The notes under the pieces are model-generated. The model was not told the DNA's origin, searched no databases, and was given only the letters and a program-made list of their open reading frames with translations. From positions 1 through 34,774 of IMG/VR virus record IMGVR_UViG_3300025466_000108: DNA of 34,774 bases, one strand, 5' to 3'. This DNA comes from a virus. The translations under genes and the position numbers were made by a program. Below are positions 1-34,774 of the stretch, one piece after another. Position 1 is the stretch's first letter. Each line of letters opens with the position of its first letter.

Positions 1-3000
1 CAACTGTGGTAGTTCCTAGGGCTAGCCAGTAGAAGTTTCCGTAGGTGATATCTGTCCAAGTACTAATACCTGACGGTAATATTATTGGGGACCATGTTAA
101 TCCATCACTTGATCCAGCGCCTACAGCTCCTGATGTTGGCACAGCCATGAAATAATTATAGCCATACGCAATTCTATTGAAAGATGCACCGCCGGTCAAT
201 GTATTAGAAACTGTTCCGCTTGTTTGGCTATTTGGCGGTATTGTGAATTGCACTCTTGGTTCAATATAATAGGCACTAGTTGAATCAAGTTCAACAACTG
301 TGGTCGTGCCAGGAGTAATGTTGTCCCAACCACTTGCTGCCATCTGCATATTGCCTACGCCTGTTGACAGCGTAATAGGAGTTCCTGCTATTGATGTGCT
401 GATCGATAATGTCGGTGTTACTGGATCTGCTGTTAAGGCAGTTATATAATAGATTGTATATGAATTTAATCCGCCAAACAAACTAGTTGAGAATGTTCCA
501 TTCATTGTGCTAATATTACCAACACTATTTGTAACAACTAGTCTAGTTCCAGTACTTGTTAACGTCATTGAACCTGTACCTGCACCCAATGACAATGGTG
601 CGGGGCATGTTCTTGCCAGTATCAATCCTGCTGCCGTGGTCAAAGTGAATGTATTTATTTTATCTGCACTTATGGTAATGTTATTAGTTTGGGTATTAAT
701 AGTTTGAATATAATATACAGTTTCCGGTGCAATGTTGCCAAAAGTTTTACCAGAGGCAATGCCGCTGAATATAATAGGTTGGCCAACAACAAATCCGGTT
801 ACACTGGTCATGGTAATTAAATTTGTACCAAAAGTAGTATTTGTTGCAGTTGTTCTAATAATACTAGTTGTTATATTGAAGTTAGAAGCATCAACAATAT
901 TACTAATATAATAAGTTACTCCCGGACTAATAGCCGCATCAAATATAGTTCCACTAAACACAATCGGATTCATTGGAACCAAATTAGCCTGTGCATTTGA
1001 TGCATTGATGGTATTTGTGGTTCCACCAACTGATGAAGTTGAGGTTAATGTTACTTTAATTGTAGATATTGTAAAATTATTTGCATCAATAATATCATTG
1101 ATGTAATAATTTGTACCTAATGAGACCCCACCTAATCCTACTCCGGTAAAGTCAATATTAATATTTGGCACCATGTTGCTAGTCGGTGCTTGTATATAAC
1201 CCGAATATCTTGGGAATGTCATAGTTTGACTACCACTAGCAACATTACTTAATTCTATTGGATTGCCCGATAATGTAGTTGATAGCTGAATAAGATTATT
1301 AACATAATCAATAGTAGTAATATAATACTGATAACCTGGAGTAATATTAAAACTGCCTGATCCAAATGTAACCGGCATGTTAACTGCTAGACTTGCTGTA
1401 GGTATCGCAATAGTATTTGTTGTACCGCCAACTGTAGCTGTAGCAACTACCGTGTCTATAGATGTTGCAGTTGCAGTTGTAGTATAATATGTTGGGATAA
1501 ATTGCACTGGTTGATTAACATACCAAGTGCTGGTATCTGTTCCAGACGATAATGTTAACAAATTAAGAGCTGGAGTTGAATTGTATGTTGAAGATATTAC
1601 TGTTAATGTATCTACACTATCTCGTAATACTAATGCTGTCTTAGCACTAATTCCATTTGAATCCACACCCGATGCATTGTTGTAGTAAGAAATAAAACCA
1701 TATTGTCCAGCACCAGTTCCTGATTGTATAAAAACACGCATGCCTACATAATTGTATAATCCAATATCAGTAGCCGATAGTTTAATTGTATTTTTATCTC
1801 CGGCTTGTGCAGTATTAGAACTAGTAGCATATCCCGAGCCACCAGTAAAACCATTGCCATCCGTTGTAATTCTAGCATTGAAAACTGCTTGACTTCGTGA
1901 TTCTTCTCCGGATAATACTGCACCTGATCCCGCACCAACAACTTCATAGTTTGCGTAGGCGGTAAATCTGTTACTAGTTGTTTCAAGATAAAAATCCGGT
2001 ACCGGTGATGCTCCTGAATTTTCTATTTGACTTCCGTATATTATAGAATATGTATTTGATATTGGAGCATTAGCGCCTTGAGGGAAAAATTTATATGTTA
2101 GAGTATTGTTAACTCCAGTTGAGTCACTTACTGCAAACCAAACTCTGTACCATCCGGTTACTAGAGTTTTTAATGCACCGTAGTTAGTTGGCAGTGTTCC
2201 GCCGTTAGCTGAATTTACTAGGCTAGTTCCGCTGTAAGGCGTTACTGTATGACTAGAAACATTATAATTAATACCGCTAGTAACTGTTGTAGTTCCAGAA
2301 AATACTGCCTGGATATCTACACTAGATGATGTGCCTGCATAAACATACATACTTAGAGTATATGTTTGATTGCTTCCTGCTGGAACTACACCAGACGATG
2401 CTGAAATTGTTGAAATTCCTGTACCTGCTAGTGTGCCTACAACGATAGTTAAATCATTAATACCATCTAGACCTCCAAGTACCGAACCATTAATTAAAAT
2501 ATTATTTCCAACTTGGTATAAAGAACCTGCAGATCCAGAATGTACTGATACTACGTAGGCTGTGCTGGTAACTGTAATGTCAAATGTTGCACCAGTCCCT
2601 GGAGCTCCGAACTGAGTTGTGCCACCTACATTTGTATAGGTATAACCTGCTGGATTTATTGAAATGCTTTGTTGAATGTAGCCTGTACCAGGTGTGTTAG
2701 TAGAACCTGTCAATAGCCACGCCTCGGTATAACCGGTTGGTGCTATTTCATTTTTAATAAATGACAAGTTAGAATCGTTGGTCCACGGACTAGTAAGGAA
2801 ATCATTACTACGTTTTATCATGTTAGTAACAGGCAAGTAATATGCCGATCCTGCATTGCTGTAGTTTAATTTCAATAATTGATCTGTAGTACCAAACGCA
2901 CTAACAACACCGGCTTGAACCTGTTGTGATTGATTATTAATTGTACCCGATATTGGAACTTCTGTGAGATCATATCCTTCTGCAATAACACCAAACGTAC

Positions 3001-6000
3001 CATAAGATGAGTTACCGTTGGCTGCACGTATGCGGCCTCCTGCTTCAGCAAAGTAGCCAGCGTAGGCATAGTAAGAGAATACGGAAATAGCTTCTGTAAT
3101 AGATCCTGGACCAGTACACCATATACCAATTCCGTCACTTACAATCATAGTATAATCATTAGATACTACTGATTTACTTCCGCCGTTGTGCAAGGTTCCG
3201 TCAATCTTAATGCCTGAACATCCATCACCGAACACTGTAACGTTTTGTATGTAAGGACTTTTTCTAATAATCCAGGCACTAGTATCATTAGGACCATTAC
3301 CTGGATCTAGACTGGTGTATGCTCCGCCTGTTGGTCTAGCTGTTGAGTATTGATTATTAGCTGATACTGTTCCTTTTAGACCAAAAAACGACATGTTACG
3401 AATAGTGGTTCCGTTTCTCATCAAGAACATATTTTTTAAACAGTCGCCGGCATATACAGTCATATTTCCAGTGCCGTTGGTAAACTGTACGCTATTTCCG
3501 CTTGCAGTAAGCGTTTGAAGTATACCTGCTGAAGTAGCATTGGATGCTACAAAAGAATAGCCGTTAGCTAATGGATATCCAGAACATAGAGTGATTGTGG
3601 CAATACTATTAACTGCTTGAGAAAACGCATAGACATACGTGTTTGCAGGTATATTTGCTCCAGTGATGCTCATACCCACAGCCAGTTGTGTAATACTAGT
3701 TACATTGGTTATAACATTGCTACCGGCATTGGTACTGCCTGTAAAATTAAATGTTGGTCCGTCGTTTAATTGCAACGATGTGCTAGTTATACTTGAACCT
3801 ACAACATAGTAGGTTTGTCCTGAAACAACACCGCCAAAGGTTGTACTTGCATTGTTTACATAAGGACTGATAAATTGTAATGGCATCTGATCAGTTAGGC
3901 CGATCGTACTGTTAACTACCATAGTGTTAGATGTTATTGGATTACTATTTGGTGCTATGGTTTGTACACAATACAAAGTTTTAGTAATAGCCGGTTGTAC
4001 TACTGAACTACGTAATTCATCACCGATAATTGAAACGTTTTCTGGAACAACTATAGGTAAAAATTCATTATATGTGCCTGTTTTAACATTGATACTAGCA
4101 GTGATACCTGTATTTGAACTAGGTATTAGATAGGTATTTTGATTGGTCAATGCCGTGGTGATTATAGTCATTAAACTAGAAATCTCAGTAGCTGTACCAA
4201 CTTCTGCAATCAAAGCATTATTAATGACTTGGTTAACAACGCTATTAAGAGGAACTGCATTTAGTGTTTGATAACTGCTTACCGCTGTATTTGTTACCAC
4301 AGTCTGCATGACAGATAGTAAAAAATTAAGGGCAGGTGTGTAGTAAACAACTGATGATTCAGTTAGGCTGTTTATAAGTTGCGTCTTACTTCCAACATAG
4401 AAAAACGATAATGCGGCAGCAACGGTCTGACTGTTACCTCCACGTTTCATATCATAGATGATTGCATCGATAATTTGTTCGGCATCTCGCTGGGCGTGAT
4501 TAGCATCCCATAGACTATCTGTACTAAAAGGAGCAATATTTTGAGCCATTTGATATAGCATCCATTGGTACATTTCTGCAACCATAAACGCTTTGTTAGC
4601 TTTTAATAATGCAACCGCATTCAAATAATAAAATCCGGTATTGATAAAATTACATGCGTAAGAAATAGTTTGCCAAGGTTGATCCCAAGTAAGTCCGTAC
4701 GATGCTGTATCTTGGCCAGAGAATGTGTCTACATAATAGACTGCCGGTATTACGTTTATTTTTCTCCAATTAGGTACATTGCTTGAAACTCCTAATATAT
4801 AGGTGTTAATATTAATAGGATTGTTGTTCGCGTCTGTAGCAGTAATAGGAAGAGCAGTGGGTTTGCCATTATTAAATGTTCTTAAGTCTCCTTGAACATT
4901 CAATATGTTATCGAGATCGTGAGCAATTAATAAAATCCAATTGATTGCTGTACTGTCATAATCTGGTCTATTGTTTGATGTTGAACTTATGTATGATGAT
5001 ATATGGTTGTTTATGCAAACATAAGTGCCGTTGGCCCAACTAACGATATCTCCAACACCATAAGATGCGCCGGTAACCCAACGGTTGGTCCATTTTTTAC
5101 CTGGAATTAACAACGACCAATAACTTGAATTTACCCCTAAAAACTTTATAGTTTGACCATCGACAAGAGTGCTGTCTATTGATTTTGATAAGGTGATAGA
5201 ATTCAAAGTTCCAGTAATTGTAGTTGACGGTACAGATTGACTGGTGCTAACTATCCAAGAAGTTCCTGACCCTGATACAATGTATGATGTAGAAACACCA
5301 GCTCCTGTTAGTGCCATTCCGGGCGCAATAGTTCCAGTTACTGTTCCGTTTACAGTTAATATATTACCTACAACAGCAGTAATCTTTGTTGTTCCTGATC
5401 CGTATGTTCCTGGGTTAGCAAAATAACTCAAAGTAATGCTAGTAGTAGAACTTGCTGTACAACTATATACTCCATTAAACGCGGTATTACTATTTCCGGA
5501 CACTGTATACTGTACTCCTGTGGTAGGAGCCGCCGACTGGGTCGGTATTGCGAATGTTACTAGATACGGTCCTGATCCAGTTGTGCTAGTAAATGAACTG
5601 ATAGTTATTGAAGTTCCTGAGATCGTCGAACTTGTTGCAGATGCTGTTGACGTTGCTATTGTTGAAACAACTTGTCCACTGGTAATTCCATTGCTAGATA
5701 CTATCATCCCGGCAATAGTCCCGGCACTAGAAAATAGATTTATTACACTAGACGAACTTCCTGCACTAATGTAGGTATTGACAACAGTACTAGTATTAGG
5801 ATCTTTAGCGGTGCTTTTAGCGGTTGCTTCATATAATACACCGTTACGAGCAACTAGATCGCCAGGAGCATAACTTGCGGCAATATCCCACGTATTTCTT
5901 ACAGTATATCCAACATTAAACAATCCCCAATCAACCGCATCTGTATCTGGGAAGTTATTTGAGTTGTTTGCTGTTTTAGATATGTAAGCATCACCGCCAA

Positions 6001-6721
6001 AGATCACGATATCACCAATTTGATAATTTGTTCCAGACGCCCATACAAGATCAAATAATTGTCCGGGCAACCACATTGTAAAATTAGTTGTATCAATGCT
6101 TGAGCCCGAGGTATGATATCCAGTACACTGATAGATATCACCGTCAAGTTTTACTAGATCATTTAGTTTGTATCGTGTTCCGCTGGTCCATAGACCTTTA
6201 TATTCCACTCCAGAATAAAATACACTCCAACTTGATTGATTGGCTTCTAAGCCTGCGCTAGTACTAGATGCGCTAAGGTGATTGGAAATACACTTGTATA
6301 CAACACCGCCCCAACGAACAATATCGTTAGGTCCATAAGCTGTGTTAGTAGTCCAAGTTGGATGCCATGCATCAAATTCTGTATACTCAGTCCAGTTGGC
6401 CGCATCGGCTAAAAAGGTAGTACTAGTATGTGCGGTAGTACATGTATAGACTCGACCGCCAAAAATTACAAGATGGCCAGTACCATAGGAATGTCCAGTT
6501 ACCCAAACTCCTGCCCAGGTTTTTCCATCAGTCATCTGACTCCATACTGGGAATGTGGCGTACAGATCGGTGTAGAAGTTTGCGCTTGAAGTATTTGGTA
6601 TTAGACAAGAATATGCTCTTCCGTCATTAAACACCACGTCGTCTCGTGCATATTGAGTTCCAGGTGCCCAGGCTCCTGCCCAAGCATAACGTAATCTACC
6701 TATTTTAAATTCTGCTGCCAT
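1..6721 (-). CDS. Giant virion structural / adhesin-like protein, C-terminus beyond window
   Basis: One frame stays open from an ATG at 6721 to the window edge: at least 2,240 residues with no stop. The start is preceded by an AGGAAA ribosome site. Residues about 14-300 hold six copies of a roughly 55-residue module with the pattern W..G..Y..GD.V...G..Y.C...H, resembling short carbohydrate-binding modules. A seventh copy lies near residue 545 after an inserted beta-rich block (about 310-535). Residues about 1195-1230 contain SDGIGIW and the stretch GGRIRAANGNSSYGTFG, a signature I associate with large cyanophage T4-like structural proteins. Residues about 1790-2105 carry tandem 60-75-residue units built on a G..YYI...D..NF.I core. 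Composition is rich in Thr, Ser, Asn and Gly, as in fibrous beta-structured fibres. The likely role is a distal tail or whisker/adhesin protein that contacts the host surface; this is inferred from composition and from its place in the late minus-strand cluster. Confidence 0.8.
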   Translation of the reverse strand, partial: MAAEFKIGRLRYAWAGAWAPGTQYARDDVVFNDGRAYSCLIPNTSSANFYTDLYATFPVWSQMTDGKTWAGVWVTGHSYGTGHLVIFGGRVYTCTTAHTSTTFLADAANWTEYTEFDAWHPTWTTNTAYGPNDIVRWGGVVYKCISNHLSASSTSAGLEANQSSWSVFYSGVEYKGLWTSGTRYKLNDLVKLDGDIYQCTGYHTSGSSIDTTNFTMWLPGQLFDLVWASGTNYQIGDIVIFGGDAYISKTANNSNNFPDTDAVDWGLFNVGYTVRNTWDIAASYAPGDLVARNGVLYEATAKSTAKDPNTSTVVNTYISAGSSSSVINLFSSAGTIAGMIVSSNGITSGQVVSTIATSTASATSSTISGTSITISSFTSTTGSGPYLVTFAIPTQSAAPTTGVQYTVSGNSNTAFNGVYSCTASSTTSITLSYFANPGTYGSGTTKITAVVGNILTVNGTVTGTIAPGMALTGAGVSTSYIVSGSGTSWIVSTSQSVPSTTITGTLNSITLSKSIDSTLVDGQTIKFLGVNSSYWSLLIPGKKWTNRWVTGASYGVGDIVSWANGTYVCINNHISSYISSTSNNRPDYDSTAINWILLIAHDLDNILNVQGDLRTFNNGKPTALPITATDANNNPININTYILGVSSNVPNWRKINVIPAVYYVDTFSGQDTASYGLTWDQPWQTISYACNFINTGFYYLNAVALLKANKAFMVAEMYQWMLYQMAQNIAPFSTDSLWDANHAQRDAEQIIDAIIYDMKRGGNSQTVAAALSFFYVGSKTQLINSLTESSVVYYTPALNFLLSVMQTVVTNTAVSSYQTLNAVPLNSVVNQVINNALIAEVGTATEISSLMTIITTALTNQNTYLIPSSNTGITASINVKTGTYNEFLPIVVPENVSIIGDELRSSVVQPAITKTLYCVQTIAPNSNPITSNTMVVNSTIGLTDQMPLQFISPYVNNASTTFGGVVSGQTYYVVGSSITSTSLQLNDGPTFNFTGSTNAGSNVITNVTSITQLAVGMSITGANIPANTYVYAFSQAVNSIATITLCSGYPLANGYSFVASNATSAGILQTLTASGNSVQFTNGTGNMTVYAGDCLKNMFLMRNGTTIRNMSFFGLKGTVSANNQYSTARPTGGAYTSLDPGNGPNDTSAWIIRKSPYIQNVTVFGDGCSGIKIDGTLHNGGSKSVVSNDYTMIVSDGIGIWCTGPGSITEAISVFSYYAYAGYFAEAGGRIRAANGNSSYGTFGVIAEGYDLTEVPISGTINNQSQQVQAGVVSAFGTTDQLLKLNYSNAGSAYYLPVTNMIKRSNDFLTSPWTNDSNLSFIKNEIAPTGYTEAWLLTGSTNTPGTGYIQQSISINPAGYTYTNVGGTTQFGAPGTGATFDITVTSTAYVVSVHSGSAGSLYQVGNNILINGSVLGGLDGINDLTIVVGTLAGTGISTISASSGVVPAGSNQTYTLSMYVYAGTSSSVDIQAVFSGTTTVTSGINYNVSSHTVTPYSGTSLVNSANGGTLPTNYGALKTLVTGWYRVWFAVSDSTGVNNTLTYKFFPQGANAPISNTYSIIYGSQIENSGASPVPDFYLETTSNRFTAYANYEVVGAGSGAVLSGEESRSQAVFNARITTDGNGFTGGSGYATSSNTAQAGDKNTIKLSATDIGLYNYVGMRVFIQSGTGAGQYGFISYYNNASGVDSNGISAKTALVLRDSVDTLTVISSTYNSTPALNLLTLSSGTDTSTWYVNQPVQFIPTYYTTTATATSIDTVVATATVGGTTNTIAIPTASLAVNMPVTFGSGSFNITPGYQYYITTIDYVNNLIQLSTTLSGNPIELSNVASGSQTMTFPRYSGYIQAPTSNMVPNINIDFTGVGLGGVSLGTNYYINDIIDANNFTISTIKVTLTSTSSVGGTTNTINASNAQANLVPMNPIVFSGTIFDAAISPGVTYYISNIVDASNFNITTSIIRTTATNTTFGTNLITMTSVTGFVVGQPIIFSGIASGKTFGNIAPETVYYIQTINTQTNNITISADKINTFTLTTAAGLILARTCPAPLSLGAGTGSMTLTSTGTRLVVTNSVGNISTMNGTFSTSLFGGLNSYTIYYITALTADPVTPTLSISTSIAGTPITLSTGVGNMQMAASGWDNITPGTTTVVELDSTSAYYIEPRVQFTIPPNSQTSGTVSNTLTGGASFNRIAYGYNYFMAVPTSGAVGAGSSDGLTWSPIILPSGISTWTDITYGNFYWLALGTTTV

Positions 6722-6736
6722 GTTATATTTTTCCTA

Positions 6737-7129
6737 TTAAGTCGCTGAAATTATTTGTGAAGCGGTATATACATACCCTTGATTGATACGTACTACTAGC
6801 TCACCAGTGGCATCTATGTAATAATAACAATTTTTGTTGTCCCATCGATATTGGTCAAATGCTAGATTTGGGTAAGGTCTGCTATGATCTGTAGCCAGTC
6901 TACCATCAAAGAAATCTATGCCGTATTCAAAGTTTTCAAAATTGTTTGCCGGGGATCCTGCAACATTTAATGTTAATGAAGCCGAGCTTGCCAGCTGATC
7001 TATTTTATAAAAATAGAGTGTACCGTCATCTGATCCGCCATCTTGTCTAGCAAGGCCATAGAAATATCTTGGGTTTCCTTCACCTAAAAGATCATTTAAA
7101 TTGTATTCGTTACCAACATAGTATGTCAT
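6737..7129 (-). CDS. Small virion structural protein (hypothetical)
   Basis: A 130-residue protein with ATG start and an AAGGAT ribosome site 7 nt upstream. It lies 10 nt after the stop of the preceding gene and 15 nt before the giant protein, so it is part of the same late operon. It is rich in Tyr, Asp and Asn (YYVGNEYNLNDLLGEG near the N-terminus, YYYIDATGELVVRINQGYVY near the C-terminus) and has no signal peptide, membrane segment or cysteine pattern. The context and the beta-strand-like alternation suggest a virion component, perhaps a connector or chaperone for the giant fibre that follows. I do not recognise a named family. Confidence 0.7.
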   Translation of the reverse strand: MTYYVGNEYNLNDLLGEGNPRYFYGLARQDGGSDDGTLYFYKIDQLASSASLTLNVAGSPANNFENFEYGIDFFDGRLATDHSRPYPNLAFDQYRWDNKNCYYYIDATGELVVRINQGYVYTASQIISAT

Positions 7130-7139
7130 AATGTTATCC

Positions 7140-7697
7140 TTAGCTTATTTCAACCCAACTTATAATCGCATCAATACTGGACACATAATTTGACCACAAT
7201 AAAATATTAGTACTAGGTCCTACTACTAGTCTTTCACCACCGTTGATTACCCTTGCGCTAGTATTAGGTGGTATTGTTATATTCTGAACAAAATATGCCT
7301 GTGTCCCTGCTACTGTATCTTGTAATTGTACACTGGCTTGGATAATACTTGACGTGTTGTTGGTCAGACTCATTCCAATAACAGTGGTAGTAGCACTGGC
7401 GTTAGTGACTAGCATGCAAGGTGAAATTGTACCATATACACCACCAGTGGCTGTAGCAGATGTAGTTGTTGAATTGGCATAGGTAACTGTTGTTGAACTA
7501 CCACCAGTGACTGTATAGGTCCCGTTGTAACCTGATATATTAATACCTGATACGGTTATACTTTGTCCTGAAGCGAACGGTGCAGTTCCTTGATCAGCAA
7601 ATGTTAAAGTAACCACAGAGCCGCTGCCACTTACTCCTGTAATTGATAGCTGTGTTCCAATTGATGCTTGTAAATGATTTTTAAATACCGTTGTCAT
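7140..7697 (-). CDS. Virion structural protein with inserted Ig-like beta module
   Basis: A 185-residue protein. The upstream gene's TAA overlaps its ribosome site (AGGATAAAATATG), so translation is probably coupled. It reads as a short core (residues 1-17 and about 92-185, the latter with beta-sandwich features such as TIPPNTSARVINGGERLVVG) interrupted by a Ser/Thr/Gly-rich module at about 22-90. The module pattern VTL...Q..AP...G..ITVSG....YNGTYTVT is matched by a block in the giant protein at 1-6721. The core resembles in style the 115-residue protein encoded at 10575-10922, which has no insert. Probably a small exposed tail or capsid component; exact role unknown. Confidence 0.7.
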   Translation of the reverse strand: MTTVFKNHLQASIGTQLSITGVSGSGSVVTLTFADQGTAPFASGQSITVSGINISGYNGTYTVTGGSSTTVTYANSTTTSATATGGVYGTISPCMLVTNASATTTVIGMSLTNNTSSIIQASVQLQDTVAGTQAYFVQNITIPPNTSARVINGGERLVVGPSTNILLWSNYVSSIDAIISWVEIS

Positions 7698-7700
7698 ATT

Positions 7701-8765
7701 TTATCCTAATGCTAATGCTGTCTCTACACCAATGTCTTGTGCCCTATTTGCAGTAACTCCTGTTAGCGGACCGCCTGCATTTACCCAATATGTTCCGTTC
7801 CAAACTTCAACTAATCCTAAATCTGTGTTGAAGCGTGTCATACCTAGTGTTTCGTATTGCTGTGCAGGTCGTTGTGCAGAAGACCCACTAGGTATAACAA
7901 CTCCATAAGTACCAGCTATTTGGAAATATCCAGCACCTGATTCATTAAATGTCGTTACTGCATTTGATGCAGTATTAGTAATTGTGCTGCCGGAAAACAG
8001 CAAATTTCCTAACTGTACTCCGCCTGTTCCTGAAGTAACGAAATTAACGTTAGTATTTATGCTGTTGGCAGTTATAGTATTTCCAGAAATAGTCAAGCTA
8101 GGTGTACCGGAAGTGGTGAAGCTGGGCACAGTAACGTTGGTAGTATTTAGGTTAGTAATATTGGCTGTTTGGACCCATATGTTATTCCATGCCAATGTGC
8201 TAGAACCTAAATCATGGGTGTTGGTTGCATTAGGTAAAATGTTGCTGTTCACTTCACCATCAAATGCCACAGTGTCTCCGCTGTTGGATCCTAAGGTGAT
8301 ATTGCCGTCAGCGGTAATATTGCCAGTCGCATGTAAATTGCCACTTACTAGAGTGTTGTTGTTTAAATTAATTAAGCCATTACCATTGGCTGTGATATTT
8401 ACAGATCCGTTGGTATCTGTTGATACTATTGTGTTTCCGGATATCTGTAGATTTCCTACCTGGGCAGTACCTTGATAAACTGTAGCATTTAATCCGCTTG
8501 GTGATAGTGTAATAGTTCCACTGGTGCTAGAAATCGTACTGCTTGATACAGTTATGTTTCCTATTATTGCAGAGTTTGATATGTATAGATTGGTAGTACG
8601 AGTAGTGCCGTTGACACTTAGATCATTCGTAGGTGCGGCTGTATTAATGCCCACGCGGCTGTTAACAACATCTAAATAGAGTAGGTTCGTCTCGAAGGCT
8701 AAATTTACTCCGTTACGAAGTAGATTATCCTTTAAGAGCGGACCAGAAATTCGACCAACAGCCAT
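7701..8765 (-). CDS. Tail-fibre-like structural protein, paralogue A
   Basis: A 354-residue protein with N-terminus MAVGRISGPLLKDNLLRNG, then NLLYLDVVNSRVGINTAAPTN, then a long Thr/Asn/Ser/Gly-rich beta region with repeats of the type GNLHATGNITADGNITLG. A C-terminal segment contains MTRFNTDLGLVEVWNGTYWV. The layout (short N-terminal anchor, repetitive beta shaft, small tip) is typical of phage fibre proteins. It is clearly paralogous to the next gene upstream (8937-9995), matching at the N-terminus, the shaft and the tip, so a tandem duplication with divergence is likely. The ribosome site GGGAG is 5 nt before the ATG. Its message probably starts from the late promoter at 8907-8913 and carries a structured 5' leader. 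Confidence 0.75.
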   Translation of the reverse strand: MAVGRISGPLLKDNLLRNGVNLAFETNLLYLDVVNSRVGINTAAPTNDLSVNGTTRTTNLYISNSAIIGNITVSSSTISSTSGTITLSPSGLNATVYQGTAQVGNLQISGNTIVSTDTNGSVNITANGNGLINLNNNTLVSGNLHATGNITADGNITLGSNSGDTVAFDGEVNSNILPNATNTHDLGSSTLAWNNIWVQTANITNLNTTNVTVPSFTTSGTPSLTISGNTITANSINTNVNFVTSGTGGVQLGNLLFSGSTITNTASNAVTTFNESGAGYFQIAGTYGVVIPSGSSAQRPAQQYETLGMTRFNTDLGLVEVWNGTYWVNAGGPLTGVTANRAQDIGVETALALG

Positions 8766-8782
8766 CCACGCTCCCGTATACC

Positions 8783-8898
8783 CCGTGTTTCACGGTTAAC
8801 CATCTTTGGAGTCTAGCGTTACCTGTCGTCCTCATCCCTCTCGGGCTCTTTGCGGGTTTACCACAGTTTAGTATCGTAGGAATTTGGTCAACTCCTAC
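8783..8898 (-). promoter_or_regulatory. Structured 5' leader of the fibre gene at 7701-8765
   Basis: The 171 nt between the two fibre paralogues hold no gene. Downstream of a late promoter element they contain a perfect 6-bp hairpin (arms 8876-8881 and 8893-8898, GTAGGA/TCCTAC) and, near the start codon, a 5-bp hairpin with a 3-nt loop (8783-8787 and 8791-8795, CCGTG/CACGG). A short CCC/GGG pair with a GAGA loop on the minus strand lies at 8836-8845. The other late genes here have leaders of about 15-90 nt, so this one is unusually long and G/C-rich. Regulation of translation or message stability is an inference. Confidence 0.4.
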
Positions 8899-8906
8899 TG
8901 TAATAA

Positions 8907-8913
8907 TATTTAG
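8907..8913 (-). promoter_or_regulatory. Late promoter element CTAAATA
   Basis: Reads CTAAATATTAT on the minus strand, matching the T4-type late -10 element (TATAAATA) used by gp55. It shares an 11-base string with the late promoter before the baseplate operon at 29381. It lies in the intergenic space upstream of the fibre gene at 7701-8765. Confidence 0.55.
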
Positions 8914-8936
8914 CCGTTTTGATTTTTAGGGCTTGA

Positions 8937-9995
8937 TTACCCCAGGATTATGTCCCATGTCCACGTAGTATCTGCTATTTGGTCTTCTGTTAGATTTTTA
9001 GTTTGACTACCGCTTAATTGCAGCCAAGTAGTTCCATCAAATACTTCTTCATACTGTAAGTCAGTATTAAATCTCATAGTTCCTACTTGTGGACTATTGG
9101 GCCTTGTTGCAGTATCTCCTAAGGGAATAGCAATAGCAGTGCCATTGAATTGTACAAATCCGTCCCCTGTATTTGCCAATACTAAATTACCTAAAGGTGA
9201 ATTAATACTATTAACATTTACATAATTTGTTCCATTGAAATTAACAACACCAGTACCGCTGGTTACAAATGAAATAGTATTTGATGAATTGACATTTGAA
9301 ATATTATTACTATTAAATCTAATATTTCCTAGGGTAAGATTAGTTACAGTGGCGCTGTTAGAAATAACAGCCGTTGACGAATTAAGATTACTTGAATAAG
9401 CTGTTAACCATTGTAGACTATTTGATCCTAGATCATCAGTATTAGTCGTCGATGGCAAGATATTACTGTTAACTTCTGCAACAAAATTGATAGTATCACT
9501 GCTACTATTGCCTAAGGTGATATTACCGTCCCACGTGATATTACCGGTGGCATGTAAATTACCAGTAACTACGGTATTGTTGTTTAAATTTATTAATCCA
9601 GTTCCGTTAGCAGTGATGTTAATACTGTCATCTTGTACAATATCTGAAATTGTATTGCCGCTAAACAATAAATTTGCTGTACTTAATTGTGGTACTACGA
9701 TTGTTGGATTACTAGATTGATTAGGACTAATGGTTATAGTACCTAACGGATTCTGGATAGTGCTTGTACTGATAATAAAATTACCAATATCGGCAGTATT
9801 GTCAACTAGTAAACCAATGCTGTCGATAGCAGTAGGTGTGAATAGATCATTAACCGGACTTAGACTATTAAAGCCTACACGATTATTAACAACATCTAGA
9901 TATAATAATTGATTATCAAACGCAAGGTTTATACCGTTACGTTTTAAATTATCTGCTAGTAAAGGGCCGCTAATTCTACCAAACTGGTTAGCCAT
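8937..9995 (-). CDS. Tail-fibre-like structural protein, paralogue B
   Basis: A 352-residue protein. The N-terminal FGRISGPLLADNLKRNGINL and LLYLDVVNNRVGFNSLSP, the shaft GNLHATGNITWDGNITLG, and the tip MRFNTDLQYEEVFDGTTWL align along the length with paralogue A at 7701-8765. The start has a TAGGAG ribosome site that lies just after the TAA of the upstream gene (17 nt gap), so the two are translated from one message. The shaft diverges most, while the N-terminal anchor and the NSNILP..TNT.DLGS segment are conserved. That is expected for proteins sharing an attachment site but differing in exposed surface. Probably a virion fibre or collar component; no named family is claimed. Confidence 0.75.
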   Translation of the reverse strand: MANQFGRISGPLLADNLKRNGINLAFDNQLLYLDVVNNRVGFNSLSPVNDLFTPTAIDSIGLLVDNTADIGNFIISTSTIQNPLGTITISPNQSSNPTIVVPQLSTANLLFSGNTISDIVQDDSINITANGTGLINLNNNTVVTGNLHATGNITWDGNITLGNSSSDTINFVAEVNSNILPSTTNTDDLGSNSLQWLTAYSSNLNSSTAVISNSATVTNLTLGNIRFNSNNISNVNSSNTISFVTSGTGVVNFNGTNYVNVNSINSPLGNLVLANTGDGFVQFNGTAIAIPLGDTATRPNSPQVGTMRFNTDLQYEEVFDGTTWLQLSGSQTKNLTEDQIADTTWTWDIILG

Positions 9996-10011
9996 AGTTG
10001 ACTCCTAGCGG

Positions 10012-10572
10012 TTATTGATCAAAACCGTGCAGAATAACAATCGGTGTGCTTAATCCTGGAACAGCAGAGGTAAATTGTATAAAATATTTTGTGCCGTCGT
10101 ATGGAGATGCATTGTACGGAGCACCAATTGTGCTGCCTGTCTGAATTAGATAATTAGAATTCCAAGTTTGATAGACATTTCCAACTATTACAATCAAGTT
10201 ATCTCCGGTCCATGTTGAACCGTTTTGCACAATGCCCGGAGGTTGCGGATTTAATGGTCCAAACACTGTAGTAGAACCATCTCCGGTATATGTTTCTCTA
10301 GTGATGCCTACAGATTCTTTAAAGCGCAATGCCCTCCATTGGCCACCGTTGCCATAAGTGCCACCTTGAAATACCATCACTTGATTGGTTGTAGTATCAT
10401 AACGCATCATGCCTGGCAAGCCTGTTGGTTGACTACCTGTAGGGCCATTTGGTATTACAAGACTTCCTCGACCAGTAGGACTCACATACACATTGGAATT
10501 AGTCACATCTGAATACAATGTAGTATCGTTTGAAATTCTACGATTTAGATTAAGTTGTTTTAAAAATCTCAT
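10012..10572 (-). CDS. Virion structural protein (cyanophage-like, hypothetical)
   Basis: A 186-residue protein starting MRFLKQLNLNRRIS. It contains PGMMRYDTTTNQVMVFQGG, similar in form to the tip segments of the two fibre paralogues that follow (MRFNTDL...E.F.G..W), and a C-terminal half with GDGSTTVFGPLNPQPPG. It is separated by 2 nt from the upstream gene and by 16 nt from paralogue B, so it is co-transcribed. The shared MRY/MRF-D-T..V..G tip motif suggests that these neighbouring proteins use a common fold for trimerisation or attachment. The function in the particle is unknown. Confidence 0.65.
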   Translation of the reverse strand: MRFLKQLNLNRRISNDTTLYSDVTNSNVYVSPTGRGSLVIPNGPTGSQPTGLPGMMRYDTTTNQVMVFQGGTYGNGGQWRALRFKESVGITRETYTGDGSTTVFGPLNPQPPGIVQNGSTWTGDNLIVIVGNVYQTWNSNYLIQTGSTIGAPYNASPYDGTKYFIQFTSAVPGLSTPIVILHGFDQ

Positions 10573-10574
10573 AA

Positions 10575-10922
10575 TTATACCGGTAATGTACTTAAAATTA
10601 TACTAACTCCTGTGCCTGTATAGGCTGTGCTAGCTATGGCACAAATAACGTCATTATTGCCTAATACTAATTTTTCTTGATCTAAACTTAGTGTTTCACC
10701 TGCCGGTAAAGATAAATTACTGATAATTGTACATTCAGGATTTACATAGGCTGTCTTGCCGTTAGGCACAGCGTATAATGAAAAAGTAATAGGACTTCCA
10801 CTGTTATTACAGGCTATCATGCTGGTAATGGCATTGTTATTACTACTAGTGTAGATTGTTGTGCCATTAGGAGTTCCGCTAGTTACTGCTGTTGCTATGA
10901 TTGGTGTCGCTGTTAATGCCAT
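10575..10922 (-). CDS. Small beta-rich virion protein (hypothetical)
   Basis: A 115-residue protein with an AAGGAAA ribosome site before the ATG. A predicted beta-sandwich-like sequence includes ITSMIACNNSGSPITFSLY, LPAGETLSLDQEKLVLGNND and a hydrophobic end. The later part resembles in form the C-terminal half of the protein at 7140-7697 (NNT-S, PPNTSARVINGGERLVVG), so the two may be distant relatives. No signal peptide or membrane helix. Likely a minor tail or capsid structural protein. Confidence 0.65.
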   Translation of the reverse strand: MALTATPIIATAVTSGTPNGTTIYTSSNNNAITSMIACNNSGSPITFSLYAVPNGKTAYVNPECTIISNLSLPAGETLSLDQEKLVLGNNDVICAIASTAYTGTGVSIILSTLPV

Positions 10923-10931
10923 GTTCTTTCC

Positions 10932-12062
10932 TTAAAATAATATACTTAAAAGTAATGCTCTATTTTTTGATATTAATTCATCAGTACCTATCGAATTACT
11001 AAAATATATACCAGTTTTTCCTGGATGGGCGGCCAGCGTGGTAACTGTTGAGTTTTGTGAATAAAGTAATGTACCACTACTATTTGATCCTGGAGGACTG
11101 ATTTGATCGTCTAGTTGTAGCACTGCATTTAATTCAACAGTACCGGTACTAGTCGATGTTAGTACTAGATTACTAGCAACATTGTTAATAGTATTACTAA
11201 ATGTTCTAACATTGTCAACAGTAAGTCCGGTAGTGGCAAAATATCCTCTAGTCGCATTGTTAACGTTAAACTGAACTTGATATGTCGTATTTGTGCCCAG
11301 TGTCCCTGTGACCAACACATTTGCTGCCGCGCCGGCAGCTACAGCTGGGCTCACGCTGGCTGCTAATGGCCATTGTATTTCATTCACTATTGCCGTGCCA
11401 GATGCGCCTTGTCCTGATGGTGTTAAGGTTGACAATACATATCCATAGTTCCATTGCACATTTGGAATATGGTAAGGTTGTAGTGTTGTTCCTATCGTTC
11501 CGGCATAGTTAACAGCATCATTAGTTAATGTATGCCCGCTGACTCCGATAGTCCCGCCAACATTTACGATAGCTAAAGCATGACTTCCGCCATGCATATC
11601 AAAACTTAAATCACCTGAAGTATCAGTTGTGATTGTTCTTAATTGTAATCCATTTAAAACTTGAGTTCCGGATGAAATTCCTGTTCTTAACAAGAACGTA
11701 CCCGCAGGATTTAATCCTGTAGTAGAGTCGTAGTGTTTAACACTTTCGTCAAATAAAATTTGTGCAGGAGCATATGATCCCCTGTCTATTTCAAAACCAG
11801 ATTGATAATTTAATCCTGCTGGTATGCCGGGGGCTGATCCTAATCCTTGGTCAATTTTTAAAATATTAACATCAACAACTAGTGCTGAAGATTCAACTGT
11901 GGTAGTAGTTCCCTTAACATCAAGATTGCCCCAGACAGTTACCGTTCCATATTGTGCAGAATTTCTTCCAATGGCAGTTCCGGTAGTATCAAGAATAATA
12001 TTACCACCAGCTTGTACCTGTAGACTATAGTCACCGTTACTGACTTTTACAATTTTTGACAT
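10932..12062 (-). CDS. Virion structural protein with GNLDVKGTTTTV-type fibre domain
   Basis: A 376-residue protein starting MSKIVKVSNGDYSLQVQAGG. Residues about 45-75 read WGNLDVKGTTTTVESSALVV followed by DVNILKIDQG, a segment I associate with structural proteins of T4-like cyanophages. The remainder is Thr/Ser/Gly/Asn-rich and beta-repetitive (VNFNG-, LVLTSTSTGTVELNAVLQLDD-type strands), ending KNRALLLSILF. An AGGAT ribosome site precedes the ATG. A hairpin with a UUCG loop separates it from the gene upstream. Probably a fibre or baseplate-peripheral protein. Confidence 0.7.
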   Translation of the reverse strand: MSKIVKVSNGDYSLQVQAGGNIILDTTGTAIGRNSAQYGTVTVWGNLDVKGTTTTVESSALVVDVNILKIDQGLGSAPGIPAGLNYQSGFEIDRGSYAPAQILFDESVKHYDSTTGLNPAGTFLLRTGISSGTQVLNGLQLRTITTDTSGDLSFDMHGGSHALAIVNVGGTIGVSGHTLTNDAVNYAGTIGTTLQPYHIPNVQWNYGYVLSTLTPSGQGASGTAIVNEIQWPLAASVSPAVAAGAAANVLVTGTLGTNTTYQVQFNVNNATRGYFATTGLTVDNVRTFSNTINNVASNLVLTSTSTGTVELNAVLQLDDQISPPGSNSSGTLLYSQNSTVTTLAAHPGKTGIYFSNSIGTDELISKNRALLLSILF

Positions 12063-12078
12063 TCTGTATCCTGTAGGG

Positions 12079-12106
12079 TTAATGGAGCCCCGAAGGGCTC
12101 CTATTA
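12079..12106 (-). terminator. UUCG-loop hairpin terminator between 12111-13355 and 10932-12062
   Basis: A perfect 7-bp G/C stem, GGAGCCC at 12084-12090 and GGGCTCC at 12095-12101, with loop TTCG when read on the minus strand. It is extended by an A/T arm (TTAAT/ATTAA) with one bulge. This is the very stable UUCG type common in T4 terminators. The tail after it is only ATTAA rather than a T run, so it may attenuate or act as an RNA end-protecting hairpin rather than a full terminator. Confidence 0.6.
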
Positions 12107-12110
12107 ACTA

Positions 12111-13355
12111 TTAGATGTTATCGATCTTAACTGAAACGTTTGCCACTGCTGAACCAAATGTCCAAGGCACCTGTGTAGGTGTTGTAAATTGTGTTCCTGG
12201 AGTGCCAACGCCACCGGAAACAATAGTTGCTTTACGGTTGCTGAGCTTTTCAACCCAATATGTGTTACCATCTGAGTCAGTAGCATTAATAGCCATTGTG
12301 CCAGCTACTGTTGGAGTTGCTGTTATTAATTTACAGAAAGTACCTGGATATGTCTTGCTGTCTGTATTAACAACTCTGAAACTGCGCGAGCCTTCTTGCT
12401 TGACAATATCGCTATAACGACGACTTGTTGTTCCTGTTGTAATAGCATAGGCAACAATACTTGGATAGTCTAATGCTACACTATAACCACTTGTTACTTC
12501 TGCTTCTAAAGTAATTGTAGCTGCCGCTGAACCTGATGAAGCTGTAATGGCTACTGGAGCTTGTGATGGAGCATAACCTGCACCAGTATCAGTAACTGTA
12601 ACACCGCTTAGTCCATAGGTTAGTACTACAGTTGCACCTGTACCGCCAGGCGTTGTTGTGTTTGTAGTAGCTTGAGCACCGGTTGATCCGCTTGTAACTG
12701 ATCCGCCAGTTGTAACTGTAAGAGTTGCGATTGGGCCAGCTTGTGTACCAACTAGTACGCTACCGTTTGAACCAACGGCGCCTGAGCCAAATGTCAATGC
12801 TGTACCGGCAATAGCGTTAGCATAAGAACTAGCAACAGAGTATGTTGTACCAGAACCGCTCACAATCCAGTAACGTGTAGCGGCTGTTAGACCAGAACCT
12901 GTTAAACTTGCGCTTGTCAAGAAATCCATACCTGGAATGTATGCTGTTGTATTTGAAAATACAACTTGATTTGAACCGTTTGTACTAGCAATAGTATCAC
13001 CTAGTGAGTTAGCAATCGTTGCCACTGTAAGTGTTGCGCCGCCGCGAGTTGATAATACTTGACCAGTTTGATATGCTTTAGTACCACTGTTACCACCTGC
13101 AACTGTTGCAGAAATCACTTTACCAACAAATGTACCAGTTGCTGTTGCGGTTGTAATACCTTCACCACCTAATGGTGTGGCAAATGTTAATGCTGGAAAT
13201 GCTGTTGTATATGAACCTACAGTTGTAACTGTAACGCCAGGGGCATTTACGCTAGTACCGGCTAATCCAGATGTTGAATCTACTGAACGATTGTAACCAC
13301 CAGTGATACCGGCATTACGACCGCCAAAATATTTCTTATTTAAAGGACGTCCCAT
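12111..13355 (-). CDS. Virion structural protein, MGRPLNKKYFG family
   Basis: A 414-residue protein starting MGRPLNKKYFGGRNAG, a start I associate with a structural gene of T4-like cyanophages. The conserved-looking C-terminal part (about 300-414) has SRRYSDIVKQEGSRSFRV, SKTYPGTFCKLI and DGNTYWVEKLSNRKATIV. The middle (about 40-290) is low-complexity Gly/Thr/Ala/Ser beta sequence containing AATRYWIVSGSGTTYSVASS, related in pattern to modules in the giant protein at 1-6721. The ribosome site AAGGAG is well placed. The gene follows a late promoter and a two-hairpin leader. It lies two genes downstream of the major capsid gene, so a head decoration or tail surface role is possible but not shown. 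Confidence 0.7.
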   Translation of the reverse strand: MGRPLNKKYFGGRNAGITGGYNRSVDSTSGLAGTSVNAPGVTVTTVGSYTTAFPALTFATPLGGEGITTATATGTFVGKVISATVAGGNSGTKAYQTGQVLSTRGGATLTVATIANSLGDTIASTNGSNQVVFSNTTAYIPGMDFLTSASLTGSGLTAATRYWIVSGSGTTYSVASSYANAIAGTALTFGSGAVGSNGSVLVGTQAGPIATLTVTTGGSVTSGSTGAQATTNTTTPGGTGATVVLTYGLSGVTVTDTGAGYAPSQAPVAITASSGSAAATITLEAEVTSGYSVALDYPSIVAYAITTGTTSRRYSDIVKQEGSRSFRVVNTDSKTYPGTFCKLITATPTVAGTMAINATDSDGNTYWVEKLSNRKATIVSGGVGTPGTQFTTPTQVPWTFGSAVANVSVKIDNI

Positions 13356-13447
13356 TTTAATTTCTCCTTAAAGAATAACGGCGTTCTAGGCCGTACGCGG
13401 TTGGATTTCCGCATAAAACTCACCCCATGTGAGTTGTTACAATGTAT
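13356..13447 (-). promoter_or_regulatory. Hairpin leader before the MGRPLNKKYFG gene
   Basis: The 92-nt leader after the late promoter contains a 7-bp hairpin (AACTCAC 13417-13423, GTGAGTT 13429-13435, 5-nt loop, followed on the minus strand by TTTT) and a second 5-bp hairpin ACGGC/GCCGT nearer the gene. The first could terminate read-through from the gene at 13448-14032, or stabilise the late message. Confidence 0.4.
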
Positions 13448-13452
13448 TTATG
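13445..13452 (-). promoter_or_regulatory. Late promoter element CATAAATA overlapping a stop codon
   Basis: The minus strand reads CGCATAAATACATT, where TAA is also the stop codon of the upstream gene. The same 14-base string occurs at the end of the portal gene (18323-18330). It matches the T4 late promoter -10 form (TATAAATA) at seven of eight positions. Confidence 0.6.
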
Positions 13453-14032
13453 CGTAAGTGATTCTTAGGCTTGCTTGATCTAAATAGGCAGTATCTCTGT
13501 GCGGATATATCTGATTACTGCGAAAACTTACCACAATGCCAAACGTAGAATCTGCTATGTTAGCACTAGTAAGACCGGTTGTACTCCATAAATCTCCAGG
13601 CCCTCCATAGATATTAAGATCTCCTATAGGATTTAATGGTGTTGTAAAATCTCCGGTATACATATCTGACTGCACAGGATTAACTGTACTTGCGTAGTTG
13701 TCCCCTATAAGTTCGCCGTTTAATGTTAGTTGTATTACTAGATCTTCTATTCGAGACGCACGTAATACATTAAGTTGTAGTTCTATGCCCGCAACCGTAG
13801 CGCCATTGTCGGGAATATTAAATCCGGTGCACCACAATTGACTTGTGTTGTTTAAAAATCTTTCCATCCACAATCCGCTGATAGTATACAAGGGCTTAGA
13901 GCTAGTAGCATAGGCACCTTGTCCAAGAAATGTAGGATTATATTTCCAATCAATGCTAGGAATTCCTGTTACTTCATTAGCAATTGATACGTTTGAAATC
14001 GATGTTGGATTATAAAATAGTGTTGTGGACAT
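13448..14032 (-). CDS. Small beta-sandwich-like structural protein downstream of gp23
   Basis: A 194-residue protein from ATG at 14032 (MSTTLFYNPTSISNVSIA). A TTG five codons upstream is in frame, but neither start has a ribosome-binding site. The ATG sits 4 nt after a GTAAATA late promoter element, so a leaderless message is possible. Sequence features include GLWMERFLNNTSQLWCTGF, a Gly-rich NIYGGPGDLWSTTGLT and strand-like ends (DQASLRITYA), consistent with a jelly-roll or beta-sandwich. It follows the major capsid gene after a strong terminator, so it is expressed separately from the head operon. Function unknown; a head-associated or decoration protein is possible. Confidence 0.65.
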   Translation of the reverse strand: MSTTLFYNPTSISNVSIANEVTGIPSIDWKYNPTFLGQGAYATSSKPLYTISGLWMERFLNNTSQLWCTGFNIPDNGATVAGIELQLNVLRASRIEDLVIQLTLNGELIGDNYASTVNPVQSDMYTGDFTTPLNPIGDLNIYGGPGDLWSTTGLTSANIADSTFGIVVSFRSNQIYPHRDTAYLDQASLRITYA

Positions 14033-14036
14033 GATA

Positions 14037-14043
14037 TATTTAC
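14037..14043 (-). promoter_or_regulatory. Late promoter element GTAAATA
   Basis: The minus strand reads GGGTAAATATATC directly before the ATG at 14032 and just after the gp23 terminator. The 4-nt distance to the ATG would place transcription start at or beside the start codon. Confidence 0.5.
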
Positions 14044-14050
14044 CCAAAGA

Positions 14051-14074
14051 AAAAGGACTCCGGAGAGTCCTTTT
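14051..14074 (-). terminator. Rho-independent terminator after major capsid gene
   Basis: A perfect 10-bp inverted repeat (14051-14060 and 14065-14074) with loop TCCG on the minus strand, followed by TTTTTCTTT on that strand. It lies about 30 nt past the gp23 stop codon, so it would end the head-module transcript at the most strongly expressed gene. Confidence 0.8.
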
Positions 14075-14103
14075 CTATATAACAAACCTCTAGGGTAGTT
14101 AAA

Positions 14104-15279
14104 TTAACTAAATTTAACGTTACCTGAAGTAATAGCAACTAGACCTAAATAGTCAGCCGCATTACCTAGAGAAGATGCTGTGTTAGACAATTCAACATAG
14201 CCATAACGTGTCATGAATGAAACGACTGGTTCGAATGTTGATGGATCTAAAACTACACCACTGCTCATCAATGGAATGTATGGGCAATAGAATGCAGGAG
14301 CATCAGACTCACTACCACCTTTGTATCCAATTAGGATAGAAGCTGTGTCTTGAGCGTAGCTGTTAACATAAATCTTCATAGCACCGTTCAATGTACCAAC
14401 GAACTTAGTGTTTGTTGGAGCTTCAAATGTACCTTCTGTTGTACGAGCAAAAGCTGAAGTAGTAGCAGATTGTAGAATTGTTAAAGCAAATGGTGATACA
14501 ACAGCGTAGTTACCAGCACCACGACGTGTACGTTGAGCGATCAAGTTGCTTACGCGATTGATCTGAACTGCCAATGCGGCATGCTCGTCACCAACGAATG
14601 TAGCAGTACCACTAACTTGTGATTGATCATAAGTTTGTGTTGCTGTACCAGCTAGAGTTGTTAAAGATGCAATGATCTCTTGGTCAATTTCAGCTGTGAT
14701 TTCTTGTGCCAAAGCAGCCATAACTTCTGCTTCAACGTCAATACCTTGTTGGGCTTGAGCGTCTTGAGCAGCCTCGAATGTCCAACGAGCAGACAATTTA
14801 CGAGTTTTAGCTTCAACTGTTTGTTTCAAGATTTGAATTGACATTCTGTTACCAGCTTGGCCTTCAAGAGTAGCTGTAGAAGCTGCCTTGGCTGCGCCAT
14901 CAACTTGGTTACCAGAATATGAAGCCGCAATCTTGAATGGGCTTAATGCTTCTTCACCAGCTAACACACCAGCACCAGAGCTTGAATCGCTGTAGCGAAC
15001 ACGCAATGTGTGGATCTGTCCAACTGGACCAGTCATTGGTTGTACACCTACTAACTCGTTAGCAATAACGGTAGGCATAACACGTCGGATCACTGGAAGG
15101 ATCACGCGATTTAAAGTTGCAACGTTACCAGCAGAAGTAGCACCAGCAGTTGGAGATTCCATCAAATACTTGCGAGTATTCTCAAGGGTTACACCCATTA
15201 CTGATTTTTTAGTGCCTTGTAAGCCTTCTAATAGGGCTTCCTTAGTTTCTGCCCAACGTCCGTTTAATAGTTCTGACAT
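14104..15279 (-). CDS. gp23: Major capsid protein, T4 gp23-like
   Basis: A 391-residue protein that builds the hexamers of the prolate or isometric head. Family hallmarks: LLEGLQGTKKSVMGVTLEN near the N-terminus, IANELVGVQPMTGPVGQI (about 73-90), a KTRKLSARWTFEAAQDAQAQ segment, AEIDQEII, and the C-terminal FMTRYGYVELS. It is shorter than T4 gp23 (521) and close to the smaller gp23 of distant T4 relatives. T4-type prohead cleavage sites (L/I-x-E) are visible at LLE18/G19 and LME41/S42; cutting at the latter would give a 350-residue mature protein. The ribosome site AAGGAG overlaps the stop codon of the scaffold gene, a coupled arrangement fitting high output. A strong terminator follows. Confidence 0.96.
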   Translation of the reverse strand: MSELLNGRWAETKEALLEGLQGTKKSVMGVTLENTRKYLMESPTAGATSAGNVATLNRVILPVIRRVMPTVIANELVGVQPMTGPVGQIHTLRVRYSDSSSGAGVLAGEEALSPFKIAASYSGNQVDGAAKAASTATLEGQAGNRMSIQILKQTVEAKTRKLSARWTFEAAQDAQAQQGIDVEAEVMAALAQEITAEIDQEIIASLTTLAGTATQTYDQSQVSGTATFVGDEHAALAVQINRVSNLIAQRTRRGAGNYAVVSPFALTILQSATTSAFARTTEGTFEAPTNTKFVGTLNGAMKIYVNSYAQDTASILIGYKGGSESDAPAFYCPYIPLMSSGVVLDPSTFEPVVSFMTRYGYVELSNTASSLGNAADYLGLVAITSGNVKFS

Positions 15280-15291
15280 TTAAATTTCTCC

Positions 15292-16386
15292 TTAGAATTT
15301 TAGTCCAGCTAGACGACGAATATCAACGATATTGCTTTCGCTTTCACTGCTATTTTGGTTGTTGGAAATCTTATTTCCGGTTATTTCTTTAGCCTCTACT
15401 AGTGCCTGTTTCTTCTGCGGAGCTTTGCCAGCAATAACTGCTGGGAGATACTTGTCAAAACTTTCGTTTAGACGTTCTGTTTTTACAGACTCCATCAATT
15501 CATTCATGATTTCACGTTGCTCGCTACTTAAAGGAGCTAGTAATTCACTCATGATTTGTTTTCTTGTTTGACTCTCTTTAAGAGTACGGATTTCAACTTC
15601 TTTACTTTCTAAGATCTGTTCTGCTTTAACAACGGCCTGTGCGGCCTCTTGCATGGCTTGATCTTTCAAGTCTATGACTTTGAGTAATTTTGCTGTTTCC
15701 GATTTTTCATTTAGGTAAGACGATTGATATTCTTGAGCAAAAGCTTCGAATAACTTGCGTCCAAAATCTTGACGACGAGCGGCTTCGATGTCTTCTTTCA
15801 ATGATGTAATCTCAGAACGTAGTCCTGATTCTACAACACCTTCAACCATCTTAGCGGCACGAGTTACAAACTCTTGTTTTACCTTCTTGATTTCTTGACG
15901 ACCTTCGCGAACTAAGCGTACCTTAGTTTCAGCTAGATCACGTTTGTCTTGCATAAACTCTGTAATTTCTTGAGCTAGAGCCTCAACTACAAATTGTTCC
16001 AATTTACCAAACTTGTTTGCCATTGTTACTTGATCTTCATGAAGTTCACGAACTTCTTGAGCTAGCTGACGTGTAACAAATTCCTTCATTACTTCAGCGT
16101 CTTTCTTCATCTTCTTAGCATACTTAACTTTCATTTCTGCTAATTGATTGCGATCATCGGCAAACTCAACAATCTCGCCAGCTAATTGTTCAGAGATCAT
16201 GCGATCTACTGCTTCAATCATTGTATTCTTGTCGTGTTCGTATTTTTGTGCGAATTCTTCGCGTAGTTGTGTAGCTACTTCTTGACGAGCTTCGTTAATA
16301 CGATTCTCAAAAGCGGCTTCGATTGACTCTTTGATCTCTTCTGAAATCACATTGTTTTCAAATAACGATTTTAGTGCATCCAACAT
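15292..16386 (-). CDS. gp22: Prohead scaffold (core) protein, T4 gp22-like
   Basis: A 364-residue, highly charged, almost wholly alpha-helical coiled-coil protein with no cysteines, placed between protease and major capsid gene as in T4. Residues about 65-190 carry three or so degenerate units of about 55-60 residues (LAxE(I/V)xEF..D...LAE.KV), suggesting internal duplication of the coiled coil. Several L-x-E sites (for example LMES near the C-terminus) fit removal by the gp21 protease at maturation. The C-terminus NIVDIRRLAGLKF is short and basic, a plausible capsid-binding tail. Longer than T4 gp22 (269). The ribosome site AAGGAG overlaps the end of gp21. Function assigned by position, composition and family resemblance. 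Confidence 0.88.
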   Translation of the reverse strand: MLDALKSLFENNVISEEIKESIEAAFENRINEARQEVATQLREEFAQKYEHDKNTMIEAVDRMISEQLAGEIVEFADDRNQLAEMKVKYAKKMKKDAEVMKEFVTRQLAQEVRELHEDQVTMANKFGKLEQFVVEALAQEITEFMQDKRDLAETKVRLVREGRQEIKKVKQEFVTRAAKMVEGVVESGLRSEITSLKEDIEAARRQDFGRKLFEAFAQEYQSSYLNEKSETAKLLKVIDLKDQAMQEAAQAVVKAEQILESKEVEIRTLKESQTRKQIMSELLAPLSSEQREIMNELMESVKTERLNESFDKYLPAVIAGKAPQKKQALVEAKEITGNKISNNQNSSESESNIVDIRRLAGLKF

Positions 16387-16399
16387 GTGATTCTCCTTA

Positions 16400-17035
16400 T
16401 TATTGGAGTTTGTTTATTATTGCTAATAAACTCTCTTTGAGATATTTCTGTGCCTTAGGATCACCTTTCACCTCTTGCGCTATACGCAAGGCATTCATGC
16501 CGCCTCGATTATTCATCAAGTGTTCATAAATTGGTGTGGGATATGCTCCTGGAGCACTAGGTTGAGCTACCATATCTACTGTGATAATCTCAAAATCTGA
16601 TACTTCACCGGATCCGTCTTCCTTGACGTTTCCGGATCCGCGACTAGAAACACCTAGCTTGACTCCGCTTTCCAGCATTGTCTTGATTAGTTGTCCCATA
16701 GGGGTTGGTAAAATTTTCAGTTTACCGTAACCATTAGGACCGTCCATCCACATATTAACTATCATGTGACTTACACGGTCCAGGTTAATTTTTAGATCAT
16801 CTGGATGATCCACTTCTCCGAGAACTGAATAACCGTTCTGAATCTGATCGTTAAGGGTCTTAACAGCCTTGCCAATCTCATTAACAGGGTAAACACGCTG
16901 GTTAGCGTTACGTATACCGCCCTGGATGCAAATCCCGGACATGTACAAGTTCTTCCCATCTTTGTCATCAGATTCAACGATCATTTTTGCTTCGTTGAAA
17001 CTGAGATTCTCTCGGAGATACAACATATTTTTCAA
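16400..17035 (-). CDS. gp21: Prohead maturation protease, T4 gp21-like
   Basis: A 211-residue serine protease, close to T4 gp21 (212), that cleaves scaffold and capsid proteins after L/I-x-E. Visible hallmarks: NANQRVYP (43-50), LGEVDHP with His77, GVSSRGSG with Ser130/Ser131, and ITVDMVAQPSAP with Asp154. Together they match the His/Ser/Asp arrangement of the family. The start is uncertain: TTG at 17035 has an AGGAAA ribosome site at good spacing, while the in-frame ATG at 17026 (MLYLREN) is 9 nt further. I prefer TTG because of spacing. The gene lies 13 nt after the gp67-like gene and directly before the scaffold gene, the conserved T4 head order. Confidence 0.94.
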   Translation of the reverse strand: MKNMLYLRENLSFNEAKMIVESDDKDGKNLYMSGICIQGGIRNANQRVYPVNEIGKAVKTLNDQIQNGYSVLGEVDHPDDLKINLDRVSHMIVNMWMDGPNGYGKLKILPTPMGQLIKTMLESGVKLGVSSRGSGNVKEDGSGEVSDFEIITVDMVAQPSAPGAYPTPIYEHLMNNRGGMNALRIAQEVKGDPKAQKYLKESLLAIINKLQ

Positions 17036-17048
17036 TGTAATTTCCTAA

Positions 17049-17969
17049 TTAACGAATACGTCCGCCAATAGTAGATTTACTATTAGCTGGCTTATCGCTT
17101 GCACCTTTCTTCTCTGGTCCGTGTCCTGGTTCACGCTTTGTGAAACCTGTCTTACCAGCTTTACCGCCTGGAACATTAACGTTACCGGCTGCATCTGGAT
17201 TAGGAACTACGTTACCTTTTAACAAACCTGTACCTTTTAAATTACCTTGGTTTGCAAATGTTGGGCTTTCTACGTCGTTACGAGCGATATTTTCTACTGT
17301 ACCACCCATGTCATTCTTCATATTGTCGATAACAGACTTCTTGTTTACACCGTCATCACCCATTTTTCCAAATGAATTGTATGTGTTTCCACCTACTTTA
17401 TTAACATATTCCATTAGATTGTCAAGATCGTCAGCACCATCTTGAGCACCATCATCACCGTGTACCTGTGCGGCTAAATCATGCATTGGCATGCCGTCAC
17501 CGTGAATACCTGGAGTTTGTTCTTCTTCGTGTTCTTCACCTGCTAATAGATGCTCGAATTCTGCTTTTAGATCTTCTAATGCGTCTTCTAGGTCCATAAC
17601 GCGATCTTCAATGTCGCCTTCGCCTTCTTCGCCGCCTTCTTCGTCACCAAATGGCTCTTCTTCGCCTTCAGCATCATCTTCGCCTTCAGCATCATCTTCG
17701 CCTTCAGCATCATCTTCGCCTTCTTCATCACCACCAAAGTCTGGCTCTTCGCCATCATCATCTGTTGGCTCTTCTTCAGTGTCATCTTCTGAGTCGTATG
17801 GGTTACCTGTATCTTTTGGTGCTTTTCCACCAAAGTCTGATTCTAATAATTCTTCGTAAATTTCACGTGATTTTCCAACAACGATGTTGTGGAAGATTTC
17901 TTTTGCTGTATCTTGATCTTCGTTGATCAAAGCTTCTAGCATTGCTTCAAATTGAGCGCGGTCAGTCAT
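17049..17969 (-). CDS. gp67: Acidic prohead core protein, T4 gp67-like with long extension
   Basis: A 306-residue protein. Its first 60 residues (MLEALINEDQDTAKEIFHNI, then helical) followed by a Glu/Asp-rich tract match the plan of T4 gp67, an 80-residue prohead core protein, and it sits in the same place between portal and protease. The acidic tract (about 60-125) contains three exact AEGEDD-type repeats encoded by 18-bp DNA repeats. Unlike T4 gp67, a further 180 residues follow, including a helical EDRVMDLEDALEDLKAEF segment and a basic, Gly/Lys-rich tail (KGASDKPANSKSTIGGRIR). The ribosome site AGGAG is good and a late promoter lies in the leader. Homology to gp67 is my inference from plan and synteny. 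Confidence 0.75.
   Translation of the reverse strand: MTDRAQFEAMLEALINEDQDTAKEIFHNIVVGKSREIYEELLESDFGGKAPKDTGNPYDSEDDTEEEPTDDDGEEPDFGGDEEGEDDAEGEDDAEGEDDAEGEEEPFGDEEGGEEGEGDIEDRVMDLEDALEDLKAEFEHLLAGEEHEEEQTPGIHGDGMPMHDLAAQVHGDDGAQDGADDLDNLMEYVNKVGGNTYNSFGKMGDDGVNKKSVIDNMKNDMGGTVENIARNDVESPTFANQGNLKGTGLLKGNVVPNPDAAGNVNVPGGKAGKTGFTKREPGHGPEKKGASDKPANSKSTIGGRIR
17666..17719 (-). repeat. Three tandem 18-bp repeats in gp67-like gene
   Basis: Three perfect copies of an 18-bp unit (CTTCAGCATCATCTTCGC on the plus strand), flanked by partial copies, encode the repeated acidic hexamer in the gp67-like protein. Being a multiple of three, copy-number change would keep the frame. Confidence 0.85.
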
Positions 17970-18007
17970 GTTAAATTCTCCTGTGATTGTGTTACAAGGC
18001 TGTGTAT

Positions 18008-18014
18008 TATTTAC
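18008..18014 (-). promoter_or_regulatory. Late promoter element GTAAATA before gp67-like gene
   Basis: Minus strand GTGTAAATAATACA, about 40 nt upstream of the gp67-like start, with an AGGAG ribosome site in between. It would drive the core/protease/scaffold/capsid segment separately from the portal. Confidence 0.45.
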
Positions 18015-18047
18015 ACTTATATTAAAAAAGTGTATGGTAATGGCGTG

Positions 18048-18071
18048 AAAACAGTCAGTTTTGACAGTTTT
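18048..18071 (-). terminator. Hairpin terminator after the 80-residue ORF
   Basis: Arms AAAACAGTCA (18048-18057) and TGACAGTTTT (18062-18071) form a 10-bp stem with one mismatch, ending in TTTTC on the minus strand. It lies just after the stop codon at 18076 and before the late promoter at 18008. Confidence 0.55.
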
Positions 18072-18075
18072 TTAA

Positions 18076-18318
18076 TTATTGACCTGGCTGTGGAGGAGGA
18101 GCAGAGTACATATCATGGATAAAGTCTAATTCTTTTTCCTGCTCTAATATGTGAGCTTCACTACTCTTACGCAGTTCGTTTATTTGTTTTAGTGTTAATC
18201 TAGTCTTGCGGGTATCAGTCCTGTGTATAGTTGAATTATCACGGTCAGCCTCATAACGTAGATCATTAGCTACATGACGAGTGTCCGGATCAATATAAAA
18301 CAGTTCTCTTAAAATCAT
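18076..18318 (-). CDS. Conserved small T4-like protein between portal and core genes
   Basis: An 80-residue protein from ATG at 18318 (MILRELFYIDPDTRH). It is rich in charged residues and predicted helical, with TRKTRLTLKQINELRKSSEA and a C-terminal MYSAPPPQPGQ. The TRKTRLTL-QIN-LR segment is familiar to me from an unnamed small gene next to gp20 in T4-like cyanophages, but no function is known to me. An in-frame start 75 nt upstream would lie inside the portal gene and is less likely. There is no ribosome-binding site: the ATG is 4 nt after a CATAAATA late promoter element that overlaps the portal stop codon, so a leaderless message is possible. Confidence 0.75.
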   Translation of the reverse strand: MILRELFYIDPDTRHVANDLRYEADRDNSTIHRTDTRKTRLTLKQINELRKSSEAHILEQEKELDFIHDMYSAPPPQPGQ

Positions 18319-18322
18319 AATG

Positions 18323-18330
18323 TATTTATG
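18323..18330 (-). promoter_or_regulatory. Late promoter element CATAAATA overlapping portal stop
   Basis: Minus strand CGCATAAATACATTATG. TAA is the portal stop and the final ATG starts the 80-residue ORF. It is identical over 14 bases to the element at 13445-13452. Confidence 0.55.
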
Positions 18331-20089
18331 CGACTGGGCCCTGTCCGCCACCTGGAGGACCACCTGGCATTGCACCCTGTGCGGCCGTAGCACCTACTCC
18401 GCCTTCTGCTTCTGGACTGCTTTGCAAGTCTTCTGGAGCTTCCATATCGGCAGCGGCACCCATATCGCCTTGTATGCCACCTGCTGATATGCCTGCACTA
18501 CGCATTTCTCCAGCGGAATCTGTATCTGTAGGTTGTCCTTTACCATTCTCTTCAGCCCACATACGTTCATTCTCTGCAATTTCTTCGTCAGTTAAACCTA
18601 AGAAACGATTCATTGCAAATCGTTTTGACATGAAAGGAACAGCTTGTACAGTATTAAATGTGTTAATACGTTCAGCATCAATGGTTGCCTGGCGTGAACT
18701 GGCAAAGTTCATTGGAGGATTGAAGTTTAATTCAAACAAATTAGGATCAATATTCAATCCTTTGCCATGCATGTACATCTTAAACTCTTCATCAAAGATA
18801 CTGGTTATTAAACTTTGCAGTCTTTCGCAGTACTTGTTAAAGCGTAGCTCTTGAATGTATGCTGTGCCTACTCGCCCATCATTGAATGTGCTTTGTGAAT
18901 CATCAGCACCAGTAGGCAAATAGCTACTTGGAATACGTAATCCACGGAATAACTTGTTAGTAAAGTACTTCAAGTCATCAATCTCGCCAATATTCTTACC
19001 GCCTTCTAGCATACGCACATCAGAACCTTTACCGTCTGCTGTTTTAGGGAAGAAATAGTCTTCATTTATGCTTAGAGGATTGTATGCAGAGTCTATGACA
19101 TTCTGTCCGCCCCCTGTTTGTGACGGAATACGGCGCTGGTGGATTTCGTTCTTTACACGTTCTACAAATGCCATAGCTAGGTGACTAGGCATATTTCCCA
19201 CGTCAATGCTAAAAACACGACGCTCTGGAGCACGTGATATACGATAAATTAGAATTGCATCTTCTAATAGTTCTTTTTGTTTATAAACCTTAAAGATATT
19301 TTCTAACAAACTGTTACCAAATGGATAATTTTGATCTAATCCTTCTGATAAACTTAGGTGTACAACATGTTTAGCATCTATTGCACTTTCTGTTTGATTT
19401 AAACCAAAGCGAGTACTGCTTGAACTAGTAGATCCGGATCCCGGAGCACCTTTTGTTCCCGATTGGCCACCACCGAACGTACCACCACCACCGGTACCTC
19501 CTGCGTTATTCCTAGGATTTACATTAGGTGTGATCATTGTAGCAATCAAGTTTTCAAAGTTAGGTGCTAGATCTTTAACAACATATTGTTCAGGTTTCTT
19601 ACCTTCGCTTTCATTTACAATAACTTTGACAATTTGACTAGGATCTACCCATGACCATTTTTGATTTTCAGGATCACGAATAAAAAATGCATCGCCGTAT
19701 TTGAATACATTGCGTACAATACGGAAAATACGTGTGTCAAACTTTTGTAACTTGTTCCATTGTGCTAGATACTCGCCTAAGATCTTAATCTCAGCGTTGG
19801 TTCCTTTGTTACGCCATTTAACTGCAAATGGACTTTTTGAATCTTTTAATTTTTGTGTGCAAAATTCTGCAAGGATATCTAAGGCGGCATTAACTTCAGG
19901 ATCGCTGTCCATAACTTCATACTGTTGATAACGTTCAACACGATTAGGACTACCTGTGTAAATGTCTGGAAGGAATGAGCTGTAGTTTGTTCTTGCAGGT
20001 CCCGGACGATTACTAAAGTTGGATCCGTTGATTGGACCCATCATCTCGCCATTGATCGGAACCGGTGTAAAGTATTTTTTCCAACTCAT
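18326..20089 (-). CDS. gp20: Portal vertex protein, T4 gp20-like
   Basis: A 587-residue protein forming the dodecameric DNA entry ring. Family hallmarks: VERYQQYEVMDSDPEVNAAL (about 52-71), VFKYGDAFF, the central LIYRISRAPERRVFSIDVGN stretch, DYFFPKTADGKGSDV, LEGGKNIGEIDDLKYF and LRIPSSYL. It is longer than T4 gp20 (524) for two reasons: a Gly/Ser-rich insertion at about 190-235 (GGTGGGGTFGGGQSGTKG) and a Gly/Ala/Pro-rich C-terminal tail from about 525 ending GGPPGGGQGPVA. Both look disordered. The start has an AAAGGAT site. It lies 14 nt after the tape-measure gene and just upstream of the small ORF and core genes, the T4 head order. Confidence 0.96.
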   Translation of the reverse strand: MSWKKYFTPVPINGEMMGPINGSNFSNRPGPARTNYSSFLPDIYTGSPNRVERYQQYEVMDSDPEVNAALDILAEFCTQKLKDSKSPFAVKWRNKGTNAEIKILGEYLAQWNKLQKFDTRIFRIVRNVFKYGDAFFIRDPENQKWSWVDPSQIVKVIVNESEGKKPEQYVVKDLAPNFENLIATMITPNVNPRNNAGGTGGGGTFGGGQSGTKGAPGSGSTSSSSTRFGLNQTESAIDAKHVVHLSLSEGLDQNYPFGNSLLENIFKVYKQKELLEDAILIYRISRAPERRVFSIDVGNMPSHLAMAFVERVKNEIHQRRIPSQTGGGQNVIDSAYNPLSINEDYFFPKTADGKGSDVRMLEGGKNIGEIDDLKYFTNKLFRGLRIPSSYLPTGADDSQSTFNDGRVGTAYIQELRFNKYCERLQSLITSIFDEEFKMYMHGKGLNIDPNLFELNFNPPMNFASSRQATIDAERINTFNTVQAVPFMSKRFAMNRFLGLTDEEIAENERMWAEENGKGQPTDTDSAGEMRSAGISAGGIQGDMGAAADMEAPEDLQSSPEAEGGVGATAAQGAMPGGPPGGGQGPVA

Positions 20090-20103
20090 TCTAGTTTTAT
20101 CCT

Positions 20104-22590
20104 TTATCTAACACTTACGTTAGGATTCAATTTCTTAGTGGCTCTATGTACTTTACCGCTAGTTTCAAGTAATTCAGCAGTATGCTTGACCATGTCCACA
20201 ACATTCTTATTTAAGTCTACTAGGTCCATGTGCAGATCTTTTAGGGTCACTGTGCCCTGTCTAATTTCATCATGCTGTTGTTGTTTTGGTTGCTCAACTA
20301 CTGCTGGTTTTGGTTGCTCAACTACTGCTTGTTTAATATTGCTGGTAGCGTTGTTCAATCCTCCAACATGTTCCTTTAGATTATCAAACATTGGAGACAC
20401 TTGTTTTTGCATGTCTGATAATGATAACATAGGTGCGGCATTCCATTCTTTGGCCTTGGCTATCATTTCTTTTTGCATTTCACTAGTTGCGTTACCTGTA
20501 GCTTTTTGTAAATCGCTAGTCATAGGTCCAATTGAACGCTGTATGCCCGCAACAAACTCAGGAACTCCAGTAGTTGCAACAACTGCATCTTGTTTTTTCT
20601 TTTCGCTTTCAATTGCCGAAGTCTTTTCAATTTCAGATTGCTTAATTGTTGTTAGTTGTGCTTGACTGCTAGATTTAATTGCTGATTCGTTGTCTTGAAT
20701 CATAGTTTGCACAGCTGATTTCCAGCTAGTTTGAATACTGGATGTTGTTTGTTGAGCAGATTCTTGTGAATCAGTGCCTGCATTTGTACGACTACCAGCG
20801 GAACTGATAGTTGTATTAAACATTTCGCTTAGTTTGCCTATATCAAGATTGCCTGAACTAGACTGATTAGCAGTCATTGATATTGTATTAGATATTAACT
20901 TGCCGATTTGTTGAGAACTAAACACACCCTCTAAATTAGTGCCTTCATTGATTAGAGCATTAACTGGGCCTTTTTCAAACGGTTGTCCAGTCGCTCCAAG
21001 AGTTGTATCTGCACGTGGAACTGGTTGTTTACCGGTAGCAAGCTCTCCGACTAAATTTACCACATCGGCGGCCATGGTAACAGCACCTACGCCAATTTCT
21101 TTTACAGAATCTATAGTTATACTGCCAATGTCTTTAAACAGTGTACCATTTTGTATTGCTCCAGGCAAACGTGTTAACGCTTCAATGCCATTAGCTCTAT
21201 CAACGGCACTGGCCGGAGTGCCTTCTGGTATTACTCCTTTGCCATCAGATGGTTTAACATTTTTAAGTTGATCTATCATGTCTTGGGCAGTTTTTGTTGC
21301 ACCAAAACGTTGATTAATACTATCAATAACTTGTCCTAGAGTAGCATTAAAATCTTTTAGACGAGCATTTGCTTCTACATATAACTCTGTGCTCTTTGCA
21401 CCGGCAGCCTTGTCAATTAACTGCTTGCCTTGTGCATCTTTCATAATCTCGCCATTTTGATCACGCTGAGCAACTAGACCTTTTTGTCTAAATCCAGCAT
21501 CTTCATCGGCAATTTGTCTTGCACGATCCATTGACACATGATACTGATCAGCTACACTCTTAATACTGCTATTGAAATTTTGCGAAGACATATAGACAGT
21601 ACGTGCGGCATCAGCGGCAGCGCCTTCGCCTGTTTGTACCATTCGTCTATAAGTTTCAGTACTCATCTGAGCGGCAACTGCTGTTTCAGCTTGTTTAACT
21701 TGAGCCAGAGCTGATTTACGTTCTTCGTCAGTGTGTGCATTACGCAGATTATTCATTGCGTTTTGTAACTGTGTTCCTGCAGGTCCTAATCCAGCTAGTA
21801 TAGCAATAGTTTCTTTAGTCTTTGCCTGTCCAGTGAATAATTCTTCCCCTACTTTATTCAAGCCTAGGCCTTTTAGTCCCACAGTGGCCTGTTCTAATGC
21901 TTGTTTCTGTTCAGGAGCCATACCTGCTAGTGTGGCCTGTATACGAGCGTTCTTTTGTAGTTCTTGCAGAGCAGATTCTTGCTCTTTACGACTTACACCT
22001 GTTAGCTGTGCAGTCTTGTCCATTTCACTGGCCAATTCAGCAACTGATTGTTGTAGTTTTAGACGTTCTGCATCGTTGTCAAGATTAATTCTACGCTGAC
22101 CAGATATGGTAATTGCCAACAACTCGTTATAGTCTTGAGTTGTATAGCCCATTTTACGCAGACTATCAGCGGCAGTACTGTCACTAAATGACTTGGAAAC
22201 TTGATTAAAGATCTTAGCACTGTCGGTCATGTTACCGCCAAGTGATGTAAAGTTATATTTTCCTTTATCTATAACTTCATTCCACTGATCAGTGCTTAGT
22301 CTAGTTTGATTAATACTGGCACGTAGCCCTATAGCATCGTTATTAAAGCCAATACCTGTTTCAGATGACTTACTCCAAGTAATATAACTTTCGTGTATTT
22401 TATCTTCTAGAGCTTGAAATGCTGCCTTGGGGCTAGTCAGCATTTCGGTGATGTCTGTTCCAAATTTTCTTGACTGACCACTGATGTCAAATCCTTGGGT
22501 AAGACTCATATTACGATTCGTTTGTCGGTGGAGTTCTAGTATTTTCTCTTGAACCTCAAGATTCTTTTGTCTGTATTCGTCTTCAGTCAT
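20104..22590 (-). CDS. Putative tail tape-measure protein (gp29-like role)
   Basis: An 828-residue, mostly helical protein. Residues about 145-250 (LAITISGQRRINLDNDAE, SEMDKTAQLTGVSRKEQESA, ALQELQKNARIQATLAGM) resemble tape-measure proteins of other myoviruses. A mildly hydrophobic segment lies at about 490-525 (IDSVKEIGVGAVTMAADVVN). The C-terminal part is Gln/Ser/Thr-rich with a duplicated PAVVEQPK and a helical end. At about 1.5 angstrom per residue it would specify a tail near 120 nm. Context supports this: it is adjacent to portal on one side and divergent from the gp26/gp51 frameshift pair on the other. No enzyme motif is seen. An alternative is an internal virion protein. The start has a GGGGAA site, and a GATAAATA late promoter lies upstream. 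Confidence 0.65.
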   Translation of the reverse strand: MTEDEYRQKNLEVQEKILELHRQTNRNMSLTQGFDISGQSRKFGTDITEMLTSPKAAFQALEDKIHESYITWSKSSETGIGFNNDAIGLRASINQTRLSTDQWNEVIDKGKYNFTSLGGNMTDSAKIFNQVSKSFSDSTAADSLRKMGYTTQDYNELLAITISGQRRINLDNDAERLKLQQSVAELASEMDKTAQLTGVSRKEQESALQELQKNARIQATLAGMAPEQKQALEQATVGLKGLGLNKVGEELFTGQAKTKETIAILAGLGPAGTQLQNAMNNLRNAHTDEERKSALAQVKQAETAVAAQMSTETYRRMVQTGEGAAADAARTVYMSSQNFNSSIKSVADQYHVSMDRARQIADEDAGFRQKGLVAQRDQNGEIMKDAQGKQLIDKAAGAKSTELYVEANARLKDFNATLGQVIDSINQRFGATKTAQDMIDQLKNVKPSDGKGVIPEGTPASAVDRANGIEALTRLPGAIQNGTLFKDIGSITIDSVKEIGVGAVTMAADVVNLVGELATGKQPVPRADTTLGATGQPFEKGPVNALINEGTNLEGVFSSQQIGKLISNTISMTANQSSSGNLDIGKLSEMFNTTISSAGSRTNAGTDSQESAQQTTSSIQTSWKSAVQTMIQDNESAIKSSSQAQLTTIKQSEIEKTSAIESEKKKQDAVVATTGVPEFVAGIQRSIGPMTSDLQKATGNATSEMQKEMIAKAKEWNAAPMLSLSDMQKQVSPMFDNLKEHVGGLNNATSNIKQAVVEQPKPAVVEQPKQQQHDEIRQGTVTLKDLHMDLVDLNKNVVDMVKHTAELLETSGKVHRATKKLNPNVSVR

Positions 22591-22614
22591 TTATTTTTCC
22601 CCGAAATATGCGTA

Positions 22615-22622
22615 TATAAATA
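22615..22622 (+). promoter_or_regulatory. Late promoter TATAAATA for gp26/gp51
   Basis: Exact T4 late promoter consensus TATAAATA on the plus strand, 29 nt before the gp26 start, with a CCGGAG ribosome site between them. Confidence 0.7.
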
Positions 22623-22632
22623 CTCTATAATA

Positions 22633-22640
22633 TATTTATC
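22633..22640 (-). promoter_or_regulatory. Late promoter GATAAATA for the tape-measure gene
   Basis: Minus-strand GATAAATATATTATAG. It faces the plus-strand late promoter at 22615-22622, and the two -10 elements are only 10 bp apart, so predicted start sites of the two transcripts almost coincide. Confidence 0.6.
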
Positions 22641-22651
22641 CGGAGTTTAAC

Positions 22652-23476
22652 ATGGCTACAAATCCCCTAAAGCAGTTTTTTCGACAACCTAAGATTTTCA
22701 TTAAACTACCTTCAAAGGGTATCTTTAACAATCCCGGCACTTTACAAGGCGACTTGGATAAAATGCCTGTATTTGGCATGACCGGTATGGATGAAATCCT
22801 AATGAAAACTCCGGACGCATTATTAAACGGAGAATCAACCGTGCGACTAATGCAAAGCTGTTGTCCATCTATTACCGACGGATGGGATATCAGCAATTTA
22901 GACGTCGATGCGATTCTAGTGGCCATTAGAATTGCCAGCTATGGAAATGAAATGTCAGTTACACACACCTGCACCAGTTGCGGGGAAGAGGGTGACTATG
23001 ATATTAATCTAAGCTCTATGTTAGATCACTTTAGTCGATGTGAATACGAGCCTAAAATTGTACTTAAAAATCTAGTGATCAAAATCAAACCATTGACTTA
23101 TAAAAAGGTTACTGAGTTCAATTTAGAAAACTTCATGCTACAAAAACAGCTAGCACAGCTAGATACCTTAACTGCCGAGCAACGAGATGTAGAAGTACCA
23201 AAAGTATTTGCCGCGTTGGCAGAACTACAGAATAGAATCTTTCTTGAAACTGTAGATCAAGTTGAGTTAGAAAGTACTGTGGTTACAGAACGTAGTTTTA
23301 TTAAAGAATTCTTGGACAACTGCGATCGAGACATATTTGAAAGCATCAAAGAACAAATTGAAGCTAACAATACCCTGTGGAGATATCCAGATACCACGGT
23401 GCAGTGCGCTAGTTGTCAACACGCCGATTCGTTTGCCATACAACTAGACCAATCAAATTTTTTCGTCAAAGCCTAA
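22652..23476 (+). CDS. gp26: Baseplate hub protein, T4 gp26-like (zero-frame product)
   Basis: A 274-residue protein starting MATNPLKQFFRQPKIFIKLP and continuing MTGMDEILMKTPDALLNG and ILVAIRIASYGNEM, the hallmark of the T4 gp26 / T4_baseplate family. Two CxxC pairs (Cys107/Cys110 and Cys252/Cys255) look like a zinc ribbon split across the protein. T4 gp26 is 208 residues. The ribosome site CCGGAG is well placed and the T4-consensus late promoter is 29 nt upstream. The last codons run through AAT TTT TTC, a slippery sequence, and a -1 shift there continues into the gp51-like frame to give a 348-residue fusion. gp26 takes part in assembly of the baseplate hub. Family assignment is firm; the fusion product is inferred. 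Confidence 0.88.
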   Translation: MATNPLKQFFRQPKIFIKLPSKGIFNNPGTLQGDLDKMPVFGMTGMDEILMKTPDALLNGESTVRLMQSCCPSITDGWDISNLDVDAILVAIRIASYGNEMSVTHTCTSCGEEGDYDINLSSMLDHFSRCEYEPKIVLKNLVIKIKPLTYKKVTEFNLENFMLQKQLAQLDTLTAEQRDVEVPKVFAALAELQNRIFLETVDQVELESTVVTERSFIKEFLDNCDRDIFESIKEQIEANNTLWRYPDTTVQCASCQHADSFAIQLDQSNFFVKA

Positions 23477-23520
23477 TTAGATTATCTAATAAGGAAATTG
23501 AAGAATATCTAGTTAGGCTT
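23455..23520 (+). other. Predicted -1 programmed ribosomal frameshift signal (gp26 to gp51)
   Basis: In the gp26 frame the bases read A_AAT_TTT (23455-23461) and, overlapping, T_TTT_TTC (23458-23464); both fit the X_XXY_YYZ rule. Four to seven nt later a perfect 8-bp stem begins, AAGCCTAA (23469-23476) with TTAGGCTT (23513-23520), enclosing a second hairpin TTAGA/TCTAA (23477-23481, 23485-23489). The gp26 stop codon lies inside the first arm. Shifting at either heptamer gives the same junction, NFFRQSL. The following frame has no ATG or GTG before its conserved core and no ribosome-binding site. Confidence 0.75.
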
Positions 23521-23697
23521 GATAAAGAAATACTACAGTACAAAGAAGAATTTTTTAGAATTGGTTGGTACATGCGGGGCAGTATAAATGTCAACGATCT
23601 CTTTGATCGATACACCACTGAAGACATTAAAATTATAAACGATATTATTAAAGAAAATATCGAAGCAACTAAAAATACTCAGATGCCCTTGCTTTAA
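23461..23697 (+). CDS. gp51: gp51-like hub assembly segment, reached by -1 frameshift
   Basis: The 78 codons downstream of the slip site read as a small helical domain with EYLVRLDKEILQYKEEFF, the core WYMRGSINV, and ENIEATKNTQMPLL at the end. This matches a small ORF that follows gp26 in T4-like cyanophages and is annotated there as gp51-like (hub assembly). T4 gp51 itself is 249 residues. Within its own frame the only possible start before the core is a TTG at 23413, deep inside gp26 and without a ribosome site, so translation most likely comes from frameshifting on gp26. Its TAA overlaps by two bases the stop codon of the convergent gene at 23694-24521. Confidence 0.72.
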   Translation, partial: FRQSLIRLSNKEIEEYLVRLDKEILQYKEEFFRIGWYMRGSINVNDLFDRYTTEDIKIINDIIKENIEATKNTQMPLL

Positions 23698-24521
23698 ATA
23701 TCAATATCCAGGAACTTGCCACTTGTGGGCAAGGGAGCTTTGGGATTTTTGTTAAAGTGTTTGCTCACAGCATCTTTGGCAGCATTGGCTTTAGATGAAA
23801 TACTGTCTACATCTGTATCAGTTCCAGTCAACTTGTCATTGACCTTGTTGCCAAGATCGCCAAGTGGATCATCTTTTTTGCCCATGGTCTTAGCACCTTG
23901 ATCAGATATGTTATGCGTCTTAACTGATGAAATAAATCTACCGGGACCTTGATTCCATAGCCAAGTTAGTGCAGGATCAATTGCATACATCACACAGTTG
24001 GCAATAACTTCTTTGCCTTCTTCAGTTTGCACCCATTGTTGAAGCCAAATACTAGCGGCAGTAGTAGCCAATATCTCAAGCACCGCCGGTCCACCAAATA
24101 CACCTAATGTTGCGATTGTTGCGGCACCACCTGCTACCCAGGCAGCTACTCGACCTACTACTGTAAAACCTATTAACATTCTAATAACTTTTACAATTGA
24201 ACCACTGGCAGCTAATGCAACTACAGTTTCCTCAACTAGGATTCTATATGCCGGCATACGATCACTTTCCGGCATCTGTCGTTCTTTAATAGCCTTGTTG
24301 ACCAAAGCTACCTGTGCTAGATATGTACAGGCAATTTCGTAGGCACCAATCCATTTTACAAAAGTCATAAAACGAAAGGTATTCTTGGCAATAAATCCAG
24401 AATTAAAGATTAACGATTCTCTGGCAGCAGGATCTAGATGTCTAGCTGTGTCTTTGATCAAAGCCAATAGATTATCAGGAGCCGGTACTGATGTTTCAGA
24501 GATTATTTCATAGATTTTCAT
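23694..24521 (-). CDS. Hydrophobic protein of unknown function
   Basis: A 275-residue protein. The N-terminal 100 residues are helical (MKIYEIISETSVPAPDNLLALI). Residues about 104-165 are a long hydrophobic, Gly/Ala-rich region (VIRMLIGFTVVGRVAAWVAG, LGVFGGPAVLEILATTAASIW) able to form two membrane segments with glycine-zipper spacing. The C-terminal 90 residues are hydrophilic (KANAAKDAVSKHFNKNPKAP). There is no signal peptide. It is convergent with gp26/gp51, sharing two to three bases at the stop codons. No ribosome-binding site precedes the ATG, which lies 6 nt after a GATAAATA late element. Late timing and membrane character would fit a virion protein that inserts in membranes or a lysis-linked protein, but no family is recognised. 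Confidence 0.65.
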   Translation of the reverse strand: MKIYEIISETSVPAPDNLLALIKDTARHLDPAARESLIFNSGFIAKNTFRFMTFVKWIGAYEIACTYLAQVALVNKAIKERQMPESDRMPAYRILVEETVVALAASGSIVKVIRMLIGFTVVGRVAAWVAGGAATIATLGVFGGPAVLEILATTAASIWLQQWVQTEEGKEVIANCVMYAIDPALTWLWNQGPGRFISSVKTHNISDQGAKTMGKKDDPLGDLGNKVNDKLTGTDTDVDSISSKANAAKDAVSKHFNKNPKAPLPTSGKFLDIDI

Positions 24522-25007
24522 ATACGATATTTATCTAGTTAGTAAGATGAACTACGTTCATCTGTGTTTTCGTTAGCACTCAAACACCTGTTGTTTCTTT
24601 ATAGACTATAATCAAGTGCGAAGCACTTTAAATATTATCTAGATTGTTCAGTCACACTTTGCCCAGGCAGGGCAAAGAACATTATCTGAGTTGAACAATG
24701 TCACCTAGCGTTATGGCGTTACAGAGGCGGTCATCCGGTACCTCGAGCCAAGTCTTTATACGACGGCAGTTGATCAATATACGCTAGCACACTGATAAAC
24801 CCGTGGGTTCTCCCCACTCTTTTAGCCTTATTCTCCCACTTATAAATTAAACCAGTTAGCGGCGTATCTGATCATCGTCCTGTAAAGGATAGTAATTTAT
24901 AACTCTGACACCAAGCAGAACTTCCATACCGTCACACATCAGAACGGATTTAGAGCACACGATCAACGCCTGTGCGGGCTTATTTGGTGTTTTAACGGCC
25001 TGTTTTA
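24522..25007. other. Structured intergenic region without a convincing gene
   Basis: 486 nt with no supported coding frame. It holds perfect inverted repeats: AGATGAA/TTCATCT (24545-24563), AAGTGC/GCACTT (24614-24628), CTTTGCCC/GGGCAAAG (24657-24677) enclosed by ATTGTTCA/TGAACAAT (24643-24650 with 24692-24699), CTAGCG/CGCTAG (24705-24710 with 24782-24787) enclosing a nested GAGG-CGG/CCG-CCTC hairpin (24724-24744), and GTGGG/CCCAC near 24802-24817. G/C content is locally higher than in flanking genes. It could encode a non-coding RNA, act as a processing or end-protecting array between transcripts, or serve as a replication or packaging site. None of these can be chosen from the sequence alone. 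Confidence 0.5.
24528..24535 (-). promoter_or_regulatory. Late promoter element GATAAATA
   Basis: Minus strand GATAAATATCGTATATG; the element ends 6 nt before the ATG of the gene at 23694-24521, leaving almost no room for a leader. Confidence 0.5.
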
Positions 25008-25433
25008 TTAGCTTTTGAGTATATGTGAACCATGCACACGCACTTGAATATGACCGTTATAATAGTCTTTTGATTCAAGAACTCTGCGTGAAAACTGCTC
25101 ACGAGCCTCTATATAAGAGCATTCTGCCTTAGATTTACAGTAGAAAAGTATCTCTCTTGTAAAGTTTTCTGCCCCTAACTGCGTAACATCCTTGGTTAAT
25201 TCAGGCGACGATCCATAATAGTCACGCCAATCTGAGTCAATTTTGCTACGGATTTTCTTTTTTTTCTTAGTGCCGTTTTTAAGTTTTACTGTTCGATAAG
25301 TGGTTTTGGAGAATTTTGCTAATTTTTTGCCTATGTACATGCGCCCGCTGGTGATGTTTGTTATAAGATATACAAATCCCACACAATCTTCGGGCAGAGT
25401 TTCTACTGGTTGATTTTGATAAGTCCATGACAT
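25008..25433 (-). CDS. GIY-YIG superfamily nuclease-like protein
   Basis: A 141-residue protein. The N-terminal GFVYLIT (residues 19-25) and MYIGKK (32-37) give the GIY and YIG strands. DWRDYYGSS (69-76) follows a Lys-rich segment that contains five consecutive Lys (KKKKK). Glu109 in SYIEAREQF and Asn126 in YYN occupy the places of the metal-binding Glu and the Asn of the fold. Small GIY-YIG proteins in T4-like phages include host-DNA endonuclease II (DenA) and homing enzymes; this one is neither clearly. Similar ORFs occur in cyanophages without a proven role. It ends the gp55/47/46 operon. Its ribosome site AAGGAAA lies about 21 nt upstream of ATG, with a perfect hairpin between. Confidence 0.72.
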   Translation of the reverse strand: MSWTYQNQPVETLPEDCVGFVYLITNITSGRMYIGKKLAKFSKTTYRTVKLKNGTKKKKKIRSKIDSDWRDYYGSSPELTKDVTQLGAENFTREILFYCKSKAECSYIEAREQFSRRVLESKDYYNGHIQVRVHGSHILKS

Positions 25434-25460
25434 TAACTATGTAGTTAATTATTTTCCTTA
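25433..25460 (-). promoter_or_regulatory. Distant ribosome site bridged by hairpin
   Basis: TAAGGAAAA (25452-25460) is separated from the ATG at 25433 by about 21 nt. A 6-bp stem TTAACT/AGTTAA (25433-25438 with 25443-25448, 4-nt loop) lies between. Folding would bring the site to about 6 nt from the start, a mechanism known for a T4 tail-fibre gene. Confidence 0.5.
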
Positions 25461-25699
25461 CCCTTGCCTTTTTGAGCGCGACGAACCTTGCGTTCATCTA
25501 ACTGCGCCCGTTTATCTATTTGCCACAGCCTAATTGCCTTGCGCCTATCACTACAAATGTGCCTAATATCGCTTAAAAGATGCCGGAGCCTAATGGTACT
25601 GGCATAGGTATCTTTGTCAAACCACTCTTGATTTTCCGCGAAGTACTTGCGAAAAACTCGCATTAGCTCTTCGTGCAGATCCTCATCCTTGGGTGTCAC
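25445..25699 (-). CDS. Small conserved hypothetical protein after gp46
   Basis: An 84-residue, strongly charged helical protein (EELMRVFRKYFAENQEWFDK, then RLRHLLSDIRHICSDRRKAI), ending in a Lys/Arg-rich tail RKVRRAQKGKGKENN. The start is GTG and overlaps the gp46 stop codon (GTGA, 4 nt), so it is translated by coupling from gp46. The basic tail suggests nucleic-acid contact or binding to the gp46/gp47 complex, but this is inference. Similar short ORFs follow or neighbour gp46/gp47 in T4-like cyanophages; no function is known to me. Confidence 0.72.
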   Translation of the reverse strand: MTPKDEDLHEELMRVFRKYFAENQEWFDKDTYASTIRLRHLLSDIRHICSDRRKAIRLWQIDKRAQLDERKVRRAQKGKGKENN

Positions 25700-27474
25700 T
25701 CTGTGATCTCCAAGTCAGTGGCATATGATGTAAATCCGTTCTCTTTAACCACACGCAAGACGTTGTTTACACGGCCAATTAATTCGTCCTTATGCGATAT
25801 TAAGAAGATGTTTTTCTTACGTTCACGTGACATCTTCTTAAGTACGCCCAGGGCTCCCTCAACGCCCGATGCATCTAGACCATTGTCAATAAGCTCGTCA
25901 ACAAACAGTAGGTTGATACCTTGATACAATGATTCCCACACGTCGCGGAAGGCAAATGATAGGCCTAGAATCAAGCGATTACGCTCGCCCCTAGACAGAT
26001 TGTCAAAGTCTAAATCTTGCCCCAGCTGAGTGATCAATACTGTTAGATCGTTCTGGAAAGTGACCGAGTGCGGTAAACCTAGCTTGTCCAAATAGTAGGT
26101 CAATCGATTGTTCAAATAGGCCAAATTCTGGTCAATAATCTTCTTACGAATAAACGAATCTTTTGATGTTAATAACTTTAATAAGAACTCTTGATGATCC
26201 TTGATTAGGTTAAATTCATTAACTAGATCCCAGGATATTTCTTGCATGGCAGTATGCTTGAGCTCATCAATCTGCTCTTGATACGGGTCAACTTCTACTG
26301 CTTTGATGTTAAGCTGACTTTCTAAAGTGGCAAGATTATTCTGATGCTTGAACGCTTCCTCTATGGTGTCGTAGTAGGTTTTAGGCCGTTGACTAAGCTC
26401 GCCTAGTGCTGAAATATCAGCAAGTATTTTGGCTAGATCTTTTTCTACCTTGGCATAATATCGCCGGGCTTCGTCAAGGTGCCCTTGTGCTGTAGCGGTC
26501 ATTTCTTCATGCTTGTGATCATGTAGCTCTTGTTCACATGCGTGACAGGTCTTGTTAGCCAACTTGACGAGCTCGCCGTCGTACTTCGTGACGCTTCGCT
26601 CCGCTTGTGCTATCGCACTTTCGAGCGTTGCACGCTCTTTATTTAGGCTTTTCAGCTTCGCTGACTTCTCATCATACACTTTGAGCTCCGCATGCTTCGC
26701 AAGCTCAGCGTCAATATCTACGCTCTCTAATTCGACAATGCTACGACCTATTTTCTCTAGTTCGTTGGCATGCTGAGTATTCCATGCATTTTGTTTTGTG
26801 ATCAAACTGTCAATGCTTTTTTGTATACCTTCGTTACTGCGTTTTGTAGCTTCAATATTTGCAGACTCTTGCGTGATACTATCTTTAGTTTGACGGATAA
26901 GCTCTTTAAGTGTTTCTGCTTTTTCACTTAGCAGGGTAATACCTAGTAACTGCTCAATAATGGCTCGTTGATCGTTAGCCTTCATACTTAAGAATGGCTC
27001 AGTATATGTGTTTAATGCAACCACATGCTTGAACATGTCATGACTCATACCTAACAAGTCATCTAAGTCCTTTTGCGTTTCACGCATATCACCCTGAGCA
27101 TCATCTGTTTCATCTGTTTCTTGAGCTTGGTCGTTAACAAAGAACTGTAACACGTTGGGTTTACGACCACGTTCGATACGATAGTCGATACCATCTTTTT
27201 CAAACGATAATGTAACTAACATGCCCTTATTGTTAATTTTATTAATAAGGTTATCTTTCTTAATATTAGTCAATGCGTTGCCAAACAGAGCATAGCTAAG
27301 TGCATTTACAATAGTTGTTTTTCCAGTTCCGTTGCGCGATCCGCTATCATCTCCACCTTGATCTAAGTTCTCACCTAGTACCAAAGTCAAGTTGGTTTTG
27401 CTAAAATCGACAGCCTGGGTTTGATTACCCACGCTCATAAAGTTACGTACTGTTAACTCTTTTATTTTTATCAT
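25696..27474 (-). CDS. gp46: Recombination endonuclease subunit, T4 gp46-like (Rad50/SbcC type)
   Basis: A 592-residue SMC-type ATPase that works with gp47 to resect DNA ends for recombination-dependent replication. Motifs: Walker A GSRNGTGKTT (45-54); long coiled coils about 185-300 and 320-440, with the zinc-hook CHAC at 310-313 between them; ABC signature LSRGERNRL (493-501); Walker B LLFVDEL (522-528); and a switch His at LISHKDEL (His561). T4 gp46 is 560 residues. The ATG overlaps the gp47 stop codon (ATGA), giving coupled 1:1 synthesis of the complex. A roughly 170-nt stretch in the first coiled coil (26560-26740) is noticeably richer in G/C than the rest of the gene. Confidence 0.95.
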   Translation of the reverse strand: MIKIKELTVRNFMSVGNQTQAVDFSKTNLTLVLGENLDQGGDDSGSRNGTGKTTIVNALSYALFGNALTNIKKDNLINKINNKGMLVTLSFEKDGIDYRIERGRKPNVLQFFVNDQAQETDETDDAQGDMRETQKDLDDLLGMSHDMFKHVVALNTYTEPFLSMKANDQRAIIEQLLGITLLSEKAETLKELIRQTKDSITQESANIEATKRSNEGIQKSIDSLITKQNAWNTQHANELEKIGRSIVELESVDIDAELAKHAELKVYDEKSAKLKSLNKERATLESAIAQAERSVTKYDGELVKLANKTCHACEQELHDHKHEEMTATAQGHLDEARRYYAKVEKDLAKILADISALGELSQRPKTYYDTIEEAFKHQNNLATLESQLNIKAVEVDPYQEQIDELKHTAMQEISWDLVNEFNLIKDHQEFLLKLLTSKDSFIRKKIIDQNLAYLNNRLTYYLDKLGLPHSVTFQNDLTVLITQLGQDLDFDNLSRGERNRLILGLSFAFRDVWESLYQGINLLFVDELIDNGLDASGVEGALGVLKKMSRERKKNIFLISHKDELIGRVNNVLRVVKENGFTSYATDLEITE

Positions 27475-28484
27475 AGACTGTTATAAATTTCCAACAAGAT
27501 GTTTTTATTGTATGTGTCGCTATCAATATTAATAATTTGATTGCTAACAATTTGATCTACACTTTCAAAAGATTGTACATCTATATTGGTATTGATTTCT
27601 ATTTCTTTCTTTTCCGCAATTAGTGTAAGTTCACGGATGTCATAATCTGCAATAAACTTTTCTTTAATAAAGCTAGCTTCTTCAAAACTAATATCAATAT
27701 CTAAACTTACACGTAAATGTTGCTTAGGTTTAATAATAGTATCTGCTTCGTCGATTAACTGACTTAGCTTAACTGTGCGGAATGTAGGTTGTCCAGGCCA
27801 CGCATGATATTCAGGAGTACCATCCCAATCCATGATCATCATACCGCGGTCATCATCCCAAGCATCTGAATAATTGTGAGGAAATGCGTTACCAATATAG
27901 ATCATATTAGCACGTTGTTGGCGTCTATGGAAATGTCCGCTGAATCCTAACTCATAGTTCTTAAAACTATCAAGTTGTATCTCTCCGTGATCAGGCATTT
28001 GAATCATAGCGTTCATAAAGAAATTAGGTAATTCAAAGTGACCAAAGATATACTTGCCACCTTTTTTGCTTACGCCTTTCCATTCTTCTCCTACAAGCCA
28101 CGGACAAAGAGTGACATCTCCAATAGTAGTAGGCTCATGTACCACAGTGATACCAGGTATATACTTTCCAAACTCCACAGAGTGTATGTCCCGTTTGTCT
28201 TTATAGTACAAATCATGATTACCAGGAAAGAAATAGAAGTTGTCAAACGCCTGACCCAGTTTTTCCAAGGCCCTAAGGCTATAATCCATTGTAGTAATGT
28301 TAAGGCTATTGCGGTTATGATGCCAATCGCCCATAAAGATACCTGTATCACAACCTTCCTCCTTTGCCTTGGCAATATACCAATCTACAAAGTCTTCACA
28401 GTCTTGATTGTGTACTGAACTGTTAGACTTTAATCCAAAATGTATATCTGTAAAACAAGCTACTCTTTTAAATAAATTTGTCAT
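27471..28484 (-). CDS. gp47: Recombination endonuclease subunit, T4 gp47-like (Mre11/SbcD type)
   Basis: A 337-residue metallophosphoesterase nuclease, nearly identical in length to T4 gp47 (339). All five core motifs are visible: FTDIHFG (Asp13, His15), GDWHHNR (Asp53, His55/56), GNHD (Asn89-Asp91), FGHFELP (about 147-153) and SGHFHRRQ (182-189). Together they hold two Mn ions. It pairs with the ATPase gp46 encoded next, with which it shares ATGA, and its own start overlaps the gp55 stop codon in the same way. The C-terminal 110 residues are charged and probably bind the gp46 coiled-coil base. Catalytic residues are intact, so an active enzyme is expected. Confidence 0.95.
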   Translation of the reverse strand: MTNLFKRVACFTDIHFGLKSNSSVHNQDCEDFVDWYIAKAKEEGCDTGIFMGDWHHNRNSLNITTMDYSLRALEKLGQAFDNFYFFPGNHDLYYKDKRDIHSVEFGKYIPGITVVHEPTTIGDVTLCPWLVGEEWKGVSKKGGKYIFGHFELPNFFMNAMIQMPDHGEIQLDSFKNYELGFSGHFHRRQQRANMIYIGNAFPHNYSDAWDDDRGMMIMDWDGTPEYHAWPGQPTFRTVKLSQLIDEADTIIKPKQHLRVSLDIDISFEEASFIKEKFIADYDIRELTLIAEKKEIEINTNIDVQSFESVDQIVSNQIINIDSDTYNKNILLEIYNSL

Positions 28485-29329
28485 TCACTAGGCCCTGCTT
28501 CATCATTACGTTTCATTGCGGCCGCATGCTCTCCGGCACCGGTTCTGCTATAACTTGGATTCATACCGTTCATTTCCAGAATATCATCTCGGATATTTTG
28601 ATTACGTTTTTCGATATTAATAACTCTAACAAAGCTGTTAGTAACAGCGGCAGTAAAATACGCAAAAGGGTTATCAGATTTCGATTCATCAAACTGTAGT
28701 CCTATCTGTGTAAGCTGTAGTATAGCTTGACCCTTCATCTCATCATTGTAGGTATAGCCACGAACGTTGCCGCGAGTAGCATATCTTTCACACAATTTTA
28801 ACATCATACGTGCTAGAGTGTTAGTTATTTGACCCGCATCTTTGTCAAACTTACCCTTAACTAAATCACCCTTCCAATGACTCTTGCCCACGCAAATCAG
28901 CTCATCTTCGTCATTAAATTTCCAATGTTGGAATGGAGGAAAGTTAACCTTGTCTCTATGATCTGCTAGGCTTTTAGGATTCTTTTTACGAGTATTATTA
29001 AGTGGGATATGATCAAATGTCATTATACGAAACACTAGATCTGTCTTTATCATTTTCTTGTAATCAACTTCGCAGTCTGCGGCCTTGACTTTTTCGCCCG
29101 ATTTTTTACGTCTATCAAATTCTTCTTGTCCCAATCGTTTGGCTCTAGCACGTTTGGCTTCTGCTATTGTTCGAATATTGATTTTGTCAACACTTGGTAA
29201 AATAAGATCATATTGATGATATTCTGGTTTGGTAAAAACACAATATGATGTTTTTGATCTATGTATTTCTAACAACATATCCTTGTTGTTTAGGTAATTT
29301 ACTTTTACTGGTTGTGGTATTAATGTCAT
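28481..29329 (-). CDS. gp55: Late-transcription sigma factor, T4 gp55-like
   Basis: A 282-residue protein. The region from about 190 on (YTYNDEMKGQAILQL, GLQFDESKSDNPFAYFTAA, FVRVINIEKRNQNIRDDILE) matches the sigma region 2-like core of T4 gp55, which directs host RNA polymerase to TATAAATA promoters. T4 gp55 is 185 residues; here about 100 extra N-terminal residues include FTKPEYHQYDLILPS and a NFPPFQHWKFNDEDEL segment. It heads an operon with gp47 and gp46, tying late gene expression to the recombination and replication machinery. An AGAGGA ribosome site precedes ATG, and a sigma70-like promoter lies just upstream, consistent with early expression from host polymerase. Confidence 0.92.
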   Translation of the reverse strand: MTLIPQPVKVNYLNNKDMLLEIHRSKTSYCVFTKPEYHQYDLILPSVDKINIRTIAEAKRARAKRLGQEEFDRRKKSGEKVKAADCEVDYKKMIKTDLVFRIMTFDHIPLNNTRKKNPKSLADHRDKVNFPPFQHWKFNDEDELICVGKSHWKGDLVKGKFDKDAGQITNTLARMMLKLCERYATRGNVRGYTYNDEMKGQAILQLTQIGLQFDESKSDNPFAYFTAAVTNSFVRVINIEKRNQNIRDDILEMNGMNPSYSRTGAGEHAAAMKRNDEAGPSE

Positions 29330-29351
29330 CCTAAGAGTCCTCTGATATGCT

Positions 29352-29380
29352 ATTATAAACTACGCACATAATAAAATCAA
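29352..29380 (-). promoter_or_regulatory. Sigma70-type early promoter of gp55 operon
   Basis: On the minus strand TTGATT (29375-29380), a 17-bp spacer, then TATAAT (29352-29357), a perfect -10. The expected start is about 15 nt before the gp55 gene's first codon. No TAAATA-type element serves gp55. Confidence 0.7.
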
Positions 29381-29387
29381 CTAAATA
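29381..29387 (+). promoter_or_regulatory. Late promoter element CTAAATA of baseplate operon
   Basis: Plus-strand AACTAAATATTATACC, followed after a short leader by AAAAGGA and the ATG at 29409. The element directly abuts the -35 box of the gp55 promoter on the other strand. Confidence 0.6.
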
Positions 29388-29408
29388 TTATACCAAAAAG
29401 GATATATT

Positions 29409-30383
29409 ATGGCTGTAAATGGTAATAGTGTAGCAACAACGGCACAAAACGTTGTTAACCTTGCAAACGCAGTAGGAGAAGCCGCGGCGGCAATATCGGC
29501 TCTTTCTAATGCGGCTAATTTTGGTAGTGCTATTAGAGCGATCGACATACCTACTGCCGCTGAAGTTGCAGGAGATATTTCGGCAGCCACTGCCGCGTTC
29601 AACACAGGTAATGCCGCTGATTGGCGAGTTAGATTGAGTATGCCCACTTGGCCTAGTTTTAGAAATAGTCCGGTGTTAGCGCCACTAATGAATGTCAATG
29701 GTTTAGTATTTCCTTACACTCCTCAAATTACTGTATCTACTAGTGCAAAATATCAATCAATTAGCACTATGCATACAAATTTTCAATTCCAAGCGTATCA
29801 ACATAGTGAACCAGGCAGTATACAAATTACAGCACCGATGAACGTTGAAGATCCTACACAAGGATTGTACTGGCTTGCTTCTCTGCACTATTTACGTTCT
29901 ATGACCAAAATGTTCACAGGATATGATCCAAAGGCAGGTAACCCACCCCCAATAGTTTATCTTAACGGATACGGTCAGTACGTGTTTTCAAACGTGCCAG
30001 TAGCAGTTTCAAATTTTAGCATGACATTAGACAAAGATTGTGACTATATCGGTGTTAACATTGTTGGCAGTGCGGCAGGCAGCATTGAAGGATACGCTGA
30101 TGCAATTTCAATAGCATCAAATGCGATCGGATCATCAGTACCAGGGACTTCGGGCATAACAGCAGGTATAAGTAGTCTTGCTAGCGGAGCTGGACAGATT
30201 GCTGCCGGACTAGGTTTGTTTGGAATAGGAGGAAGTGTAGCAGGCGGTGTAACACATGTTCCAACTAAAAGTACATTTACAATAACTTTATTACCGATGT
30301 ACAGCAGAAATACTTCACAGAAATTTAGCCTTGACAGATTCGTTGAAGGCGGTTATTTAAATTCATCACCAGGGTATATTTAA
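29409..30383 (+). CDS. gp48: Baseplate tail-tube cap/initiator-like protein (gp48-like)
   Basis: A 324-residue protein with an Ala/Asn-rich helical N-terminus (about 1-70). A conserved-looking core follows: PLMNVNGLVFPYTPQITVS, YQHSEPGSIQITAPMNVEDP, LYWLASLHYLRSMTKMF and PPPIVYLNGYGQYVFSNVPV. A Gly/Ala-rich linker comes next, and the ending TFTITLLPMYSRNTSQKFSL resembles the end of T4 gp48 (STFTLEITM-I..LNRASLY). It opens the baseplate operon, followed after 1 nt by the gp53-like gene. gp48 caps the baseplate hub and starts tube polymerisation. The core also recalls baseplate proteins of other myoviruses, so gp48 versus gp54 is not certain. Confidence 0.6.
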   Translation: MAVNGNSVATTAQNVVNLANAVGEAAAAISALSNAANFGSAIRAIDIPTAAEVAGDISAATAAFNTGNAADWRVRLSMPTWPSFRNSPVLAPLMNVNGLVFPYTPQITVSTSAKYQSISTMHTNFQFQAYQHSEPGSIQITAPMNVEDPTQGLYWLASLHYLRSMTKMFTGYDPKAGNPPPIVYLNGYGQYVFSNVPVAVSNFSMTLDKDCDYIGVNIVGSAAGSIEGYADAISIASNAIGSSVPGTSGITAGISSLASGAGQIAAGLGLFGIGGSVAGGVTHVPTKSTFTITLLPMYSRNTSQKFSLDRFVEGGYLNSSPGYI

Positions 30384-30384
30384 T

Positions 30385-30690
30385 ATGACAGCAACTTATA
30401 CATCGACTAGTCCTTATGCTATAACGCCAACGGTTAATGGTCAGTACTTGGATATTTTAACTATTCGTCCAGTAAGCTCATCAGCCTCTGATTATCTATA
30501 TACCATTCAACCGCAATATACATATCGACCAGATTTATTAGCCTATGACTTATATGGTACTGCAAACTTGTGGTGGGTTTTTATACAACGTAATTTAGAT
30601 GTATTACAAGATCCAATACTTGATTTTATTCCCGGCACTAAAATATATCTATGCCAGTATGGTATGTTAGCACAAGCATTAGGAATATAA
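30385..30690 (+). CDS. gp53: Baseplate wedge protein, gp53-like
   Basis: A 101-residue protein. The segment YRPDLLAYDLYGTANLWWVF, followed by RNLDVLQDPILDFIPGTKIY, corresponds to the conserved part of T4 gp53 (ANAIYGNPQLYWVL), which links wedges around the hub. It is shorter than T4 gp53 (196) and lacks the latter's C-terminal half. The DP...D..PGT.I...  ending resembles a LysM-like binding module common in phage baseplate proteins. The start lies 1 nt after the previous stop, and the next gene starts 1 nt after its stop, with a TTAGGA ribosome site for the latter. Confidence 0.7.
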   Translation: MTATYTSTSPYAITPTVNGQYLDILTIRPVSSSASDYLYTIQPQYTYRPDLLAYDLYGTANLWWVFIQRNLDVLQDPILDFIPGTKIYLCQYGMLAQALGI

Positions 30691-30691
30691 C

Positions 30692-32866
30692 ATGGCAGAT
30701 GGCGCAACAACAGCATCTTCTAGCTCACAAGCAAACGGTGTAACAGCAACATCAGCAAGCGGTGGCGGCCTAGTAAACTCTATCGGCAGTTATTTTAAAT
30801 CATTATTTAATAATCCAACACCATCACAGTTTAAACTACCCATGCCAAATGTGTTAAGTGGATTTGCCAGCTATAATTATCTGTTCAGCATGTATTGTTT
30901 AGATCCAGATAGTTTTAACTATCCATTATCGTCTTACTTGGCAGGACAATTCCCGCCAACTATCTTAAGTAGTGCGTTTAGAAATCCTGATAACAGATTT
31001 GGGTTTGCTGGACAACAATTTGATTTCTTTTTAGATGAAGTTAATATAACAAGTCAATATGGTTTTGAAAAAGGCACAGGCAATACTAATGTTACCAACA
31101 TTGAATTTAAGGTAGTTGAACCTTATAGTCTAGGAGCGTGGATGATTGCCATGCAGGCCGCTGCCTATAATGCCGGATATCAAAATTATAACGAAGCAAT
31201 ATTCTTATTAGTGATAGAATTTAGAGGAAATACTGAAGACGGTGTTCTCGCACTAGTACCTAACACAACAAAATACATACCTTTTAAACTCAACACAATT
31301 AGTGTGAAAGCCACTGCCGCTGGAGCGGTGTATAATGTTGTAGGGCTAGTTGCAAATGCTGGTGCACTGGACGACAGTTACAAACAATTAAAAAGTAACG
31401 CTACTATAAACGGAACTACTGTACAAGAAATACTACAAACTGGAACTGAAAGTTTACAAAACGTTGTCAATGCTAGATTCCAACAGCTACAAAAAGACGG
31501 CGCTGTCACTGTAGCAGATGAGATATTAATATTATTTCCACCTAATATTTCAACATCAACTACTGGTACTTTTTTAATACAGGCCAATGCCGCTACTCAA
31601 AGCACACAATCTCCAGACAATGCTCAACTATTAAAACAACTAGGTGTAACACGATCAAGTACAACACAATTATTAGTTCAAGATCCTTCTCAATGTAATG
31701 CGCTGGGATCAGCAACTTTAGGATTTGATGTGACTAGAACAGGACAACGTCCTCATCAAGATGCAAATAATGTGTGGGATGTATCAAAGAAAGTATGGGT
31801 TCGAGGCAAAACAAATTCAAAACCCGGTGAAGTTTCATTTATGTTTTCTCAAGGTTCTGACATAGTTAATGCTATTAATCAGGTGCTGTTAAAAAGCAGT
31901 GCCGCGGCTGCCGCACTGGATCCATCCTTAATTAATAATACTACTGGCATGCGACCTTGGTGGCGTATAGACACTCAGGCATACTATGTGTCTTCTACAG
32001 CTAACATGAAGCAAACAGGACAAGTTCCTAAGTTAATGGTTTATAGAGTAGTGCCATATCAAGTGCATGCCAGCCAACTATTATTGCCTAATGCACCCGC
32101 TCCAGGATTTTCTAATGGAGGATTAAAGGCTCAAGTTGCAAAAATCTATGATTATTTGTACACTGGATTAAACACAGAAGTTAAAAACTTTGACATTACT
32201 GTTGAGAATACATTTTATCAATCATTTATGGCTGATAATTATAAAAGAACTGCTGACAATGTAACACAAGCTCAACAAGGTATGACAGCTGAAACTAAAC
32301 AGCAACAACAAATTAATCTACAGCCCGGATTGAGTAGTGGTAGTAGTGCAGAAGGATTTCCAGCGTACCAAGCAAAGTACGATGCTATTACTTCGTCACA
32401 CGATCGAAGAGGTGGATCTAGGGGAGAAACTGAAATTAGTCGTGCAGCCAAACTATTTCACGACTCAATGGTCAAAGGTATGGACATGATGAACGCAAGT
32501 ATAACCATCAATGGTGATCCTTATTATATTGCCAACAGCGGCATGGGTAATTATACTGCTAATCAAACAGACCTTATCAACGTAACATCTGACGGTGATA
32601 TCAACTATCAAAATGGTGAAGTTGATATTATTGTAAATTTTAGAACGCCTTCAGATATTAATCAAGTTACTGGAATGTATGATAGAAAGTCTGCATTGTG
32701 TGAGCAATTTAGTGGTTTCTATAAAATTACTACAATTGAAAGTAAATTTAGAGGTGGAGTCTTTGAACAAACGTTAACAGTTAATAGAAGACAAGGACAA
32801 GATAGCACAGCAACATTTGATCCTAAGACTGATACAGTTAATAATGTGACCAGTACTAGCAAATAA
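30692..32866 (+). CDS. Large baseplate hub-like structural protein
   Basis: A 724-residue protein. After a Ser/Ala/Gly-rich N-terminus (about 1-40) comes YNYLFSMYCLDPDSFNYPLS, then a beta-rich body (FGFAGQQFDFFLDEVNITSQ, IEFKVVEPYSLGAWMIAMQA). A Gln-rich linker near 525-560 precedes a C-terminal domain with MMNASITINGDPYYIANSGM, DIIVNFRTPSDINQ and FSGFYKITTIESKFRGGVFE. The GDPYYI and Y.I..IES.F..G.F...L pattern is typical of hub (gp27/gpD-like) or tail-tip proteins. It is placed between gp53-like and gp5-like genes, and gp5 binds gp27 in T4. I assign a hub role from this context; gp27 itself is not recognised by sequence. Confidence 0.55.
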   Translation: MADGATTASSSSQANGVTATSASGGGLVNSIGSYFKSLFNNPTPSQFKLPMPNVLSGFASYNYLFSMYCLDPDSFNYPLSSYLAGQFPPTILSSAFRNPDNRFGFAGQQFDFFLDEVNITSQYGFEKGTGNTNVTNIEFKVVEPYSLGAWMIAMQAAAYNAGYQNYNEAIFLLVIEFRGNTEDGVLALVPNTTKYIPFKLNTISVKATAAGAVYNVVGLVANAGALDDSYKQLKSNATINGTTVQEILQTGTESLQNVVNARFQQLQKDGAVTVADEILILFPPNISTSTTGTFLIQANAATQSTQSPDNAQLLKQLGVTRSSTTQLLVQDPSQCNALGSATLGFDVTRTGQRPHQDANNVWDVSKKVWVRGKTNSKPGEVSFMFSQGSDIVNAINQVLLKSSAAAAALDPSLINNTTGMRPWWRIDTQAYYVSSTANMKQTGQVPKLMVYRVVPYQVHASQLLLPNAPAPGFSNGGLKAQVAKIYDYLYTGLNTEVKNFDITVENTFYQSFMADNYKRTADNVTQAQQGMTAETKQQQQINLQPGLSSGSSAEGFPAYQAKYDAITSSHDRRGGSRGETEISRAAKLFHDSMVKGMDMMNASITINGDPYYIANSGMGNYTANQTDLINVTSDGDINYQNGEVDIIVNFRTPSDINQVTGMYDRKSALCEQFSGFYKITTIESKFRGGVFEQTLTVNRRQGQDSTATFDPKTDTVNNVTSTSK

Positions 32867-32881
32867 AATAATAAAATAATT

Positions 32882-34642
32882 ATGACAGTAGAACACAATA
32901 CAGGACAAGATGCACAAGTAATGCCGGCAGCCCCGTGCCTGGCAAAGGTGGTTGGTTTTTTAGACACTACCTATATGGGCGGATTACAAGTGCAATTATT
33001 AAAAGACGTAGGTGACAGTGAGTCAGCTAGTCAAGTTTTGCCTGTTAGGATGATAAGTCCTTTCTTTGGTAGTACAGGTCCACAATTTGTAACTGGCACT
33101 AACACCTACGACGATGCACAAAAGGCCTATGGTATGTGGATGGTACCGCCAGATGTAGGTACAATAGTAGCAGTAATTTTTATTAACGGAGATCCAGGAC
33201 AGGGGTTTTGGTTCGGTTGCGTACCAAACGATTTTATGAACTTTATGGTCCCCGGCCTTGCCGCTACAGAATTATCAACTGAGTCATTCTCTGAAAAAAC
33301 CGATATGGCCGGACGCACAGGTCGAGTGCCTGTGGCAGAATACAATAAACGTGCGAATGTACCGACAGGAAATACTACGCAAACACCTAAAGCCAAACAT
33401 CCGCTTGCTACAATTTTAGACAATCAAGGATTATTACTAGATGATATTAGAGGTATTACTACGTCTAGTGCAAGGAGAGAACTTCCCAGCCAAGTATTTG
33501 GAATATCAACACCCGGACCTCTTGATAAAAATGGGCCTAGTGGGACAGTAGGTACTGCTGAATATGCCGCCACCGCAAGTGTTAGTAGGTTGGGTGGAAC
33601 TACATTTGTTATGGATGACGGTGACGATAAATTTTTACGTAGATCCCCCGCTGGTGACACAGTAGATACTCAAGGTAGGACAGTAGCAGGTAGTGCTCCA
33701 TATTATGCATCAGTTGAAGCAGGCGAAACAGATGGAAATCCAGGTATACCTCATAACGAACTAGTGCGTATTCGCACCCGTACTGGTCATCAAATATTGT
33801 TGCATAACAGTGAAGATTTAATTTATATAGGTAATGGTAAAGGTACTACCTGGATAGAATTAACCAGTAATGGTAAAATAGATATCTATGCAAAAGACAG
33901 TATTAGCGTACACACAGAAAATGATATGAATTTTTATGCAGGACGAGACATTAATATGGAAGCTGTAAGAAATATTAATGTTAAAGCAACTGGCAACCAT
34001 CAAACAGAAGTAGTTGGCAACAAAACAGTTTTAGTTACAGGAAATAATAAAATAAGTGTTGGTGGTACAAAAGACGAATCAGTGGTTGGCACTAGCCATC
34101 TTTCATTCCAACATGATTTATCTATCTTAGTGAACGGCGGAACTCAACTGACTACGGCACTTGCATTTGATTTAAAAACTAAGGGCAATAATAATTTTAC
34201 GTCAGGTGCCACTACAAATATTCTTTCAACTCTTAATCATGTAGAAACTGCCGCAAAGATCTACATGAATAGCAGTGTTGCGGCAGCATCGGCAGGATCT
34301 GCTGTACAGGCGACATTACCATCCGCATTACCTACATTTAGAAATCCTTTGCCATTGTCTGGTGCAAGTATCACTAGCATAATGTTAAGGGTTCCGACAA
34401 TGGAACCTTACCCGCATCATGAAAATTTAATGCCGCCTTCTTTTAATCCGATATCTACCGATATAGTTGCTAATGCACCTCCTGCAATACCAGTTAAAAA
34501 TTCTGGAAAGGTAATGGCTGCGGTCATTCCAACTCAACTATCTCAATCATTTGTTGGTATTGCTATTCCTGAATTATGGAAAAATTATACAACTAAAACA
34601 GATACATTTAATCCACCACCGCCACCACAGGCGCAACCATAA
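32882..34642 (+). CDS. gp5: Central spike protein, gp5-like without a lysozyme domain
   Basis: A 586-residue protein. Residues about 15-135 form an OB-fold like that of T4 gp5 and VgrG (LAKVVGFLDTTYMGGLQVQL, MWMVPPDVGTIVAVIFINGD, FWFGCVPNDFMNFMVPGL). A middle region (150-330) includes RTRTGHQILLHNSEDLIYIG. A repetitive beta-helix at about 345-440 follows (KIDIYAKDSISVHTENDMNF, INMEAVRNINVKATGNHQTE), the needle-like prism that pierces the outer membrane. The Pro-rich end is NPPPPPQAQP. T4 gp5 is 575 residues, but its lysozyme domain between OB-fold and helix has no counterpart here. No clear ribosome site precedes the ATG. It lies 15 nt after the hub-like gene, and the following gp25 has AAGGAG. 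Confidence 0.85.
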   Translation: MTVEHNTGQDAQVMPAAPCLAKVVGFLDTTYMGGLQVQLLKDVGDSESASQVLPVRMISPFFGSTGPQFVTGTNTYDDAQKAYGMWMVPPDVGTIVAVIFINGDPGQGFWFGCVPNDFMNFMVPGLAATELSTESFSEKTDMAGRTGRVPVAEYNKRANVPTGNTTQTPKAKHPLATILDNQGLLLDDIRGITTSSARRELPSQVFGISTPGPLDKNGPSGTVGTAEYAATASVSRLGGTTFVMDDGDDKFLRRSPAGDTVDTQGRTVAGSAPYYASVEAGETDGNPGIPHNELVRIRTRTGHQILLHNSEDLIYIGNGKGTTWIELTSNGKIDIYAKDSISVHTENDMNFYAGRDINMEAVRNINVKATGNHQTEVVGNKTVLVTGNNKISVGGTKDESVVGTSHLSFQHDLSILVNGGTQLTTALAFDLKTKGNNNFTSGATTNILSTLNHVETAAKIYMNSSVAAASAGSAVQATLPSALPTFRNPLPLSGASITSIMLRVPTMEPYPHHENLMPPSFNPISTDIVANAPPAIPVKNSGKVMAAVIPTQLSQSFVGIAIPELWKNYTTKTDTFNPPPPPQAQP

Positions 34643-34651
34643 GGAGCAAGC

Positions 34652-34774
34652 ATGCCTACTACACTATACAATAACATTACGGTTACAGGTCAAAATGCAT
34701 TATCTCAACCAGTTACACAAATTTACAAAGGTTTTAGTACAGTAAACACTACTACTCAAAATTTTAAATTATAC
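34652..34774 (+). CDS. gp25: Baseplate wedge protein gp25-like, 5' part only
   Basis: 41 codons before the window ends, starting MPTTLYNNITVTGQNALSQP, then YKGFSTVNT and FKLY. YKGFST followed by F.LYD is the N-terminal signature of T4-like gp25, the conserved wedge/sheath-initiator protein that also occurs in contractile injection systems. The AAGGAG ribosome site is 5 nt before the ATG and just after the gp5 stop. The order gp53, hub, gp5, gp25 agrees with cyanophage baseplate clusters. The remaining two thirds lie outside the window. Confidence 0.8.
   Translation, partial: MPTTLYNNITVTGQNALSQPVTQIYKGFSTVNTTTQNFKLY

Follow-up and report, generated by a model that had tools for sequence, protein, structure and literature searches.

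A probable -1 ribosomal frameshift links a gp26-like protein to its extension in an uncultured T4-like large phage: a predicted tail assembly chaperone in short and long forms

The viral record IMGVR_UViG_3300025466_000108 (34,774 bases, here called the window in its entirety) carries a relative of T4 gene 26 whose 3' end is overlapped by an open -1 reading frame, and this raises the question of whether the two frames are read as one protein through programmed frameshifting or are two separate genes. Comparison of sequences favors the first answer. We put at roughly nine in ten the probability that the locus encodes the tail assembly chaperone (TAC) of a T4-like large phage, made in a short and a long form from one gene by a -1 frameshift. 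The features concerned are the following.

20104..22590, minus strand: 828-aa neighbour, tape-measure candidate, divergent and conserved beside gp26 in the clade
22615..22622, plus strand: TATAAATA, resembling a T4 late promoter, about 30 nt 5' of the gp26 ATG, with a presumed function
22652..23476, plus strand: gp26 relative, putative short chaperone form, 274 aa (PF12322 T4_baseplate, PHROG 150, relatives in IMG/VR)
23455..23461, plus strand: overlapping A_AAT_TTT heptamer, in phase, not conserved, probably incidental
23458..23464, plus strand: slip site T_TTT_TTC, in phase with gp26, T6 invariant in phase in 109 unique relatives
23464..23697, plus strand: -1 frame extension, 77 codons and then TAA, starting at the C of TTC that is read a second time, recognized by a frame open in all clade relatives, dN/dS and no conserved start
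23471..23481, plus strand: 5' arm of the putative stimulatory stem, 6 nt 3' of the slip site (A3 columns 14-24)
23508..23518, plus strand: 3' arm of the same stem (A3 columns 51-61)

The window gp26 matches PF12322 above the curated Pfam cut-off (E 3.5e-15) and PHROG 150, 'baseplate hub' (E 4e-18). A protein scan of IMG/VR recovered 52 relatives with 32-100% identity, and the nearest isolates found by tblastn among phage records are the jumbo phages Atu_ph07, Serratia BF, RaK2, 121Q, MIJ3, Phosso, XaC1 and GAP32. The best BFVD matches of its structural model (pLDDT 89) are baseplate hub proteins of T4-like phages. Searched against PDB folds, the model gave nothing significant, the best hit (Z 7.2) being a helical stretch within background, and it matched none of the solved TAC folds; the search for a solved sequence relative returned designed helical bundles only (E 0.03). 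Weak predicted-fold matches (TM ~0.5) were also seen with uncharacterised proteins of phiKZ-like jumbo phages (Erwinia Special G, RP12, phiEaH2), which might possibly be distant chaperone relatives.

The slip site starts 16 bases 5' of the gp26 stop codon (TAA, 23474-23476), and its first base is the third base of a gp26 codon. T_TTT_TT[C/T] was present in all 149 complete frameshift-type loci. Among 109 unique short proteins, which are related rather than independent sequences and which span groups sharing some 20% protein identity, TTT is always the first Phe codon, and the second slip codon is TTC in 107, TTT in one and TTG in one; the codon just 5' of them ends in T in all 109, being any of eight codons for seven amino acids. 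Within the window clade (35 unique members), the fully invariant gp26 codons are one ATG and TTT TTC only, and TTC is the minority Phe codon there (77 TTC vs 302 TTT). Judged by these counts, conservation of the T6 run in this phase is far beyond chance. The earlier note had pointed to two overlapping heptamers in the gp26 frame; both are indeed present, but only T_TTT_TTC is conserved. The codon preceding TTT TTC in the window clade is AAT in 23 members, AGT in 8 and others in 4, and A_AAT_TTT was rejected as a functional site, being found only where this codon happens to be AAT.

The site extends well beyond the window clade. In the complete IMG/VR relatives except L018, TTTTTTC starts 10-19 nt 5' of the gp26 stop; 72-77 codons are open in the -1 frame, and the +1 frame is mostly short; L018 (4137) has an in-frame TAA about 100 nt 5' of an intact TTTTTTC slip site, a premature stop put down to sequencing error or a decayed copy. 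T_TTT_TTC was found in 10 of the 11 jumbo phages examined (CM1 has T_TTT_TTT), at all 80 cyanophage loci, in the four phiAS5/Aeh1-like Straboviridae (4/4), and in Rhizobium IC12, VH7D and S-RIM8. The slip site of RL38J1 is T_TTT_TTG.

Downstream of the slip site, the stem was paired in 96% of cells across 16 window-clade members, and 5 of its 11 pairs show compensatory changes in these sequences. None of 500 shuffles reached its covariation score, and sliding the partners destroys the signal. The window segment folds with an MFE of -21 kcal/mol (z -4.8; 0/200 shuffles equally stable), the stem being 10-12 bp long. The 8-bp stem first described, 23469-23476 with 23513-23520, is exact and forms the outer part of this longer helix. 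Stems of other sequence occupy the same place in Atu_ph07 (GGCTCTTTGT/ACAAAGAGCC) and phiAS5 (CCCTC/GAGGG), and a strong stem looked for at the slip-site location was not seen in RaK2 and Hallingskeid. Aligning junctions across relatives, a check that had been suggested at the outset, thus recovered the slip string in every frameshift-type locus and a covarying stem in the window clade, but a stem in only some of the other lineages. Of 54 unique cyanophage sequences (loci L070-L149), 45 carry GGAGG 10 nt 5' of the slip site and 5 more carry GAGGG. The element is built with GAG Glu codons in 50 of the 54, and GAG makes up 28% of the Glu codons of the gene. It is likely a Shine-Dalgarno-type frameshift stimulator, resembling the upstream stimulator of the E. 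coli dnaX frameshift.

The extension itself behaves as coding sequence. The fusion reads ...SNFF-RQSLIRLSNKE... at the junction and ends after 348 residues (stop codon at 23695-23697). Past the gp26 stop, the -1 frame stays open for 73 codons and the +1 frame closes after one. The median dN/dS of the -1 frame is 0.19 (81 pairs), with substitution rates of 0.43, 0.27 and 0.59 at codon positions one, two and three, which indicates that the extension is under purifying selection. Direct search gave no Pfam or PHROG assignment for the window extension. In the window, its frame offers only two potential starts upstream or early on, TTG located 17 codons ahead of the junction and ATG 36 codons past it, and both lack a Shine-Dalgarno match. 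Across the window clade, no start is conserved before extension residue 36, many members having no start there at all, and no Shine-Dalgarno match is conserved. The coordinates and lengths given in the earlier note, including that of the fusion, were correct. Coding selection with no conserved start suggests that ribosomes reach the extension mainly by reading on from gp26.

The least improbable alternative is that a small gene distinct from gp26 encodes the extension, with initiation at a start that belongs to it or by reinitiation after termination at the gp26 stop. Public records do annotate it as a separate ORF, and a conserved start of its own, which would speak against a frameshift, is present in cyanophages as an ATG at +5, just past the gp26 stop; TAATG occurs in the lineage of Ackermannviridae, Vibrio K444 and Pseudomonas Cygsa01. 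No such start or Shine-Dalgarno sequence is conserved in the window clade, however; the conserved residues of the extension begin at the slip site itself, with the R after FF, and the slip codons stay fixed in spite of codon usage. We therefore regard a separate gene as unlikely in the window. In the Ackermannviridae, K444 and Cygsa01 loci (L175 3313, L177 3307, L176 3223 and L067 3309), the heptamer is absent and the downstream domain is kept, mostly with a TAATG overlap, so that separate translation is possible in some relatives. Cygsa01, which lacks the heptamer, belongs to another lineage than the 149 frameshift-type loci. These arrangements suggest that the lineage likely uses coupled reinitiation, so that coupled translation apparently took the place of frameshifting there. 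In PhiSH19, even the ATG of the TAATG overlap is missing.

The same fusion could in principle arise from RNA polymerase slippage on the T6 run, the invariance of which would fit. Six T are nevertheless short for polymerase slippage, and the covarying mRNA stem at the usual spacing and the cyanophage Shine-Dalgarno-like element 10 nt upstream are both stimulators of a ribosomal kind. Moreover, the last base of the heptamer varies (C, T, G), as expected of a Z position. Polymerase slippage thus appears very improbable. A sequencing error or a decayed fused gene, which has the frame change alone in its favor, is excluded for practical purposes, since 149 loci of many assemblies and isolates all show this frame change at an identical position.

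Ribosomal frameshifting at the window slip site is very likely the mechanism. Most ribosomes would terminate at 23474-23476 and release the 274-aa gp26. A minority would pause at the stem just 3' of the slip site and slip one base backward on U_UUU_UUC, both Phe tRNAs re-pairing with UUU, and reading in the -1 frame would then continue into the 348-aa fusion (...NFF-RQSLIRL...). If the two forms act as lambda gpG and gpGT do, the tape measure protein would be coated by the short form and the tail tube protein recruited by the extension. The computed basis of this scheme is the phase and conservation of the slip site, the stem, selection on the -1 coding frame, the lack of a conserved start and the fact that gp26 and gp51 are paralogues; we infer the frameshift efficiency, the functions of both proteins and their partner proteins.

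T4 genes 26 and 51, which are neighbours and divergent, would in this scheme be the short and long forms split into two genes by duplication. PF12322 is matched by both T4 gp26 (E 9e-64) and gp51 (E 4e-52), and the two align weakly with each other; by family membership they are paralogues. T4 gp26 ends in '...GLKEFFELL', just after the FF motif, and gp51 runs past this point into the extension. Over its full length, gp51 is matched by the profile of cyanophage and Straboviridae fusions (99.3%, E 6e-21), and its C-terminus by the corresponding extension profile (97%, E 5e-11). The proposal that the extension is gp51-like holds for these groups, but for the window extension it holds only indirectly: the profile of the window and jumbo phage extensions by themselves reaches 12% against the gp51 C-terminus, and 79% is reached with all extensions pooled. 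In a tree of 46 gp26 domains, from which the RB43 gene adjoining gp51, read as a gp26 candidate, was left out, T4 gp26 and gp51 are sisters (91/59) and stand beside the frameshifting Straboviridae (84/89). With moderate branch support, the tree supports a duplication inside Straboviridae that would have replaced the frameshift and given rise to T4 26/51. We lean slightly towards a wider scenario, in which T_TTT_TTC frameshifting was ancestral to the T4-like and jumbo phage superfamily, including lineages outside the 2022 paper discussed below, the Straboviridae duplication fixed the two products of a frameshifting gene as genes 26 and 51, and the stimulators were swapped, with a 3' stem in the window lineage and a 5' Shine-Dalgarno-like element in cyanophages. 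The locus also allows the replacement of a frameshift by a gene duplication to be put to the test. T4 gp26 and gp51 have for a long time been catalogued as baseplate hub proteins or hub chaperones; our results support the notion that they are tail assembly chaperones, one short and one long.

The abstract of a 2022 paper by Vladimirov, Gautam and Davidson reportedly names genes 26 and 51 and mentions frameshifting in several T4-like groups. As conveyed by the papers that cite it (PMC12846349, PMC10885494), this work (Virology 2022, 566:9-15) identified the tail assembly chaperone genes of T4-like phages, so the earlier note's impression that frameshifting had not been described for gp26/gp51 did not hold. 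PMC10885494 mentions that some T4-like phages do not frameshift but have one gene for the short form and another for the long, and PMC12846349 cites Vladimirov et al. for TAC-N genes with poly-T slip sites in T4-like phages. A T4 review lists gp26 and gp51 as hub assembly chaperones (PMC3004832), and a 2016 recoding review describes G-T frameshifting as widespread 'except T4' (PMC5009743). The main idea being already published for T4-like phages, the window locus adds a lineage to a known strategy. It shares with the T4-like gp26/gp51 TACs the PF12322 family, short and long forms and, in some groups, the -1 frameshift, T4 itself having two genes; it differs in belonging to an uncultured lineage on the side of the jumbo phages RaK2, 121Q and Atu_ph07, in its covarying stem and in an extension of other length and sequence. 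No description of this lineage, of the jumbo supergroup, of the covarying stem or of the cyanophage Shine-Dalgarno-like element was found in the literature consulted, in which the 2022 paper was represented through papers that cite it. In many jumbo phage and cyanophage genomes, the long chaperone form is missing from the annotation and the extension is currently called a hypothetical protein or 'baseplate hub assembly catalyst', which our reading would correct.

That a frameshift joins gp26 to the extension is strongly supported by the comparison, and the lambda G/GT analogy proposed for it fits in that a short protein would be accompanied by a low-level -1 frameshift extension. The window locus differs in the slip site, which is GGGAAAG in lambda, in the lack of any detected sequence or fold relation to the window gp26, and in the divergent transcription of the large neighbour. 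Lambda gpG and gpGT are absent from virions and are believed to bring the tail tube onto the tape measure (Xu, Hendrix, Duda 2004; PMC5009743). The TAC locus of Adele and other Vandenendeviridae (PMC12846349) likewise has a conserved -1 frameshift on poly-T, located where TAC-N ends, and a downstream ORF that is usually annotated separately; its motif is GTTTTT and it belongs to other phage families.

The 828-aa neighbour had been proposed as the tape measure protein. It adjoins gp26 in nearly all clade loci with flanking sequence, its relatives are annotated as virion structural proteins, and the annotation of the RaK2 copy rests on similarity to a tape measure protein. This gene lies upstream of gp26 and is divergent in the window clade and in most jumbo phages. 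The frameshift pair is directly upstream of a 623- or 657-aa gene in phiAS5 and VH7D, and in Rhizobium IC12 it is followed by one small gene and then a 642-aa gene; pair before large gene, as in these three phages, is the usual TAC/tape-measure order. Position and length variation agree with the proposal, but comparing profiles with T4 gp29 and with the VH7D and phiAS5 tape-measure candidates gave no match, and the neighbour therefore stays a candidate. Its length in the window clade ranges from 601 to 964 aa, a variation that resembles that of tape measure proteins. Between this gene and gp26, TATAAATA, the T4 late promoter core, is present as the single exact copy in the 34.8-kb window, vs 4.4 expected by chance.
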